A DNA stretch of 64,000 nucleotides, taken from Leptolyngbya sp. NIES-2104. Its GTDB lineage: Bacteria > Cyanobacteriota > Cyanobacteriia > Leptolyngbyales > Leptolyngbyaceae. Made by a program: the position numbers and the translations under genes. Shown piece by piece: positions 1 through 64,000 of this stretch. The DNA lies in NCBI RefSeq assembly GCF_001485215.1, contig NZ_BBWW01000001.1, positions 1,364,001-1,428,000 on the forward strand. The letters are read 5' to 3'. A model generated the notes under the pieces. That model had not been told where the DNA came from. It saw nothing but the letters and a program-made list of their open reading frames with translations, and ran no database searches. Numbering within the stretch: the stretch's first letter is position 1; each line of letters begins with the position of its first letter.

Positions 1-162
1 GCAAAGCGATCGAAGCCTGATTTTCCTCAATGGAGTACTGCAAAAGATCCAGAAGGTATTGCTTGGTACTATGAACCCGCAACAAAGAACTTCTGTACGT
101 TTGCAACTGGAAAGTCAATGTCCGATCTGCAAAGTCAGAACCGTGAGATGTCGAAAGTGTAG
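1..162 (+). CDS. C-terminal fragment of a hypothetical protein (cut by window edge)
   Basis: An open frame runs from the first base to a TAG at 160-162 and gives 53 residues ending in MSKV. It contains an aromatic stretch, WYYEPATKNF. The 5' part lies outside the window, so length and family cannot be judged. A strong hairpin terminator follows 25 bases after the stop, which supports this being the end of a real plus-strand gene. I recognise no domain. Confidence 0.5.
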   Translation, partial: AKRSKPDFPQWSTAKDPEGIAWYYEPATKNFCTFATGKSMSDLQSQNREMSKV

Positions 163-186
163 GATTGCCTCCTCTCCTTAAGCGAC

Positions 187-253
187 TGACTGACGATCCT
201 TGAAGCGCGGTAATTTCGAGAGTCGAACTTTGTAGGATTGTCAGTCATTTTTT
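187..253 (+). terminator. Rho-independent terminator after the truncated first gene
   Basis: Arms at 187-200 (TGACTGACGATCCT) and 234-247 (AGGATTGTCAGTCA) pair over 14 positions with one G-T wobble, and a run of six T follows at 248-253. The loop is long (33 bases). It sits between the truncated gene and the Usp-like gene. Confidence 0.65.
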
Positions 254-381
254 CAATCGCATCTCTTATAGCAAAGGTGTGAGGTATGAGGTGTGAGGGG
301 CGAGGTCAAATTCATTCACCGCTTAGGTTCGGAGGTTGAGAACGTCCTAACCGTTCTGCGTACCGCTATACAAATTGAGCT

Positions 382-855
382 ATGTTTCAGAAAATTTTAG
401 CAGTGGTCGATCAGAGTCACCGATCGCTGCTGCAAAGATCAATTTCATTCTCACAGTGCAGTGGGGCGAAATGGTCGCTATTACATTTGCTGAAGGTGCA
501 AGGTGAGATCCTGTTCTTGTTCTCTGATTTAGAGCGACAGAAACACTGGGCAGGAGCAGAGTTAACCGATTGGAATGTTTGGAACGATCGAGAGCGGAGT
601 CTAAAGCGAGTTCGTCCCAAGACAAAGCTCAAAGTCGCGGCAAACGTTGCTACTTTAGAGCCAACGGTATTGAATGATCAGAAGTTCGATCGCATTTCGA
701 CGACGGATGATTTAGGACAGTCGATCGTCGAGATTGCTCAATGGTGCAAAGCAGATTTGATTGTGATGAGTCTGTCGCCAACGGTCTGTCTGGATGTCGC
801 TCGAATGGCTCATTGTTCAGTGTTGATTGTTAAAGATGAAGAGTCGATGATTTGA
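382..855 (+). CDS. Degenerate universal-stress-protein-like protein
   Basis: The 157-residue product has the outline of a UspA fold: an N-terminal strand KILAVVD, a helix, the strand WSLLHLLKV, and near the C-terminus ADLIVMSLSP followed by CSVLIVKDE. The family's usual ATP-binding signature (G-x2-G-x9-G-S/T) between the last two strands is absent, so it is probably a non-nucleotide-binding Usp variant. It lies 36 bases upstream of a CAX-type exchanger in the same direction, which suggests co-transcription and a link to ion or stress response; this is inference. The middle third (about residues 50-100) resembles no known domain to me. Confidence 0.6.
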   Translation: MFQKILAVVDQSHRSLLQRSISFSQCSGAKWSLLHLLKVQGEILFLFSDLERQKHWAGAELTDWNVWNDRERSLKRVRPKTKLKVAANVATLEPTVLNDQKFDRISTTDDLGQSIVEIAQWCKADLIVMSLSPTVCLDVARMAHCSVLIVKDEESMI

Positions 856-891
856 CAGTTTTAAATTGCGACCTTAACGAATCTCCTCACC

Positions 892-2058
892 ATGACTAGA
901 ATCCCCAATTTTATCGAAGCTGAAGAAGAGGCACTTGCTCGAATTGAGTGGGCAAGAACGATGTCTCGCAAAGATCGATTTTTACTGCAAATGTTAGTCT
1001 TTGTGCCCATCTGTCTGACGCTTGATTGGGCACAGGCTGATCCGATTATTGTGTTTATTTTTGCTGGAGTCTCGATCATTCCGTTAGCGGCTTGGATTGC
1101 AAATTTTACAGAAGCGATCGCGACTGTGATCGGGGCATCCTTTGGTGGATTGCTCAACGCGACTTTTGGCAACGCAACAGAGTTAATTGTCTCGATCGTT
1201 GCACTCCAAGCAGGAATGCTCGATGTTGTCAAAGCAAGCCTCGCTGGGTCAATTATCGCGAACTTACTGGTAGGGTTAGGAATCTCGTTTCTCTTAAATG
1301 GAATTTGGTTTCGCAAGAAAGACATCAAAGTGAATTTACTCAAGGCAAATGTTTCGCGACTGAATGCTGGGTCATTAAACCTTGCAGTGATTTTTCTACT
1401 TACTCCGGCTGCAATTCAATTTACTTCTAGAACATTAGATGTCAATCTTCAGCATACTCGCCTTTCTTATGTTGCTGCAATTCTACTGCTGGTCTTTTAT
1501 GCTTTGATGCTGTTCTTCTCGATGAAGACGCATAAGTATATGTTCGAGCAGGTAGAAGATGCGGAGCCAGAAAGCTACGGAGGTGAAGGAATGCAGCCCA
1601 TGCATTTCTGGACGAATGTAGGACTGTTGCTGGGAACAACGATCGTCTTAGTGTTTGTATCGGAAGCATTAGTGGCGAATTTGCAGGAAGCGGTTCGATC
1701 TCTAGGCTTAACGGATTTGTTTATGGGAGTGATCATTATTCCGTTGTTTGGTGCTGCGGTTGAGTATATCACCTGTGGAATTTGTGCAATGAAGAACAAG
1801 GTGGATTTAGCGATTTCGGTTGCGATCGGGTCAAGTTTGCAGATTGCTTTGTTCGTTGCTCCTGTGCTGGTGCTGGCAGGGTGGTTTATGGGGCAGCCAA
1901 TGAATTTGGCGTTTAATACGTTCTCAGTTCTGGGTGTGGGAATTGCGGTGGTGATGACAAATTCAGTGAGTACGGATGGTCGGCATAATTGGTTAGAAGG
2001 CGTGTTGTTGCTGATGACTTATATTATGTTGGGGACTGCTTTTTACCTGCATCCTTAG
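892..2058 (+). CDS. cax: CAX-family calcium/cation-proton exchanger with altered second alpha-repeat
   Basis: The 388-residue protein is an integral membrane antiporter of the CaCA superfamily, expected to exchange Ca2+ (or another divalent cation) for protons. It has about eleven hydrophobic segments. The first alpha-repeat carries the classic GNATELIVS at about residue 93. The second carries KNKVDLAISVAIGSSLQIA, which is typical, but the preceding motif that usually reads GNAAEH is GAAVEY here, so the conserved Asn and His are replaced. An acidic linker (EDAEPES, about residue 222) lies between the two halves, as usual. The upstream Usp-like gene is probably in the same operon. Family assignment is firm; transport specificity and activity are not. 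Confidence 0.85.
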   Translation: MTRIPNFIEAEEEALARIEWARTMSRKDRFLLQMLVFVPICLTLDWAQADPIIVFIFAGVSIIPLAAWIANFTEAIATVIGASFGGLLNATFGNATELIVSIVALQAGMLDVVKASLAGSIIANLLVGLGISFLLNGIWFRKKDIKVNLLKANVSRLNAGSLNLAVIFLLTPAAIQFTSRTLDVNLQHTRLSYVAAILLLVFYALMLFFSMKTHKYMFEQVEDAEPESYGGEGMQPMHFWTNVGLLLGTTIVLVFVSEALVANLQEAVRSLGLTDLFMGVIIIPLFGAAVEYITCGICAMKNKVDLAISVAIGSSLQIALFVAPVLVLAGWFMGQPMNLAFNTFSVLGVGIAVVMTNSVSTDGRHNWLEGVLLLMTYIMLGTAFYLHP

Positions 2059-2107
2059 TTCAGAGGACATTTAAAGAGTATTCAAGAACACTTCACTACG
2101 GTTCGAT

Positions 2108-2238
2108 CCCGCCCGGAGCTGAACCTCCGGGCTAATCGGCGCAACCCTGCTAAAGCAGGCTAAATCACAATTTCTGCGGCTCTTAGTCCCGTTCAGGGGG
2201 CTTCCCTCGATTAGCCCGGAGGTTCAGCTCCGGGCGGG
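2108..2238. repeat. Cloverleaf-type palindromic element, copy 1
   Basis: The outer arms CCCGCCCGGAGCTGAAC and its complement near 2222-2238 pair across about 130 bp. Each arm also folds on itself (GCCCGGAG...CTCCGGGC). Between them lie two hairpins, CCTGC-taaa-GCAGG and AGTCCC...GGGGCT. It lies between the convergent 3' ends of the exchanger and the GNAT gene. Six related copies occur in the window. Confidence 0.85.
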
Positions 2239-2303
2239 TGAATGCAATCAACGGCTACTTCTAAGACACTTTAACCCTATGCTTACTAAAGCAAGTTTTC
2301 ACC

Positions 2304-2765
2304 TCAAATCCGTTTTTCCATTCGATAGTTAATGAAAGTTTCACCTCGACAAGAAACTTCTTGCTCTGCAATTACCGTAAATCCTAATGATTGGAAAAAG
2401 GGCTTTGCTGTAATACTAGCTTCGGTAAACAATCGATCGACATTCATTTCATGCGCTTTGAACTCGATCGCTTGATAGACCGATCGCCCAATTCCACATC
2501 GCTGATAGTCTTTATGACAATAAAAACAATCAATGTGTCCATCCGCTTCAAGCTCACCGAATCCTAAAATTCGCCCTTCTGACTCAGCGACATAAGTAAA
2601 TCGCTCAGTGCACACGATCGCCCAATCTCGAAAATACAGATCATCTGGCGACCAGGCTTGCACTTGAGCGATCGAATAATCGCGAACATTTACTTCACGA
2701 ACTGTCTCGTGAAACAACGTCGCAATCTGATCGGCATCTTCAGGACGAAATAATCGAATCAGCAT
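2304..2765 (-). CDS. GNAT-family N-acetyltransferase
   Basis: This 153-residue protein (from the Met of MLIRLFRPEDADQI) has the GNAT layout: an N-terminal beta-alpha unit, the strand RILGFGELEADGHIDCFYCH, then the acetyl-CoA pyrophosphate loop YQRCGIGRSVYQAIE (a Q-x2-G-x-G motif) and a C-terminal KPFFQSLGFTVIAEQE. Such enzymes transfer acetyl from acetyl-CoA to an amine; the substrate cannot be told from sequence. Its 5' end overlaps the 3' end of the large upstream gene by about 26 bases, so translation is probably coupled. An ATG at 2774 is possible but adds only three residues. Confidence 0.85.
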   Translation of the reverse strand: MLIRLFRPEDADQIATLFHETVREVNVRDYSIAQVQAWSPDDLYFRDWAIVCTERFTYVAESEGRILGFGELEADGHIDCFYCHKDYQRCGIGRSVYQAIEFKAHEMNVDRLFTEASITAKPFFQSLGFTVIAEQEVSCRGETFINYRMEKRI

Positions 2766-4617
2766 CGAGGTCATCCAACCACAAATCAGGCATGTCTTCA
2801 GGAATGACTTGGCGATCGATCACGACTTTTCGACTTTCGCGATTGGTCAGAGCTTCAACCGCGATCGCTTCAATCCGAAGCTCTACACTGTCAAAGGGCA
2901 CTTTGATCTGGGCGATCGATTCTAAATTGCCCTGTCCATCGGGCTTAAAGTCTAGAATCCATCGCGGCGGCTCGATCAAACTGCGGCTTTGTCGATCGCT
3001 AACCCAAGCTTTGACATAGAGCTTGGGCAAGATGTCAGGCAGCTTGATCCGAACTGCTACGGTTGCTCCTCTGGTTAGCTCTTGTTGTGCGATCGTCATA
3101 ATGGGATCAGGAACAGGCTCAGTTTCAGGCAGCAATAACGGATTTTGAACGCGCTCTGATTGTCCCTGACGGCGGGACATGATCAAGTCAGCAAGCGGCA
3201 AAATCGGCTCATCATCGACGACAAATTCATCGATTACCTGATCGGGACTCGGTTGTAAATCGAGTTCTGATTCATCTAAAACTAGCAAATCTCGATCGTC
3301 TGCCTGAACTTTAACTTCGCTAATCGATTTTTCAACCGGGGAAAAGATTGGCTCTTCAACGATCGGCTCCTCGATCGTAGGTTCTACAGGAACAGGAGCC
3401 GCAGTTAAAGGAATTTCTAGCTGTTTTGCTTCTGGATCACAAACCGTTTCAGGCTGAACACCAAACGTGGGTAAATCGAGCTTTCGACGCGTGTAAGGAT
3501 TGGGTTCGTGCAGTTGAGGCGGCAGGGTTTGCGATTCTTTGGGTGTGAAATTCGCAGCTTCAGCATCTTTTGGAGCCGAAACGAGGTTGAGAAACGCCAA
3601 ATTTAGCGGTTGATTAACAGCAGGTTTCGTTGCAGGGAGATCTAACATATCCTCTGCAACGGCGCGATCGCCTTTTCTCGCTTGCTGTATCGCGTCCATG
3701 AGTTCATTCACATCTGCCATCAATGTGAAAGATTCAGTGGCTAGAATGGGCTTTCCTTCGACTTTGGCATCATGCAGCGTAATTTCGCCTAAAACCAACT
3801 GAGTTTCAAGCTCAACGGGCAACGTCACACGATAGTTCAAGTCAAAGGGCAACGCGGCATTCTGTAGAATCTCATGGGTATCTAAAAGCGTTCTAGAAGT
3901 CTGTGGATCGCGCAGACAAACGCGCAATTCTCCGTCTAAATGTGTCAATGTCGAAACAATTCGACCGACGATCGATAGCGGTTCGCCTCGATGAGCAATG
4001 TAAGTTTCTTGAGCAAGCTCGATCGAGATTTGAGAATTTCCAAAACTCGTCACATTCGGCAACGGGTCTTCCTCATACGGCTCTTCTGCCACCAAGCCAT
4101 ATTCCGCTAAAATCTCGTCAGCGATCGAGCTTGAATTCTCGTCTGCCTGCTGTAAAAATTCCTCGATCGAGGCGCGATCTGTATCGATCACTTTCGTTTC
4201 GACTGCCACAGTTGGCAAATCAAACGCGGCTTGCTCTTCGAGTTCCCAATTCGGATTCCAATCTTCGACAATATCCGATTCGATCGACAATACCCGTAGC
4301 TCGATTAGATGTGCCTCTCCGTGTTTGGGTGCACAGTGAAATCGCCAGACTCCAGACTGAAGCCGAGTGTAGGGAATCACAGGCATCAAGCCTTTCGGAT
4401 TCGTTTGGTGCGTTCGGGTTTGAGTGCGGCGTTTTGGGGGAACTTCGTCGATCGCGTCGTGCTGAATTCGGACTTCGACGGGCGTATTCTGGTGATTCGT
4501 TTTCGCAGCGATGCGATACCGACCTTCCAGAATTTCAACAGTGGAACCGTTCAACGGGAGCCAAGCACGATCGCCGTCTTGCTGTATTAAAAATTCCCAG
4601 GTTTGCAGTTCAGGCAT
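2740..4617 (-). CDS. Large cyanobacterial protein of unknown function
   Basis: The predicted product has 625 residues, no signal peptide and no clear membrane segment, so it is probably cytoplasmic. Residues 1-115 and 200-295 look like beta-rich modules (alternating hydrophobic strands such as ISIELAQETYIAH and LETQLVLGEITLHD). A Pro/Glu-rich low-complexity linker covers about 340-490, and a third beta-rich module follows (VAVRIKLPDILPKLYVKAW), resembling the earlier ones. The gene is translationally overlapped with the GNAT gene. I do not recognise the family beyond its cyanobacterial character, and no catalytic motif is evident. Confidence 0.75.
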   Translation of the reverse strand: MPELQTWEFLIQQDGDRAWLPLNGSTVEILEGRYRIAAKTNHQNTPVEVRIQHDAIDEVPPKRRTQTRTHQTNPKGLMPVIPYTRLQSGVWRFHCAPKHGEAHLIELRVLSIESDIVEDWNPNWELEEQAAFDLPTVAVETKVIDTDRASIEEFLQQADENSSSIADEILAEYGLVAEEPYEEDPLPNVTSFGNSQISIELAQETYIAHRGEPLSIVGRIVSTLTHLDGELRVCLRDPQTSRTLLDTHEILQNAALPFDLNYRVTLPVELETQLVLGEITLHDAKVEGKPILATESFTLMADVNELMDAIQQARKGDRAVAEDMLDLPATKPAVNQPLNLAFLNLVSAPKDAEAANFTPKESQTLPPQLHEPNPYTRRKLDLPTFGVQPETVCDPEAKQLEIPLTAAPVPVEPTIEEPIVEEPIFSPVEKSISEVKVQADDRDLLVLDESELDLQPSPDQVIDEFVVDDEPILPLADLIMSRRQGQSERVQNPLLLPETEPVPDPIMTIAQQELTRGATVAVRIKLPDILPKLYVKAWVSDRQSRSLIEPPRWILDFKPDGQGNLESIAQIKVPFDSVELRIEAIAVEALTNRESRKVVIDRQVIPEDMPDLWLDDLDADSIISS

Positions 4618-4723
4618 AGGTCGGAGAAGCTTTCACCAGGTTTTGCAGTTAATAGGGTACTCTATGTCAACCTACTTTTGGCGATTTTATCCGCGACTTC
4701 TTCACACAGCGCAGAAGTTCAAT

Positions 4724-4755
4724 AAAAAAGCTCGATCGCGAATCGGCGATCGAGC
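4724..4755 (-). terminator. Rho-independent terminator of psaL
   Basis: Read on the minus strand, GCTCGATCGC and GCGATCGAGC pair perfectly over 10 bp around a CGATTC loop, followed by TTTTTT. It lies 31 bases after the psaL stop. The stem contains overlapping GCGATCG words, so a HIP1-like sequence doubles as a terminator arm. Confidence 0.8.
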
Positions 4756-4785
4756 GAATTGGCAAGATATTTCAGTTCGACAGAG

Positions 4786-5253
4786 TTAGTTGAATGCACC
4801 CGTGAAGATCTTGTCTACGATCGAGAAATTCGCGATCAACAGATACGCCACGAATGCGCCACCCGTCGCACCCACGAAGAAGCCGCCTGCGAACTGGCTC
4901 CAACCGCCAGACGATTGCAGCGAATTCGAGGAAGAATCGTCATCTTGGAATGTCGCCAAGCCATAGATTGACAAGCAAGCGGTAGCAATGAGAATGAGTG
5001 CGACAGCAGAAATCAACCCACCGACAGCGGCTTGATCGGAGTCGCGTAAGGGTCCGAGTAATGTCCAAGGACCGACTAAAAAGTAACCATGTGCCATCCC
5101 GATTTCCAATCCGCGCAGCAGAGGAGAGAGTCCTTTGCGGTATGCGGGCAGGTTGCCAATAAAGGCGCGGGTAAAGGCAGAATCACTGATAGGGGTCGAG
5201 AGATGTCCGATAAACGGATCGCCGTTGTACGGTTTAATAAGCTCGTCAGCCAT
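4786..5253 (-). CDS. psaL: Photosystem I reaction centre subunit XI (PsaL)
   Basis: The 155-residue protein matches PsaL in length and character: an N-terminal stromal part ([17 protein letters not shown]), a conserved segment with [20 protein letters not shown] and [12 protein letters not shown], and two to three membrane helices (about residues 78-100 and 118-145). PsaL contributes chlorophyll-binding helices and is needed for trimer or tetramer formation of photosystem I in thylakoids. No psaI gene is found immediately next to it, although the two are adjacent in many cyanobacteria. It is preceded by a histidine kinase gene 102 bases upstream on the same strand and followed by a strong terminator. 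Confidence 0.95.
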
Positions 5254-5355
5254 ATCTTAATATTTCCTAATGATTCTGAAGAGAACAAAAAGAATTCGAG
5301 ACTTATTGTAAGTATGTCTTGGGACAGATTCTGACAAACGCTTCAGAAAAGTTCA

Positions 5356-7083
5356 CTATTGGGAAGGATGCGATACAACTTTCTCTGACCCCTGCCGAAT
5401 CGGAAGATCGATCGCGAATTCTGCCCCACGTCTCGGAGCCGATCGACAAGTTAATCGCCCCTTGTGTTGCTCGATCACAATCTGATAGCTCGTTGCCAAT
5501 CCCATGCCCGTTCCTTTCCCGATCGGCTTGGTGGTAAAAAATGGGTCAAACATTCGAGCTTGCACCGCTTCAGACATGCCCACCCCATTATCGACAATGC
5601 GAATCCGAATCCATTGTGAGTCAAGTTGCTCCGTATAAAGTTGGATCATCGGTTGCTGCTGTCCCCCAATCCAACAATTTGCCAGCCACTGATTGTCTTT
5701 CATCGCAAATTCTAAACTGTCGATCGCATTTGTAATGATTTGCAAGAACACTTGATTCAGTGATCCCGCAAAACACTCAATTTCAGGAATCTGAGCATAG
5801 TGCTTGACCAATTTAATGGTCTCTCTTTGATTCAGTCGATTTTGCAAAATCGTTAACGTGCTTTCGATTCCATCCTGAATGCTCACGGTTTTGCATTCTG
5901 CTTCATCGAGTCGAGAAAAAGTCCGCAGCGATAATACAATCTCTCGAATTCGTTCTGCACCCGTTCGCATCGACTCAAACAAATTCGTCAAATCCTTGAA
6001 CACAAAATCGAGATCCATGTCCTCGATCAATTGCTGCACCTCTGAATGCGGATCAGGATAGTGTTTCTGATACAAATCTAAGAGCGCTGTAATGTCTGCG
6101 ATGTAAGTGCTGGCATGAGTGAGATTACCGTAGATAAAGCTAATTGGATTGTTAATCTCATGAGCAATTCCCGCGACCAATTGACCGAGCGAAGACATTT
6201 TCTCAGTGTGAATGAGTTGCGCTTGAGTGCGTTGTAGTTCTTGCAATGCGATTTCTAACTCGATCGCTTGTTGCCTCAGTCGGGTTTCGGATTGCCGCAA
6301 TGCTTCTTCGTTCGCTTTACGATCGCTCACATCTACCAGAAGTCCATCCCAGAGCGTCGCTCCATCGGTCTGTAATTCTGGGCGCGACTGGGCTTGAATC
6401 CATTTCAGCCTGCCAGAAGGAGTAATAATTCGCCCTATCCAACTCCAAGGTTGCAGCGTCTCAGCCGAGTTACGAATGGATGCTTCAAATGATTCACGAT
6501 CGTCTGGATGAACTTGATCAGAAGGTAAATTTCCGTTCTCATAAATGACCTGCGGTTCTAGTTCCCACAATTCTTGAGCAAACGCACTGACAAACGGAAA
6601 CGAGGCTATACCATCAGGGGTGAGCCGAAATTGATAAAGCATTCCAGGTACATTTGCCGCAAGTTTCTGAAAGCGAGATTCACTCTGCCGTAATGCGTGT
6701 TCTGCGTATTTTCGATCGCTAATGTCACGAATAATCACTAGTGCTTCTTGATCATTGCAGCGAATCACGCGCACTTCTTCGTATTGCACCTCACCATCGA
6801 AGTCGAGTTCCTGCTCATACATTTGCACTTCATTCGTGACGATCGCTCGTTCGACATATTGCATTCGCAAATGCGCCAAGTCTGGCGGCATGAATTCCCA
6901 AAGGAATTTGCCCTGCCAGGCAATTTCAGCACCACACGCCCGAAACGATCGCGGTAGGCGAAAATCGAGACACACTCCTTCACGGCTCAACCGCAACATC
7001 AAATCAGGAATCGCTTCGAGCAAGATCTGATAATTGCGATCGCTTAGCGCAATAAAATCCGGGCTGTCAATACTCATCACCAA
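5356..7083 (-). CDS. PAS-domain sensor histidine kinase
   Basis: A soluble 575-residue kinase. Residues 10-125 and about 135-255 form two PAS-like sensor modules, each ending in the typical ISDRK/VSDRK boundary motif. A short coiled coil (LRQQAIELEIALQELQRTQ) leads to the HisKA dimerisation helix GQLVAGIAHEINNP with the phospho-acceptor His, and a C-terminal HATPase domain has VDNGVGM, FDPFFTTK and GTGMGLATS. This is the class whose H-box reads HEINNP. No response regulator is adjacent, so it is an orphan kinase; the signal is unknown. The downstream gene is psaL, but nothing in the sequence shows a regulatory link. Confidence 0.9.
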   Translation of the reverse strand: MVMSIDSPDFIALSDRNYQILLEAIPDLMLRLSREGVCLDFRLPRSFRACGAEIAWQGKFLWEFMPPDLAHLRMQYVERAIVTNEVQMYEQELDFDGEVQYEEVRVIRCNDQEALVIIRDISDRKYAEHALRQSESRFQKLAANVPGMLYQFRLTPDGIASFPFVSAFAQELWELEPQVIYENGNLPSDQVHPDDRESFEASIRNSAETLQPWSWIGRIITPSGRLKWIQAQSRPELQTDGATLWDGLLVDVSDRKANEEALRQSETRLRQQAIELEIALQELQRTQAQLIHTEKMSSLGQLVAGIAHEINNPISFIYGNLTHASTYIADITALLDLYQKHYPDPHSEVQQLIEDMDLDFVFKDLTNLFESMRTGAERIREIVLSLRTFSRLDEAECKTVSIQDGIESTLTILQNRLNQRETIKLVKHYAQIPEIECFAGSLNQVFLQIITNAIDSLEFAMKDNQWLANCWIGGQQQPMIQLYTEQLDSQWIRIRIVDNGVGMSEAVQARMFDPFFTTKPIGKGTGMGLATSYQIVIEQHKGRLTCRSAPRRGAEFAIDLPIRQGSEKVVSHPSQ

Positions 7084-7224
7084 ATCTTTAGACAGGAATC
7101 CCAGCTAGAGTGCCCGATTTTGAACGGTCATTGCTCAAGAGCACGGGTGTTGTAGATAACATGCTTTTTGATACGTCCAGCGATTCCCAACCTACTGATA
7201 GAAGCGGATTTCAAGCGATCGCTA

Positions 7225-7230
7225 TATAAT
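7225..7230 (+). promoter_or_regulatory. Candidate -10 box for the PstS-like/DUF4912 gene
   Basis: A perfect TATAAT within GCTATATAATAC lies 46 bases upstream of the ATG at 7277. No convincing -35 box is seen at the right spacing, and a GCGATCGC-type word immediately precedes it. A short GAGG ribosome-binding sequence lies before the start codon. Confidence 0.35.
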
Positions 7231-7276
7231 ACTTGCAATTGGTGAATCTGAACTGGTGTAAGAGGCGTTTGAATTA

Positions 7277-10200
7277 ATGTTGCCAAATCAAAAATCGTCT
7301 GCGCTCGGCTTTGCGGTATTGCTTACCACTGTTGCAACTGTAAAACCCCTCGACTCGATCTTTGTTCCATCCCTTTTGGCTCAAGCCACGCCGTTTCCAC
7401 TCCCGACCTCTGTCCCCGCTGGCACGACAGTGCAAATCGACGGGTCAAGTAGTATGGCAGCGATTAACCAAGCCCTCGAACAGCGGTTTGAAAGTCAGTT
7501 TTCTGGCAGCAATATCAATCTCAATTATTCCGGTACGCCCACAGGACTCCAAGCCGTTCGCGATGGCAAAGCCGATCTCGCCGCGATCGGGCGACCTCTG
7601 ACGCAAGCCGAACGCGATCAAGGACTCGTTCCCGTCTCAATGGGACGCGGCAAAATCGCCCTGATTGTCAGCCCAGAGAATCCCTTTCAAGGTAGTATTA
7701 CCGTTCCGCAATTCGTCCGCATCGTGCGGGGAGAAATTACCGATTGGTCAGAACTCGGAGGAGCGCCTGGAAAAATTCGGTTTGTCGATCGACCTGATCT
7801 AAGCGATACCCGCGCCGCCTTTCGCAACTATTCTGTTTTTATTCAAACGCCGTACGAAATCGGCACGACTGCGACGAGAGCCGGAGAAGATAGCACTCAA
7901 GCGGTTGCCCAACAACTCGGAAAAGACGGACTCAGTTTCGCGCCTGCCAATCAGGTGTTGAATCAACCGAATTTGCGGATCGTGCCGATGCACAACACGT
8001 TACCGACTGATCCGCGCTATCCCTTCTCGCAACCGTTCTACTACGTTCACAAAGCCGACCCATCTCCGGGTGCTGCAGCATTTTTAGGATACGCCGCCTC
8101 AGAATCTGGACAGAAAATTGCTCAAGCAACAGAGACTGATCCCGCTTCGTTAGCTCTAAATCCAGCGACTCTCCTCGCGGCTGGCAGTGCTGGAGCCGCA
8201 TCACTCAATGCTGGGGCAGGTGCTGGATCGTCCCCCTCCCCTACTGCCACCGCTTCTCCCGGCGCAACGGGCACAGCTTCCTCTGGTGCGGTTCCTGAAG
8301 GATCACAGGCAGTCGCCCCCAATACAAGCGGACAAAACGATGGCGGGATTCCAGGCTGGCTCTGGTGGCTACTCCCGATCGGAATCGGTGCATTGCTGCT
8401 CGGCTGGTGGCTGCGTCGAAGATCCACGCCTACCGCAGAACCGCCCGTCGCCCCTCCGCCGCCTCCTACCACTGTTACACCGCCACCGCCTCCCCCTTTG
8501 ATGAATCCCACCGAATCCGATGGCACTTTGGCATCGCGAACAGGTTCGGTGATTAATTCTGATCGACAATCGATCGCAGAAGTGCAACCACCGACGATTC
8601 CACCTGCGGCTGTGCTCGGTGCTGCTGGATTAGCAGGAGCGGGAGCACTCATTGGATCAGGACAAACTCAGCCCCCCGAAACCGACCTTCCACCTGTTGA
8701 AGTGCCTCCAACAGAAATTCAACCAGTCGAAACGGAGATCTTGCCTGTTGAAGCGACACTTCCACCTGTGGAACCTCCGATCGCTGAAGAATCGATTCCA
8801 GTCCCCGATCGTCCTTTGGTCGAAATTCGAGAAATGCCGCCGATCGAGACTCCCACGGCTCAGATCGAGCCACCGGAAGCCCCGCCCGAACTCGATTTAC
8901 CCAATGGAGCGATTCTCGGAGCCGCTGGACTGGGAATCGCTGGAACCGCGGCTTGGATGAATCGGACACGATCGAGCGCTTCACCTCAAACCGATTTGCC
9001 AGAATCAGAACCGTTATCGTCACTCGATGCGATCGAGCCATTGGATGAAGTCGAAGATGCGCCCCTCGATCAACCCCCGATCGAACTTGATGTCGATGAT
9101 TCGCCTACAGTCGTCGATGAACTTGTACCAGTCACAGATACAAACTACACTCAACTCGATTTAGATACTGAACTGCAAACGCCTACGATCGAGACAGGTG
9201 AAAGTGCGATCGTTGAGACTCCGAATTCTACTCAAGGTGTTATTCCAGGAATTGCAGCGATCGGAGGAACAGCCCTGGGAGTCGCAGGACTTTCAGCACT
9301 CGGTAACTCAGAAGAAACAACGATCGAGTCTCAAACTTCTGAACCTGAGTTAGACACACCGACTACGATTCAATCAGATTCAGATCCAACGCTAATCGAC
9401 CTGAGTTCAGAACTACCCCTGATCGAATCGAGTTCCGATCCGACTCTGGCTGAATCCGTTGAACCCATTTCAGAATCAGTTGAAGATCCAAACTTGATTC
9501 AAGGTGCGATTCCAGGACTTGCAGCAATGGGAGGAGCGGCAGCACTCGGAATCGCAGGAATGGCAGCCACTGAAAACGATCAGTCTGAGATTGTAGAAAA
9601 CACTTCTGAACCTGCAATTCGCGAACCAGAACTGTCCGAAATCGATGCGGGAACTGATTTAGAAACTGCCGAATTTCCAGAGATTATCTCAGAAGAACCT
9701 GACACGATCGCAGAAGAACCGCCAATCGTTTCAGAGGTTTCCGAACCCAATATCGTCGAGGCGGCACTCCCAGGAATGGCGACAGTGGGAGGATTGGGAA
9801 TTGCTGCGGGATTAATGAGCGATCGAGAAAATACCACGCAAACGAATGTAGAAGCCGCTCGATTCGATGTTGGACAAACCGATTTATCGAGTGAAACGTT
9901 AGCTTCAGTCGATGGAGGCTTGCCTGATTTACCGAATGGCTACGGTGACAGTCGAATTGTTTTGATGCCGCGTGATCCACAGTGGGCATATGCGTATTGG
10001 GACATTCCGAACGAGCACAAGTCTGAAGTGAGAAGCCAAGGCGGACAATCGCTCGTTTTACGGCTGTATGATGTTACCGATATCGATTTAGAGCGTCAAA
10101 GTCCTCACAGTTTGCAGCAGCTTGAATGTGATGAACTGGCACGAGATTGGTATCTACCGATTCCGGTCAGCGATCGCGATTATCTCATCGAAATCGGTTA

Positions 10201-10882
10201 CATCACCGGAGACGGACGCTGGTTGAGGTTAGCGCGATCGCTGCCTGTCCGAGTTCCGCCTGTATATCCGTCTGGTTGGGAAGATGATCAATTTTTAACG
10301 ATCGACTGGGAAACCGAATTACAGGGTCAAACCTTCTTCACATTAGAATCACCAAGTGATACAGAACTGGTTTCTGCCCCGAATGGAATGTATGATCGAA
10401 TTTTCGACTTGTCTCAGGGTACAGAACTTCAGCGAATTGCTGGATCGATCTTTGGCTCAATGCAGCAAATTCCGCTTCAGTCGGTTAGCTCCTATGTGTT
10501 TCCGTCTGGAGCCGGACTGTGGGCACTGCCGACCGTTTCTGGCATGTCCGGTGTGGGAATGTCTGGAGTCGGACTTTTCTCCGGGGGAGTTGTTCCAGTT
10601 CGTCCTCGGAAATTCTGGTTGGTTGCCGATGCGGAACTGATTGTGTATGGTGCAACTGAACCGGATGCCACAGTCACGATCGCAGGTGAAACCATTCCGC
10701 TCAGTCCAGACGGCACCTTCCGATTCCAATTGTCCTTCCAAGATGGTTTACTAGATTATCCGATCTTGGCAGTGGCAAAAGATGGCGAACAAACGCGATC
10801 GATTCATCTGAAGTTCACCCGCGAGACTCCGAGCCGAAACACCAACACCAAAGACGAAGCCCTCGACGAGTGGCAATCCTAA
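7277..10882 (+). CDS. Mosaic surface protein: PstS-like domain, membrane anchor, Gly/Ala repeats, DUF4912
   Basis: The 1201-residue product begins with a signal peptide (cleavage near LLAQA, residue 36). Residues about 48-290 resemble a phosphate-type periplasmic binding protein: VQIDGSSSMAAINQALEQRF, YSGTPTGLQAVRDGKADLAAIGRPL and a late FLGYAASESGQKIA. A membrane helix (PGWLWWLLPIGIGALLLGWW, about 358-378) is followed by RRRS. A Pro/Glu/acidic linker then contains five Gly/Ala-rich hydrophobic blocks (about residues 444, 545, 654, 744 and 828), each starting like GAIPGLAAMGG. Residues about 885-1005 form a DUF4912 domain (MPRDPQWAYAYWDIP). Phosphate binding is not proven; the domain may be structural or sense another ligand. 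The carbonic anhydrase gene follows 13 bases later, so the two may be co-transcribed. Confidence 0.8.
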   Translation: MLPNQKSSALGFAVLLTTVATVKPLDSIFVPSLLAQATPFPLPTSVPAGTTVQIDGSSSMAAINQALEQRFESQFSGSNINLNYSGTPTGLQAVRDGKADLAAIGRPLTQAERDQGLVPVSMGRGKIALIVSPENPFQGSITVPQFVRIVRGEITDWSELGGAPGKIRFVDRPDLSDTRAAFRNYSVFIQTPYEIGTTATRAGEDSTQAVAQQLGKDGLSFAPANQVLNQPNLRIVPMHNTLPTDPRYPFSQPFYYVHKADPSPGAAAFLGYAASESGQKIAQATETDPASLALNPATLLAAGSAGAASLNAGAGAGSSPSPTATASPGATGTASSGAVPEGSQAVAPNTSGQNDGGIPGWLWWLLPIGIGALLLGWWLRRRSTPTAEPPVAPPPPPTTVTPPPPPPLMNPTESDGTLASRTGSVINSDRQSIAEVQPPTIPPAAVLGAAGLAGAGALIGSGQTQPPETDLPPVEVPPTEIQPVETEILPVEATLPPVEPPIAEESIPVPDRPLVEIREMPPIETPTAQIEPPEAPPELDLPNGAILGAAGLGIAGTAAWMNRTRSSASPQTDLPESEPLSSLDAIEPLDEVEDAPLDQPPIELDVDDSPTVVDELVPVTDTNYTQLDLDTELQTPTIETGESAIVETPNSTQGVIPGIAAIGGTALGVAGLSALGNSEETTIESQTSEPELDTPTTIQSDSDPTLIDLSSELPLIESSSDPTLAESVEPISESVEDPNLIQGAIPGLAAMGGAAALGIAGMAATENDQSEIVENTSEPAIREPELSEIDAGTDLETAEFPEIISEEPDTIAEEPPIVSEVSEPNIVEAALPGMATVGGLGIAAGLMSDRENTTQTNVEAARFDVGQTDLSSETLASVDGGLPDLPNGYGDSRIVLMPRDPQWAYAYWDIPNEHKSEVRSQGGQSLVLRLYDVTDIDLERQSPHSLQQLECDELARDWYLPIPVSDRDYLIEIGYITGDGRWLRLARSLPVRVPPVYPSGWEDDQFLTIDWETELQGQTFFTLESPSDTELVSAPNGMYDRIFDLSQGTELQRIAGSIFGSMQQIPLQSVSSYVFPSGAGLWALPTVSGMSGVGMSGVGLFSGGVVPVRPRKFWLVADAELIVYGATEPDATVTIAGETIPLSPDGTFRFQLSFQDGLLDYPILAVAKDGEQTRSIHLKFTRETPSRNTNTKDEALDEWQS

Positions 10883-10895
10883 CAGGAAGGGAGCA

Positions 10896-11747
10896 ATGAA
10901 AAAGTTAATTCAAGGACACCAAAAGTTCCGAGAAAGTTACGTTCCAAGACACATTGATCAGCTAGAAGAGCTTTCACAGGGTCAAAAGCCGCGTGTATTG
11001 TTTATTACCTGTTCTGATTCCCGGATCGATCCGAATCTGATCACACAAGCGGACATCGGTGAACTGTTTATCATTCGCAATGCGGGTAATATCATTCCGC
11101 CTTACGGGGCGGCAAATGGCGGAGAAGGTGCGGCGGTTGAATATGCGCTGAACGCACTCGATATTCAGCAAATCATTGTCTGTGGTCATTCTCACTGCGG
11201 TGCGATGAAAGGATTGCTTCAGCTTGGAAAGCTCGAAGAAGAAATGCCGCTTGTGTATAGCTGGCTGAAGCATTCTGAAGCGACTCGGCGACTGGTGAGA
11301 GAAAATTACACCCAGTACAAGGGTGAAGAACTGTTAGAAATAACGATCGCTGAAAATGTCCTCACCCAGATTGAAAATCTCAAAACTTACCCGATCGTTC
11401 ACTCACGTCTGTATCAGCGCAAACTCGAAATTTTTGCTTGGATCTACCACTTAGAAACGGGTGAAGTTCTCGCGTTTGATCCTGAAACTCATTCGTATGT
11501 TCCGCCGCAAACGATGCTTTCTATCCATGAAACGGGCGATGTGATTCCAGGCATATTTGAGAAAACGAGCGCTCCTGCCGTCGCGTGTAAATTGCTGCAA
11601 CGCACTCCAGCAGCAGAAGCGGGAGCGGCACGATCTCTAGAACCAATGTCACAAACCGTTCATGCAGAAACTCCGGTCGATTTGATGCCTTGGCTGACTC
11701 CCGAACAAGCAGAACGGATTTATCGCGGTTCACTGGCTCGACCGTAA
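10896..11747 (+). CDS. ccaA: Beta-class carbonic anhydrase (carboxysomal CcaA/IcfA type)
   Basis: The 283-residue enzyme reversibly hydrates CO2 to bicarbonate using zinc. The ligands are visible: Cys39 and the Asp41/Arg43 dyad in CSDSRID, then His98 and Cys101 in GHSHCG. These positions and the length match the cyanobacterial carboxysomal enzymes, which carry a C-terminal extension past the catalytic core of about 200 residues. The tail here ends in WLTPEQAERIYRGS, which fits IcfA-type proteins. It probably supplies CO2 to Rubisco inside carboxysomes. It lies directly downstream of the DUF4912 gene and ends in a terminator at 11772-11800. Confidence 0.9.
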   Translation: MKKLIQGHQKFRESYVPRHIDQLEELSQGQKPRVLFITCSDSRIDPNLITQADIGELFIIRNAGNIIPPYGAANGGEGAAVEYALNALDIQQIIVCGHSHCGAMKGLLQLGKLEEEMPLVYSWLKHSEATRRLVRENYTQYKGEELLEITIAENVLTQIENLKTYPIVHSRLYQRKLEIFAWIYHLETGEVLAFDPETHSYVPPQTMLSIHETGDVIPGIFEKTSAPAVACKLLQRTPAAEAGAARSLEPMSQTVHAETPVDLMPWLTPEQAERIYRGSLARP

Positions 11748-11771
11748 TTGATTGAATCTCGATCGTATTTA

Positions 11772-11800
11772 GGATGTTCAGCCATTGGACATCCATTTTT
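11772..11800 (+). terminator. Terminator between ccaA and ogt
   Basis: GGATGT and ACATCC pair, extended by a partial CA/TG, around a short loop, followed by ATTTTT. It lies 24 bases after the ccaA stop and just before the ogt start. Confidence 0.6.
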
Positions 11801-11809
11801 ATAGGAACT

Positions 11810-12319
11810 ATGTACTACAAAGAGTTCATTAGCTCGATCGGCAAATTGCTCCTAACTTCAAACGGTAGATCGCTGACCGGACTATATCTGCAAGGACAAA
11901 AACACTTTCCAGAACAAACCACAGACTGGAAAGAATTCGCTGAGCTTGACTTATTCATCGAAGCTGAAAAACAACTTGCAGCGTATTTTGCTCATCAGCG
12001 GCAACAATTCGATCTGCCTCTTGATCCGATCGGAACTCCTTTCCAGAAGCAAGTCTGGGAACAACTCCAACAAATTCCCTATGGTGCAACAATCTCTTAC
12101 GGAACATTAGCCAAACAGATTGGTATTCCAACTGCATCACGGGCTGTAGGAGCCGCGAATGGACGAAATCCGATCTCGATCGTGGTTCCCTGCCACCGAG
12201 TAATCGCAACATCTGGAAAGATGACAGGTTATGCGGGAGGAGTCGATCGAAAACAATGGCTCCTTCAACACGAGCAAGCAAAAGCTGATTCTATTTCTAA
12301 TCTAGTCAATGGATGTTAG
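11810..12319 (+). CDS. ogt: Methylated-DNA--protein-cysteine methyltransferase
   Basis: The 169-residue suicide enzyme removes O6-methyl groups from guanine in DNA by transferring them to its own cysteine. The active-site motif PCHRV is present with Cys128. Flanking family signatures TPFQKQVWEQLQQIPYG and GRNPISIVVPCHRV are intact, as is the helix-turn-helix arginine region SRAVGAANG. I chose the ATG at 11810 because AGGAAC precedes it, MYYKEF fits the family start, and the in-frame ATG at 11774 falls within the preceding terminator. The last 13 residues (AKADSISNLVNGC) look atypical. A second copy of this gene's 3' end lies at 13008-13067, beyond a toxin-antitoxin pair, so the present C-terminus was probably rebuilt. 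Confidence 0.9.
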   Translation: MYYKEFISSIGKLLLTSNGRSLTGLYLQGQKHFPEQTTDWKEFAELDLFIEAEKQLAAYFAHQRQQFDLPLDPIGTPFQKQVWEQLQQIPYGATISYGTLAKQIGIPTASRAVGAANGRNPISIVVPCHRVIATSGKMTGYAGGVDRKQWLLQHEQAKADSISNLVNGC

Positions 12320-12620
12320 CAATCACACTACCAATTTCTTGAGGCGTTGCACCTGTCGCTAACATTGCACGAATTAATAGCTCGATCGACACGGAAGCAT
12401 CCCCATTTTCCGCCTTGGCAATTCGGGGCTGGCTAGAGTGAATTTTCTCTGCTAGTTGAGCCTGTGTCATGTTTTGCTGCCATCGCGCTTTGAGACTCTG
12501 ACTTAAAGCGAGTTTGATTTCAATCAAGGTACTTTCTTCCGAACTTAGTTCCAGAAATTCCGAAACTGTACCTACTTTCCAACCCTTTGCTTCTAATCGT
12601 CTTTGTTTCTCTTGATCCAT
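12306..12620 (-). CDS. higA: XRE-type antitoxin (HigA-like)
   Basis: A 104-residue DNA-binding antitoxin. The C-terminal half holds a helix-turn-helix of the XRE type: MTQAQLAEKIHSSQPRIAKAE, then SIELLIRAMLATGATPQEIG. The N-terminal part (residues 1-40) would wrap the toxin. Such proteins neutralise the partner toxin and repress their shared promoter. The toxin gene lies four bases upstream in the same direction, which is the HigB-HigA order. Its 3' end overlaps the 3' end of ogt by 14 bases on the opposite strand. Confidence 0.85.
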   Translation of the reverse strand: MDQEKQRRLEAKGWKVGTVSEFLELSSEESTLIEIKLALSQSLKARWQQNMTQAQLAEKIHSSQPRIAKAENGDASVSIELLIRAMLATGATPQEIGSVIANIH

Positions 12621-12624
12621 CGTT

Positions 12625-12963
12625 CTAATCCTGGATATCTTTATCGTATTTGCTCAATCGCTTTTGACAGTTCTCAATGATTTGATCTGGAGTCGTTTGT
12701 GTCGTTTTACTGAATACTTCTATGATCAGGATTAAATCTTCATCAATACGGTAGATAATTCTCCAATTTTTATCAACATCTCGAATTCTTAACTCATGGC
12801 AATGTGCCCCGATACTGGGCATCGGTCGCGAGTGTGGAAGTTCAAGGTTTTCGCCTTGCTGCAAGCGTCTAAGCAAAAAACCTGCTTCCAGTCGGGCTTC
12901 CTGACTGAAAGGTGGAGTTTTAATCTCACCTCTTAGCCAAACTAAAGGCTTATCGTCGTCCAT
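12625..12963 (-). CDS. higB: RelE/HigB-type mRNA interferase toxin
   Basis: The 112-residue product belongs to the RelE/ParE superfamily, Gp49/HigB-like branch. Diagnostic stretches are EARLEAGFLLRRLQQGE, the substrate-proximal HCHELRIRDVDKNWRIIYRI and the C-terminal EVFSKTTQTTPDQIIENCQKR. Family members cleave ribosome-bound mRNA. The toxin gene precedes its antitoxin by four bases. The pair appears to have been inserted at the end of ogt, since a 42-bp near-identical copy of the ogt tail flanks it on both sides. Confidence 0.85.
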   Translation of the reverse strand: MDDDKPLVWLRGEIKTPPFSQEARLEAGFLLRRLQQGENLELPHSRPMPSIGAHCHELRIRDVDKNWRIIYRIDEDLILIIEVFSKTTQTTPDQIIENCQKRLSKYDKDIQD

Positions 12964-13007
12964 TCCTTTTTATACCATATTTGATCTATTTGATCGTGCG
13001 AAATGTT

Positions 13008-13067
13008 GAAGGAGTCGATCGTAAACAATGGCTCCTCCACCACGAGCAATTTCAAAACGCAAGCTGT
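13008..13067 (+). pseudogene. Detached copy of the ogt 3' end
   Basis: The 42 bases at 13008-13049 match 12236-12277 in ogt at 38 of 42 positions. Read in the same frame they give EGVDRKQWLLHHEQ against GGVDRKQWLLQHEQ in Ogt, then FQNASC and a TGA at 13065-13067. Homology stops abruptly upstream of 13008. The fragment's end overlaps the 3' end of the TPR-like gene on the other strand. It is either the original ogt terminus displaced by insertion of higBA or the remnant of a tandem second ogt. Confidence 0.75.
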
Positions 13068-15058
13068 TGAACGATCGTTCTAAGCGTTTCTTGCTCTGCT
13101 GAACTGAGTGTGAAATCGGAACTAGCATAACGATTCATTAGTCCTAGCAACGTCTCTGTTTTACTTGCTGGATGCTGCATTCGCTGAATCGTTTTGATGG
13201 CTTCCGTGTATTGATTTCGATTTGCATACTCATATGCGATCGTACTCAGTCCCTCATCCCGTTTCTCAGCATCACTAAATCCAGTAATGACTTCAACCCA
13301 ACTCGCTAGATTGAGCGAATCGGTTTCTGTGTAGCGCAAAATTTCAGCGATCGCAGTTTCTCGCTCCGCTGGATCTTTAATCAATTTCATCAATGCTAAA
13401 ACCTGTTCAGCACTCTGAGAATGTTCTGCAAATTCTAGATAGGTTCTAAACATGGATGTAAGCGTAGAAGTTTCTAGCTGAGTCGATTGTGTTAACTCAA
13501 ACGCCTGTAATAGCATCGCTGAACCTTTTTCGATTTGCCCGCTCTTCGTGTAATCGGCTGCAATGCTCGTCAATGCTGCTGCACGTTGACTGATGGATGG
13601 AATCGATCGAGCAATTTGAATCGCTCGATCGAAGTCCTTCACCTTCATATAGTGCTGAACTAAACTAATCCAAGCTTCGTTTTGGTTCGCAATGGCGGCA
13701 ATCCGTTCTACTCGCTCATAGTCCCCAACATTCTCGAACAGTCTGAATAAATCACCTGCTTGCTCTTGCCAAACCGCGATCGGGAATTGTTGAATTTGAC
13801 GTGCGATCGCAATCGCTTCATTCTTCTGATCTACACTTTCGTAAGTGATTGCAAGGTGCACAAGTGCGGCGGCTTTTTCCTGTGGATCAGAGATTTGCTG
13901 AACGAGATTGCGCGATCGCGTTAAAAGCTCACTCGCTCTCTGTGTTCTGCCTTTCTCATAGAGTTGACTTGCAAATCCGTTCAGGGTTGCGGCTTGCCAA
14001 GACGGATCATCAGAAGCTTGAAGCGCTTTTTCGAGTAACTGCAAAGCATGATTGAGTTGATTCACCTGCATGAATCCTTCTGCAAGGTGGCTTAGACTGA
14101 GTGAATCATCCGCCCGCGAATCAGTCAATATATCGATCGTGCGAGCGTTGCTTAACAGTCTTTGCTCTGCTCGGTTTAAGAGTTCAGTCGCTTTTTCAGT
14201 TTGCTCAAGATCGATCAAAAGTTGAGCGACGAAAAGCTCATCATCGCTGAACTCTGGAAGAAAACGATACACGCGATCGAGCGTTTGCTGAAACAGTTGA
14301 GCTTTTCCTGCCTCTCGGTAGCCTTGCGCTAATTCAATCAACAAATGCGCCTGCTGTCTTCGTCTGTCTTGTTGCCGAAATTGCGCGAGAAGTTCAGGAG
14401 AAATCTTAGCGGTTTCAGGCTGATCAGAAAGTGTATCCGCAATACTAGATTCTACAGTCTCGATCAGTTTAAACGCACCTTCAGGATTGTTCGCTTCGAC
14501 TTCGGCACGAATTGCAACACTCAATGAAAAGCTGGTGGTTGTGCTTCTTCCAAAAGGGTCTTTGATCTGGTCAATCACCTTCAAGGCTTGATCATATTGA
14601 CCGTTCAGCGCATAGCGAAAGGCAATTTGGTTTAAGGCTTTGTCTTTTTCCTCAGAAGCGGGCAGTGGAGTGACGATCGCAAAAGCTTCTACCAAAATCT
14701 TCTCGATTTCGCGTTTTGGAAGTTTGGAAGCTTGATAGGTTCCAGCAATATCTGCTAGAGCTTCGGCTCTCTTGATCGGATTGTCGATCGCTTGAATCGC
14801 GGTATATGCCTGTTTCAGCAACATCTCACGCTGCTGAACATTGATCGCGTATCCAGCAAGACTGATTTGAACTTTTGCTTTTTCTTCTGGATCTCGAATC
14901 TTCTCGGATAAAGCGATCGCAGTTTCTATCAATGTTTGCGTAACTGCATCTTGCTTATTGGCTCGACAAGGAATGCTACGATCGCAAGCCTGAGCAGGAA
15001 ATGTGACGACACTGAATGTTGCAAGTGTGAGCGCGATCGCAATACCAAACTGCTGCAT
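13052..15058 (-). CDS. Secreted TPR-like helical repeat protein
   Basis: A 668-residue protein with a clear signal peptide (IALTLATFSVVTFPAQA, cleavage near residue 24) followed by many helix-turn-helix units of about 34-37 residues. Typical units include EEKAKVQISLAGYAINVQQ, IKRAEALADIAGTYQ, EEKDKALNQIAFRYALNGQYDQAL, KAAALVHLAITYES and KRDEGLSTIAYEYANRNQYTEA. These resemble tetratricopeptide repeats, so the protein is probably a periplasmic or exported binding scaffold. No catalytic motif is visible. The partner is unknown. Its 3' end overlaps the displaced ogt tail. Confidence 0.8.
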   Translation of the reverse strand: MQQFGIAIALTLATFSVVTFPAQACDRSIPCRANKQDAVTQTLIETAIALSEKIRDPEEKAKVQISLAGYAINVQQREMLLKQAYTAIQAIDNPIKRAEALADIAGTYQASKLPKREIEKILVEAFAIVTPLPASEEKDKALNQIAFRYALNGQYDQALKVIDQIKDPFGRSTTTSFSLSVAIRAEVEANNPEGAFKLIETVESSIADTLSDQPETAKISPELLAQFRQQDRRRQQAHLLIELAQGYREAGKAQLFQQTLDRVYRFLPEFSDDELFVAQLLIDLEQTEKATELLNRAEQRLLSNARTIDILTDSRADDSLSLSHLAEGFMQVNQLNHALQLLEKALQASDDPSWQAATLNGFASQLYEKGRTQRASELLTRSRNLVQQISDPQEKAAALVHLAITYESVDQKNEAIAIARQIQQFPIAVWQEQAGDLFRLFENVGDYERVERIAAIANQNEAWISLVQHYMKVKDFDRAIQIARSIPSISQRAAALTSIAADYTKSGQIEKGSAMLLQAFELTQSTQLETSTLTSMFRTYLEFAEHSQSAEQVLALMKLIKDPAERETAIAEILRYTETDSLNLASWVEVITGFSDAEKRDEGLSTIAYEYANRNQYTEAIKTIQRMQHPASKTETLLGLMNRYASSDFTLSSAEQETLRTIVQQLAF

Positions 15059-15104
15059 AACTTTTCTGAATGAACTTCTCTCTCAGAGTGCCCATTCAGC
15101 AATG

Positions 15105-16133
15105 CTAAGATTTCCGAGACAGATCCATCAAATTACAGAGCTTGTAAATCGTTCTGGCTGCAACATTCCCATCCCATTCTGCATTGCCAATTTCTACGAC
15201 ATCAAAGCCGATCACGTTCCGTCCACTATTGACCACTTCGCGGAACAGACAAAAGGCTTGCTCTAGCTCTAATCCACCCGGTACAGGCGTTCCTGTTGTG
15301 GGACAAAGCTTTGGATCAAATCCATCTACATCTACACTGATGTACACCTCTTGCGGTAGTTCTGACACAATCTGCTGACAAGTTTCAAGCCAAGGAACTC
15401 CCGCAAATTGTTTCTGTTTCAGCATCGGATCGAAGTAAGTCGAGATTCGACCATTAGAATCACGAATTAAGTTCACTTCATCTAAGCAAACATCCCGAAT
15501 TCCCACTTGAACGAGTTTGGTCATTTGTGGCAGTTTTAGCACGTTATACATAATCGATGCGTGTGAATACTCAAAGCCTTCGTAAGCTTCACGTAAGTCC
15601 GCATGAGCATCGATGTGTAGGATTCCAAAGTTCTTGTAGTGTTGTGCGATCGCGCTTAAACACCCCAACGGCACACTATGATCGCCACCCACAACCGCAA
15701 CCCGTTTTCCTTGCTTCAGGAGTTGATCCGATTGTTCAAACAGCCATTGATTGAGTTCTTTACAGCCTTGATTTATAGCTTCTAGAAGCTGAGTGAGTTC
15801 AGTATCAAGCGGTTGTCCGATCGATAATCGATCGATAATTTTTGCAGCATCAGATCGGAGACGGTCACTACGATCAAGAATCTGCTGTGAAATCTCAGGC
15901 ATAAAAATCCCTTGCTTCCACCCGTCCGGATTGTCAAAGTCGTATAAATCAAGCTGTGAGGAAGCATTCAGCATCGCTTCGACTCCACGTGCTGTCCCTG
16001 CGCTGTATGAAACCGTCACTTCCCAAGGTACACCGAGAACAATTAAATTTGCCGAGTCTTGATCAAATGGCAATCCGAACAGTCGCCCGACGACACCCAC
16101 ACCACTCGGATCGTAGTTTTGTAAATCTGTCAT
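15105..16133 (-). CDS. speB: Ureohydrolase (agmatinase/arginase family)
   Basis: This 342-residue enzyme belongs to the binuclear-metal ureohydrolases. Ligand motifs are intact: GGDHSVPLG, HIDAHADLREAYEG and SVDVDGFDP, with a late GFDVVEIG. The family hydrolyses a guanidino group to release urea (arginase, agmatinase, guanidinobutyrase) and, in cyanobacteria, includes a guanidine hydrolase. Substrate cannot be fixed by reading alone; agmatinase is the default. The start is six bases after the stop of a HicB-like gene, suggesting joint transcription. Confidence 0.8.
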   Translation of the reverse strand: MTDLQNYDPSGVGVVGRLFGLPFDQDSANLIVLGVPWEVTVSYSAGTARGVEAMLNASSQLDLYDFDNPDGWKQGIFMPEISQQILDRSDRLRSDAAKIIDRLSIGQPLDTELTQLLEAINQGCKELNQWLFEQSDQLLKQGKRVAVVGGDHSVPLGCLSAIAQHYKNFGILHIDAHADLREAYEGFEYSHASIMYNVLKLPQMTKLVQVGIRDVCLDEVNLIRDSNGRISTYFDPMLKQKQFAGVPWLETCQQIVSELPQEVYISVDVDGFDPKLCPTTGTPVPGGLELEQAFCLFREVVNSGRNVIGFDVVEIGNAEWDGNVAARTIYKLCNLMDLSRKS

Positions 16134-16139
16134 TTTTTC

Positions 16140-16361
16140 CTAAGCAGTTTGAAGAGTTTGTCCAAAGATTTGGGGTTCGGGGAGAGGCTCGCCTTCTGCG
16201 GCAGATTCGACGAGCAGTTCTAACACTTCCTGTGCATTCTGAAGCGCTTCTTCGTAAGTTTTGCCATGTGTGTGACAAAGCTCTTCCCATTCCGGCAAGC
16301 CCACCACGTAACATTGGTCTTCGTCTGACCATTGAATTAGGATGCTGTATCGACATTTCAT
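16140..16361 (-). CDS. Solitary HicB-like protein
   Basis: A 73-residue single-domain protein with the partial RNase H-like fold of HicB antitoxins: YSILIQWSDEDQCYVVGLPE, then the helix TYEEALQNAQEVLELLVESA. It lacks the C-terminal DNA-binding extension found in regulatory HicB proteins, and no hicA toxin gene is adjacent. It sits between leuS (15 bases upstream) and the ureohydrolase (6 bases downstream), all on the minus strand. It is probably an orphan of the family that is common in cyanobacteria; function unknown. Confidence 0.8.
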   Translation of the reverse strand: MKCRYSILIQWSDEDQCYVVGLPEWEELCHTHGKTYEEALQNAQEVLELLVESAAEGEPLPEPQIFGQTLQTA

Positions 16362-16376
16362 CTCTATGGCTCCCTT

Positions 16377-18938
16377 CTACACCACAACAAAGTTCACGAG
16401 CTTTCCAGGGACAACAATTACTTTCTTGATCTCTTTGCCTTCAATATAGCGTTTTGCAATCTCTGACTCTCGTGCAAGTTGTTCTAACGCGGCTTTATCG
16501 TCTGCGATCGCAGTTGCCGCCTCGATCGTTCCACGAGTTTTACCCAAGATCTGAATCACGATCGTTTTCTCATCAGCAATTAAGGCATTCGGATCAACGA
16601 TCGGGAAAGATTGCAAATGAATTGAGTCAGAATGCCCGATCGAATGCCACAACTCTTCAGCAATGTGAGGAGCAAACGGCGCTAACAATCGCAGCAAAGT
16701 GTCGATTCCTTCGGCGAACACAGGCGAATCTTTTTGAGCAAAATCACTTAGGGCATTGCTCAACTTCATCAGTTCAGAAACTGCGGTATTGAATTGATAG
16801 TCACCTTGCAAATCTTCGGTGATTTCTTTGATAGCAATGTGAATCGATCGACGTAAATCTTTTTCTGCTTTGGTGAGTTCCGTTGCAGTTCGATGGTTCA
16901 AGGTCGATTCTGTTACCAATCGCCACACCCGATTGAGAAATCGGAACTGTCCTTCGACATCTGCATCTTCCCACTCCAGATCCTTTTCGGGTGGAGCTTT
17001 GAACAAAATAAACATCCGGGCTGTATCTGCACCATATCGATCAACCACATCACCTGGTGCAACGCCGTTGTACTTCGATTTAGACATTTTCTCGAAAACA
17101 ACGTCCAGTTTTTCACCCGTCACTGGATCGATCGGATTGCTCGGATCTTTCACATTAGCAGGAAGCACATACTTCCCGGTTGTCGGATTTTTGTAGGTTC
17201 TACCTTGCACCATGCCTTGAGTTAACAAGCGCTCAAAGGGTTCATCGAAGTTGAGTAAACCTCGATCGCGCAATACTTTCGTAAAAAATCGCGAGTACAG
17301 TAAGTGCAAAATTGCGTGTTCAATCCCGCCCACATACTGATCAACAGGCATCCAATCGTTCGTAATTGCCTGATCAAACACAGCTTGATCATTGTTCGCG
17401 TCGGGATAGCGCAAGAAGTACCACGACGAATCGATGAAGGTATCCATCGTGTCTGTTTCGCGTTTTGCAGGCGTTCCACAGCTTGGACAAGGAACATTCA
17501 GCCAGGATTCTAACTGAGTTAAAGGTGAGCCACCTTTACCAGAAAATTCGACGTTCTCAGGCAACGCAACAGGTAGATTTGTTTCGGGAACGGCTCCACA
17601 GTTTGGACAATGAATGATTGGAATCGGTGCGCCCCAGTATCTTTGACGTGAGATCAACCAATCTCTTAAGCGATAGTTTGAAGTGCCTTTGCCTTTTTGC
17701 TTGGATTCGAGAAATGCGATCGCACTTTCCACACTCTGACCCTTTCCTTTCCCTGCCGGGACTCCATCTAATTCTCCGGAGTTCACCATCACCCCTTCAC
17801 CCGGATAAGCCTCGGTCATCGTGGCACTATCCAAAGTTTGATCGCCTGGCTGAACAACCATTTTGATCGGCAAATCGAATTTTTTAGCAAACTCAAAATC
17901 CCGCTGATCGTGTGCCGGAACTGCCATAATCGCACCTGTTCCATAGTCCACCAGCACATAGTCTGCAATCCAGATCGGAATGCGCTGATCGTTTACAGGA
18001 TTGATTGCATAGCTGCCCGTCCAAACACCCGTTTTTTCTTGACCTTCTGCGGTTCGATCGAGATCACTCTTTGCCGCCGCCGCTTCTTGATACTGCTTGA
18101 TTGCTTCTGATTGTTCCGATGTGGTCAATTTCTCTACTAACGGGTGCTCCGGAGACAGCACCATAAATGACGCGCCCCACAGCGTGTCCGGGCGAGTCGT
18201 AAACACCACAATGTCGTCGCCTGCTTCCGTTTTGAAGGTGACTTGTGCGCCTGTGGATTTGCCGATCCAGTTCGCCTGCATTAACTTAACGCGATCGGGC
18301 CATCCGGTCAGCTTGTCCAAATCCACTAACAATTGTTCTGCATAGTCGGTGATCTTCAAAAACCACTGACGCAATAATTTTCGCTCTACTTTCGCACCTG
18401 ATCGCCAAGATCGTCCTTCAGCATCGACCTGCTCATTTGCTAAAACGGTTTGATCGATCGGGTCCCAGTTCACCGTTGCTTCTTTCTGATACGCTAAGCC
18501 CGCTTTGAAAAACTCCAGAAAGATCCATTGCGTCCAGCGGTAATAATCTGGTGAACAAGTTGCTAGTTCTTTTGACCAATCGAACGAGATGCCCAATTGT
18601 TTCAACTGGTCGCGCATCTGATCGATATTTTGATACGTCCATTTCGCGGGAGGAACGCCCCGTTCGATCGCGGCATTTTCCGCAGGCAACCCGAACGCAT
18701 CCCAACCCATCGGATTTAGCACCCGATGACCTTGCATCCTTTTTAATCGGGCGATCACATCCACGATCGTATACACCCGCACATGACCCATGTGGAGATT
18801 CCCAGACGGATAGGGAAACATCGATAGCGCGTAAAACTTCGGCTTATCGCTGGCTTCAGGCGTTTTGTCCAGATTTGCGGCTGTCCAAGCTTGCTGCCAT
18901 TTTGTTTCGATCTCAGCGGGGATATAACGGGACTCCAC
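16377..18938 (-). CDS. leuS: Leucyl-tRNA synthetase
   Basis: The 853-residue class I aminoacyl-tRNA synthetase charges tRNA-Leu in the cytoplasm. It has the HIGH-type motif as HMGH (residues 49-52, in [15 protein letters not shown]) and the KMSKS loop ([16 protein letters not shown]). The CP1 editing insert carries [20 protein letters not shown] and the [15 protein letters not shown] motif with its discriminating Asp. A zinc-type CPNCG...CPSCG pair is also present, followed by [13 protein letters not shown]. Length is as expected for bacteria. A HicB-like gene follows 15 bases downstream. Confidence 0.97.
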
Positions 18939-19022
18939 GAGTCAACTCCTAAACACGAATATGGGGCAAAAAGATGTGCTTACCTATTCTAGTTGAGGAG
19001 GTGGAGAGTGGTTTGGTGAAAT

Positions 19023-19125
19023 GTGGGGAGTGGGGAGTGGGGAGAAATGTGGGGAGTGGGGAGAAAGATGCTGCAAATTACGCTCATCCAAATCTATCTC
19101 CCTACTCCCTACTCCCCACTCCCTA
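19023..19125. repeat. GGGGAGTGGGGAG / CTCCCTACTCC inverted low-complexity repeat
   Basis: The left arm (19023-19064) is a tandem of GTGGGGA units, and the right arm (19098-19125) is a tandem of CTCCCTA/CTCCCCA units that can pair with it. The right arm includes the stop codon of the SLH protein gene on the minus strand. Such GGGGAGT arrays are frequent in cyanobacterial intergenic DNA. It could act as a terminator-like fold. Confidence 0.6.
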
Positions 19126-20097
19126 CTTCGTCGGCGTGATTCTTCCTTCTTTCACCAGTGCTTGATAGAGTAACGCTGCCGCGTCTGCACGAGTCGCCAC
19201 CCGGTTTGGAGTCAACTGCTGAGGGCTTGGAAATCCAGTAACAATCCCCGAACCGACGGCTGCCGCGACTTTTCCCTGCGCCCATTTTGGTAAGTCAGCC
19301 ACATCCTGGAATTTTGCCAGGGTTTGATCCGGGGCGGTGGGGGCAGGAATGTTCAAGCCGGAAGCAAGGGCAACCTGCAATTGATACAGCGGAATTTGCT
19401 GATCGGGGCGAAACAGTCCTTCGGCGTATCCGCTCATGAATCCGGTTTGAATCGCATCATCGATCGACGATCGCGCCCAGTAATTTTCTGGCACATCTTC
19501 AAACGTCTGAGTTTGTCGCTCTTTCGGTTTGCCAAAAGCTTTTCCGAGTAGCGAGGCAAATTGAGCGCGAGTAATTGGCTCATTTGGCTTAAAGCTGCCG
19601 TCCTGGAATCCACCTAAAATGCCACGGCGCGATAGTTCTGAGATGTAAGCCGCTGCCCAAAAGTCACCCGGTACATCGGTGAAGCCTTTTGCTACTCCGG
19701 GAGAAGGTGGAGTCGTGGGAGACGGAACCACATTCGGGAGATTGTTCGGGCTGGGAACTGGAACTGGGACAACCGCTGTAGGACTGGGCGGAACGGTCGC
19801 CTGTACTGTGGGCTGAGGGGCACTGGTCGCTTCAATTTGAGGAATTGGAAGCAGCGTTTGAGGGCTTGCAGGTGTCGTCACGATCGCATTCCCTCGACCC
19901 GGTTCGGCTGAAGGCAACACAGCCCCCGGAGAAGGCGAAACCTGTGGCGCACTCGACAAGAGCGATCCGAGATCGAATCCAGTATCGGTCTGGCGAGTTG
20001 CCCAGAAAAAAATGCCTCCGATGCTCAAGAACGCAACGAACATCGCGATTAGTTCATCAGAAGTCAAACGATGGCGCGGATCGGGTGGAGAAGTCAT
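19123..20097 (-). CDS. S-layer homology (SLH) domain membrane-anchored protein
   Basis: The 324-residue product has an N-terminal membrane segment (IAMFVAFLSIGGIFFWAT, about residues 17-34), a Pro-rich linker to about residue 140, and three SLH modules. The first two are visible as FTDVPGDFWAAAYISEL...GFQDGSFKPNEPITRAQFA and FEDVPENYWARSSIDDA...EGLFRPDQQIPLYQL; the third ends in RVATRADAAALLYQAL. SLH modules bind pyruvylated cell-wall polymers or, in cyanobacteria, link the envelope to peptidoglycan. No porin barrel follows, so this is not an OprB-type SLH porin. It stands alone between leuS and a sugar isomerase gene. Confidence 0.85.
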   Translation of the reverse strand: MTSPPDPRHRLTSDELIAMFVAFLSIGGIFFWATRQTDTGFDLGSLLSSAPQVSPSPGAVLPSAEPGRGNAIVTTPASPQTLLPIPQIEATSAPQPTVQATVPPSPTAVVPVPVPSPNNLPNVVPSPTTPPSPGVAKGFTDVPGDFWAAAYISELSRRGILGGFQDGSFKPNEPITRAQFASLLGKAFGKPKERQTQTFEDVPENYWARSSIDDAIQTGFMSGYAEGLFRPDQQIPLYQLQVALASGLNIPAPTAPDQTLAKFQDVADLPKWAQGKVAAAVGSGIVTGFPSPQQLTPNRVATRADAAALLYQALVKEGRITPTK

Positions 20098-20203
20098 TTC
20101 GGTAGAGCGTATGCTTTCAACGAATTTTATTCACCCAAATCCTAGAGCAATTTTCTCAGTCGCGATAGGGGCACAGCAAAAAAGTAATAACCGCTTTTAG
20201 TAT

Positions 20204-21130
20204 TTAGGTTGTGAGCGATTTTGTGATGTTTCGGGGTCGATCGACATCTATCTTACGTAGGATTGCAAGCTCATAGGCTAAAAGTTGCAGCGGTATCACA
20301 GTTAAGAATGGGCTAAAGAGTTCGGGGATCGCAGGGGTCGGAATTTCAATCACAGGAGTTTGATTGGCTCGAATACGATCGAGCGTTTTTCCCACGTTCC
20401 CGATCGCGATCGTTGGAATCTGTGAATCTAAAAGCGCGATCGGTCCATGCAGAAATTCGCCCGCCGCATATCCTTCTGCATGAGTATAAGTTGCTTCTTT
20501 TAGTTTTAATGCGCCTTCAAGTGCGATCGCGGTATTGATTCCGCTCCCAATCACGATTAAATCGCGAGTATTTTCTAAGGTTTTTGCAATTTCAGCGATC
20601 GTATTGTTTCTCAAAATTGCTTCAATCTGCTGCGGAATTAGTCGAAGTTCTGTGAGTTGCTTCTGTGCAAGTTCAAACGCAAGCTGATACAAAATCACTA
20701 ACTGTGCTGTAAATGTTTTCGTTGCTGCAACGCTTTTTTCTTCTCCAGCATTGGTATAAATTGTTTGATCAACGAGCTTGGTAATGGTGCTATCAATTCC
20801 GTTGGTGATTGCAATTTGTTTAGATTGAACAGTTTTTAATGCTGCGATCGTATCTGCCGTTTCACCCGATTGAGTTATGGAGATCGTTAATGTATTCGAC
20901 GTTTCAAGCAATGGAGCAAATCGCGATTCTGATGACGATCGCACTTGTGTTGGAATTTTCGCAACTTGTTCAAACAAGAATTGTCCAATCAGCCCTGCGT
21001 GTAAGCTTGTTCCACACGCGAGAATATTAATGTGATCGACCTTTTCAAACGCAATCGAAATCGAGCGATCAAGCAACTCCCGAATCACGTCAGGCTGTTC
21101 GTGAATCTCTTTGAGCATGAAATGAGTCAT
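20204..21130 (-). CDS. Stand-alone GlmS-type SIS isomerase/deaminase lacking the glutaminase domain
   Basis: The product (308 residues) corresponds to the C-terminal two SIS domains of glucosamine-6-phosphate synthase. MTHFMLKEIHEQPDVIRE equals the linker that joins the two halves of GlmS; the sugar-phosphate loops CGTSLHAG and SITQSGETADT, then EGALKLKEATYTHAEGYAAGE and a terminal RPRNITKSLTT, are all present. The N-terminal Cys-dependent glutaminase half (about 240 residues) is missing and no remnant is upstream. It could be an ammonia-dependent or deaminating (NagB-II-like) enzyme acting on glucosamine/fructose 6-phosphate. The start at 21130 overlaps the HNH stop as ATGA, so translation is coupled. 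Confidence 0.8.
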   Translation of the reverse strand: MTHFMLKEIHEQPDVIRELLDRSISIAFEKVDHINILACGTSLHAGLIGQFLFEQVAKIPTQVRSSSESRFAPLLETSNTLTISITQSGETADTIAALKTVQSKQIAITNGIDSTITKLVDQTIYTNAGEEKSVAATKTFTAQLVILYQLAFELAQKQLTELRLIPQQIEAILRNNTIAEIAKTLENTRDLIVIGSGINTAIALEGALKLKEATYTHAEGYAAGEFLHGPIALLDSQIPTIAIGNVGKTLDRIRANQTPVIEIPTPAIPELFSPFLTVIPLQLLAYELAILRKIDVDRPRNITKSLTT

Positions 21131-21399
21131 CGTTTTACTCTCACTTTGCGATCGGGATTTTGCTTCCGTACCCAAGCGAGAAATTTAGCCATTTCGGGAT
21201 TTGCTCTTAATCGTTCAACGGTGTTTAATTCTTCTGCAAGGCGACGATTGTCGAATAAGACGTGAATTTGGCGATGACAGGCGGGGCAAATATCGATCGT
21301 TTCACCGGGATCGAGTTTTTTGCGTTTGGTGTGTTGGCGAGGGATTAAATGATGTTCGGTGAGGGTAGGAACATCGCGATCGCAAAGCTGACAAAGCAT
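21127..21399 (-). CDS. Small HNH-endonuclease-fold protein
   Basis: A 90-residue protein with a compact HNH/zinc-finger fold: CQLCDRD (Cys-x2-Cys), the motif EHHLIPRQH, then DICPACHRQIHVLF with a second Cys-x2-Cys and the final His. Such stand-alone domains nick or bind DNA, and close relatives are widespread in cyanobacteria with no known role. Its TGA stop overlaps the ATG of the GlmS-like gene (ATGA), so the two are almost certainly one transcript. No methylase or other restriction partner is nearby. Confidence 0.8.
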   Translation of the reverse strand: MLCQLCDRDVPTLTEHHLIPRQHTKRKKLDPGETIDICPACHRQIHVLFDNRRLAEELNTVERLRANPEMAKFLAWVRKQNPDRKVRVKR

Positions 21400-21439
21400 A
21401 GCTCAAGAAGTTCGATTTCTTCTAGGGTAACGCGCCTGA

Positions 21440-22024
21440 TTAGCGTCCTGCTCTTAGAATCTGTTCGGCTGTGAGTTGCAGATTTGGAAATATTTGAGAA
21501 GCGACTGCATCAGTGCCACGAAACTCACAAACTTGATACCCTTCTTCGTGCAAATGCAATACTCTTACTACTGATCGTATTGGATCGACTTGCCAAAACT
21601 CAGAAATGTCTCGCGCTGCGTATTCCTGGGGTTTCTCAATATAATCACGATCGTGGTTCTGGTCGCCGGGTGAAACGACTTCAATCACAAGTTCAGGCGC
21701 TGGCATTTCGCGAGTCACTGCCGATCGCCTCGCGCCGTCTAACGCTGTTGCACCCTGTTCGTTTAACACCATTAAATCCGGAAAACGACTAGTGACAGAG
21801 CGACTGCTGACAAAAATTTCAGTTCCACGTCGGATCAAATAATGCTGTGTGAATTGCAAAAACACGGAGAAGAGAAATCCGGCAATCACAACGTTCAGGT
21901 CACTTTCAGCAGGCAATTCGATAATCTCCCCATCAACCAATTCATAGTTACCCTTTGGCAGATCTGAGGGATCGAGTGCGGCATATTCTTCGAGCGTTCT
22001 GAAACGCGGCTTGGCTTGAGTCAT
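21440..22024 (-). CDS. Uma2-family putative endonuclease (DUF820), copy A
   Basis: A 194-residue PD-(D/E)XK-fold protein of the Uma2 family, highly expanded in cyanobacteria. Seen here: the opening EEYAALDPSDLPKGNYELVDGEIIEL, the catalytic region FPDLMVLNEQG and APELVIEVVSPGDQNHDRDYIEKPQEYAARDISEFWQVDP split across the window of motif II-III, and the tail LTAEQILRAGR. Enzymatic activity and target are not established for the family. It is a tandem relative of the gene at 22095-22685, 70 bases away, with the same terminal eleven residues. Confidence 0.85.
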   Translation of the reverse strand: MTQAKPRFRTLEEYAALDPSDLPKGNYELVDGEIIELPAESDLNVVIAGFLFSVFLQFTQHYLIRRGTEIFVSSRSVTSRFPDLMVLNEQGATALDGARRSAVTREMPAPELVIEVVSPGDQNHDRDYIEKPQEYAARDISEFWQVDPIRSVVRVLHLHEEGYQVCEFRGTDAVASQIFPNLQLTAEQILRAGR

Positions 22025-22094
22025 TGCGATCGGCTCCTACTCGATTTGTCCATTATCGCGCCATCGTACTATTGAATTAAACCCTACTAGCAAA

Positions 22095-22685
22095 TTATCG
22101 TCCTGCTCTTAGAATTTGCTCGGCTGTCAGTTGCATCTTTGGAAACGTCCAAGAAGCGATCGCTTCACTGCCGCGAAACTCTCTAGATTGATAGGTTCCA
22201 TCTTCAAGCTTTAGTACCGTTACGATCGATCGTTCTGGATCAATTCGCCAAAACTCCGAAATTCCTCGTGCTGCATACTCACGCGGCTTTTCCACGTAAT
22301 CACGATCGTAATTCTCGCTGCCCGGATTACCTGGAGAAACAATCTCAATCACGAGCAATGGCGCGGGTGCATCTGCGGCAATCAATGCTTGTGGCAACCC
22401 GTCGATCGCAGCAAACGACTCTTCCGAATGAACAATCAAATCAGGATCACGCGCCGTTACAGCCGATCGACTGACTGCGATCCACTGTTTGAACCCAATA
22501 CGATAAGCCGGAATTCCAGACTGAAGAAAAGCCGCAAACAGAAAGCCAGCAATAATCGTATTGATCGTACTTTCAGCCCCCATATCCACTAATACCCCAT
22601 CCACCAACTCGTAACGGGTATTAGTACCGTCGTCATACGCCAGAAATTCCTCGATGCTCGTAAATCTTGTCTTGGTTTGGGTCAT
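22095..22685 (-). CDS. Uma2-family putative endonuclease (DUF820), copy B
   Basis: The product (196 residues) parallels copy A: TRYELVDGVLVDMGAES at the N-terminus, RDPDLIVHSEE carrying the acidic metal ligand, APLLVIEIVSPGN with the Glu, then DYVEKPREYAARGISEFWRI with the Lys and Tyr, and the tail QLTAEQILRAGR. All expected PD-(D/E)XK residues appear intact, so it may be active. The tandem arrangement with copy A suggests duplication, but the two have diverged widely in the middle. Confidence 0.85.
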   Translation of the reverse strand: MTQTKTRFTSIEEFLAYDDGTNTRYELVDGVLVDMGAESTINTIIAGFLFAAFLQSGIPAYRIGFKQWIAVSRSAVTARDPDLIVHSEESFAAIDGLPQALIAADAPAPLLVIEIVSPGNPGSENYDRDYVEKPREYAARGISEFWRIDPERSIVTVLKLEDGTYQSREFRGSEAIASWTFPKMQLTAEQILRAGR

Positions 22686-22773
22686 GGCAATTGCTTCTAC
22701 CCGACACTCTCATTATCGCGAAATCTGTAATCAATAAAATCTTTGACATAGCGATCGTAAGGTCATTTCACTG

Positions 22774-22801
22774 AAAAATCCCCCAAATCGAAATTCGGGG
22801 G
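22774..22801 (-). terminator. Rho-independent terminator of the YbjN-like gene
   Basis: On the minus strand CCCCC-GAATTTCGATTT-GGGGG, extended by an AAT/ATT pairing, is followed by ATTTTTC. It begins 26 bases after the stop of the secreted gene at 22828. Confidence 0.75.
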
Positions 22802-22827
22802 ACGCTCACAATTCAGAAGACACTCAA

Positions 22828-23340
22828 TTAGAAATCGTCTTTGTTGGTCAATTGTTTTTCCATGTCGTCTGCGGTCAGAACCGTTGCCTGAATTGACGCG
22901 ACCAAAGATTCTGCATTGCTATTTGCCATCACTTTCGAGCAGAAAATCGCGATCGATGAGTTACCGTCACTGATCGTTTGCCAACCGCCCAATTTTTTCT
23001 TAGCACTATCAGTCAGCAACCGATTCGCAATCTCACTCGAAAGCGCTCCATCCGATTTGAAAGCTGGCGAAATAATTTCGCGGATTTCGTAATTGTCATT
23101 TAGCTTCTGAGTTTCAGAGCGCACAAACACCAATTGTGTCCGATCGTTGGGCAGTTCCATCACGAGTTTAAAATCGCCATCGCGATCGACTTCATACTTC
23201 AGTCCGGCTTTGTCGAGGGCGGCTTTGACCCGTGCATCACCCGTAGGTGTGTTTCTGGTTTGAGCGATCGCTGCTTGCGTCGAAATGGCAACCCCTCCCA
23301 GCAGAGCGAAAGCCGTGGTCAAGCTCATCCATCGTTTCAT
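22828..23340 (-). CDS. Secreted protein, possibly YbjN-like
   Basis: From the ATG at 23340 the product has 170 residues and a good signal peptide (MKRWMSLTTAFALLGGVAISTQAAIAQ). The mature part begins with VKAALDKAGLKYEVDRDGDFKLVMEL and continues RTQLVFVRSETQ and KLGGWQTISDGNSSIAIFCSKV, an alternating strand/helix pattern like the YbjN/secretion-chaperone fold. That assignment is tentative. The longer frame back to 23574 is rejected because it hides the signal peptide and overlaps the esterase gene. Confidence 0.7.
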   Translation of the reverse strand: MKRWMSLTTAFALLGGVAISTQAAIAQTRNTPTGDARVKAALDKAGLKYEVDRDGDFKLVMELPNDRTQLVFVRSETQKLNDNYEIREIISPAFKSDGALSSEIANRLLTDSAKKKLGGWQTISDGNSSIAIFCSKVMANSNAESLVASIQATVLTADDMEKQLTNKDDF

Positions 23341-23479
23341 AAAATCGTCCTTATGCTTGTGAACTATGGGTTTATCCTTCCCGATTCGCAGAAGTGATGC
23401 AGCGATCCGGGAGGTTTTTCTTCCAACATCTATGCGTATCCCTACTGTATCGCTGGTTGTGTGGGATACCTTTGCAGTT

Positions 23480-24127
23480 TTATGTATTTTTTGGATTTGC
23501 AGAAGGAAGGGTTTTTTGAACAAAGGCATAGATTTCATTGAGAACTGACGGTGAGATCTCGTGTCCCATATCAAATTCGCGGTAGTCGATCGACGCTTTC
23601 AATTGTTCTAAATTTACTTTTGCACGATGAGCCGCCGCCAGTGGTACGACTTGATCCTGCCGCCCATGTACTAGCAGAATTGGTGGAATTTTTGCGGCTG
23701 GATTCAATGCGCCGTGTTGATAGCCGCTCAAAATCATCAAGCCCGCTAAAGGTAGCGATAGTCCCACGTCTAAAGTCATTGCGCCCCCTTGAGAAAAGCC
23801 ACCTAAGATCGTGCGAGAGAGCGGAATTCCGGTTTGTTGCTCTAGGGAATTAAGCCAATCGGTTAATGCTTTTCGGCTAGTTTGCAGATCAGATTGCTGA
23901 GTGAAATCGATTTGAAAATTTGCATTCGAGAGGTCGTACCACATTTTGCCCGCGCTGCTATAAGGATGCGGGAACGGGGCATCGGGCAGCAAAAATTGCA
24001 CATCGGGTAAATCGACTAGCGAACAAAGAAAAGCGACATCTTGAGCGTTTGCACCCCAACCGTGGAGCATCACGATCGAGCCTTGAGGATTGCCAGATTT
24101 TGCGGGAATCGTGACCGTATTCAACAT
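23480..24127 (-). CDS. Alpha/beta-hydrolase esterase (carboxylesterase/phospholipase family)
   Basis: A 215-residue single-domain hydrolase. The oxyanion-hole region HGWGANAQDV, the nucleophile elbow GGFSQGGAM (Ser), the acid in HGRQDQVVPL (Asp) and the catalytic His in DMGHEISP make a complete triad. These match the small carboxylesterases/lysophospholipases related to YpfH and acyl-protein thioesterase. There is no signal peptide, so it is cytoplasmic; the natural ester is unknown. It is transcribed away from purH, with 65 bases between the two starts. Confidence 0.88.
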   Translation of the reverse strand: MLNTVTIPAKSGNPQGSIVMLHGWGANAQDVAFLCSLVDLPDVQFLLPDAPFPHPYSSAGKMWYDLSNANFQIDFTQQSDLQTSRKALTDWLNSLEQQTGIPLSRTILGGFSQGGAMTLDVGLSLPLAGLMILSGYQHGALNPAAKIPPILLVHGRQDQVVPLAAAHRAKVNLEQLKASIDYREFDMGHEISPSVLNEIYAFVQKTLPSANPKNT

Positions 24128-24192
24128 AGAATTTCCTATCTCATCCAGTCGATTGTAAGCTTAGAGATCTCTTTTACTTGGGAACTAAATCG

Positions 24193-25722
24193 ATGGCACG
24201 TCTAGCACTTCTAAGCGTCTCTGACAAAACTGGATTAGTCGAGTTCGCAAAGCAATTAGTCGAAGCGTTTGGATTCGATATTATCAGCAGTGGCGGAACG
24301 GCTCAGGCACTCAAATCGGCAGGATTGCCCGTGACAAAAGTGTCTGACTACACAGGATCACCGGAAATTTTAGGGGGACGAGTCAAAACCCTGCATCCTC
24401 GAATTCATGGCGGAATTTTGGCGCGTCGGGACTTACCGGAACACGTTGCAGACTTGGAAGCGCAGAATATTCGCCCGATCGATTTAGTCGTGGTCAATCT
24501 TTACCCATTCGAGCAAACGATCGCGAAACCTGATGTCACACTCGAAGATGCGATCGAGCAAATCGATATCGGTGGTCCCGCAATGGTTCGAGCCTCCGCA
24601 AAGAATTTTGCCAACCTGACGATCCTCTGCAATCCAAATCAGTACGATACCTATCTAGAAGAACTGCGGAAAAATGGAGAAGCGTCGATCGAGTTTCGCA
24701 AAAGTTGTTCGCTTCAGGCTTTCAAACATACAGCGAGTTACGATACTGCGATCGCAGCTTATCTAGAACAGCAAACGGAATCCACAACATTTACGCTAAC
24801 CGGAACGCGAATTCAAGAGTTGCGCTACGGGGAAAATCCGCACCAATCCGCCGCATGGTACCAAACCGGATCTGGTTCAACCGGATGGGCAGCAGCAACG
24901 AAGCTTCAAGGAAAAGAACTAAGCTACAACAATCTGGTTGATTTGGAAGCAGCTCGATCGATTATTGCTGAATTCACGAACGATGATCCCGCAGCGACGA
25001 TTATCAAACATAACAATCCCTGCGGTTCAGCAATGGGCACCACGATTTCTGAAGCTTACGAGAAAGCATTTAACGCCGATTCGACTTCTGCATTTGGTGG
25101 CATTGTGGCATTGAATCGTGCGATCGATGTTCCAACCGCAACCGCTTTGACGAAGACTTTCCTTGAATGCGTTGTTGCTCCTGGAATTGATTCTGAAGCT
25201 CAAACGATTTTGCAAGCAAAACAGAATCTCAGAGTGTTAGTGCTACCTGATCTGAGCAATGGAGCAAAAGAGAACATCAAACAGATTGCGGGTGGCTTTT
25301 TAGTTCAAGCCGCAGATGATATCGTTGCTGATCCGAATGCTTGGCAATTAGTGACTGAGAAAAAGCCCACTCCTGAAGAACTTGCAGAATTGTTGTTTGC
25401 TTGGAAGATTTGTAAGCATGTGAAATCGAACGCGATCGTCGTGAGTCGCGATCGCACTACGCTCGGAGTTGGAGCGGGACAAATGAATCGCGTTGGGTCT
25501 GCCAAAATTGCGCTTGAACAAGCAGGCGAAAAAGCAAACGGAGCCATTCTCGCATCAGATGGATTTTTCCCATTTGATGACTCAGTGAGAACTGCTGCCG
25601 CAGCGGGAATTCGGGCGATCGTACAACCGGGCGGAAGCGTCAAAGATAAAGACTCGATCGCGGCTGCAAATGAGCTTGGAATTGTCATGGTTCTCACTGG
25701 AATTCGGCACTTCCTTCACTGA
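24193..25722 (+). CDS. purH: Bifunctional AICAR formyltransferase / IMP cyclohydrolase
   Basis: The 509-residue enzyme carries out the last two steps of IMP synthesis. The N-terminal IMP cyclohydrolase part has SVSDKTGLVEFAKQL, SGGTAQALKSAG and GGRVKTLHPRIHGGIL. The C-terminal transformylase part has LRYGENPHQSAAWY, AATIIKHNNPCGSA (Lys-His pair) and SDGFFPFDDSVRTAAAAG. I use the ATG at 24193, which begins MARLALLSVSDKTG as in other PurH proteins, rather than the TTG at 24178. Length is normal for the family. Confidence 0.97.
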   Translation: MARLALLSVSDKTGLVEFAKQLVEAFGFDIISSGGTAQALKSAGLPVTKVSDYTGSPEILGGRVKTLHPRIHGGILARRDLPEHVADLEAQNIRPIDLVVVNLYPFEQTIAKPDVTLEDAIEQIDIGGPAMVRASAKNFANLTILCNPNQYDTYLEELRKNGEASIEFRKSCSLQAFKHTASYDTAIAAYLEQQTESTTFTLTGTRIQELRYGENPHQSAAWYQTGSGSTGWAAATKLQGKELSYNNLVDLEAARSIIAEFTNDDPAATIIKHNNPCGSAMGTTISEAYEKAFNADSTSAFGGIVALNRAIDVPTATALTKTFLECVVAPGIDSEAQTILQAKQNLRVLVLPDLSNGAKENIKQIAGGFLVQAADDIVADPNAWQLVTEKKPTPEELAELLFAWKICKHVKSNAIVVSRDRTTLGVGAGQMNRVGSAKIALEQAGEKANGAILASDGFFPFDDSVRTAAAAGIRAIVQPGGSVKDKDSIAAANELGIVMVLTGIRHFLH

Positions 25723-25763
25723 GAATTGTGATAAGTTTTATTACATTCATCACAACACCCTTT

Positions 25764-26234
25764 ATGTCCCCTGAACTCCTCCACACCCTCAAAGTCTACA
25801 GTCAGTTTGTCCACCCGGTTTTGATGTGGGTTTTGCTCGCATTAACCAGCTATGCACTGTACACGGGATTTCAATGGCGACGAACGCGATCGGCTGAAGG
25901 CGACCTGAAAAAAGCACTGATTAAGCAGAAGTTCAACATCAAACATCACCAGATTGGCGCGATCGTACTTTCTGTGATGGTGTTAGGCTCGATCGGTGCA
26001 ATGGGATCGACTTATATCAATAGCGGGAAGCTCTTTGTGAATCCTCATTTAATTGCAGGGTTGGGAATGACCGGATTGATTGCAGTGTCGGCTTCACTGA
26101 CTCCGTTTATGCAGAAAGGTCAAGAATGGGCGCGAGTTAGCCATATCCTGATCAATGTTGTGATTACTGGATTATTTGGCTGGCAAGCTGTGACCGGAAT
26201 GGGAATTGTTCAGAACATCATCAACCGTATGTAA
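25764..26234 (+). CDS. DUF4079 integral membrane protein
   Basis: A 156-residue protein with about four membrane helices (near residues 10-30, 64-84, 92-112 and 128-148), including FVHPVLMWVLLALTSYALY and HHQIGAIVLSVMVLGSIGAMG. The His residues in FVHP, KHHQIG and NPHLIAG, placed near helix ends, recall haem-binding membrane proteins related to cytochrome b561, which is why the family is of interest; haem binding is inference. The ATG at 25764 is preferred to a GTG at 25728. It follows purH by 41 bases and ends at a terminator. Confidence 0.8.
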   Translation: MSPELLHTLKVYSQFVHPVLMWVLLALTSYALYTGFQWRRTRSAEGDLKKALIKQKFNIKHHQIGAIVLSVMVLGSIGAMGSTYINSGKLFVNPHLIAGLGMTGLIAVSASLTPFMQKGQEWARVSHILINVVITGLFGWQAVTGMGIVQNIINRM

Positions 26235-26256
26235 GTACAGGATTCAATCTTGCTTC

Positions 26257-26291
26257 AATCGGTGATGGGGTTAGCCTGTCACCGATTTTTT
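26257..26291 (+). terminator. Rho-independent terminator after the DUF4079 gene
   Basis: AATCGGTGA (26257-26265) pairs perfectly with TCACCGATT (26279-26287), and the T-run continues to 26291. It is placed between two convergent genes. Confidence 0.85.
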
Positions 26292-26298
26292 GCATCAA

Positions 26299-27234
26299 TT
26301 ATTTTAACGGAGTGATCCTACCGCCTAATGCCTCCACGATCGCGGTTGTATTCGCTGCCATCATTTTGATATACGTCTCGCCAGAACTTCCCGGAGCACC
26401 GATCGAATCTGAATACAACTGCTGCGGTGCTAACTTCACACCTGCTTCTTCAGCTACGGTTTGAATCAGTGCTGGATTAATCGTCGTCTCTGCAAAAATT
26501 GCTGGTACTCTTGACGCTCTGATCGATTGCACCAACCGCTGAACAGTTTGGGCACTCGGTTGTTCTTCTGTACTAATGCCGATTAACGTTCCCACGATCG
26601 ACAATCCATAAGCCTGACCGTAATATTGAAACGCATCGTGCGTCGTTACTAAGCGACGATTTTGAGCCGGAATCGTTTGTATCTGCTGTTTGATCCAATC
26701 ATGTAGGCGATTGAGTTCGGCAATTAAGCGATCGGCGTTTTGCGTCATCTTTTCTCGATCGTTCGGTGCAAGCTGAATCAACGCATCCCGAATCGCTGCC
26801 GCCATTTTTGCGGAATTCTGCACATTTCCCCAAACGTGCGGATCAGGAACTTTCTGCCCCTCTTTCTCAAGCTGGAGCGGTGGAACGACTTCGCCAACTG
26901 CAACCTGTTTTGCATTGGCTCCCGCTGCTTTCATCAAGCGAATCAATCCCGGTTCTAAGTTGTAGCCGTTGTACAAAATTAAGGTTGCTCTCTCCATCGC
27001 TGCCGTGTCTGCCGGAACAGGCTCATAGGTATGCGGATCGGCTCCCGGCTTGAGAATTCCTGCAACTTGCACCGCACCACCTGCGATCGTCGTTGCCAAA
27101 TCTGTCAGAATCGTACTCGTCGAAATTACCTGCGGCTTTTGATTCGTCGTTTGCTCTTGTGTCGTGCAACCATGCAGCCAGAGTGAAACGACACTTCCCA
27201 TCAAAAACTGTCCGAATCTTCGTCGATCGAACAT
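26299..27234 (-). CDS. Mn/Zn-type ABC transporter substrate-binding lipoprotein
   Basis: The 311-residue protein is a cluster A-I metal-binding lipoprotein. A lipobox (LHGC, Cys23) follows a twin-Arg-containing leader (MFDRRRFGQFL). Four metal ligands can be read: His in DPHTYEP, His in DPHVWGN, Glu in IFAETTI and Asp in YSDSIG. Having Glu at the third site fits manganese/iron binders (MntC/PsaA type) better than ZnuA, which uses His. The usual histidine-rich loop of ZnuA is also absent. No ATPase or permease genes are adjacent, so it must work with a transporter encoded elsewhere. Confidence 0.87.
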   Translation of the reverse strand: MFDRRRFGQFLMGSVVSLWLHGCTTQEQTTNQKPQVISTSTILTDLATTIAGGAVQVAGILKPGADPHTYEPVPADTAAMERATLILYNGYNLEPGLIRLMKAAGANAKQVAVGEVVPPLQLEKEGQKVPDPHVWGNVQNSAKMAAAIRDALIQLAPNDREKMTQNADRLIAELNRLHDWIKQQIQTIPAQNRRLVTTHDAFQYYGQAYGLSIVGTLIGISTEEQPSAQTVQRLVQSIRASRVPAIFAETTINPALIQTVAEEAGVKLAPQQLYSDSIGAPGSSGETYIKMMAANTTAIVEALGGRITPLK

Positions 27235-27298
27235 CCTGCGCTCCTTATTTCCCTCAGCTAAATCAATCTACTGCAAAATGCTCGTAGATTCGATCGCT

Positions 27299-27754
27299 CT
27301 AAAGCGAGAAATTTTCTTCGTCGTCGATTTGTACATCTAAGCTAGCAGAAAGTACTTCCGCGACCATCGCTTCGAGTTCTGCCGCATTGATTCCGCGCTC
27401 TGCTTGATCTTGGAGCGGATTCGTCAAGGGAATTAACCGCAGTCGTCGATCGTCTTGAATCAGATCAAATCTCGATTCATCATCGGTTTTGCTCAGTTGC
27501 AAATAATCGAAGCTATAGACGTTAAGATAAAGCGCGTGATTGGCGACCATTGTGGCGCGATGCGGATCAGCAAATACTTCGAGAATACAACCTTCTCCTT
27601 CGCTGGTCGTTCTGCCATCGTGAGTATGGACGTAGCGGACGCGATTCAAATCTGTCAACACCCGCTGCATGTCCTGTTTGTCGATGACTGTGCCATCGTC
27701 GATGATGCAGGGGGCGGGGATGCGAGTGTTACGAGAAAAAGAATCGTGACTCAT
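27299..27754 (-). CDS. Conserved cyanobacterial protein of unknown function
   Basis: The product has 151 residues, is soluble, acidic and has no signal peptide. The middle contains a beta-rich stretch (EGCILEVFADPHRATMVANHALYLNVYSFDYL read in pieces), followed by a charged segment with RRLRLIPLTNP and a helical tail with NAAELEAMVAEVLSASL. I do not recognise the domain. It is divergently oriented to cobS, 147 bases apart. Confidence 0.7.
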   Translation of the reverse strand: MSHDSFSRNTRIPAPCIIDDGTVIDKQDMQRVLTDLNRVRYVHTHDGRTTSEGEGCILEVFADPHRATMVANHALYLNVYSFDYLQLSKTDDESRFDLIQDDRRLRLIPLTNPLQDQAERGINAAELEAMVAEVLSASLDVQIDDEENFSL

Positions 27755-27901
27755 GGCACAAACAAAAGAAGGGGTGACGAAAGCTCAGAAGGATCTCTTA
27801 CTTCAGTTGGATGCTTCCTATCGCAATTATGGCTGCAAATTGGGAACGCGATCCGGTCTGACGATATAAGAAGTTTACGTTATGTGAATTGATTTGACGC
27901 A

Positions 27902-28624
27902 ATGATTAATCAAGTCTGGAATCAATGCCTTGCTGCTCTTACGTTTTACACTTGTTTGCCGATTCCGACTTCCGCAAATTTGGAGTTTAGAGGCATCGCC
28001 CGATTCGCCCCGATCGTCGGTTTGATCGTTGGCGGACTGGTCGGTGCGATCGATATCAGTCTCGCCTATGTCGGAGTACCTATTTTGACTCGAAGCGCGA
28101 TCGATATCACGGTTTGGCTGGCGATCACAGGCGGTTTACATCTCGACGGGGCAATGGATACAGCGGATGGATTAGCGGTAATGAATCCCGATCGACGTTT
28201 AGAAGTAATGGCAGATAGCGCGACCGGAGCATTTGGCGCAATGACCGCTGTGATCGTGCTGATGTTGAAAACCTTGGCGCTAAGTGAAATTGAAACCGAT
28301 CGCGTTTTGATTCTGATGACTGTTGCGGGTTGGGGACGTTGGGGGCAATTGGTCGCGATCGCGAAATATCCCTATCTCAAACCAACTGGAAAAGGCGCAT
28401 TTCATAAAGAATCGATTCGATCTTTGTGGGAAGCAGTGCCGACATTCATCGTTTTGATTGGGCTGAGTTGGCGAGTGCATCCGATTCTGATCGGAGGAAG
28501 TGCGATCGCGGTTCTAGTCGGGGCTTGGTTGAATCGGAAATTAGGCGGACAAACGGGCGATACCTATGGCGCGATCGTGGAATGGACAGAAGCATTTTCA
28601 CTCTGTTTGCTGACTGCGATTTAA
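27902..28624 (+). CDS. cobS: Adenosylcobinamide-GDP ribazoletransferase (cobalamin synthase)
   Basis: The 240-residue integral membrane enzyme joins adenosylcobinamide-GDP to alpha-ribazole (phosphate) in the last stage of B12 or pseudo-B12 synthesis. The family signature is plain: [16 protein letters not shown] near the N-terminus and the acidic motif [15 protein letters not shown], then DSATGAFGA and GWGRWGQL. Five to six hydrophobic helices follow, with [16 protein letters not shown] near the end. It stands alone here; the only other corrin gene in the window is cobB. Confidence 0.95.
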
Positions 28625-28661
28625 GAGGGTGTTTGAAAAGTCTCTCCGCTTCGATTGCCTT

Positions 28662-28791
28662 CCGCCCGGAGCTAAACCTCTAGGCTAATCGGCGCAACCC
28701 TGCTAAAGCAGGCTAAATCGCAAGTGCTGCGGCTTTCAGTCCCGTTCAGGGGGCTTTCCTCGGTCAGCCCGGAGGTTCAGCTCCGGGCGGG
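28662..28791. repeat. Cloverleaf-type palindromic element, copy 2
   Basis: Same architecture as copy 1 and very similar in sequence: CCGCCCGGAGCT...AGCTCCGGGCGG arms, the inner hairpin CCTGC-taaa-GCAGG and AGTCCC...GGGGCT. Outside it, AGGGTGTTTGAAAAGT at about 28626 pairs with ACTTTTCAAACATCCTCT at about 28810, so the whole unit is about 200 bp. It lies between two convergent genes, cobS and the ion channel. Confidence 0.85.
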
Positions 28792-28814
28792 TGAATGCAG
28801 CGAGCGACAACTTT

Positions 28815-29591
28815 TCAAACATCCTCTAAACAATTGCCACAGTTTTTACAATAGATGGCATCGGAATCATGAAAAGCTAATCCACAATTTGAGCAAATAA
28901 TTTGAACTTGCTCGGCTGTTTTTACCAATCGTTTGATTAAATCTCCAAGCTGCCAAGGAATCAAAACAATTCCAGTAAGTACCATCAAAATGGTGAGAAA
29001 CCTTCCCATTTCTGAAATGGGTGTAATGTCTCCGAGTCCAGCCGTAGAAATCGTAGAAACTGAGAAATAAACAGCATCTAAGAATGTTCCAAATTTCGGA
29101 TTGACTGAATGTTCAACTTGATAAATTAGACCCGAAAAGACAAAGATAATCGAGAATACTGTAAAAATAATTCGGGTAAAAATTGCGCTGTCTTCACTGC
29201 TCACATAGCCGAAGATCGTTGTGCCTTGAACAAATCTGATTAATCTTAGAATTCGGAACCAGCGGAAAATTCTGAGGTAACCAGCATTTGCGCCGATTAG
29301 AAAAGGCGCGATCGACAATAAATCAATAATTGAATATAAGCTGAAAATAAATTGTAATTTTCGATCAGCGCACCAAACTCGCAGAATATATTCGATGACA
29401 AAGATTGCGAGGATGATGTTTTCGATCGTATCTAGAATTTGTTTAACTTCAATTGGAATTTTGTAAGTTTCAGCAATAAAGATTCCAGAAGAAACGAGAA
29501 CTAATCCAGTAATAAAAAGATTGATGCCTTTTCCGAGTGGTGTATCGATATCTTCGAGATAGAATGCAATCTTTTCGCGCAACGGCAACAT
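28815..29591 (-). CDS. Voltage-gated-type ion channel with altered filter and C-terminal zinc ribbon
   Basis: From the Met in MLPLREKIAFYLED the product has 258 residues and six membrane segments, like a single voltage-gated cation channel subunit. S4 is visible as LRIFRWFRILRLIRFVQG with regularly spaced Arg. The pore filter reads TAGLGD where potassium channels usually have TVGYGD. The cytosolic tail ends in a zinc ribbon with Cys-x2-Cys twice (CSNCG and CKNCG). An upstream ATG at 29630 falls inside a strong hairpin, so I prefer 29591. Ion selectivity is uncertain because of the filter change. Confidence 0.85.
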   Translation of the reverse strand: MLPLREKIAFYLEDIDTPLGKGINLFITGLVLVSSGIFIAETYKIPIEVKQILDTIENIILAIFVIEYILRVWCADRKLQFIFSLYSIIDLLSIAPFLIGANAGYLRIFRWFRILRLIRFVQGTTIFGYVSSEDSAIFTRIIFTVFSIIFVFSGLIYQVEHSVNPKFGTFLDAVYFSVSTISTAGLGDITPISEMGRFLTILMVLTGIVLIPWQLGDLIKRLVKTAEQVQIICSNCGLAFHDSDAIYCKNCGNCLEDV

Positions 29592-29598
29592 ACAGATA

Positions 29599-29644
29599 AA
29601 AAATGCTGGATCTGAGACATTGTGCCTCAAAATCCAGCATTTTT
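29599..29644 (-). terminator. Hairpin with T-run directly before the channel start codon
   Basis: AAAAATGCTGGAT (29599-29611) and ATCCAGCATTTTT (29632-29644) pair perfectly over 13 bp, with a smaller inner GAG/CTC pairing in the loop. On the minus strand six T follow, ending seven bases before the channel ATG at 29591. It may end the upstream sugar nucleotidyltransferase transcript or act as an attenuator for the channel. Confidence 0.65.
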
Positions 29645-29698
29645 CCTAAATGGCAAAGATTAAGAACGTAGCTAAAGAAACCCGTTCATCGCATTCAT

Positions 29699-29826
29699 CC
29701 GCCCCGGAATAGAATTCGGGGCTAACGGTGCGAAGTCAGTTGAAACTGACTGAAAATTTCCAACTATCTCTTCTGTCCCCTTCAGTGGACTTCGTTCTGT
29801 TAGCCCCGAATTCCATTCCGGGGCGG
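29699..29826. repeat. Cloverleaf-type palindromic element, copy 3
   Basis: Arms CCGCCCCGGAATAGAATTC and GAATTCCATTCCGGGGCGG pair. Inner hairpins are AGTCAGTT-ga-AACTGACT and GTCC-ccttcagt-GGAC. The arms use CCCCG...CGGGG where copies 1 and 2 use CCGGAG...CTCCGG. It is 48 bases downstream of the nucleotidyltransferase stop. Confidence 0.85.
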
Positions 29827-29873
29827 ACTCTCAACGCAGCTTCAAAGACCTCCACACTCCTAAAACTCCCGTC

Positions 29874-31049
29874 CTACGTCGCGACCTTCGTATCCACATT
29901 CAACAATTCAGCGATCGCTTGATGTTCCGCTGCCGGATGGCTTGGAATCTCATGCCGCGCATCGGTAATTAACCAATCGAGCGATGCCGCTTGAACATCG
30001 ATCGTGGCTCCGGTCTTATCCACACAGTAGCGACCAAACACCAACTTATCGACCAGTCGCACACCCGGACCCAACCGCGACCATTCAAAGATCACACTGT
30101 TATCCACCGTTGCACCACTGCAAATCCAGCAGTTATGCCCGATCATCGCAGGTCCGACAATCTTCGCCCCGTCTTCAATGCAGGTCATACTGCCGATGTA
30201 AACCGGACCTTGAATATCGACTTTATCCCAGTTCACACAGACATTCAGACCTGTGTAAATTCCGGGTTTCACTTCGCGCCCCGGAATCGAAACGTTTTTA
30301 ACATCGCCATTCAGCACACCGCGAACCGCTTGCCAGTAGTCCGGAACTTTCCCAATATCCACCCACTCAAAGTCCATCGGCAATCCATAGAACGGCGCAC
30401 CCATTTCGACCAGTTTGGGAAACAGTTGGCTGCCGATATCAAACTCAACCCCCGACGGCACATAGTTAAGCACTTCGGGTTCAAAAATATAGATCCCCGT
30501 GTTGATATTGGTGCTGAGCGCTTCTTCGATCGATGGCTTCTCCTGAAACGCCTGAATCTTACCATCTTCGTCAGTCACAACGACCCCGTAGCTCGACACC
30601 TCAGAGCGATCGACCGTCTTCATAATCACAGTCGCGATCGACCCCTTTTCCCGGTGCCATTTCACCGCTGCGGTCAAATCCAAATCAATCAGCGCATCTC
30701 CGCACAGCACGACAAACGTATCATCGAAAAACGGCGAAAAATCCTGAATCCGCTTCATCCCACCCGCAGAACCCACCGCTTCCCCGACCAAATCACCATC
30801 GACGATCCGACCTTCAAACGAATAGCCAATCTGGACTCCGAAACGTTGCCCATCCTTGAAGTAGCTTTCGATTTCATTTGCCAAGTGGCTGACATTGACC
30901 ATGATCTCGTCAAAGCCGTGTTGACGCAGCAACTCCAGCAAAAACTCCATCACGGGCTTTTGCAGGATCGGAATCATCGGCTTGGGAATCGTATACGTGA
31001 TCGGTCGAACTCGTGTACCCTTCCCTGCCGCCAGAATCATGGCTTTCAT
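29874..31049 (-). CDS. Sugar-1-phosphate nucleotidyltransferase with left-handed beta-helix domain
   Basis: The 391-residue enzyme joins a nucleotide to a sugar 1-phosphate to make an activated sugar for polysaccharide synthesis. The N-terminal catalytic part has the signature LAAGKGTRVRPITYTIPKPM, the metal-site LCGDALIDLD and a late FEWVDIGKVPDYW. Residues from about 250 on form a hexapeptide-repeat beta helix (VYIGSMTCIEDGAKIVGPAM, ICSGATVDNSVIF). It resembles mannose-1-phosphate guanylyltransferases but lacks the phosphomannomutase half that many cyanobacterial homologues carry. GDP-mannose is therefore the likely but unproven product. Confidence 0.85.
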   Translation of the reverse strand: MKAMILAAGKGTRVRPITYTIPKPMIPILQKPVMEFLLELLRQHGFDEIMVNVSHLANEIESYFKDGQRFGVQIGYSFEGRIVDGDLVGEAVGSAGGMKRIQDFSPFFDDTFVVLCGDALIDLDLTAAVKWHREKGSIATVIMKTVDRSEVSSYGVVVTDEDGKIQAFQEKPSIEEALSTNINTGIYIFEPEVLNYVPSGVEFDIGSQLFPKLVEMGAPFYGLPMDFEWVDIGKVPDYWQAVRGVLNGDVKNVSIPGREVKPGIYTGLNVCVNWDKVDIQGPVYIGSMTCIEDGAKIVGPAMIGHNCWICSGATVDNSVIFEWSRLGPGVRLVDKLVFGRYCVDKTGATIDVQAASLDWLITDARHEIPSHPAAEHQAIAELLNVDTKVAT

Positions 31050-31695
31050 AAATCGTTTCTCTCCAACCCTACGCCATCAGTTTTCATGCGATCGCTTCAT
31101 TAACTGGACGATTTGAGAAAATCGACCCACTGCACCCTGAAGTGCGATCAAAACTCCAGAACTGTTCGAGCTAGTGTCAACCCTAACGTACCCAACTTCA
31201 TCTTGAATTCATCTGAAAGTCCAGTCTTTCAAGCTGCCGTGAAAGCACGATCGAGCAAATCTAACTCTCTTGCATTATCGCTGAAAGCCTCAGTGTTCTA
31301 GTAGTACAAAAGCTTTGCTCTGGTGGTTTTCCCGCAGCTTCGATCCGTTTGATACTGGGTAAGGCAACTTAGGACACTCTGAAATTTGGCATAAACCCTA
31401 ATGTTTCAGTATTTCTACAGAAAAGGTATTCGGAAAATACCTGTTCGTATTTACACGGGGCGGGAACTTTAAGATTGTGCGAAGTTGGTGCGAAGTTTCC
31501 GCAAAGCCTCGGAGTTGTGTGAACGATCGCTTTCCCTGTGGTGTCTTAGATTTCGGATGTTTTGAGGTGTAGAAACTTTCTCGTTTCAGAAATGGAATCC
31601 GCCGTTTGTGTAGGAATGACTAGCGCCTAAAATTCGAGGCGAGTCACCTGTAAGCAATCCGCAAATCCAAGATCAGACTGTGGACGTATTTAGTT
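31050..31695. other. Gene-free upstream region with small inverted and direct repeats
   Basis: These 646 bases lie between two divergently transcribed genes. I find no convincing coding frame. Small structures include the inverted repeat AGGTATTCGGAAAATACCT at about 31426-31444 and a direct repeat GTGCGAAGTT at about 31477 and 31489. A long 5' leader or regulatory region for the TPR gene at 31696 is likely. Confidence 0.4.
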
Positions 31696-32523
31696 ATGGC
31701 ACTGAGACAGAAAACATCTGGTGAGCGAGTCGGTAATTTAGTTCATAGACATGGTGAGGATGGTATGAACGCTCGGACTTTTTTAGACGGCAATACATCA
31801 AAATCAAAAGCAACGATCGGCGGACTTCCTACAGCAAGTCGCCGCCGTGCTGCAAAAGTCGATCGCTCTTCCAAGCTGTCTCAACGCCAAACGGTTTGGC
31901 TTGATCCCGCTGCTCAAGATCGTCTGCTCCGGCAACAATCTCTATCCGATGCTAAACAAGGAAATTATCTTGAGGCGATCGCGGGTTTAACGATTTTGAT
32001 CGATCGCAATCCCGAAAATGCAACCGATTACAACAATCGCGGCTTGGTTCACTACCAATGTGGACATTTAGAAGCGGCGATCGAGGACTATAACGCAGCG
32101 ATTTACCTGAATCCAAAATTAGCCAGTGCCTACAACAATCGAGCGAACTATTACGCGGCTCAAGGGCAGCTAATGGAAGCGATCGAGGATTATGAAATGG
32201 CGATCGATCTTGATCCGACAAACGTTCGCGCTTGGGTGAATCAGGGGATTACCTATCGCGATCTCGAAATGTACGGAGAAGCGATCGATAATTTTGAACA
32301 CGCACTGCAAATCAAAGAATTACTATCCCCGAGTTTAGATGACAATCCTGCGCTAGAGGCTCACATCTACGGGGCGCGGGGTCGAGCGCATCATTTAGCC
32401 GGAGATTGGAATTATGCGATCGCGGATTATCGTCGGGCATTAGATCGGACTTCGGAGTCAGATATCACCGTCAAACGATTGCGATCGCAGGTGACACGAT
32501 GGATGCAGGAATTGACGAATTAG
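31696..32523 (+). CDS. TPR-repeat protein
   Basis: A 275-residue cytoplasmic protein with a basic N-terminal stretch (residues 1-75, including RRRAAKVDRSSKLSQR) and then four to five tetratricopeptide repeats. Canonical repeats read NATDYNNRGLVHYQCGHLEAA, PKLASAYNNRANYYAAQGQ, PTNVRAWVNQGITYRDLEMYG and the last HIYGARGRAHHLAGDWNYA. It is probably a protein-protein adaptor; the partner is unknown. A long gene-free region lies upstream and palindromic element copy 4 lies 37 bases after its stop. Confidence 0.85.
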   Translation: MALRQKTSGERVGNLVHRHGEDGMNARTFLDGNTSKSKATIGGLPTASRRRAAKVDRSSKLSQRQTVWLDPAAQDRLLRQQSLSDAKQGNYLEAIAGLTILIDRNPENATDYNNRGLVHYQCGHLEAAIEDYNAAIYLNPKLASAYNNRANYYAAQGQLMEAIEDYEMAIDLDPTNVRAWVNQGITYRDLEMYGEAIDNFEHALQIKELLSPSLDDNPALEAHIYGARGRAHHLAGDWNYAIADYRRALDRTSESDITVKRLRSQVTRWMQELTN

Positions 32524-32560
32524 AAATCTGTAAGAAATCTTTTCGCTCCCGTTTATCTCT

Positions 32561-32684
32561 CGCCCTGAAATGAATTTCGGGCTAACCGTAGAAAGTCTGC
32601 TGAAGTAGACTAAGAGCCATTTTCGGGTTCTTAGTCCTTGGCAAAGGACTTTCGCCGATTAGCCCGAAATTCCATTTCAGGGCG
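32561..32684. repeat. Cloverleaf-type palindromic element, copy 4
   Basis: Arms CGCCCTGAAATGAATTTCGGGC and the complementary GCCCGAAATTCCATTTCAGGGCG pair when read in pieces, with inner hairpins AGTCTGCT-ga-AGTAGACT and AGTCCTT-ggc-AAAGGACT. Its arm sequence differs from copies 1-3 but keeps the pairing. It lies between the convergent TPR and gshA genes. Outer sequences AAGAAATCTTTTCGCTC and the region near 32697 are also partly complementary. Confidence 0.8.
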
Positions 32685-32761
32685 GGATTTGGCAACGAAC
32701 AGAGAGTTTTCAAATATGCTCTTAAGTTGCCACACCAACCCGATCTTTGCCGGAATAATTT

Positions 32762-33901
32762 TCACGCCACCAACGATCGACAAATCTGTCCTTCTAATTC
32801 TCCTTCGCGGACTTGCATCGCCTCAATCGATCGCATCAAAATTTCGCGATTATCTGACCCTTGTTCGCTCAATTTAATCCAGCGTTGCGCCTCATTCCCT
32901 TCGCGCAGAATCTTCTTCACGGGCAACAGAAAACAGCTAAATCCTTGTTTTTTCGCAATCCCAAACATTTCTGCATAAAGCCGCTCAATCCAATCTCGCG
33001 CTAGAATCGTCTGCCCATCTTTCCAATGTCTCAGTTCAGCGTCAAGACTCGATCGAGACGCAGCAGCTTCATTTTCATCGGTAATCTCGACCAAATCCTC
33101 AGCGCTTAATTGACTCAGATGTAATGGATCGAGGCTTGGATCTTCAATGACTTGGTGCAATCGAGCCTCTAAAAGTGCAGTGATCGCTAAAAGCGCGATC
33201 GGGTCAGAAACTAAATCACAAATTCGCAATTCCAATCGATTCAAATTGTAGGGTCGTCGATCGCCGTTCGGACGCACCGAAGACCAGAGATGGCGAACAT
33301 TCTGCATGGTGCCTTTCTCGATCTGCTCTTCTGTCCAGCGAATATAGTGACCATGACTCTCAAATAATGGAACGTGAGCAGGCGTTTTCGGAAACAGTCC
33401 CCAGCGGGTCGAATGATACCCGGTCATCTCACCATTAAACATCGGAGAAGCAGCACTTAAAGCCAAATATAAAGGCGCTTCCACTCGCACTAACCGACAC
33501 GCCCGCATTAATATTTCTGGATCACTAATTCCAACATTAATGTGAACGCTGGCAGTCACAACTTTTGTACCGTAAGTATTCTCAATATAATCGTGATAGG
33601 GATTTGCAGGATCAGACCGCCAAAAGCGATCGCCCTGTCCTTTCAGCGGTAGCGTACTCCCTGGAATCAGCGTATAGTCCCCTTTCGACTTGAGAAATTG
33701 ACGCAATTTTAGGCGCGGCGTGACTAAATCACACAGCGATCGCTCATACCGAAAACAAGGCGGAGTCGTATACTCAACATTGCGGCTATCCGGTTCACGC
33801 ACAAACCCATCAAGCGCCGCCACAATCTGATCCGACAGTCCGACGATATCGCCTTGCGGTGTCCCGGTATAGACTTCAATTTCAAATCCTTTCGATAGCA
33901 T
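32762..33901 (-). CDS. gshA: Glutamate--cysteine ligase (cyanobacterial type)
   Basis: The 379-residue enzyme makes gamma-glutamylcysteine, the first step to glutathione. The protein starts MLSKGFEIEVYTGTPQG and has IPGSTLPLKGQG, then HINVGISDPEILMRACRLVRVE with its conserved His and acidic residues, and LNRLELRICDLVSDP with the glutamate-binding Arg. This matches the cyanobacterial GCS2-like family, which is distinct from the longer plant and proteobacterial enzymes. The ATG at 33901 is chosen over one four codons earlier on family similarity. Element copy 4 lies past its 3' end. Confidence 0.92.
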   Translation of the reverse strand: MLSKGFEIEVYTGTPQGDIVGLSDQIVAALDGFVREPDSRNVEYTTPPCFRYERSLCDLVTPRLKLRQFLKSKGDYTLIPGSTLPLKGQGDRFWRSDPANPYHDYIENTYGTKVVTASVHINVGISDPEILMRACRLVRVEAPLYLALSAASPMFNGEMTGYHSTRWGLFPKTPAHVPLFESHGHYIRWTEEQIEKGTMQNVRHLWSSVRPNGDRRPYNLNRLELRICDLVSDPIALLAITALLEARLHQVIEDPSLDPLHLSQLSAEDLVEITDENEAAASRSSLDAELRHWKDGQTILARDWIERLYAEMFGIAKKQGFSCFLLPVKKILREGNEAQRWIKLSEQGSDNREILMRSIEAMQVREGELEGQICRSLVA

Positions 33902-34150
33902 AGTGACTCTCACTGTTGACTGTCGCCTTTTTCAGTATCTCGGAAAACCGAAGAGAAACGACTATCTGAAGAAGCGCGATCGCTAAAATCTCATAATTTT
34001 GTAAAATCCTGACGATGCAAGACTGCGCCAATTTTCGTGAGGTTATGTATATTGCAATAGCTTACGAATCGGGGAACCTGCATCTACCTTTGCTTGTCAT
34101 CCCCCATAAGATACACCGCTTGCATTCACCACTCCCAGATGAGAGGACTT

Positions 34151-35782
34151 ATGGTTCGCACCCGCAAAACATTTCTGATTCGCGCGATCGTTCCTGTTCA
34201 GTTAGGACTACTCGCACTCTGCGCCTTTAGCGCCCCCCTAATCACTCAGGCTCAGGTACCGAGTCAGCTTCCGACCCCGACCACGCCCGCACCGCCAGCG
34301 GTGACTTCGATTCTATACGTCAATCCCAACGCTGGGAGCGATCAAGCTACGGCGGGTAGAACCGATGCGGCACCGTTCCGCACGATCACATTTGCAATGC
34401 AGCAAGCGAATGCTGGAACTGTGATTCAACTAGCTCCTGGAAACTACACGCAGCAAAGCGGGGAACAATTCCCGATCGTGATGCAACCTGGCGTAATTTT
34501 GCGCGGCGACGAAAACAGCAAAGGCGCAAACGTCGTAATTCAAGGCAGTGGCGCTACTTCAAGTAAAACCTTTGGTCAACAAAATGCAGCCATTCGAGCC
34601 GCGAACGGCAGCGAAATTCGCGGAGTCACTGTCACGAATACGGTGACACGGGGTACCGGGATCTGGGTCGAAGACGTAGACTGCACCATCGCCAATAGTA
34701 CTTTTACAAACAACAATCGCGAAGGTATTTTCGCAACCGGAAACTCAAACCCGATCGTGGCAGATAGCGTCTTTGTCAAAAATTCCGGTAACGGCATCTC
34801 AATTACCAGCGGTGCACGCGGTCTGATTCGGAACAATGTTTTTAATAACACTGGATTTGGACTAGCGCTCGGCGGCAATTCGATTCCCCGACTCGAAGGC
34901 AATCAAATCACTCAAAACACCGCAGGCATTTACATGAGTGGTTCGACTCGCCCGATCCTTCGCAACAATGTCATCACCGATAGTCAGGGCGATGGCATTG
35001 TGGCACGAGATAGTTCATTCCCCGATTTGGGAACAGCAGATAGCTTGGGAAATAATACGATTCGCAACAATGGTCGAGATGCCAAACTTAAAGGTGTCGA
35101 TGTCAACAACATCACAAGCAACATCTTTCAAGCCGTTGGCAACAATATTGATCCAAAGAAAATCGCAGGTCGAATCAATTTCGTTGCGGGTGGAACCAAT
35201 ACGGCATTCTCAGATATTCAGGGACATTGGGCACAACAGTATATTCAAGCCTTAGCGTCTCAAGCGATTATCACAGGCTTCCCAGATGGCACCTTTAAGC
35301 CGAATGATCCGGTGACTCGTGCTCAGTTTGCGACGATCGTGGCAAAAGCCTTTTCTCCAGCTCCCCGAAATCCAGCCGTGAATTTCACAGATGTTCGGAG
35401 TAATTTCTGGGGCTTTGGAGCCATTCAAACCGCGTCTCGTGCTGGCTTTATGGCAGGTTTTCCTGGTGGTGTATTCCGCCCGGATCAGCGGATTCCGAAA
35501 GTTCAAGCCTTAGTTGCTCTGTCGAATGGGTTGCAGTATGGTGCAGGCAATGCGAGTGAGCTGTCTCGCTTCCAAGATGCGGCTTCGATTCCGAGTTGGG
35601 CGACAAGTCCGATCGCGGCTGCAACCCAGCGTCAAATTGTGGTGAACTACCCGACGGTCGGACAGCTTAATCCAGGTCGAGAAGCAACTCGTGCGGAAGT
35701 GGCAGCGTTTATCTATCAAGCGCTAGTGGCTCAAGGAAAAGCTCAGGCAATTCCGTCTCCTTACGTAGTAGGAGCGCGATAA
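34151..35782 (+). CDS. Secreted beta-helix (DUF1565) and SLH-domain protein
   Basis: The 543-residue protein starts at an ATG 3 bases after GAGAGGA. A signal peptide is followed by residues about 55-370 with a right-handed parallel beta-helix: ILYVNPNAGSDQATAG opens a DUF1565 domain, then repeated GNS-type turns as in FATGNSNPIVADSVFVKN, GLALGGNSIPRLEGN and IYMSGSTRPILRNNVI. From about residue 375 there are three SLH modules (FSDIQGHWAQQYIQALA, FTDVRSNFWGFGAIQTA, and a third ending EVAAFIYQALVAQ). It is probably an outer-surface polysaccharide-binding or lyase-like protein; no catalytic residues can be named. Confidence 0.85.
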   Translation: MVRTRKTFLIRAIVPVQLGLLALCAFSAPLITQAQVPSQLPTPTTPAPPAVTSILYVNPNAGSDQATAGRTDAAPFRTITFAMQQANAGTVIQLAPGNYTQQSGEQFPIVMQPGVILRGDENSKGANVVIQGSGATSSKTFGQQNAAIRAANGSEIRGVTVTNTVTRGTGIWVEDVDCTIANSTFTNNNREGIFATGNSNPIVADSVFVKNSGNGISITSGARGLIRNNVFNNTGFGLALGGNSIPRLEGNQITQNTAGIYMSGSTRPILRNNVITDSQGDGIVARDSSFPDLGTADSLGNNTIRNNGRDAKLKGVDVNNITSNIFQAVGNNIDPKKIAGRINFVAGGTNTAFSDIQGHWAQQYIQALASQAIITGFPDGTFKPNDPVTRAQFATIVAKAFSPAPRNPAVNFTDVRSNFWGFGAIQTASRAGFMAGFPGGVFRPDQRIPKVQALVALSNGLQYGAGNASELSRFQDAASIPSWATSPIAAATQRQIVVNYPTVGQLNPGREATRAEVAAFIYQALVAQGKAQAIPSPYVVGAR

Positions 35783-35790
35783 GTTCGATT

Positions 35791-35821
35791 AGACCCGTTG
35801 GACGTGTCTAGCGGGTCTTTT
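35791..35821 (+). terminator. Terminator between the SLH protein and the LPA1-like gene
   Basis: AGACCCG (35791-35797) pairs with CGGGTCT (35812-35818), followed by TTTTGG. It lies between two converging genes and overlaps the stop codon of the minus-strand gene. Confidence 0.65.
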
Positions 35822-36074
35822 GGTTGTCGATCCGAAATAGCCACACCATGAGCGCGACCAATCCAACTTGTAGGGCTAAATTTGGTACTGCGGTTTCTAA
35901 ATCTCGTCCGACGATCGTTTGAGCAAAGAACACCAACGCTCCGATCGCGCCCGATCCACCAAAGGCAATGTAGATAAATTTTCTCAATCCCCGATAGGGT
36001 GCAGCGGCTTCGGCTTTGAGGCGGGCGTATTTTTCGGGGTCAGATTGTCGGAGGCGTTCAGATTGTTGGCTCAT
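35808..36074 (-). CDS. DUF3493 / LPA1 (Rep27)-like thylakoid membrane protein
   Basis: From the ATG at 36074 the product has 88 residues: an N-terminal polar helix MSQQSERLRQSDPEKYARLK, the signature AEAAAPYRGLRKFIYIAFGGSG, and two membrane helices (about residues 32-52 and 62-82). In plants and algae the related LPA1/Rep27 proteins assist photosystem II assembly and D1 repair, so a similar thylakoid role is inferred here. The longer reading from 36125 lacks family support. Confidence 0.75.
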   Translation of the reverse strand: MSQQSERLRQSDPEKYARLKAEAAAPYRGLRKFIYIAFGGSGAIGALVFFAQTIVGRDLETAVPNLALQVGLVALMVWLFRIDNQKTR

Positions 36075-36154
36075 GGGAAGGATTAAAGTTTTCTCGATCG
36101 TGTCATGAGGCGGAATTTTGTGCAAATGATGTGATCGTGCGATCGAGAACTTGC

Positions 36155-36160
36155 TATACT
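36155..36160 (+). promoter_or_regulatory. Candidate -10 box of the tRNA-Thr gene
   Basis: TATACT lies 15 bases before the first base of the tRNA. No clear -35 element is seen at the expected distance. Confidence 0.35.
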
Positions 36161-36175
36161 GTCTAAGGCTTTCCC

Positions 36176-36247
36176 GCCGATGTAGCTCAGTTGGTAGAGC
36201 AGGTCATTCGTAATGATCAGGTCGCGTGTTCGAGTCACGTCATCGGC
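36176..36247 (+). tRNA. trnT-CGU: tRNA-Thr (anticodon CGU)
   Basis: A complete cloverleaf of 72 bases can be drawn. The acceptor GCCGATG pairs with CATCGGC, the D arm contains AGTTGGTAGAG, the anticodon loop is TTCGTAA giving anticodon CGU, and the T arm is GCGTG-TTCGAGT-CACGT. The CCA end is not encoded. CGU reads ACG codons for threonine. Confidence 0.93.
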
Positions 36248-36266
36248 TTCCTCAGTAAATTGCTCT

Positions 36267-36707
36267 CTAGACAGCTTTGTCTGCATAGTCACGAAATCGA
36301 TCGAGGTCTGCTCGAATATTGGACTGCACAAAGCGATCGACCATTGAATTGTTCATGATTTTCGCTAACAGTTCAGGAACTGCGTACGCGATCGTCATTT
36401 TGACAATGCTGCCTTCGGTTGCGCGATCATAAAATCGAATCGCGCCTCGATTAGGCAATCCGCTAACCGATTCCCACTGAATGATTTGATTCGGAATAAT
36501 CTTTGTGAGTCGAGATTGCCAGCTAAATTGCAACCCGCCCGTACTGAGTGTCCAGCGCGAGAGTTCTGGCTGTTCTTCAGATATTTTCACCGAAGCAATC
36601 CAGTTCATCCAGTTTGGCATCTGTTCGAGATCTGACCACAGACCCCAAACTTTCTCGATCGATGCTTCCACTTCGACTTGTGCAGAATGTTCTAACCACT
36701 GAGACAT
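36267..36707 (-). CDS. SRPBCC-family lipid/ligand-binding protein
   Basis: The 146-residue protein has the START/Bet-v-1 (SRPBCC) pattern: MSQWLEHSAQVEVEASIEKVW as first strand and helix, WSDLEQMPNWMNWIASVKIS, the strands LQFSWQSRLTKIIPN and IQWESVSGLPNRG, and a long C-terminal helix ending RFRDYADKAV. These proteins have a deep hydrophobic pocket and are annotated as cyclase/dehydratase or coenzyme-Q-binding types, but the ligand here is unknown. I take the ATG at 36707. It lies on the strand opposite to, and just downstream of, the tRNA-Thr gene. Confidence 0.8.
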   Translation of the reverse strand: MSQWLEHSAQVEVEASIEKVWGLWSDLEQMPNWMNWIASVKISEEQPELSRWTLSTGGLQFSWQSRLTKIIPNQIIQWESVSGLPNRGAIRFYDRATEGSIVKMTIAYAVPELLAKIMNNSMVDRFVQSNIRADLDRFRDYADKAV

Positions 36708-36893
36708 TGAAATAAATCCAAGCAACGATGCCGACATAAGACAAAATGATAAAGCCCAATTGCATGGATGGTAGGCTCTGGCTCAAAGTTTGATGGCGAT
36801 CGCTGCTTTTGTGTCAGGGATCGGTGGAATTATTTTCGGCGTGTGTTAATTGCGGGGGTTGCGATCGTTGAATTGTCGTCGATCGCAAAACAT

Positions 36894-36921
36894 GTAGAGA
36901 CACGATTAATCGCGTCTCTAC
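36894..36921. repeat. 28-bp palindromic repeat, copy 1
   Basis: A near-perfect palindrome with arms GTAGAGACACGATT and AATCGCGTCTCTAC, one mismatch from perfect. The same sequence occurs at 48234 and 55609. It sits in a gene-free stretch between the SRPBCC gene and the oxoamine synthase gene. Confidence 0.85.
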
Positions 36922-37010
36922 GGTTACCGGGTGAACGCATCATTGATCGTTGGTTCAACCCGTCGCACGATCGATCACCGAACAAACCCGCCCAGATTGA
37001 TTGCCCAAAT

Positions 37011-38297
37011 TTACGCACTAATCGTCGCGGCTTCCTCTTTGTACATCAGTTCGCGCACCTTCACCATTGCCGCAACCAGACAATCCATCTCTTCACGGGT
37101 ATGCAGCGCGTTCACGGTAATCCGAATTCGAGGCTTAGCAATAAACCAGATCGGAGACACCCAAATCCCCAATTCCATCAATTCTCGTGCATAAACCTTC
37201 GGATTTAGCTCGGTCGGAAGCAACACCGGAACCACATTCGTTTCCCCGATCGCTTCAAATCCCTGAGCCGCCAACCGCGATCGTAAATATCGCGTACTTT
37301 CCTGCAACCGCGACACCAATTCTGGATGTTGCTGCACCGTACGGAAACTCTGTAACGCCGCAGCGGTCAAAGGCGGAGCCAAAGAACAAGTTCCGATCGA
37401 AGTCGGTGAACAGTTCAATAATGGTTTTAATTCCGCCACATGCGTACTAATTGCCGCCCCCACCGATGCACCAAATTTCGCAAAAGTCGAAAGAATTAGC
37501 GGATTAATCCCCCGATCGATCGCGTCTTGCGGCTTCAGTCCGAAATGCTCGTAAATGCCGCGTCCCGTTGACCCGATCGCGCCTGTTGCGTGCGCTTCAT
37601 CCATCACCAACGTACTATCCGGATAATTCGACAAAATTTCGATCATCTCCGGCAAGGGTGCAATGTCCCCGTCCATCGAAAACACCGCATCGGACACGAC
37701 CATCACCCGATCGCCCGGATGCACATACCGCTTCAACTTCCGCGCCAAATCTTCCATGTCGCAGTGACGATACGCTTTCACCCGCACTCTCGGACTATAG
37801 CCGAACAATTTCCCCGATCGCGTCCCCGCATGGGCGAGTGCCGACACGATACAGCCGTGATTCAGCACATCGGTCATAATCAACGTTTCGCGAGTATGCT
37901 CGAATCCCGGAATCGGAATCGCCAAATGACAGAACGCATCCATCAATGCCTGCATTCCCATCCAGGCATTTAGAAACAGTTGCGTATGAGGAAGATGCTT
38001 GAATTTTGAAACTTCGTCTTCCAATTGACGGTGTAGATCAATGCGACCACTTAAAACGGAAGTCGAACTATTAGAAGTGCCGTACTGAAAAATTGAATCG
38101 ATCGCGGCTTGTTTCACCGACTCGTTTTGGGTCAACCCCAGAACATCGTTTGTGCAAAAAGTAAGAACAGTGCGCCGCGTCCCCGTTTCAGCCTCCTCAA
38201 TCTCCACCATATTCCCCTGGCGCTGATGACAGAGATACTCATCCGGGTCGAGTTCACTTTCATACCAACGCCGCACGTATTCCTTAACAACTTGCAC
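37011..38297 (-). CDS. Alpha-oxoamine synthase family enzyme (AONS/KBL/SPT-like)
   Basis: The 428-residue PLP enzyme belongs to the family that condenses an amino acid with an acyl thioester. It has CTNDVLGLTQNESVKQAA in the place of the usual SNNYLGL, then GTSNSSTSVLSGRIDLHRQLE, LVMDEAHATGAIGSTGRGIYEHFG (the Asp-Glu-Ala-His motif) and the lysine in LSTFAKFGASVGA. Length exceeds that of BioF (about 390). No biotin genes lie nearby, so a role in lipid or secondary metabolism is as likely as biotin synthesis. It is probably transcribed separately from the upstream hypothetical gene, which ends in a strong terminator. Confidence 0.85.
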   Translation of the reverse strand: MQVVKEYVRRWYESELDPDEYLCHQRQGNMVEIEEAETGTRRTVLTFCTNDVLGLTQNESVKQAAIDSIFQYGTSNSSTSVLSGRIDLHRQLEDEVSKFKHLPHTQLFLNAWMGMQALMDAFCHLAIPIPGFEHTRETLIMTDVLNHGCIVSALAHAGTRSGKLFGYSPRVRVKAYRHCDMEDLARKLKRYVHPGDRVMVVSDAVFSMDGDIAPLPEMIEILSNYPDSTLVMDEAHATGAIGSTGRGIYEHFGLKPQDAIDRGINPLILSTFAKFGASVGAAISTHVAELKPLLNCSPTSIGTCSLAPPLTAAALQSFRTVQQHPELVSRLQESTRYLRSRLAAQGFEAIGETNVVPVLLPTELNPKVYARELMELGIWVSPIWFIAKPRIRITVNALHTREEMDCLVAAMVKVRELMYKEEAATISA

Positions 38298-38450
38298 AGT
38301 TTACTCCTCTCACCTGCTTGACGTTCGCAATTTGCTTCTGACTCAACAGTATATTTGCCGATGATGAATTTCGCTCATCAGAGCGGAATTTAGATCGGTT
38401 TGTCTCGAAAAAAAGACGTGTTAACAGCTTATCAGGACTCTTTGAAATCG

Positions 38451-38485
38451 AAAAAAAAAGCGATCGCACCCTCAGCACGATCGCT
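38451..38485 (-). terminator. Rho-independent terminator of the 295-residue hypothetical gene
   Basis: On the minus strand AGCGATCG and CGATCGCT pair perfectly around TGCTGAGGGTG, followed by a run of eight T. Another example of a HIP1 word serving as a terminator stem in this window. Confidence 0.85.
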
Positions 38486-38507
38486 CTTTCCTCAGAGTTT
38501 GCCGCTC

Positions 38508-39395
38508 TTAGATTTCTGCGACTGCCCGTTCTACGAGACGACGAGCGAGCGTTTGCGTTCCCGTGTGCGTGTAGTACTTCACTGCCACGTCAAGGAATGC
38601 GCCAACATAATCAAGTTTATCCGCCGAAACATCGACGACACCGCGAACGCGATCGAGTAATGTCTGCTGCGTTAAATTCCGCGAAGATACGAAATCGCCC
38701 ATCCAGCCTTTCACCGAATCAAAGCTCTGACCGATAAAGTTCAACTGTCCAGCCGAATCGCCTCCCGGAATCAACGGTTTGACGCTCTTGAACGACTGAT
38801 TTTTCTCTAATTCCTGTGGAGTGGTTTGGCTAATTGTCGATAAGCCTTTCTGAATAAAATCGCCGCCCAATGGAATCAATCCATCAAAGCTGACCAATGC
38901 TGCCATCCGCATCAACGATTCGCCGCTGTAGTCCCCTAGCGCCGCGAGGAAGTCACCGATACTGTCACCCGGAATGCCGTTAATCTGACAAAACGCGACC
39001 AGTTCCACCACGAGCTTGACGCAAAGATCAAGGCTTTGGAGTTTCTCCGGTTTTGGAGTGAGATTGCTCAGGAATCCGAGAAACGAGATGTCTTGTCCAA
39101 CTTTGTTGGCAAGAGCCGCCGTTCCAAGGGCACTGGCAGCATTATCCACAGTTTGATAAAGCCACATGGCACGCTGATAGCCCTGGGATTCGTCGTTGTA
39201 GAGGTAGACGGCGCGTTCTCCGATCGCTTGAATCAAGCTTTCATCGGTTTCGCCCGTAACGGCACGAACCGTGTTCGTAAATCCGGTAAGATTTTGCCAT
39301 TGTCCAGGAACGATAAAGTCAAGCGTGTGGAGTGCTTTGACGGTCGTGCCCCCGGTTGGAAGTTCGTCTACCAGTTCAAAAATGGGTTTACTCAT
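38508..39395 (-). CDS. Conserved cyanobacterial hypothetical protein
   Basis: The 295-residue protein has no signal peptide. It is largely helical with several mildly hydrophobic stretches (AASALGTAALANKVG, SGESLMRMAALVSFDGLIPLGGDFIQKG, LDYVGAFLDVAVKYY) but none clearly spans a membrane. The N-terminal DELPTGGTTVKALHTLDFIVPGQW and the central QNLTGFTNTVRAVTGE look conserved rather than low complexity. I do not recognise a family. The gene ends in a strong terminator. Confidence 0.75.
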   Translation of the reverse strand: MSKPIFELVDELPTGGTTVKALHTLDFIVPGQWQNLTGFTNTVRAVTGETDESLIQAIGERAVYLYNDESQGYQRAMWLYQTVDNAASALGTAALANKVGQDISFLGFLSNLTPKPEKLQSLDLCVKLVVELVAFCQINGIPGDSIGDFLAALGDYSGESLMRMAALVSFDGLIPLGGDFIQKGLSTISQTTPQELEKNQSFKSVKPLIPGGDSAGQLNFIGQSFDSVKGWMGDFVSSRNLTQQTLLDRVRGVVDVSADKLDYVGAFLDVAVKYYTHTGTQTLARRLVERAVAEI

Positions 39396-39484
39396 GAAAA
39401 ATCCTTTTGATTGATATAGTTCGGAATTGGCTCAGATTAGCTAGGGTTTTTGAATTTAGAGGCTTCAAGCTTGTTGTCCAGGCA

Positions 39485-39550
39485 ATCGTCGATCACAAGA
39501 TCAAAACCGTCGTCGATCGCAACATCAAAACTGTCGTCGATCGCAATGTC
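39485..39550. repeat. 24-bp tandem repeat, about 2.75 units
   Basis: Units begin at 39485, 39509 and 39533, each like GTCGTCGATCGCAACATCAA with small changes; the third is cut after 18 bases by the start of palindromic element copy 5. A related GTCGTCGATCGCAA also occurs at about 36875. Confidence 0.75.
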
Positions 39551-39678
39551 CCGCCGCGGAATGGAATTCGGGGCTAGTCGAACGAAGTTCACTAAAGGGG
39601 ACTAAAAGCCCAGTTGCGCGTTTTCAGTCCGTTTCAACGGACTTCGCACTGTCAGCCCCGAATTCATTCCGGGGCGGG
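39550..39678. repeat. Cloverleaf-type palindromic element, copy 5
   Basis: Arms CCCGCCGCGGAATGGAATTC and GAATTCATTCCGGGGCGGG pair. Inner hairpins are AGTTCACT-aa-AGGGGACT and AGTCCGTT-tc-AACGGACT. Compared with copies 3 and 6 it is in the reverse orientation. It lies 33 bases downstream of the stop of the lipoprotein gene. Confidence 0.85.
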
Positions 39679-39710
39679 TGAGCGCAATGAACAAACACCT
39701 TAAATTCACG

Positions 39711-40235
39711 TTAGCCCTTAAGCTGTGACAGTCCCCTGAGATCAAATTTAGAAAGCCATTGCTCCCGGTCTTCTTTGGTAAAGGATGGATCGCGGGACAG
39801 CACTTTCACTTGATATTTCCCGACCAAAACGCCCGTCTGAGTATTGCCCATCGTCATCGCCGGGAAGCCGTTGATTTTCTCAGTTGTGTTCTGATACTTC
39901 GCTGCTGCCGCAGGCAAGCTAGACGTATCGTTAATCGAGAGCATCGCCAGTTCTTTTCCGTCTCGCTTCAATTTCGCTTCAGCAAATCCTTTCTTCTCTT
40001 GAGAAAAGACCCGCTCATATCCAGAGCCAGGTTTGGGGAAGTACTTGTTAAACTGGCTGCCCTGCGTCGCATCTTTGGCAACGGCAACCACTCCGGGCTT
40101 ATTACTTTCTTTCTGCGCGTCGGCAAAACGCGACTCTGCTTGCTGCTGACAGCCAGAGATGAAAAGCGCGATCGCTAACATCATCGCAACCGCCGCACGC
40201 CGCCAATTCGGTAAAGTCAATGCTTGGTGTCTCAT
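39711..40235 (-). CDS. Putative lipoprotein of unknown function
   Basis: The 174-residue product starts MRHQALTLPNWRRAAVAM and has a type II signal peptide with lipobox FISGC (Cys29). The mature part runs FNKYFPKPGSGYERVFSQEKKG, AEAKLKRDGKELAMLSIND, GFPAMTMGNTQTGVLVGKYQ and ends DREQWLSKFDLRGLSQL. The pattern suggests one beta-rich domain with a long strand hairpin. No enzyme motif is seen, and I do not know the family. I choose the ATG at 40235 because the signal peptide starts there. Confidence 0.75.
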   Translation of the reverse strand: MRHQALTLPNWRRAAVAMMLAIALFISGCQQQAESRFADAQKESNKPGVVAVAKDATQGSQFNKYFPKPGSGYERVFSQEKKGFAEAKLKRDGKELAMLSINDTSSLPAAAAKYQNTTEKINGFPAMTMGNTQTGVLVGKYQVKVLSRDPSFTKEDREQWLSKFDLRGLSQLKG

Positions 40236-40451
40236 AGGTGTACTAAGAATAAATCTTCTCGATCGAGATGTACGACGATACCTGAGTTGCTGCAACTGAC
40301 TTAAGTTAGAGATGGCAGTTACCGCTACAAACTTCAGATGTCCCGTTTGCTAATGTAGAGCGATTTTCATCGCATCGATCAACTTTGCAATGAAAAAAGA
40401 AAAATTGTGATAAAACGATGATTCAATCCGTCTGACCCATGAATTACAGGT

Positions 40452-41309
40452 TTAGAACGGCATATCTCGCATTAACCAAAAACCCGCAAACGCCTCTACC
40501 TCTGGGCTTTCTTGAATCGCTAGAAAATGCACCTGATTCGATCGCGTTTTTGCCTCTTCAAACTGTTGTGTTTCTGGAATTGCTTTTTTATCGAGCGTCG
40601 TGAGAAACCATCGATCGTTGACTCCTGTTTCTAGCAGCAATCGATTCGGTAACGCCAGATCATACTTCACCGCAGCAATCTCTAATCCTGACATCCAAGC
40701 CGCCATTGCGGTCGCCCGCTTTGAGAAGATGATTAACCCTGGAACAGGCGCATCGGGTTCAAGCTCGGTCAAACTTAACGGGAACGCTTCCCCGAAGTCG
40801 ATCGACCATTCGCCCATTTCCTGAAGTGCCTCTAGCGGCAAAGTCGCAAACGTCCATTTTTGCCCCTCTAACGCTTCGGGTAGAACTTGCGGCGGCAACA
40901 CTGGAAAGACGACCGAAGGATTGAGCGAAGGCTGATATCCCGGTTCTTGCGGGTACACATTTTGGGCGCGGTCTTGTAGCCAAGCACTGAGCGCAAAGGT
41001 TCGACGACTGAGGACAGCAGGCACGTCTAAACCTTTGCAAGCGGTCGTAATCATGTTGTTCATTGCCTGGCGAAAGAAGCGAATCTTATCGGGCGGATTC
41101 GGAGCCTCAGAAATCGCGGACTCGATCGCATCTTTTAACCAGCCTGAATTGACTTCAGTACTCGGACAATATTTAGAAAATCGAAATAATGTTTCTGGCT
41201 GAACCTCTACAGTCGTTGGACTTTCGCAAATCACGACTTCCCAAATCTTTTTATTTTGCTCATCTAGAATCGGACGCGAATAATAATCGAGTTCCCAAAT
41301 CGTTGCCAT
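40452..41309 (-). CDS. Tab2/Atab2-family photosystem RNA-binding protein
   Basis: The 285-residue protein opens MATIWELDYYSRPILDEQNKK followed by WEVVICES, the hallmark of the Tab2/Atab2 family (formerly DUF1092). Later signatures LQDRAQNVYPQEPGYQ, the WTFATLPLEALQEM segment and the C-terminal ESPEVEAFAGFWLMRDM are also present. In algae and plants the homologue binds psaB mRNA and promotes its translation or supports both photosystems. An equivalent cyanobacterial role is inferred. It follows the Rieske gene by 26 bases on the same strand. Confidence 0.9.
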   Translation of the reverse strand: MATIWELDYYSRPILDEQNKKIWEVVICESPTTVEVQPETLFRFSKYCPSTEVNSGWLKDAIESAISEAPNPPDKIRFFRQAMNNMITTACKGLDVPAVLSRRTFALSAWLQDRAQNVYPQEPGYQPSLNPSVVFPVLPPQVLPEALEGQKWTFATLPLEALQEMGEWSIDFGEAFPLSLTELEPDAPVPGLIIFSKRATAMAAWMSGLEIAAVKYDLALPNRLLLETGVNDRWFLTTLDKKAIPETQQFEEAKTRSNQVHFLAIQESPEVEAFAGFWLMRDMPF

Positions 41310-41335
41310 ATCTTAGAACGGTTGCATCACTTTCA

Positions 41336-42433
41336 TTATCCGATCGAAGCTGACCGTTCTCGATCGCGCAATTCTGGATGTTGAAGCGTTTGTTGATAGC
41401 GATCGAACTGTTTGACAATTAACCGCTGCACCGCAATAATCGCCGGATTCACTTCAACGTATCGCCGCTGTGGATTCTTCAGATAGTTTTCTTGCTCACT
41501 TTCGATCATTTCAATGTCTTGATGCAGGAACGGCAAGAAAAGTAAATGTAAGACGAGAGGCTGCAAAGGGCGGCGCAGCGAATTGAGTAACCAAACCGGA
41601 ATCGGAAGTCGCAAGAATAACATTGCAAACGATCGACTTTCCGTTTCAGAGATGGGCAATCGCATCAAATACAGTGCTGATATCCCTTCTAGCTTATTGA
41701 CGTAGTTCGGATATTGATAATCGACTGAGATCGTTTTTGTCGTCATCCCGCCCGATTCACTCAGTCCGAGGAACTTCGTCAAAATGCCTTTGTAAGACAC
41801 TCGATATTCTGCAGCGACTGAATCTTCTGTTTCTCGCAGTTTGATCAAAACTGGATCAAACCAACCTTGAAGATTTTGATGCAAATAGCCGTGAAACACA
41901 TCCATTGTGTTTTCATTGCAAATCGAGAAATGAGCTTTGAACTCCGCCCCGATCGGAACCATAAAACAGCGTGGATCATCGTATTCGGGAATGTCAGGAA
42001 TTGAATTCACCTCAGCAAAATTGCGATCGCCAGGAAATAGCCAGATCAATCCATACTTCTCCTGAACCGGATAGCTCCGCAGTTTGGCACAAGGAAGTTT
42101 CTGTCCTTCACTCCAGTAAGGAATTCCCACACAGTCTCCTTGTCCGTTGAATTCCCAGCCGTGATAACCACAGACGATCGCATCTCCTTGAACTTTGCCC
42201 TTATCCATCGCGACACCCTTATGGGGGCAAACATTTTCGACAGCTTGAATTTGATTTTTAGAATCGCGATAGAGAGCAATGGATTGATGCCAGATGCGAA
42301 TCGGCAGAATTTTTTGGGGTTTTAGATCGTGCGCCCAAGAAACGGCATACCAGTGATTGGGATTGATTCCAACTTCGCGCACTCGATTTTGAATCGTTTG
42401 ACCTTGTAGAGTAGTCGCCAATTCGAGCATCAC
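41336..42433 (-). CDS. Rieske non-haem iron oxygenase
   Basis: The product (365 residues) is the alpha subunit type of a Rieske oxygenase. The [2Fe-2S] ligands are Cys69/His71 in CPHKG and Cys88/His91 in CGYHGW. The mononuclear iron site appears as NENTMDVFHGYLH, giving Asp and two His. The family includes aromatic-ring hydroxylases, choline monooxygenase-like enzymes and the chlorophyll-degrading PAO group. The substrate cannot be read from sequence. A ferredoxin gene lies about 95 bases upstream and could be its electron donor, although that ferredoxin is a dicluster bacterial type and a terminator separates them. Confidence 0.85.
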   Translation of the reverse strand: MMLELATTLQGQTIQNRVREVGINPNHWYAVSWAHDLKPQKILPIRIWHQSIALYRDSKNQIQAVENVCPHKGVAMDKGKVQGDAIVCGYHGWEFNGQGDCVGIPYWSEGQKLPCAKLRSYPVQEKYGLIWLFPGDRNFAEVNSIPDIPEYDDPRCFMVPIGAEFKAHFSICNENTMDVFHGYLHQNLQGWFDPVLIKLRETEDSVAAEYRVSYKGILTKFLGLSESGGMTTKTISVDYQYPNYVNKLEGISALYLMRLPISETESRSFAMLFLRLPIPVWLLNSLRRPLQPLVLHLLFLPFLHQDIEMIESEQENYLKNPQRRYVEVNPAIIAVQRLIVKQFDRYQQTLQHPELRDRERSASIG

Positions 42434-42476
42434 TATGATTCATCCTTGTGGAATACGTGTGACTCATACTAGCAAC

Positions 42477-42503
42477 AAAAAAAAGGGTGCAAAGCCCCCC
42501 TTT
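42477..42503 (-). terminator. Rho-independent terminator of the ferredoxin gene
   Basis: On the minus strand AAAGGG and CCCTTT pair around GGGCTTTGCA and run straight into a total of eight T. It begins about 25 bases after the ferredoxin stop. Confidence 0.75.
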
Positions 42504-42528
42504 AGAAAACGATTAGATTTTCAGCACA

Positions 42529-42756
42529 TCACGTCGGAGTAGATTGCAATTCAGGGCGCTCTTCGGGAACGATCGCGCCTTCGACCGGACACACTTGCAG
42601 ACAAATGCCGCAATCGATACAGGTCGAAAAATCAATCCAGTACCAATCCGTTCCTTTGGTGTTTTTTCCAGGACCTTCGTGAATGCAGGCGACCGGACAG
42701 GCATCCACGCAGTCCGCGACTCCTTCACAGGTATTCGTAACGATCGTATGAGACAC
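42529..42756 (-). CDS. Dicluster bacterial-type ferredoxin
   Basis: The 75-residue electron carrier has two cluster-binding regions: TCEGVADCVDACPVACIH and CIDCGICLQVCPVEGAI. The second is a perfect Cys-x2-Cys-x2-Cys-x3-Cys-Pro set; the first has the longer spacing typical of a [3Fe-4S] or 7Fe site. I set the start at a GTG (42756) because it gives the MSHTIVTNTCEG start usual in cyanobacteria and follows AGAGAGAAG at good spacing. An ATG at 42777 would place that purine run inside the gene. It lies between the Mn catalase and Rieske genes. Confidence 0.88.
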   Translation of the reverse strand: MSHTIVTNTCEGVADCVDACPVACIHEGPGKNTKGTDWYWIDFSTCIDCGICLQVCPVEGAIVPEERPELQSTPT

Positions 42757-42868
42757 AGTGTTCTTCTCTCTGAGCAATTCGACAGTCGGACTTCTTCATT
42801 TTAGTTCACAATGAAACCCTACCCCGCCAATCAGCGAAGTAGGGTGAGGAATTACAATCGATCGAGAA

Positions 42869-43804
42869 TTAGCCTTTGGTCAAGTCGTTCACGGCATCCT
42901 TCACGCCATCCACAACGTTCTTGATCGGGTTGTCGCTAGTTTTCGCCATTGCCGGACTTGCTGCCGTGCCATGTAGACGCGGATCAGGCTGCGGCAGATT
43001 CGGAAGGGGACCAATCGCTTCAGGATTCGCGATGTACTCGAACTCGCCTTTACCGTCCATCGAAGGTCCTTTTGCCCAACGACCTTCAGCGCTGTCCTCG
43101 CCTTCAGAGTTGTTCCAGAATTGGTAAGCGTACTCTTTCTTACCGTATTCGTAGGCAATCTTCGGCGTAACGGTTTCTTCAAATCCGTCATCCTTGAGTT
43201 GTTCGATCGCGGCTAACCACTGATTTTGGTGCATCGTATCACGAGCAATCATAAAGCTTAGGTGATCTCTCACACCGGGATCATCGGTCATTTCATAAGC
43301 GCGAACTGCCTGGATCAAACCTTGAGATTCCGCGTGCAGGTTAGAACGGAAGTCTGCCAGCAAGTTACCGCTTGCCACGATAAAGCGACCGTTCCAAGGA
43401 AATCCGACGCTATCCGCAGGCATTGCACCGCCACCCGATACGATTTCGTGCTGCGGGTTCATCGCAGCGAAAATCACGTCTCTAGGATTGGTTCCACCCA
43501 TGACCGCACCGACCACCGGATCTTCTGCACCTTTTTCCTGCATTTGAACAGGTGCTTTGTCCAGAAGATGGGCGACCATCGTTGCCAACATTTCAACGTG
43601 ACCGATTTCTTCAGTCCCAATGTCGAGCAGCATATCGCGATATTTTGCCGGACCGCGACAGTTCCAGCCTTGGAATAAGTACTGCATCATCACGGTCATT
43701 TCGCCCATCGAGCCGCCGATTAATTCTTGCAGTCGTTTTGCAAAAATTGGATCGGGCTTAGTTGGAGGAGTAAAGTACTGTAAACGCTTCTTGTGTAAAA
43801 ACAT
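42869..43804 (-). CDS. Manganese (non-haem) catalase
   Basis: The 311-residue enzyme dismutates hydrogen peroxide using a dimanganese centre. Ligands can be placed as Glu35 (GEMTVMMQYLFQ), Glu66 and His69 (GTEEIGHVEML), Glu159 (LHAESQG) and His192 (RDTMHQNQW), which match known Mn catalases. The C-terminal 90 residues (EYGKKEYAYQFWNNSEGED...LPQPDPRLHG) form the usual arm, followed by a low-complexity tail NVVDGVKDAVNDLTKG. Many cyanobacteria use this enzyme instead of haem catalase. It lies 92 bases upstream of the ferredoxin gene on the same strand. Confidence 0.95.
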   Translation of the reverse strand: MFLHKKRLQYFTPPTKPDPIFAKRLQELIGGSMGEMTVMMQYLFQGWNCRGPAKYRDMLLDIGTEEIGHVEMLATMVAHLLDKAPVQMQEKGAEDPVVGAVMGGTNPRDVIFAAMNPQHEIVSGGGAMPADSVGFPWNGRFIVASGNLLADFRSNLHAESQGLIQAVRAYEMTDDPGVRDHLSFMIARDTMHQNQWLAAIEQLKDDGFEETVTPKIAYEYGKKEYAYQFWNNSEGEDSAEGRWAKGPSMDGKGEFEYIANPEAIGPLPNLPQPDPRLHGTAASPAMAKTSDNPIKNVVDGVKDAVNDLTKG

Positions 43805-43920
43805 GAGATTCCTTCAAAAAAGAGTGTTCAAAATGCTCGGTGTAGAGCAATTCAATTCATCCCGAACCTCTCCTTTGTAGCGACCCAAACTATTAGTTGA
43901 ATCATCCTATAGTTGAACCC

Positions 43921-44430
43921 TCAAGGCATAGATTCCTGAGCGTTTTTCCATCGCTCAATTAATTTATATCCGGTAATGATCAAGCTAATTCCAAATGCTA
44001 GAAATGCCAGATCCCAAAGCATATAATGAGCACCAGAATGAACGTGATGAATGCCCAAAATTTCGTGATCAATAATGCCTTCAAAAGTATTAAATAATCC
44101 TGCCCCAAGGATGATTAAACCCAGAAAAGGTTGAGTTGCTTTGGGTAACTCATCGGCAAGATGCGATCGCCAAAGTAAGGAAACACCCACGATCGTCATT
44201 CCATAATCCGCCGCGTGAAATAATCCATCGGCAACCGAATGCACTTTCACATCGGTCATATTCTTCATCGGGCGCACACTGCTCAACATGTGATGCCACT
44301 GCATGATCTGATGTAGAAAAATTCCATCAAAAAATCCGGCAAATCCCATTCCGAGCAAAATTCCCGCTAATACGAAGCGCTGGGAAAGAATTGTCGATCG
44401 CTCAATCCGAACTTGTGTAACGTCAGCCAT
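43921..44430 (-). CDS. DUF2243 integral membrane protein
   Basis: A 169-residue protein with four membrane helices. It contains GMGFAGFFDGIFLHQIMQWHHM, then HSVADGLFHAADYGMTI, GAGLFNTFEGIIDHEILGIHHV and a final helix WDLAFLAFGISLIITGY. The many conserved His and Asp residues at helix ends (FLHQ, WHHM, DHE, HHVH) suggest metal or haem binding, as proposed for related DUF2243 proteins; this is inference. It lies upstream of the Mn catalase with 116 bases between. Confidence 0.85.
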   Translation of the reverse strand: MADVTQVRIERSTILSQRFVLAGILLGMGFAGFFDGIFLHQIMQWHHMLSSVRPMKNMTDVKVHSVADGLFHAADYGMTIVGVSLLWRSHLADELPKATQPFLGLIILGAGLFNTFEGIIDHEILGIHHVHSGAHYMLWDLAFLAFGISLIITGYKLIERWKNAQESMP

Positions 44431-44487
44431 AGGTCAAATGATTGAACTTTAACCAGGCTAAGAGGTACCCTTCCTCTCTCTCAGGAG

Positions 44488-45114
44488 TTAATGTCTTGGT
44501 GCTTTTTGGATCTCTTCTCGAATCGAAAATAAATCGATGAAACTATCTGCTGCTTTCGTGAGATTTTCGTGGGTCATCGATCGAAGTGCAATCACTTCGA
44601 CTTTTGCCCCCACATAAGAAACGGCACTCACCGCATATGCTAAATCTCCATCGCCGCTCAGCAGCACTTCAGTATCACAATCTTTTGCAAATCGCATCAT
44701 ATCGACTGCAATTTCGACATTCATTCGGCTTACTCGCTTTGAGCCAGAAGAATTAAGAATGACATCTTTGGTGACGACTCGATAGCCATTTCGCCGCATC
44801 CAAGTGAGAAACGCTTGTTGCCGCACGTTGGCTGGATCAACTCCGGTATAAAAGAACGCATAGACCAGCGTACTTTGCTGCTGAAAATAGTGCAGAAGTT
44901 TCGCATAATCGATTTCAACGCCCATCTGAGACGCGGCATAGAACAAATTCGCGCCGTCAATAAAGATCATCAAGCGTCCACGATGCAAAGACTCTAGAGC
45001 ATGGGCATCGTCGAATTCTTCAGAAAAAGATAAGGGCAACGGGTCAGATAAATTCTCCGGATCAAGAGGAGATAATGGCTCTACCCTGTCCGGTTCTCGT
45101 ACTAACTGGGTCAT
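44488..45114 (-). CDS. LabA-like NYN-domain protein
   Basis: The 208-residue product has a NYN/PIN-type nuclease fold: RLMIFIDGANLFYAASQMG with the first Asp, YTGVDPANVRQQAFLTWM, DVEIAVDMM-like NVEIAVDMMRFAKDCDTEVLLSGDGDLAYA with two further Asp, and SYVGAKVEVIALRS. It resembles LabA of Synechococcus, which dampens circadian output, and related RNA-processing proteins. The N-terminal 45 residues are a variable acidic extension. Membership in the family is firm; a circadian role is inferred. Confidence 0.85.
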   Translation of the reverse strand: MTQLVREPDRVEPLSPLDPENLSDPLPLSFSEEFDDAHALESLHRGRLMIFIDGANLFYAASQMGVEIDYAKLLHYFQQQSTLVYAFFYTGVDPANVRQQAFLTWMRRNGYRVVTKDVILNSSGSKRVSRMNVEIAVDMMRFAKDCDTEVLLSGDGDLAYAVSAVSYVGAKVEVIALRSMTHENLTKAADSFIDLFSIREEIQKAPRH

Positions 45115-45343
45115 GAATCGCGTTCGGCGGAAAAATTGCCTCTGATGTGAAGTCAGACAAAACTACACACCACAGGTGAACTGGCAGGATGAGATGATGA
45201 CAGGGGGAAATTGGGTTTTGTTATGAGACGGATTAACAAACCCAATATTATGCTTATTCAGAGCATTACGTTTCTTCGCGAATCGCGCTACGGTTTGTTA
45301 GAAACCTTAAGATACCGCTTCATATTTTGTAATGCTGAGGGAC

Positions 45344-45511
45344 TTACCTTCTCGATCGCGCTTTGTATTCTGCAAGGGCGTTGGAAGTCACGACTGGACG
45401 ACCATTCTGATATCGCGTCGGAATTGCGCCTCGCTGCATTGCCATCAGAACGGTAGCTTGATCGACTTGAAGTCGTCTTGCTGCTTCTACCAAAGAGCAT
45501 CCGTAGTCCAT
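45344..45511 (-). CDS. Small helix-turn-helix (excisionase/MerR-like) protein
   Basis: This 55-residue gene was found by reading the minus strand. It begins MDYGCSLVEAARRLQVD, 8 bases after GGAGG. A helix-turn-helix of the excisionase type follows: SLVEAARRLQVDQATVLMAM, then RGAIPTRYQNGRPVV, the wing that often reads PAxxxGRxW in excisionases, and ends EYKARSRR. It is probably a DNA-binding regulator. No integrase or phage gene is near, so a true excisionase role is unlikely. It is downstream of the TIGR04168 phosphoesterase gene, 223 bases from its stop. Confidence 0.6.
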   Translation of the reverse strand: MDYGCSLVEAARRLQVDQATVLMAMQRGAIPTRYQNGRPVVTSNALAEYKARSRR

Positions 45512-45734
45512 CTCATCTACCTCCGAAGTTTAGAGCGATCGAGTTTGGAGCCTCTCTTATGTGATCGAAGCCTCTCTTATGCGTTCCTATGAATCTTAAA
45601 ACATAATTAAGAAATTTGGGAAAAATTCCGCAAAGATCTTGCGCCAACGATTGTAAAGACGCGATTAGGAGCTTTGCTGCACCTTCGGTGTTTGCGTCTT
45701 CACGATTGTTGGGACGGTATGACAAATCGGGGAT

Positions 45735-46643
45735 TTACGCGATCGCTTCTGCCTGCACTCGATACAAATTTTCTTCGGATACCGTTTTGAAGTCTTGATT
45801 CAACCAAATCAAAGAAATTTCAGTTACGGCACCATTTTCCAGCGTGATGATCGAGAAATTTCGTAAGCGATCGCCATTCTCCTCAATGATTCTCGGAACT
45901 CGTGCGGCATTTAGGTGAACCGTTCCCGCAGCATCGACGTGAATCGGGCGGCGCAATTCAGTTTTCGTGTGTCTCAAACTGTGGTGCATGTGACCGAAAA
46001 CCGTCAGAGGAATAGATTTTCCACGATCGCGGGTTTGCTCGATCGCTTGAGCAAAATCTGGATCACCGTGATCGCCTCCGATCGGTTGCCAGTCTTTGCC
46101 GCAAGGATCTTCTGCCTTATCGCCCATTCCGGTCGCGCCATTATGACCGATGAAGATAATAGTATTCGTTTCTGTTTGATCTACAGCATCGAGAATTTTA
46201 TCAACCGATTCATCTAAGCTATGAACTCCGTAGCGTTCTCGGTAAAATCGCTCATTCTTCCAGCCAGAGCCACCCCAGCTAAACGGACGACTACCCACAA
46301 CGCTTAAGTTTAGGTTCGGGAAATCTAATTTGCCATATCCGACATGAGCATCACCGAGTAAATCTAATTGTTGCTGCACCCGATCTTCTTTGGTGCGATC
46401 GTAAGGGCATTTACTTCTTCCCCAATCGGTTGCACTATACCAAGCGTCGTGATTGCCCATGATTGCCGCTTTCGGAATCTGCATTTCAGCAACCAATTTG
46501 ACGATATTCACCGATTCATTGCCAAAGTCACCGACGAATAGCGCCAGATCGACACCGAGAAACCGCAACGCTGCTTCGTCTTCCGGTTCCCATCGATCGT
46601 GAATATCGCCGATCGCGGCTAGTTTGATTTTCTGGTTCGCCAC
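45735..46643 (-). CDS. TIGR04168-family calcineurin-like metallophosphoesterase
   Basis: The 302-residue protein has the metallophosphoesterase motifs: GDIHDRWEPED, LFVGDFGNESVN, GNHDAWY, then IGHNGATGMG and FGHMHHSLRH. All the metal ligands of the binuclear centre are in place. The family is found in cyanobacteria and plants, with no known substrate. A distinctive insert SRPFSWGGSGWKNERFY lies between the second and third motifs. It is the last large gene of the minus-strand series that begins with fbp, 71 bases after the previous gene. Confidence 0.88.
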   Translation of the reverse strand: MANQKIKLAAIGDIHDRWEPEDEAALRFLGVDLALFVGDFGNESVNIVKLVAEMQIPKAAIMGNHDAWYSATDWGRSKCPYDRTKEDRVQQQLDLLGDAHVGYGKLDFPNLNLSVVGSRPFSWGGSGWKNERFYRERYGVHSLDESVDKILDAVDQTETNTIIFIGHNGATGMGDKAEDPCGKDWQPIGGDHGDPDFAQAIEQTRDRGKSIPLTVFGHMHHSLRHTKTELRRPIHVDAAGTVHLNAARVPRIIEENGDRLRNFSIITLENGAVTEISLIWLNQDFKTVSEENLYRVQAEAIA

Positions 46644-46714
46644 CTTGCGTTCCCTCTTATTTTTCCTGTTTCTAGGATAGGCGGGGCGGGGAAATTTGGC
46701 ATAGCTCGAAAGAA

Positions 46715-47557
46715 TCAGGCTTCGTCTTTGATCCAGGTAGATTTCCAGGCGAGTTGGGCTTCAGCGATCGATTGTTCGCGCCGTTTCTTCTGATAATCTT
46801 TTGCGAGTGCTTGGAATTGTTGCTTGAGTTCCCGCAGTTTGCCGCGCCAGTTTGAGACACCTGGATCGTTGAATTCAATCTCAGACAAACGCAGATTGAC
46901 CGCGACAACGTGCATCAGGGCGGTAATCGCGGGAGGGGGGGCATCAGCGTCAGTGGACTTCTCAGAAGCGCTTACTAAAACATTGAGTAAGTTCGCTGCG
47001 CCCGAATCGTTTCCTTCTGCTTTCGCTGCCGCATCCAGAACCGCTTGAGGGATTCGCTTGGGTAAGATTGCGGCTTCCTGTAATAATCGATTGGCGTTAC
47101 CGTTCGTCGATTTGAGCGTTCTGGTAATTGAGCGCTCTAATTGTTCTTGCCAAATTGTCAACGCTTCGAGCGGGGTCAAACTCGGTTCATCCGGCAATTC
47201 TAGCTCGGTTTCGGAAAGGAGTTCTTCGAGTTCGTCGGGGAAGTCTTCCGGTTCTGGCTCGATTCGGGTTTGCTCGATCGGCTTAAGTAAGTCGTTGAGA
47301 TCGATTCCTGTTTGACGCGCTAAATGTTGAATATCTTCTTGAAGTTTTTGCCGTTGGCTGACTGAGAGGGCTAAAAATCGCTTGGGATAGTTCTCGGTAC
47401 AGATTCGATAGCATGACAGGATGATCTGCTGCTTCACGGTTTGTCCAAGCTGCTTCAGATAGCCGCGATAGGTTTCGGTGAAGGTGTCGCCCATTGTCTC
47501 GATTTGGCGATCGAGTGAGGCAAGCCGTTGAGAAATTTGGTCGATCGTTCCAGTCAT
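46715..47557 (-). CDS. Conserved cyanobacterial protein of unknown function
   Basis: The 280-residue cytoplasmic protein has an N-terminal coiled-coil-like region (QISQRLASLDRQIETMGD), a cyanobacterial core segment CYRICTENYPKRFLALSVSQR, an acidic linker (PEPEDFPDELEELLSETELELPDE read in parts) and a helical C-terminal part with AITALMHVVAVNLRLSEIEFND and a basic KQQFQALAKDYQKKRREQS. No enzyme motif is evident. The gap to cobB is 18 bases and to the phosphoesterase 71, consistent with one operon. Confidence 0.72.
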   Translation of the reverse strand: MTGTIDQISQRLASLDRQIETMGDTFTETYRGYLKQLGQTVKQQIILSCYRICTENYPKRFLALSVSQRQKLQEDIQHLARQTGIDLNDLLKPIEQTRIEPEPEDFPDELEELLSETELELPDEPSLTPLEALTIWQEQLERSITRTLKSTNGNANRLLQEAAILPKRIPQAVLDAAAKAEGNDSGAANLLNVLVSASEKSTDADAPPPAITALMHVVAVNLRLSEIEFNDPGVSNWRGKLRELKQQFQALAKDYQKKRREQSIAEAQLAWKSTWIKDEA

Positions 47558-47575
47558 GTCTAAATGTTAAACGTT

Positions 47576-48928
47576 CTACTCTTTCTCAGGATAGCGATCG
47601 CGCTTGAATTTGGCGCAGTGTTCGACAAAGCGTTTCGGAATTTCGGGAGTTGCGCCCCAGTGAAGATGAAGATACGAGGCGTGTAAATTTGAGGAACACC
47701 AACCGTCGAATTGATCGGTTTCCTTAAATTGGAATAGAGGTTGATCGGGAGGCGTGGTTGTGCTCGATCGATGAAATTCGTGCCCGTGAACGATCGTATT
47801 TTGAGTGACGATCGGGCTATTTTCGAGCGCGATTCCGTGACGGTAGCCGAGAGTGAGCCGCGATCTCATTACGGTTGTTGTTGGAATTGCTCCGACCATT
47901 GGAAAGGTATCACCGGAGAAATCAACAATATTTTCGCTGAGATACATTAATCCACCGCATTCCGCATAAGTTGGCATTCCCGATCGAATTGCAGTTTGAA
48001 TTGCTTTTCGTGTGGTTTGATTTTCACTCAGCGTTGCTGCAAACATTTCCGGAAAGCCGCCACCGAGATACAAACCGTCGATGTGGTCGGGAAAAGGATC
48101 GTTGAGGGGACTCCATTCGATTAGGCTCGCACCGGATTGTTCGAGGAGGTCTAGATTGTCTTGGTAATAGAAATTGAATGCGGCATCACGGGCGATCGCG
48201 ATGCGGGGTCGATCGGTGTTTCCGATAACGGTCGTAGAGACGCGATTAATTGCGTCTCTACTCGACGACGACAACAACGCGGAAATTTTCGACCAATCAA
48301 AACCCGTTTCACCTAATCCCGCCAATCGATCGATTAATTCATTCAATCCCGGCAATTCATCGGTTGGCACCAATCCCAGATGTCGATCGGGAATTTCGAT
48401 TGCGTCCTGTCGCCGCAATACACCCAAAATCGGAACGTCTTCTAATGCCGCCTTGAGCAATTCTAAATGTCGATCGCTACCCACCCGATTCAGAACCACA
48501 CCCGCAAATTTCAATCGGGAATCAAACGATCGATAACCATGCACGATCGCCGCAACCGAATTCGATAATCGACTACAATCGACCACCAATAAAATTGGCA
48601 AATCGAGCAATCGAGCCACATGAGCCGTACTTGAAAAATCTTTTTTTCCCGCTGCTCCGTCGAACAGCCCCATCACCCCTTCCACGATCGCACAATTTCC
48701 CGATCGCTCTCTAAAACATTGCTGCACATAGTCTTCCGAAGTCAGCATCGGGTCAAGGTTATAGCAAGCCTGACCGGTGACATGGCGATGAAACATCGGA
48801 TCAATATAATCAGGTCCGACCTTAAACGATCGAACCTGAATTCCTCTTCGTTTTAGAGCCGCCAACAACGCCAACGTAATCGTTGTTTTGCCCGCTCCAC
48901 TCCGTTCCCCTGCAATCACAAACGCCAT
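47576..48928 (-). CDS. cobB: Cobyrinate a,c-diamide synthase
   Basis: The 450-residue enzyme amidates the a and c side chains of the corrin ring. The N-terminal ATP-dependent amidoligase part has GERSGAGKTTITLALL (P-loop) and KVGPDYIDPMFH; the C-terminal glutaminase part has the LYLGGGFPEMF region, the Cys nucleophile in YAECGGLMYLSE and a terminal HGHEFHRS. The gene carries a 28-bp palindrome in frame at 48234-48261, giving RDAINRVST in the linker between the two halves. It lies 23 bases after opcA, so corrin synthesis appears attached to the pentose phosphate operon. Confidence 0.93.
   Translation of the reverse strand: MAFVIAGERSGAGKTTITLALLAALKRRGIQVRSFKVGPDYIDPMFHRHVTGQACYNLDPMLTSEDYVQQCFRERSGNCAIVEGVMGLFDGAAGKKDFSSTAHVARLLDLPILLVVDCSRLSNSVAAIVHGYRSFDSRLKFAGVVLNRVGSDRHLELLKAALEDVPILGVLRRQDAIEIPDRHLGLVPTDELPGLNELIDRLAGLGETGFDWSKISALLSSSSRDAINRVSTTVIGNTDRPRIAIARDAAFNFYYQDNLDLLEQSGASLIEWSPLNDPFPDHIDGLYLGGGFPEMFAATLSENQTTRKAIQTAIRSGMPTYAECGGLMYLSENIVDFSGDTFPMVGAIPTTTVMRSRLTLGYRHGIALENSPIVTQNTIVHGHEFHRSSTTTPPDQPLFQFKETDQFDGWCSSNLHASYLHLHWGATPEIPKRFVEHCAKFKRDRYPEKE
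48234..48261. repeat. 28-bp palindromic repeat inside cobB, copy 2
   Basis: GTAGAGACGCGATT and AATTGCGTCTCTAC, one mismatch from a perfect palindrome. It is translated in frame within cobB and sits in the inter-domain linker, where it adds residues unlike those expected for the family. Confidence 0.85.
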
Positions 48929-48951
48929 AAATCGTGGCTCAAGACCTCAGA

Positions 48952-50310
48952 TCACAGTGTAATGATCTTTGCGGTCACTGCCATGCTTTCTTCATACAGA
49001 ACATCCTGACCAACGCGCTGAAGCTGCTCACTTAGAAGCGTTTCCGCCTTTTGATCATTCAGCGGAGTTACCTGATTGATCTTGCAAGTCTGAGCACCGC
49101 CAGCCGCTTCCATTCGCATACAGCCCGTCGTTCCAGAACACAGCACCGTACAGCAATCCGCCTGTGAATTCGTCGAATCCAATTTCAGGCTCACCATGTC
49201 ACCCTTAACATCCCCAATATTCGCTGTCGGAATTCCTGCAAGTTCTACTTCGATCTCGCGTCCGTTTGCCGCCGTAAAATACACTCGCTGCAACTCATAA
49301 AAATCATCTTCTCGTTTGCGCGAAGTTGGCTCCCATCCTAAACGGCTTGCTAACCATCCCAAATACATCAGAGCTTGAGCGGGATTGCCTTTTTCGTAAT
49401 CGATCACCACTCGATCGACTTCCCAGATCGCTTCTCTCCGTCCCGGTGCATCAAACGCTTCTGCGGCGAGTTCCTGCCAAGCCGCCAACCGTCGCCAGTT
49501 CAAATCTGTCACCAGCACACCATCTTCAATCAGCGTCGCCAACTTCAGCAAATCGCCTTCAGTATCTGCCGTAAATCGGTTGGAGTCGAAAATCACTTGA
49601 TTCGACAGCTTCGCCAATTTTTGAAACAAGTCTTGATCCAGATTAGGCGTACCCTTCCACCAGACAATCCGAGGCAGTTCGCTAATCAATAAAGAAGACA
49701 TTAACTCACTCACCCGCTCTAGTGCAGGCTCCGTTCCTTTGAGCGTAATGTACTCACAACAGATTAACGCTGCCTGACTCGCTTTATTGATCGGACAATA
49801 AGCGGACACTTGAGCCGAAACGCCTTCATCTTCGCCTGCCACGGGAAACAGCGAAATAATTCGACAAGGATTCTGGCTAGCAACCACATCCGCGATTCCG
49901 CTTCCCGCAGCATCGGACGCATATCGAGGAGCATCTTGATCCTGAACCGTTTCACCTTTGCGTTTGGCTAAATCTTCGCGCAGTTTGGTGAGAAGTTCGG
50001 GGCTGGATTTACCATCGATCGATAATTTGTACGCAGCTTGAGCCGCTTGAATCGCAGCTTCTGTTCTCGGTCCATCAATGCCATCGACTGGACCCGTATA
50101 AAAACCCATCATCGCCAGCAATCTCTGGGTTTCTTCTGGTTCATAAACGACCAGAGTGAACGTAGTCGCACGAGTCGCCACCATTGACGATCCATCGCCA
50201 CCGTTGGGGCTGTAGGATTGCCAGATTTGACTTAGTTCCTGTTCAACCTCATTGAGCGAAACATCTTTTGGAGCTTGGAGTGAGACGAGTGGAGCGCTTT
50301 TGGGAGCCAT
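48952..50310 (-). CDS. opcA: Glucose-6-phosphate dehydrogenase assembly protein OpcA
   Basis: The 452-residue protein is the cyanobacterial OpcA, an allosteric partner needed for Zwf activation and oligomerisation. The sequence shows NEVEQELSQIWQSY near the N-terminus, a peptidoglycan-binding-like repeat segment (MMGFYTGPVDGIDGPRTEAAIQ), and the family core LISELPRIVWWKGTPNLDQDLF, LNWRRLAAWQELAAEAFD and ALMYLGWLASRLGWEP. A cysteine-rich patch (ADCCTVLCSGTTGC), probably tied to redox or thioredoxin control, is seen near residue 380. It lies 27 bases downstream of zwf. Confidence 0.93.
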   Translation of the reverse strand: MAPKSAPLVSLQAPKDVSLNEVEQELSQIWQSYSPNGGDGSSMVATRATTFTLVVYEPEETQRLLAMMGFYTGPVDGIDGPRTEAAIQAAQAAYKLSIDGKSSPELLTKLREDLAKRKGETVQDQDAPRYASDAAGSGIADVVASQNPCRIISLFPVAGEDEGVSAQVSAYCPINKASQAALICCEYITLKGTEPALERVSELMSSLLISELPRIVWWKGTPNLDQDLFQKLAKLSNQVIFDSNRFTADTEGDLLKLATLIEDGVLVTDLNWRRLAAWQELAAEAFDAPGRREAIWEVDRVVIDYEKGNPAQALMYLGWLASRLGWEPTSRKREDDFYELQRVYFTAANGREIEVELAGIPTANIGDVKGDMVSLKLDSTNSQADCCTVLCSGTTGCMRMEAAGGAQTCKINQVTPLNDQKAETLLSEQLQRVGQDVLYEESMAVTAKIITL

Positions 50311-50337
50311 AAGAGAGTTAAGGGGTTAAATAAGGTA

Positions 50338-51867
50338 CTAAAGTCTTCGCCAACGGCGACCATCACGATTAATCAAGTGTTCAGCTTCGTCAGGTTCCCA
50401 GGTTCCTGCTTCGTATTGAGGAACCAGACTGGGATCAGTGGGAGCTTCCCAAGCGCTGAGAGCAGGAGTGACCACTCGCCAAGCGGCTTCCACTTCATCC
50501 GAGCGGGTAAACAGTGTTTGGTCGCCCATCATGCAGTCGAGCAGTAAGCGATCGTACGCTTCGCCCCCGGTCACGCCGAACGAGTTTCCGTAACTGAAGT
50601 CCATTTCTACCGATCGCGTTCTCAAATCGGCTCCCGGCATTTTAACTTCAAATCGCATTCCGATTCCTTCATTGGGCTGGAGTCGCATCACGAGCACATT
50701 CGCATTCGCTTGTTTTGCCGCAGACTGAAAAATCAGATACGGAACATCGCGGAATTGAATCGCAATCTCACTGACTTTCTTGGGTAGACGCTTTCCCGTC
50801 CGTAAATAGAATGGAACACCTTGCCATCGCCAATTGTCCACCAGGAACTTCATCGCGACATAAGTGGGAGTGGTCGAGTTCGGGTCTACACCCGGTTCTT
50901 CTCGATAGCCGGGAACTTGTTTTCCTTTCATCCAGCCTGCTTTGTACTGTCCCCGAACGGCGGAATTTTCCATGCGGTTCACATCTGCGAGTCGAGTCGC
51001 TTGAATGATCTTCACTTTCTCAGTCCGAATACTATCGGCATCGAGTGAATTAGGCGGCTCCATTGCAGTTAAACAAAACAGTTGCATCAAATGGTTTTGC
51101 ACCATGTCGCGCAATGCTCCGGAAGTTTCATAGTATCCAGCACGATCTTCAACCCCGACTGTTTCTGCAACCGTAATTTGAACGTGATCAATAAATTGAC
51201 GATTCCACAGGGGTTCAAAGATAGCGTTACCAAACCGGAACACTAATAAGTTCTGAACTGTTTCTTTTCCAAGATAGTGATCAATCCGGTAAACTTGATG
51301 CTCTTTACAAACCTTGTTCACGACGCGGTTGAGATTCTGAGCGGAACTGAGATCGCGCCCGAAAGGTTTCTCAATCACCAGCCGCGTTTTTTGATCGTCT
51401 TTGAGCATTCCCGCGTTGCCGAGTTGTTGAATCGCTTCAGGGAAGAACTTCGGTGCAACTGAGAGATAAAAAACGCGATTGCCTCTCGTGCCACGTTTTT
51501 TGTCAATTTCTTCTAAGCGTTCTTTGAGCTTCTGATAGCTTTCAGGATTATCAATGTCGCCCGGACAATAGAACAATCCTTGTGCAAAATCTTGCCACAA
51601 CGCATCAGAGCCGACTCCATCGGAGAATTCTTCGACTCCTTCGCGCATTTGGTCGCGGAAATAGTCATCGCTCCATTCGCGACGGGCGACTCCAACGATC
51701 GTTAATTCGGGCGGCAATCGGCGTTCGCGCTTCAGGTGATAGAGCGCGGGAACAAGCTTCCGTTTGGTCAAGTCACCCGATGCGCCGAAGAACACAATGA
51801 TGTTCGGTTCAGGCATCCGTTGTTGTTGCAGTCCAACGCGGAGCGGATTTTGTAAGAGAGTAACCAT
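50338..51867 (-). CDS. zwf: Glucose-6-phosphate 1-dehydrogenase
   Basis: The 509-residue NADP-dependent enzyme opens the oxidative pentose phosphate pathway. It has the nucleotide fold [19 protein letters not shown] and the active-site signature [15 protein letters not shown] with its catalytic Asp-His pair. The substrate-binding [24 protein letters not shown] is complete. In cyanobacteria it supplies NADPH in the dark and for nitrogen metabolism. It is between tal and opcA, but a palindromic element of about 130 bp separates it from tal. Confidence 0.97.
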
Positions 51868-51943
51868 AAGGGATGTGATGAAGGATAAGAAATTTAAAGC
51901 GGAGATTAGAGTGTGGTTTGAGGTGTTCCGACTACGTTGCTCA

Positions 51944-52073
51944 CCCCCCCCGGAATAGAATTCGGAGCTGACGGTGCGAAGTCCGTTGAAACGGGCTGAA
52001 GACGCTGATCTTGGCTTTTAGCCCCCTTCAGTGGACTTCGTTCTGTTAGCCCCGAATTTCATTCCGGGGCGGG
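51944..52073. repeat. Cloverleaf-type palindromic element, copy 6
   Basis: Arms CCCCCGGAATAGAATTCGGA and the region AATTTCATTCCGGGGCGGG pair with a few mismatches. Inner hairpins are AGTCCGTT-ga-AACGGGCT and AGCCCCCT-tc-AGTGGACT. Flanking GTGTGGTTTGAGG (about 51911) and TTCTAAAACACACC (about 52093) form the outer inverted repeat. It lies within the fbp-tal-zwf-opcA operon, 64 bases after tal. Confidence 0.85.
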
Positions 52074-52136
52074 AGGGAAACGAAGCGAGAGGTTCTAAAA
52101 CACACCGTAGAGCTTGTCTAATCTCCGCAGCGTTTT

Positions 52137-53279
52137 CTAGACTTTCGCTAGTCGATCGACCTTTTCTTGCAGCGAACTCATCAGCGAATTGAACGGCTGA
52201 ATGAATTTATCGATGCCTTCTTCGAGCAGTTCGGTCATGACTTGCGCCAAGTTGATATCAACATCGGGATCGTTGAGGCTTTCGATCAAGGTGTAAGCTT
52301 CTTCGACTCCGGTATCAATCCGAGGTGCCACATCACAGTGATCCGCACAAGCTTCGATTGTATTCGGTGGCAAGGTATTCACGGTGTCTGCACCGATCAA
52401 CTCATCGACATACATCACATCGCTGTAGTCAGGATTCTTGGTGCTGGTACTTGCCCAGAGTAGACGCTGAACGTTTGCACCTTTTTCCTTCAGCGCTAAC
52501 CAGCGGGGATCAGCAATGATCTTCTTGTACTCTTGGTAAGCGATTTTTGCGTTGGCGATCGCAACTTTACCCTTAACTGCAACGAGCTTCGCTTCTTCTG
52601 GCGAACTGTCCACACCCTTGGTCAGTTTCGCGTCGATCATTTCATCGATCTTGATGTCGATCCGGCTGAGAAAGAAGCTGGCAACAGAAGCAATTTTGCT
52701 GATATCTTCGCCTTTTTCCGCTCGTTTTTCGAGTCCGCGAATGTATGCCCAAGCAGTATTTACATAGCTTTGAACTGAGAAAAGCAGCGTCACGTTAACA
52801 TTAATCCCGTCTGCGATCACTGTTTCCACCGCAGGCAGTCCCGCTGAAGTTCCCGGAATCTTGATCATTACATTCGGACGACCGATCTCTTTGTAGTAGC
52901 GTCGAGCTTCGGAGATTGTTTTTTCTGTATCGTTTGCAATGTTCGGTGGAACTTCGATACTTACATAGCCATCCAATCCGCCAGATTCTTCATAGATTCC
53001 CGCGAAGATATCACACGCATTGCGAATGTCTTCAAAAATCAGCGATTCGTAGATGTCGAGAAGTGGTTTACCTGCTCGAATCCCGGCTTCGATATCTTCG
53101 TCGTAAATTTTGTTTCCGTTAATTGCTTTTTCAAAGATTGCCGGGTTGGAAGTGATGCCGCGTAGACCTCGATCGTCGATCATGCGCTTGAGTTCGCCGG
53201 ACACGATCAAGTCACGGGTTAAGTTATCCATCCAGATACTTTGCCCGTAGTCTTTGATTTCGAGTAAATGGTTCGTCAT
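52137..53279 (-). CDS. tal: Transaldolase
   Basis: The 380-residue enzyme moves a three-carbon unit between sugar phosphates in the non-oxidative pentose phosphate pathway. The N-terminal QSIWMDNLTRDLIVSGEL and GITSNPAIFEKAI match the larger transaldolases of cyanobacteria and actinobacteria. The Schiff-base lysine is in NVMIKIPGTSAG, and FSVQSYVNTAWAYIRG follows. Its C-terminal 40 residues extend past the barrel. The gap to fbp is 17 bases, so the two are co-transcribed. Confidence 0.95.
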   Translation of the reverse strand: MTNHLLEIKDYGQSIWMDNLTRDLIVSGELKRMIDDRGLRGITSNPAIFEKAINGNKIYDEDIEAGIRAGKPLLDIYESLIFEDIRNACDIFAGIYEESGGLDGYVSIEVPPNIANDTEKTISEARRYYKEIGRPNVMIKIPGTSAGLPAVETVIADGINVNVTLLFSVQSYVNTAWAYIRGLEKRAEKGEDISKIASVASFFLSRIDIKIDEMIDAKLTKGVDSSPEEAKLVAVKGKVAIANAKIAYQEYKKIIADPRWLALKEKGANVQRLLWASTSTKNPDYSDVMYVDELIGADTVNTLPPNTIEACADHCDVAPRIDTGVEEAYTLIESLNDPDVDINLAQVMTELLEEGIDKFIQPFNSLMSSLQEKVDRLAKV

Positions 53280-53296
53280 TGTGGTCTGCTCCTGTG

Positions 53297-54358
53297 TTAT
53301 CGACTGCCTAAAACGGTCTTTTCTCGAATGCGCTCTTGCACGAATGATTCGACGAGTGCGACATCATCCTTACTACCAATAATCAAGGGAACTCTGGCAT
53401 GAAGCTTATCCGGCACAAAATCAAGAATGTCTTCGGTTCCGGTGCTGGCACGTCCGCCCGCTTGCTCGATCAAAAAGGCGAGCGGTGCAGCTTCATACAA
53501 TAATCTCAATTTGCCTTGAGGCTGTTTGCCTGTTCCTGGATAAAGGAACACACCTCCCTGGTACAAGATCCGGTGAAAATCGCCAATCAGCGCGCCACCG
53601 TACCGAGCGGTATACCCTTCATGCCGATGCACATATCGAATAAAGTCGCGGTACGATTCTTCCCACTGCCAGAAGTTGCCTTCATTCACGCTGTAGATCG
53701 GACCGTGATCGGGCACTCTGATATTTTCATCTGCAAGAATGAACTCGCCTAAGCTGGGATCAAGGACGAATGAGTGCACACCATTGCCGATCGAATAAAC
53801 CAGCATCGTACTCGGACCATACAAGATATAGCCTGCTGCAATCTGCTTCCGTCCGCTCTGCAACAGATCCTTTGCCTTGCCATCCTCGTCATCGCCTTCT
53901 TGCTGTCGAATCGCGAAGATCGATCCCACATTGATATTGATGTCCACATTCGAGGAACCATCGATCGGGTCATACAGCAGCGTATAGCGACCCAGTGGAC
54001 AGTTCTCAGGAATATAGTACGGCTCGTCCATTTCTTCCGAAGCCAAACGGCAGACAAGACCGCTCTGTTTAAACACAGAAATAAAGACTTCGTTGGCGTA
54101 GACATCCATCCGTTTGACGGATTCGCCTTGCACATTGGTTTCGCCTGTAAAGCCCAATACGCCATCCATCAAGCCTGCTCGACTGAGACGACGAGCGATC
54201 AGTTTTCCGGCGAGTGCAATTCGCGTCATGATAGCGCTGAGATCTTGCGCTTCGGCGGAAAAGCTATTTAACTGTTCGAGGACATGGCGAGAGAGCGTTG
54301 TACAGTCTCGATCGAGTGCCGAATCGCGATCGAGACTCAGCGGTTGAACATCGACCAT
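53297..54358 (-). CDS. fbp: Class I fructose-1,6-bisphosphatase
   Basis: The product (353 residues) hydrolyses fructose 1,6-bisphosphate to fructose 6-phosphate in gluconeogenesis and the Calvin cycle. The metal site [22 protein letters not shown] is complete, as are GENNVQGE-like [35 protein letters not shown] and the C-terminal [10 protein letters not shown]. It is of the class I type; the bifunctional FBP/SBPase (GlpX type) is a different family. It is the first gene of the fbp-tal-zwf-opcA cluster, in the order seen in other cyanobacteria. Confidence 0.95.
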
Positions 54359-54524
54359 TCAGGTTTCCTCCCTGAAACTCAGGGTTGTCACATTCACACT
54401 CTTGTAGGGTAATCAACCAAGCAGCGTGATACTTCTATCTTAAGAAGGCATTCCTGATTCGGGGGGTTCTTTAAGGTCAACTACAGAAAGTGTCGATCGA
54501 CCGGTATTTGATGATACAAAGTAG

Positions 54525-55163
54525 TCAAAATTGGGCTTTGTCAATGAATAAATTCCGTAATTCTGTTGGGTGATTTATCAGAAAATCAGGTTCATACTTC
54601 AGTAAAATTTCTGCTGAATTTAAACCCCAAGTTGCCGCAATCGATCTCACTCCACTCTTTTTTGCGGCTTCGATATCACGAGTTTCATCGCCCACGTAAT
54701 AAACCTGATTTGGATGCAATTTTTGCTGGCGTATGATTTTTTGAATTAATCGACTTTTGCCAAATAACGAATAGTTTGTAGAAATGACATCAAACACTGA
54801 AAGAAGCTTTTGAACTCTGAGAAATTCTTCAATATTCTTAACAGAATTCGTAGAAACAATGCCGAGAATATAGCCTTGCTGTTTCAGTTCTAGTAAAGTT
54901 TCCTGCATTTGTGGAAACAGCTTGAGATGTGGAATCTCTTGCTTGAGTTCGTACGTGAAGCGACGAATCAGAAAGGGCAATTGCCAGACGGGAATCTGCG
55001 ATCGCTTCAGTGCTCCGCGTGATCCTAAATTTTTTAACTCTTCTAATGTTTCTTCATCAAACGGTGGAAACCCAAATTCTTTTGCTAAACGGTTTGTGAT
55101 CAGAATTCCAGCATCGACGCTATTGACGATCGTGCCATCGAAATCGAACAAGATAACTTTCAC
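54525..55163 (-). CDS. HAD-superfamily phosphatase
   Basis: The 212-residue hydrolase has all four HAD motifs: VILFDFDGTIVNS (nucleophile Asp and acid Asp), IVSTNSV (Thr/Ser), the conserved Lys in GKSRLIQKII and VGDETRDIEAAKKSG (acidic pair). The cap domain (residues 18-90) is helical, as in phosphoglycolate and beta-phosphoglucomutase-type enzymes. It looks most like a small phosphoglycolate-phosphatase relative; the substrate is not determined. It is separate from fbp, 166 bases upstream on the same strand. Confidence 0.88.
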   Translation of the reverse strand: MKVILFDFDGTIVNSVDAGILITNRLAKEFGFPPFDEETLEELKNLGSRGALKRSQIPVWQLPFLIRRFTYELKQEIPHLKLFPQMQETLLELKQQGYILGIVSTNSVKNIEEFLRVQKLLSVFDVISTNYSLFGKSRLIQKIIRQQKLHPNQVYYVGDETRDIEAAKKSGVRSIAATWGLNSAEILLKYEPDFLINHPTELRNLFIDKAQF

Positions 55164-55331
55164 AGGTGAGGTTCAGAAAACGTAAACATTTGATTAATCA
55201 GTATTTACAGTCTAATCAATTTTGTTATCACTCTGAGATGACCTTCTCAGAATCTTCTAGCGTAGAGGAATAGAGATCTTAGCGCTACGTTCTTTCTTTA
55301 TTTCAATTCATTATCTGCGAGGAAGTTTAGT

Positions 55332-55565
55332 ATGTCGCAACATCACGCCGCAGCATTCTTTAAAGCTGTTCAACAAGATTACATTCTTCAAAATCGGTTA
55401 CAAGCGACCAGCGATCCAGAAGCGTTAGTCAAAATTGCGAATGAACGGGGCTACAGTGTGACGGAAACGGAGATTGAAGAATGGCTCGATCAATTACCTG
55501 AATCAGAGTTGGCTGCCTTGTTTAATCCTGGAATCGGTGGACGGCAACGGCTGATTCCTCGGTAA
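55332..55565 (+). CDS. Nif11-like peptide (possible RiPP leader-type protein)
   Basis: The 77-residue product starts MSQHHAAAFFKAVQQD and has the Nif11 pattern: AFFKAVQQDYILQNRLQAT, PEALVKIANERGYSVTETEIEEWL, and a Gly-rich motif after an acidic helix (ESELAALFNPGIGG). In precursor peptides of the N11P class the leader ends in a double-Gly, followed by a core. Here only RQRLIPR follows GIGG, so either a very short core or a plain Nif11 protein is present. No LanM, cyclodehydratase or transporter gene is nearby. GAGGAAG precedes the start at good spacing. Confidence 0.75.
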   Translation: MSQHHAAAFFKAVQQDYILQNRLQATSDPEALVKIANERGYSVTETEIEEWLDQLPESELAALFNPGIGGRQRLIPR

Positions 55566-55608
55566 TTTGTGTCAATTTCTAAAATAATTTTACGTTTACC
55601 TAACGACA

Positions 55609-55634
55609 TAGAGACGCGATTAATCGCGTCTCTA
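55609..55634. repeat. 26-bp palindromic repeat, copy 3
   Basis: TAGAGACGCGATT and AATCGCGTCTCTA form a perfect palindrome, in the gap between the Nif11-like gene and the convergent ParB-like gene. Same family as those at 36894 and 48234. Confidence 0.85.
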
Positions 55635-55652
55635 CCTAAATGACTGGTGGAG

Positions 55653-56690
55653 CTAGGAATCTGAATCGCGGTCTTCCTCTAATTTCAATCGAATCGTGTG
55701 TGAGAAATTCTCACCTTTAGGATCACCAAAGTAAAACTTGATCGAATCACTCGACAACCGTTCCAATGACTTCAACATCGATCGCAGATGTGGAGTACTC
55801 GCGCCCGTATCTTCGTAAAGCTGGTCAGATAAAGAATTGACCCGTTTCCAAGTGGTGTAGAGTTTCGCGATCGCATGTTCTAATTGTGCGGCTTGATTTA
55901 CCAGTTCCGCCGCAGAATTGAGACAGCCTAGTCGCATCGCTTCATCGAGGGCATTTTCAATGTCGATCGATTCATCATTCAACGCTTGCACTTGGGGAGC
56001 CGCTTCGAGATAGCGAGACAGAGATCGCGCTTCTCCGGTCGCTTGTTTGAGCGTGTCTAAATCGGGATGTTCCGCGATCGCTTGTCGAATCGAGGCTTGA
56101 TGAAATTCTGGCAGTTTCTGTAACTGTTTCACCAAGGGCGCAACATAGCGAGTGGGAATCGTTTGATCAACGACTTTTTCCCGCAGTTCTTCAGGCAGCA
56201 GATCCGAACTCATCGCTGTCCAATCGTCTGCAAGTTGCTGTACTTCTCGACGAGTCACACGATCGCCGCGTTTTACTGCGTCCATTACAAGCTGTTGAAC
56301 TTCCGGTTCAGACTGCGCGGTTTCGACAAAAGCCTGTTTGCTCAATTGATTGACATCTTCGGGTTCGATTTGTCCACCTGCGAGTAGAATATCCGCACTG
56401 TTCGCGAGTTCGATCAACTTATAAGCTTGTGTTTTACTGATTTCGCGATCGCGCAACCAGTTCAAAAATCCGTTACCGCCCTGTTTTTTCTCCCGCTCCC
56501 GAACAGTTCTAAGAATGCGCCCCCGCCAAATATCCGTCTGTAAATCGAAGCGATCGCACACTTGCCACGCTCGATCAATTTGTTGCTGAAAAGCAAGCTC
56601 CTCAATGCGATCGTCATTCGGATCAGGCAGATCAAACTTGAACTCAGAGGGTTCTAGCGCTTCGAGGGTGAGGGTCTTTGCAGGTGCCAT
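55653..56690 (-). CDS. Cyanobacterial protein with ParB-like helical region
   Basis: From the ATG at 56690 the product has 345 residues. The N-terminal part LEALEPSEFKFDLPDPNDD is followed by a helical region RTVREREKKQGGNGFLNWLRDREISKT and then QAYKLIELANSADILL, which has the look of a helix-turn-helix (ISKTQAYKLIELA). Later KRGDRVTRREVQQLADDW is similar to ParB-type DNA-binding segments. The last third is helical with a Leu-rich part (EHAIAKLYTTWKRVNSLSDQL). Assignment to ParB is tentative; no parA lies nearby. Confidence 0.65.
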   Translation of the reverse strand: MAPAKTLTLEALEPSEFKFDLPDPNDDRIEELAFQQQIDRAWQVCDRFDLQTDIWRGRILRTVREREKKQGGNGFLNWLRDREISKTQAYKLIELANSADILLAGGQIEPEDVNQLSKQAFVETAQSEPEVQQLVMDAVKRGDRVTRREVQQLADDWTAMSSDLLPEELREKVVDQTIPTRYVAPLVKQLQKLPEFHQASIRQAIAEHPDLDTLKQATGEARSLSRYLEAAPQVQALNDESIDIENALDEAMRLGCLNSAAELVNQAAQLEHAIAKLYTTWKRVNSLSDQLYEDTGASTPHLRSMLKSLERLSSDSIKFYFGDPKGENFSHTIRLKLEEDRDSDS

Positions 56691-56737
56691 TGGGGGAGAA
56701 GAAAAAACAGTCGCATCATTATTGCACCTTTGTTGCC

Positions 56738-57208
56738 TTATACCGCGATCGCATTCCAAATCAGGCGAATCAGAAAAACCGTCAGTGTTCCGATCGCAAT
56801 CACCACCGAAAGAAAGACCAAAATCAACAACGCCACGAATAGATAATCGGCTTTTCCTTGTTGTCCAGGTTTCGCTAAATGTGCTTCGATTAACGCCAGA
56901 TTTTTACTGTTTGCTTTCCAAGCTAAATCGACAAAATCGCCTGCCATCGGAACAATTCCGAGCATCGCATCAAGAATCAAATTCCACAGCATTCGGAGCA
57001 ATGAAGAGCGGGGCAATCCGAGTCGTGCTGCTTCAATCAGAATGTACGAGGACACAAATGACATCGCTATATCGCCGCCACCCGGTAGTAGTCCAATGAT
57101 GGGATCAATTCCAATGCGAAATTTCGTGCCTGGAATGGGCAAGGCATTGTCGAGTAGATGTGTCAGCGATCGTAATCGTGCGATCGTACTTTCTCGGTGA
57201 GTTTGCAT
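56738..57208 (-). CDS. DUF4112 membrane protein
   Basis: The 156-residue protein starts MQTHRESTIARLRSLTHLLDNA, has the family signature IPIPGTKFRIGIDPIIGLLPGGGD-like segment (seen as LPIPGTKFRIGIDPIIGLLP and GGGDIAMSF), then LDAMLGIVPMAGDFVDLAWKANSKN, and ends with one strong membrane helix (FVALLILVFLSVVIAIGTL). Two further hydrophobic stretches are in the DUF4112 core. Function is unknown. It is upstream of the ParB-like gene by 47 bases on the same strand and diverges from the flavoprotein gene. Confidence 0.85.
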   Translation of the reverse strand: MQTHRESTIARLRSLTHLLDNALPIPGTKFRIGIDPIIGLLPGGGDIAMSFVSSYILIEAARLGLPRSSLLRMLWNLILDAMLGIVPMAGDFVDLAWKANSKNLALIEAHLAKPGQQGKADYLFVALLILVFLSVVIAIGTLTVFLIRLIWNAIAV

Positions 57209-57314
57209 AATGTTCCAATCGTTCTTCTAAAATCTTAATCTTTCTGCATTCGATTCTGAGTCTGTCATCGGATCGAATCGCCTAAGATCAAGATTCGATC
57301 TGGAAATAAAAGCC

Positions 57315-58556
57315 GTGGAATTAGTTGTTATTGGTGGTGGAGCAGCAGGATTTTTTGGAGCGATTTGCGCTGCGAGATCGGGGGTCGATGTGACGTTGCT
57401 CGAAGCAGGTCAGCAATGTTTATCAAAGGTGCTGATTTCGGGTGGTGGTCGCTGCAATGTGACTCATGCGTGTTTTGAGCCGTCTTTGCTCGTCCAGAAC
57501 TATCCCAGAGGCGGAAAAGCTCTAAGAGGTGCATTTTCTCAATTCCAGGCAAAACATACGATCGAATGGTTTACCGATCGCAATGTCAAACTGAAAACCG
57601 AAGCCGATGGACGAATTTTTCCAATCACTGATGATTCGAGAACGATCGCAGATTGTTTATTCGATCAAGCTGCTGATTTAGGAGTGAAGATCTACACACA
57701 AGCTCCAGTAAAAACAGTTTCTAAAGTTGGGGAAAAGTTCTCGATCGAGCTTCGATCCGGTCAAGTTCTCACCGCCGATCAAATTCTGATCGCAACCGGA
57801 AGCAATCCGAACGGCTATCAGTTTGCGAAATCATTAGGGCATTCAATCATCAATCCAGTTCCATCTCTGTTTACATTCAATGTAAAAGACGATCGCTTAA
57901 CAGATCTCGCTGGTGTTTCCGTTGATCCGGTTCGTCTCAAATTGCAAGCGGGTAATGCAAAATTCGAGCAAACTGGAGCATTGTTAATTACCCATTGGGG
58001 CTTAAGTGCGCCTGCGGTTCTAAAACTTTCTGCTTGGGCAGCAAGAGAACTGCATGATCACAAGTATCAAGCACAACTCACAATCAATTGGTTGCCAAAG
58101 CAGAATCCAGAACAATTGCGGCAAGAATTGACCGCAGTGAGAAACCAGATTCCACAGAAAACGATCGTGGCAAATTGTCCCGTTATGCTACCGCGTCGAT
58201 TGTGGGAAAGACTGGTTGAAACGTTGGGAATCGATCGCGATCGTAGATGGGCAGAACTATCAAATAAAACTTTGAATCAATTAATTCAAGAACTCACCCA
58301 AGGCAGCTATAAAATTTCAGGCAAAGGCGCATTCAAAGAGGAATTTGTAACTTGCGGTGGAGTGAACCTCAAAGAGATTAACTTTAAAACAATGGAAAGC
58401 CGTTGCTGTCCAGGTCTTTATTTCGCGGGTGAAATATTAGATATTGATGGTATTACAGGCGGATTTAATTTTCAGAGCGCTTGGACGACGGGCTGGATTG
58501 CTGGAAACGCGGTAGCTTCGCTACACGGAACGTGCCCACCAACTCGTCAAAGTTAA
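57315..58556 (+). CDS. FAD-dependent oxidoreductase of the BaiN/HI0933 family
   Basis: The 413-residue flavoprotein starts ELVVIGGGAAGFFGAICAARSG, a complete FAD-binding Rossmann motif. The family signature SGGGRCNVTHACFEP follows, as do DGRIFPITDDSRTI and the GSNPNGYQFAKSLGHSI segment. The C-terminal part has the usual GGVNLKEINFKTMESRCCPGLYFAGEILDIDGITGGFNFQ, read here in parts. Some relatives act on bile acids or are called aminoacetone oxidases, but the true role in cyanobacteria is unknown. Palindromic element copy 7 lies 66 bases after the stop. Confidence 0.9.
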   Translation: MELVVIGGGAAGFFGAICAARSGVDVTLLEAGQQCLSKVLISGGGRCNVTHACFEPSLLVQNYPRGGKALRGAFSQFQAKHTIEWFTDRNVKLKTEADGRIFPITDDSRTIADCLFDQAADLGVKIYTQAPVKTVSKVGEKFSIELRSGQVLTADQILIATGSNPNGYQFAKSLGHSIINPVPSLFTFNVKDDRLTDLAGVSVDPVRLKLQAGNAKFEQTGALLITHWGLSAPAVLKLSAWAARELHDHKYQAQLTINWLPKQNPEQLRQELTAVRNQIPQKTIVANCPVMLPRRLWERLVETLGIDRDRRWAELSNKTLNQLIQELTQGSYKISGKGAFKEEFVTCGGVNLKEINFKTMESRCCPGLYFAGEILDIDGITGGFNFQSAWTTGWIAGNAVASLHGTCPPTRQS

Positions 58557-58621
58557 GTGTCTAGACGGTGCATCGACTCAGGGTAGGGTATGTTTCAAAA
58601 TCTTTTCGCTCTCGTTGCTCA

Positions 58622-58751
58622 CCCGCCCCGGAATGGAATTCGGGGCTAGTCAAACGAAGTCCACTGAAGGGGACTAAAAGCTAAATTGCGTCTCTTCAGT
58701 CCGTTTTAACGGACTTCGCATCGTTAGCCCCGAATTCTATTCCGGGGCGGG
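58622..58751. repeat. Cloverleaf-type palindromic element, copy 7
   Basis: Arms CCCGCCCCGGAATGGAATTC and GAATTCTATTCCGGGGCGGG pair over about 20 bp. Inner hairpins are AGTCCACT-ga-AGGGGACT and AGTCCGTT-tt-AACGGACT. Outer inverted repeats AGGGTATGTTTCAAAATC (about 58580) and TTTCAAAACACATCCTAAG (about 58770) extend the unit to roughly 205 bp. Orientation matches copy 5. Confidence 0.9.
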
Positions 58752-58831
58752 AACTAAACGAAGCGGAGAATTTCAAAACACATCCTAAGTTTCTCTTCAA
58801 GGCAACTGTTCGCTACAACGTTGGGGATGTC

Positions 58832-59254
58832 ATGTTTAAACTTATTTCTGGTTTGGTTGCGGGTACGATCGTGCTTGCACCTCTATTGCCTGCTCGTGCA
58901 GATTACGGTTATCGATCGACTGGATTTGGAATCACGGTTGGAACTCCTAGAATTGGAATTAGGGTCGGAACTCCCTACAGTGGCAGATACCGCCCATTTC
59001 GGAATGAGGTGATTTTGCGTCGAAGCTTCTACGATCCCTACAAACCGATCTATCCCAATTCCTACTATCCAGGTCGCGTCTATTCTCCTGGCTTTGGCTC
59101 TCCAGTGATTGTCGCACCCAGAGCGCGAACTGTGATCATCGATCGAGGAAATAACAACGACTACCGAAGCTCTTACTGTGGCAGTGTGATTTATGGTAGC
59201 CCGATCGCATCTCCGATTCCGGTTGATCCGTTTACTGGATTAGCTTGTCGTTAA
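58832..59254 (+). CDS. Secreted Gly/Tyr/Arg-rich protein of unknown function
   Basis: The 140-residue protein has a signal peptide (LISGLVAGTIVLAPLLPARA) and a mature part rich in Tyr, Gly, Pro and Arg (GITVGTPRIGIRVGTPYSGRY, NSYYPGRVYSPGFGSP). Two Cys near the C-terminus (SYCGSV and LACR) could form a disulfide. There is a repeated GTP motif. I do not recognise a family; it is likely an envelope protein. Its 3' end overlaps the acyltransferase gene on the other strand by 23 bases. Confidence 0.7.
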   Translation: MFKLISGLVAGTIVLAPLLPARADYGYRSTGFGITVGTPRIGIRVGTPYSGRYRPFRNEVILRRSFYDPYKPIYPNSYYPGRVYSPGFGSPVIVAPRARTVIIDRGNNNDYRSSYCGSVIYGSPIASPIPVDPFTGLACR

Positions 59255-60194
59255 TTTCCTGTTGTAAGCGCGATCGCAGTTCTTCGGCTCGCTCATAAAA
59301 CTGCGATCGCGTTAATTTCTCTTGTGATGGAACTTGCAGCGGTTGAAAATAATAGTTCAATCGTGTTCTCACTGCCCAAACTCCCAATGACGGAAACAAT
59401 ACAAATAGGAATAGCAACGGTGATACAGGCAGCAATGGCATTTTCAACCATCGCGCCAATCGTTTAGAGTTCACTGTCCAAGGATGCAGCCATTCATTTC
59501 CGATACAAATCGCGGGCGAAACCGGAACCTGATACCTCGTACTCAATCGCATGAAACTCGGATCAAAGCGCTCTAACTGATAGCGATATCGCCAGCCTTT
59601 AGCAAGTCCTCTCCAACTTTCAGGAGCATAAAGCAAAACTGTTTTTTGCGCGATCGCTTCCTCAAAACTATCTTTCTCAGCCCGAACTCCTCCCAAGACT
59701 CGCGCCCATCCACGTGGCAACCACCAAACTAACCAAGGATGATCAAAGAAAATCGGATGCGCGACGGGTTGAACAAACCATCCCGTTTTCTGACCTAGCA
59801 ACACGCCGAGACATACAAAATCCCAAGGAAAGCACATTCCCGCATGATTGAGAGTCACGATCGCGGGAGGCTGATCTGGTAAATGCTCGATTTGATGAAG
59901 TTCCGCTCGAAAATAGCGCGTCACGATCGGAAATAAAATCTCTTCTCGAAACGCTTTCTGATAAATGGGATCAGGTTCGATCGATTGGGATTTCGGCGAT
60001 CGAAATCCCAATCGTGCCCACCGAATCAACAACGCAAGATAAAACCCGCCAGGAATCAAAAACAGCGCATATTCCAGCCAATTCCAGCCATCCGGATCAG
60101 CATGGTAATGTTGCCAATGTCGATTGAACAGAATCAACCATCCAGGCGGATACCAGAAGCAGAACCAATCGAACCAGGAAAACCGGAAAGGCAT
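59232..60194 (-). CDS. PlsC-like lysophospholipid acyltransferase homologue
   Basis: The product (320 residues) has two N-terminal membrane segments (FSWFDWFCFWYPPGWLILF and LEYALFLIPGGFYLALLI) and a domain like PlsC, with VTLNHAGMCFPWDF and YAPESWRGLAKGW. In standard PlsC enzymes the motif is His-x4-Asp; here the nearest acidic residue after the His is seven positions on (NHAGMCFPWD), so the catalytic motif is unusual. Later RYQVPVSPAICIGNEWL and a hydrophobic C-terminal stretch are present. It probably transfers an acyl chain to a lipid precursor at the membrane, but the substrate is unknown. Confidence 0.75.
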   Translation of the reverse strand: MPFRFSWFDWFCFWYPPGWLILFNRHWQHYHADPDGWNWLEYALFLIPGGFYLALLIRWARLGFRSPKSQSIEPDPIYQKAFREEILFPIVTRYFRAELHQIEHLPDQPPAIVTLNHAGMCFPWDFVCLGVLLGQKTGWFVQPVAHPIFFDHPWLVWWLPRGWARVLGGVRAEKDSFEEAIAQKTVLLYAPESWRGLAKGWRYRYQLERFDPSFMRLSTRYQVPVSPAICIGNEWLHPWTVNSKRLARWLKMPLLPVSPLLFLFVLFPSLGVWAVRTRLNYYFQPLQVPSQEKLTRSQFYERAEELRSRLQQEINDKLIQ

Positions 60195-60359
60195 GGCGCG
60201 AGAGCAAAAGGGTCTAGACCATTTTATCGATCGTCTCTCTCGTGATCTTCATTCATCAGAAGCATTGTGTCGATATAGCTTAGAAATACGATCGTACATC
60301 CCGAATTTTCTACAACTCCTAAACTTTGCTTGACGCGACCAAATAAATCCACTACTGTT

Positions 60360-60386
60360 TTGAACTAAGTCATCGTGCGCTATACG
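60360..60386 (+). promoter_or_regulatory. Candidate promoter for a short orphan transcript
   Basis: TTGAAC at 60360-60365 and TATACG at 60381-60386 are separated by 15 bases, slightly short for a sigma-70 promoter. Transcription would start near 60393, about 160 bases before a strong terminator. Confidence 0.3.
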
Positions 60387-60392
60387 ATCGCT

Positions 60393-60553
60393 TGCCCAAA
60401 CGACTAAGCCGAATATCGCGCCGCCCAAAGAAGCTACCAACGACTTTGAGCGACTAACCCCCAACGCTGATACGACCAGCATCGGAGGCTTGAGGAATGT
60501 TAACATTCTTTAGCCGCCCTGCTTCATGCTGCAAACGGGGCGGCTTAGTTTTT
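60393..60553 (+). ncRNA. Candidate small RNA or 5' leader ending in a terminator
   Basis: This stretch is not part of any convincing plus-strand gene, yet ends in a strong rho-independent terminator, with a candidate promoter at its start. It includes a perfect 14-bp palindrome GAATGTTAACATTC (60495-60508) just before the terminator. It is either a free small RNA of about 160 bases or a terminated leader of the gene at 60593. It does not match any RNA family I know. Confidence 0.3.
60512..60553 (+). terminator. Strong rho-independent terminator upstream of the 73-residue gene
   Basis: AGCCGCCC (60512-60519) pairs with GGGCGGCT (60538-60545), followed by TAGTTTTT. The nearest plus-strand gene upstream stops at 59254, over 1.2 kb away, so the terminator needs another source transcript. 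Confidence 0.8.
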
Positions 60554-60592
60554 GTGGCTCTTTTTCCACTTTAGAAAAAGGCTCAAATTCAC

Positions 60593-60814
60593 ATGAATAT
60601 CCCGCTCCAGTCCGTTCTAAACAGCTTTGAACCAGCGACAAACGACGATCGAGAACGCTTACGCTTCATTCTCATGGGTTCCGGCGAATGGATCACCCAA
60701 ACCATCCGACAACTGCACAGTTTAGGTTTTGCGGATGTTGGCGATTGGAGTCCCTTGACTCCAACTCCACAGGGTGAATTGATGAGTATTCTGACTCGAC
60801 ATCGCGCCCGTTAG
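60593..60814 (+). CDS. Small conserved-looking protein of unknown function
   Basis: The 73-residue product starts MNIPLQSVLNSFEPATNDD and contains LRFILMGSGEWITQTIRQLHSLGFADVG, a helix-turn pattern, ending WSPLTPTPQGELMSILTRH. It is soluble and neutral. The composition and even codon pattern suggest a real gene. I do not recognise the family. It lies 39 bases after a strong terminator, so it may be controlled by attenuation or have its own promoter in that short gap. Confidence 0.65.
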   Translation: MNIPLQSVLNSFEPATNDDRERLRFILMGSGEWITQTIRQLHSLGFADVGDWSPLTPTPQGELMSILTRHRAR

Positions 60815-60875
60815 CAGCTTGTAGTCGATCGACGTTTGCTGAATAGTCGATCGATTTTTTCTAATCCCAAACACT

Positions 60876-61778
60876 ATGACCCAACCCAATACCGACTACG
60901 ACAACCCCTGGAAATCCATTATCGAACTGTATTTCCAGGACTTTCTTCAATTCTTCTTTCCTTGGATCGCACCTGAAATTAATTGGTCTCGTGAGGTCAA
61001 GTTTCTTGACAAGGAACTTCAAAAGATTGTCCGCGATGCCGAAATCGAGAAACGCTATGCAGATAAACTAGTCGAAGTCTACAAACTCAACGGCGAATCC
61101 GCGCTTGTTCTCTGTCACATCGAAGTGCAAAGCCAGTATGAAAGCGTTTTCCCAAATCGAATGTATAGCTATAACTATCGATTGCGCGATCGTTACAACT
61201 GTTCAGTTGTTAGCCTTGCAATTCTCGGTGATGAAAGTGAAACTTGGCGACCGACCCATTTTCGAGAGGCGCTCTGGGGTTGTTCTGTCAATTTCGAGTT
61301 CCCGATCGTCAAACTGCTAGATTATGCTGATCAATGGGATGAGCTAGAAACAAGCCGAAATCCGTTTGCCATTGTCGTCATGGCACATCTCAAAACGAAG
61401 GAAACTCATAACAATCCTACAGAGCGCAAAGATTGGAAGTTTCATTTGACCACTATGTTGTATGACCGAGGTTACAACGAGCAAGATATATTAGAGCTAC
61501 ACAACTTCCTCGATTGGATGATGAACTTGCCAGAGGAGTTGGAGCGACAGTTTCGCATTGATTTGGAGCAATTTGAAGAGGCAAGAAAGATGAAATATGT
61601 ATCTTCAGGCGAACGCATGGCAGAAGCCAGAGGCAAGGAACTTGGAGCCAGAGATAAACAAGTTGAGATTGCGCTCAATATGCTTCGCGATAACATCCCG
61701 CTAGAAACGATCGCCCGTTTTACTGAGTTATCGATCGAAGAACTCCAACAGCTCCAAACCAATTCAGAGCAATCCTAA
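60876..61778 (+). CDS. Rpn/PD-(D/E)XK-type nuclease or transposase-related protein
   Basis: The 300-residue protein is of a family common in cyanobacteria and usually labelled Rpn or putative transposase. It starts NPWKSIIELYFQDFLQFFFP, has the PD-(D/E)XK core in ADKLVEVYKLNGESALVLCHIEVQSQ read as separate parts (Asp, then Glu-x-Gln), and FRMYSYNYRLRDRY-like NRMYSYNYRLRDRYNC follows. The C-terminal segment (EELERQFRIDLEQFEEARKMKY) is helical, and LRDNIPLETIARFTELSIEEL resembles a small helix-turn-helix. No inverted repeats or partner genes are seen, so mobility is not shown. Confidence 0.8.
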   Translation: MTQPNTDYDNPWKSIIELYFQDFLQFFFPWIAPEINWSREVKFLDKELQKIVRDAEIEKRYADKLVEVYKLNGESALVLCHIEVQSQYESVFPNRMYSYNYRLRDRYNCSVVSLAILGDESETWRPTHFREALWGCSVNFEFPIVKLLDYADQWDELETSRNPFAIVVMAHLKTKETHNNPTERKDWKFHLTTMLYDRGYNEQDILELHNFLDWMMNLPEELERQFRIDLEQFEEARKMKYVSSGERMAEARGKELGARDKQVEIALNMLRDNIPLETIARFTELSIEELQQLQTNSEQS

Positions 61779-61795
61779 TTTCGGCAATACGATCG

Positions 61796-63196
61796 CTAAC
61801 CCACTTCGACCGTTCCTGGTTCTGGCAGTCCTAAGACCTGATGATATAAGCGATCGTACTCCACGGTCGATTTCTTCCAGCTAAAATTCTGCTGCATGCC
61901 TCGCTGTTGTAGCTCCTTCCACAACCCCGTAAATCGATACGCTTCATTCGCCCGCACCATCGAGGTAAATAGATCTAATGGCTCATAGCGATCGAAGCAG
62001 TACCCCGTTCCCGTCTGATTGTCTGGATCATTGTGCGTCACCGTATCGACTAATCCCCCAGTCCGCCGTACGATCGGCACACACCCATACCGCATTGCTA
62101 ACATTTGGCTAATTCCACAAGGCTCAAATCGAGACGGCATCAAGAACGCATCCGATCCTGCATAAATTCGACGCGCTAAAGCATCGTTGTACAGTAAATA
62201 GACCGACATTCGCCCACCGTAGCGCGATGAGAGTTGCCACATCTGAGTTTCGTAATAGCGATCGCCCGTTCCCAACAAAATAAATTGAGCATCCGTATAG
62301 GCAAGATAGCGATCGAGAATCTGAATCACTAGATCTAACCCTTTCTGCTCGACTAATCGCGACACCATTCCGACCAAGAACGCTTTGGAATTGACTTCTA
62401 GACCCACTTCTTCTTGAAGGGCGATTTTATTGGCTCGTCGATCGTCGATCGTTTCAATTGAAAACGGTTTCGTCAACGCTTTATCCGTTTCTGGATCATA
62501 AGAATCCGTATCGATTCCATTCACGATTCCAGACACTTTCCCGCCGATAAACGACAGCAATCCCTCTAGCGTTTCGCCATACGTTGGCGTTTTGATTTGT
62601 TCTGCATAGGTCGGCGAAACCGTCGTCACCCAGTCTGCAAACTGCACCGCCGCCGCCATCGTGTTATGTCCCTGCATATACCAAGGGCACCACGTCATCT
62701 GTTCCAACTTCCAGCGCCAAGGACCCTGATACGCCAAATTGTGAATCGTAAAAATCGTAGAAATATCCGGGTCTTGGTGCATCCACACCGGAATCATTCC
62801 CGTATGCCAATCATGACAGTGAATAATATTTGGCTTCCAATAGTTCCAGGCAAACTCCGCCGCCCCATTTGCAAAAAATGTAAACCGCCAATCTTCATCT
62901 TCTCCGCCATAAATCCGACGCGGATCAAATGCCGGATGTCCAAACAAATACAGCGGCACATCCGTCCCTGGCAACACCGTTTCATATACAGCAAAGGCAT
63001 TGAACATGGCAGATCCTTGCCAAACAGGTTCCGCCGGAATCTTAATCTTGTCATTGAGAAAGCCAAAGTACGGTAGGAAAATCCGGACATCATGCCCCAT
63101 CGCTCTTAACACAGCGGGCAATGCTCCGACCACATCACCCAATCCACCCACTTTCGCGATCGGTGCTGCTTCCGCTGCCACAAACAAAATCCGCAT
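61796..63196 (-). CDS. glgA: Glycogen (starch) synthase
   Basis: The 466-residue GT5 glucosyltransferase extends alpha-1,4-glucan chains from ADP-glucose. The N-terminal [21 protein letters not shown] binds the nucleotide sugar, and [14 protein letters not shown] and [14 protein letters not shown] follow. The second fold has [17 protein letters not shown] and [21 protein letters not shown] with the catalytic-region Glu. Length is normal. It converges on the Rpn-type gene, with 17 bases between stops. Confidence 0.95.
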
Positions 63197-63292
63197 CTGG
63201 CTTTCCTCTTTGGTTTCGCACTGTCATCATACCGAAATGACCCTCCCCATTTCCGGGTATGTCAAAATCAAAGAAATGCTGAGGTTCGTCTG

Positions 63293-63961
63293 ATGATTAT
63301 TCAAGTTTCGACTCCTCCCTTGGAAAGCGGCGATCGACTGTCCCGCACTGAGTTCGAGCGTCGTTATGCTCAAGCCCCTCATTTGAAAGCTGAATTAATT
63401 GAAGGAGTCGTATACGTGGCATCACCTGTTCGAGTTAGACAACACGGCAGACCTCATGCACAACTCATGACCTGGTTGGGAACTTACGCTGCCGCAACTC
63501 CAGGCGTTGATATTGCCGATAACTCTACCGTTCGGCTTGATCTCGACAACGAGCCACAACCTGATGCTTTATTGCGAATTGAACCAGAAGTCGGTGGCGG
63601 CTCTCGAATTACTGAAGATGACTATATCGAAGGTGCGCCAGAACTGGTCGTCGAAATTGCTGCCAGTAGTGCATCGGTTGATCTCAATGCCAAGCTGAAC
63701 GCTTATCGTCGAAATGGCGTAAAGGAATATTTGGTTTGGCAAATTTATGAAAATCAAATTCGCTGGTTTCACTTACAAGACAGCGAGTATGTGCCGTTGG
63801 AACTTGAAGCGGGTGTGATCAAAAGTCGGGTGTTTCCGGGATTGTGGTTAGAGATCGGCTCACTCCAACAAGGCGATATCGCGATCGTGTTATCAATGCT
63901 CCAAACTGGTTTGAGCAGTCCGGAGCATCAGGAATTTGTCGATCGACTTAAGCAGATTTAG
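63293..63961 (+). CDS. Uma2-family putative endonuclease (DUF820), copy C
   Basis: The 222-residue protein has the Uma2 pattern: RLSRTEFERRYAQAP, ELIEGVVYVASPVRVRQHGRPHAQL, then the acidic ligand in PQPDALLRIEPE, APELVVEIAASSAS and the Lys in DLNAKLNAYRRNGVKEYLVW. The C-terminal extension of about 50 residues (VFPGLWLEIGSLQQGD...HQEFVDRLKQI) is typical of the longer members. It is of a different subgroup from copies A and B, so these are not a local duplication. It diverges from glgA. Confidence 0.88.
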   Translation: MIIQVSTPPLESGDRLSRTEFERRYAQAPHLKAELIEGVVYVASPVRVRQHGRPHAQLMTWLGTYAAATPGVDIADNSTVRLDLDNEPQPDALLRIEPEVGGGSRITEDDYIEGAPELVVEIAASSASVDLNAKLNAYRRNGVKEYLVWQIYENQIRWFHLQDSEYVPLELEAGVIKSRVFPGLWLEIGSLQQGDIAIVLSMLQTGLSSPEHQEFVDRLKQI

Positions 63962-64000
63962 TCGGATTCATCGCGTGTAAGCCACATTCTTTTTTCGTGG

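Follow-up and report, generated by a model that had tools for sequence, protein, structure and literature searches.

The stretch of DNA analyzed here (the window; 64,000 nucleotides from Leptolyngbya sp. NIES-2104) contains, at 20204-21130 on the minus strand, a gene for a 308-aa, GlmS-isomerase-like tandem SIS protein without a glutaminase domain, a putative glucosamine-6-phosphate (GlcN-6-P) deaminase characterized from its ORF, Pfam and PDB matches, and a residue alignment. It is preceded by the gene for a 90-aa, distantly HlpB-like HNH protein (21127-21399, minus strand; ORF, PF01844, NF058586), whose stop codon overlaps the SIS start as ATGA at 21127-21130 (minus strand; junction AAACGATGACTCAT). 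Downstream of the SIS gene, Pfam and neighborhood comparison place a gene for an SLH-domain protein at 19123-20097 (minus strand); upstream of the HNH gene lie two tandem Uma2-family genes (21440-22024 and 22095-22685, minus strand; Pfam), which flank the pair and fall outside the proposed enzyme. A promoter and terminator scan found fewer sites than shuffled sequences contain on average.

The 308-aa protein matches PF01380 (SIS) in two stretches (Pfam, E = 1.9e-35) and covers residues 10-366 of 1MOQ, the isomerase domain chain of E. coli GlmS, likewise in two stretches (E = 1.1e-57); its best PDB matches, by sequence and by fold, are GlmS structures. Its N-terminus, MTHFMLKEIHEQ, aligns with HYMQKEIYEQ of 1MOQ, and the ORF that precedes the gene encodes the HNH protein rather than a glutaminase. 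The ORF, the PF01380 match, and the 1MOQ alignment thus confirm the preliminary description of this locus, which had noted that the isomerase half of GlmS is present and the glutaminase half missing. Relative to 1MOQ, the protein has two short deletions that this description does not mention: one of approximately 14 residues near residue 25, and another of approximately 25 in the second SIS subdomain, between 1MOQ residues 257 and 260. Counted from the isomerase start, copies in the host genus measure 306-322 aa (7 copies read), and copies of the same type (type A, below) in other genera 340-393 aa (20 copies read). An AlphaFold model of the protein, built from only 5 sequences, has a mean pLDDT of 67.6, with values below 50 for residues 297-308 and for a stretch close to the active site (212-233); this low-confidence model agrees with the fold only, and was kept out of the active-site analysis.

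The SIS gene is under purifying selection in the genus, with dN/dS values of 0.075-0.134 across 7 genes (21 pairs); the gene of G020, split over two ORFs, was excluded from this set. These values, together with the absence of stops, rule out a pseudogene reading of the window copy. The copy in another genome, G015, contains an internal TAG.

Relation to known SIS enzymes

Three curated models relate the protein to characterized classes, of which NagB-II and GlmD are taken to be deaminases of the SIS fold from NCBIfam and PDB entry names. TIGR01135 (GlmS) scores highest, at 298.7 bits against a cut-off of 418, followed by NF046059 (NagB-II; 131.9 bits, cut-off 430) and NF041128 (GlmD; 74.8 bits, cut-off 580), while models for fructoselysine-6-P deglycase (35.6 bits) and AgaS (29.2 bits) match weakly. 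None of the NCBIfam deaminase models is reached, and the GlmS model, which fits better, also remains below its cut-off. The host's own GlmS scores 118.6 bits with NF046059, so that the NagB-II score of the SIS protein barely discriminates. By curated score, the protein falls in none of GlmS, NagB-II, or GlmD; it may work in a NagB-II-like manner, and is not filed here as a member of that class.

With the GlmS isomerase domain (TIGR01135; 1MOQ, 1MOS), the protein shares the tandem SIS fold, the phosphate loops, residues Glu488, His504, and Lys603, and the C-terminal tail. It differs in having no glutaminase domain, a replacement of Lys503, and approximately 25 residues fewer in the second SIS subdomain. 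Its likeness to NagB-II (NF046059; 8EOL) lies in the stand-alone tandem SIS architecture, the Leu before the catalytic His (as in 8EOL), and a Lys kept near the C-terminus; however, its score is well short of the NagB-II cut-off, and no nagA gene is found near it, in contrast to the nag operon of X. campestris (PMC13055268). GlmD, too, is a glutaminase-less SIS protein, but the score with its model is below the cut-off (74.8 versus 580 bits).

The residues given as catalytic for the GlmS isomerase, Glu488, His504, and Lys603 (PMC9272926), are all retained. In the 1MOQ alignment, K209, E212, H228, and K304 of the SIS protein correspond to E. coli Lys485, Glu488, His504, and Lys603, and these four are invariant in 18 of 18 aligned type-A rows (29 type-A paralogues are known); the phosphate loops and the C-terminal tail DVDRPRNITK are likewise retained. 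The position preceding His504 differs from GlmS: all 37 GlmS sequences read have Lys as residue 503, each of the 27 type-A paralogues read has Leu (13) or Met (14), and the four type-B copies read (below) have Met or Cys. The NagB-II chain 8EOL has Leu at this position. However, because the stand-alone SIS protein 7KQA keeps Lys there, position 503 is no clean marker, and its replacement should be taken as a hint rather than as proof.

Amino-sugar genes and distribution of the paralogue

The preliminary description had called for a search for a full-length glmS elsewhere in the genome, whose absence would have pointed to a split enzyme. The host genome (6.39 Mb in 5 contigs) does encode a full-length GlmS of 628 aa, scoring 812.2 bits with TIGR01135 (cut-off 418), and the window gene is therefore not one part of a split GlmS. 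The idea that the glutaminase is encoded elsewhere is thereby ruled out, and nothing was found in its favor: the other three PF13522 glutaminase matches in the host are a PurF-like protein (by eye), an asparagine-synthase-like protein, and EgtC. The EgtC gene (TIGR03442, 323.7 bits; L087) adjoins an EgtB-like gene (by eye). A 624-aa ORF elsewhere (L006, 1366-3240) appears by eye to be a glycosyltransferase fused to a GmhA-like SIS domain.

The host also encodes NagA (246.2 bits, cut-off 225.65) and MurQ (426.3 bits, cut-off 302). Classical NagB (NagB-I) was not found in the host genome; the sole PF01182 match is a 6-phosphogluconolactonase, scoring 265.6 bits with TIGR01198 (cut-off 124) and 27.8 bits with the nagB model. 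As to the genomic setting by which NagB-II is recognized, the host is a genome with NagA and without NagB-I, while its nagA lies more than 2 Mb from the SIS gene on the same contig, outside any nag-gene neighborhood. Across the order, gene positions place no NagA or MurQ gene within 40 kb of the paralogue on the same contig.

Among 42 genomes of the order, sorted by match score and frame length, 29 contain the type-A paralogue, 5 a divergent type B, and 8 neither. Type B, a second divergent glutaminase-less GlmS paralogue that scores 248-314 bits with the type-A profile, is seen in G007 (L124), G010 (L123), G031 (L126), and G005 (L128); in G007, 1.75 kb of contig separates the match from the isomerase region of the full glmS. 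GlmS-length frames occur in 37 of the 42 genomes, with none in G004, G010, G014, or G036; a second, 323-aa frame in G011 was counted as a probable GlmS piece. A broader sample comprised 244 cyanobacterial genomes with a completeness of 95% or more. The type-A profile finds a match of E 1e-70 or better in 240 of them, a threshold that would miss weaker paralogues. Frames shorter than 577 aa are restricted, among the matches listed, to G000, G027, and G032, all of the host's family; the matches listed leave out the second matches of G183, G204, and G244.

A tree of 51 rows places the GlmS rows, 19 in number, on one side of a branch supported at 100/100, which indicates that the paralogue did not arise by recent truncation of the glmS gene of the host. 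Bootstrap support for a branch that sets type A apart is only 9%; with open deep forks and no root, an origin of type A from GlmS and an origin beside GlmS are both compatible with this topology.

Genes for the steps preceding the proposed reaction are widespread in the order. NagA is detected at E 1e-30 in 39 of 42 genomes (36 over cut-off) and MurQ at the same threshold in 41 (38 over cut-off). NagB-I, by comparison, exceeds its cut-off in only two genomes (G002 and G003), which belong to the 8 lacking any SIS-only paralogue; it does so in none of the 34 paralogue-bearing genomes (Fisher p = 0.033, uncorrected for kinship). This exclusion fits a replacement of one enzyme by the other, and may represent a single event, as G002 and G003 belong to one genus. 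Three paralogue-bearing genomes give weak, sub-cut-off matches to the nagB model (G039, 68.5 bits; G008, 46.2; G007, 45.9). Six of the 42 genomes (G001, G006, G009, G024, G029, and G030) have NagA and MurQ and neither NagB-I nor the paralogue, indicating that recycling does not always need the paralogue.

Proposed reaction and alternatives

These data suggest that the SIS protein may be a lone GlmS-related isomerase domain acting as a GlcN-6-P deaminase in amino-sugar recycling, a reading to which we assign a probability of roughly 50%. In the proposed pathway, MurQ would convert MurNAc-6-P from the cell wall to GlcNAc-6-P, NagA would convert this to GlcN-6-P, and the SIS protein would pass the product to glycolysis by the reaction GlcN-6-P + H2O -> Fru-6-P + NH3, as in NagB-II and GlmD. 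We infer the deaminase direction, GlcN-6-P as the substrate, and the role in recycling, and deamination appears the best explanation because a GlmS-type site without channeled ammonia is present in a cell that has GlmS, NagA, and MurQ, and in which no NagB was seen. Points against it include the failure to reach any deaminase model, the Lys that the stand-alone protein 7KQA keeps at position 503, the six genomes of the order with neither enzyme, the weak nagB-model matches in three paralogue-bearing genomes, the distance from NagA and MurQ genes, and the interrupted copies of G020 and G015.

The preliminary description had left the choice between a deaminase and an ammonia-dependent synthase. 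That pair was a reasonable one, though the failure to find NagB-I, the presence of NagA and MurQ, and the Lys503 change would favor the deaminase. A synthase would combine Fru-6-P with free NH3 to give GlcN-6-P, as a bypass when ammonia is plentiful. GlmS is indeed the closest family by score, and Glu488, His504, Lys603, and the C-terminal tail are all kept, as a synthase would have them; but the host already has a full GlmS, and Lys503, present in every one of the 37 GlmS sequences read, gives way to another residue in all 27 type-A paralogues read, making a synthase improbable. The substrate raises a separate question. SIS-only enzymes outside GlmS act on varied substrates, and instead of GlcN-6-P the protein could use a different amino or keto sugar phosphate, on which it would act as a deaminase, isomerase, or deglycase in the manner of FrlB or AgaS. 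Though the weak deglycase and AgaS matches point in this direction, both lie far below the scores with the GlmS and NagB-II models, and the catalytic residues of GlmS are retained along with its DVDRPRNITK tail; we regard this reading as unlikely, if somewhat less so than a synthase. Finally, being homologous to the isomerase half, the protein might instead be a non-catalytic or regulatory partner that enters mixed dimers with GlmS; the invariance of the catalytic residues across 18 of 18 rows makes this quite improbable.

Taken across the family, GlcN-6-P deamination by the SIS protein would permit a broader proposal, which we advance only tentatively and consider rather doubtful: that family f1 possesses its own SIS-fold GlcN-6-P deaminase, nearer to GlmS than to either NagB-II or GlmD, which replaces NagB in the recycling of peptidoglycan amino sugars; the GlmS isomerase fold would then have given rise to a deaminase once more, independently. 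If the deaminase reading of the SIS protein is correct, it would name the missing deaminase step of amino-sugar recycling for a family of filamentous cyanobacteria. It would also provide a natural pair within one cell, GlmS and a glutaminase-less paralogue, with which to identify the residues that determine in which direction the GlmS reaction runs. Among the matches listed in a search of open-licence papers, none was identified by title or abstract start as treating the cyanobacterial paralogue.

The HNH gene and the gene order around SIS

The HNH protein scores 25.5 bits with PF01844, over the Pfam gathering cut-off of 21.4, and its residues 3-89 match NF058586 (HlpB). Like HlpB of Bacillus subtilis, it is a small stand-alone HNH protein, but its score of 79.7 bits is below the HlpB cut-off of 130. 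A role of HlpB linked to AddAB repair is described in PMC3765158. The HNH genes of the genus give dN/dS values of 0.035-0.111 across 6 genes (15 pairs, some with dS >1); the HNH gene of G021 was excluded. In that genome, the HNH matches fall in two frames (L065, 153-460), and the contig coverage of 2.3 makes a sequencing error possible.

The overlap of the HNH stop with the SIS start, as given in the preliminary description, is real and common to every adjacent case: six of the eight genomes of the genus (G000, G018, G019, G020, G021, and G023) have the two genes side by side, and the ATGA is kept in 6 of 6, beyond chance. That description also took the coupling for a functional oddity, a view not supported by the survey of the pairing, which is confined to part of one genus, with the genes apart elsewhere. 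Outside the genus, adjacency is found in 0 of 34 genomes; an HNH relative occurs in 8 of these (two as partial matches), always on another contig than SIS. Within the genus, the HNH gene of G017 lies 2.4 Mb from SIS, behind an ABC-transporter ATPase gene, and no HNH was found in G022 at E 1e-8. A transporter neighbor of HNH shared by G017 and G004 was considered and ruled out, as the two upstream proteins are unrelated.

A single functional module of HNH and SIS, such as a defence or DNA-repair pair, would account for the retention of the overlap and for HNH relatives being found only where type A is also present (15 of 29 genomes versus 0 of 13; Fisher p = 0.001, uncorrected for kinship), though common ancestry and the threshold of the HNH search may lie behind this co-occurrence. 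However, such a module is at odds with the absence of adjacency beyond the genus, with the separated genes of G017 and the lack of a detected HNH in G022, and with the multiple HNH copies of G032 (3) and G028 (2). Moreover, G020 has a whole HNH gene beside a SIS gene in two ORFs, and G021 a whole SIS gene beside an HNH gene in two frames, subject to the possible sequencing error there. A functional pairing is therefore unlikely, and we give the module very little weight. The overlap seems to be a recent and accidental product of gene order. It would reflect a genus-level rearrangement, through which the SIS gene may share transcription or ribosomes with HNH and no function; within a single genus, a 4-base gene overlap can come about by local accident, and shared function need not follow from it.

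In G022 and G017, the place of HNH is taken by an MFS transporter gene, and SIS starts 3 bases behind it (L061, 3037-5250; L062, 5753-7966). Import of a sugar by the gene in G022, a Pfam MFS_1 member with a relative in G017, found no support; the best 25 of its 86 NCBIfam matches are all below cut-off, and mostly to efflux models. The Uma2 genes found beside HNH in the window also occur there in G018, and not in G019, G020, or G023; the contig of G021 ends at this point. On the other side of the SIS gene, adjacency to the SLH-domain protein gene is wider than that between HNH and SIS, extending to 8 of 8 genomes of the genus and to 2 of 2 of genus g13.
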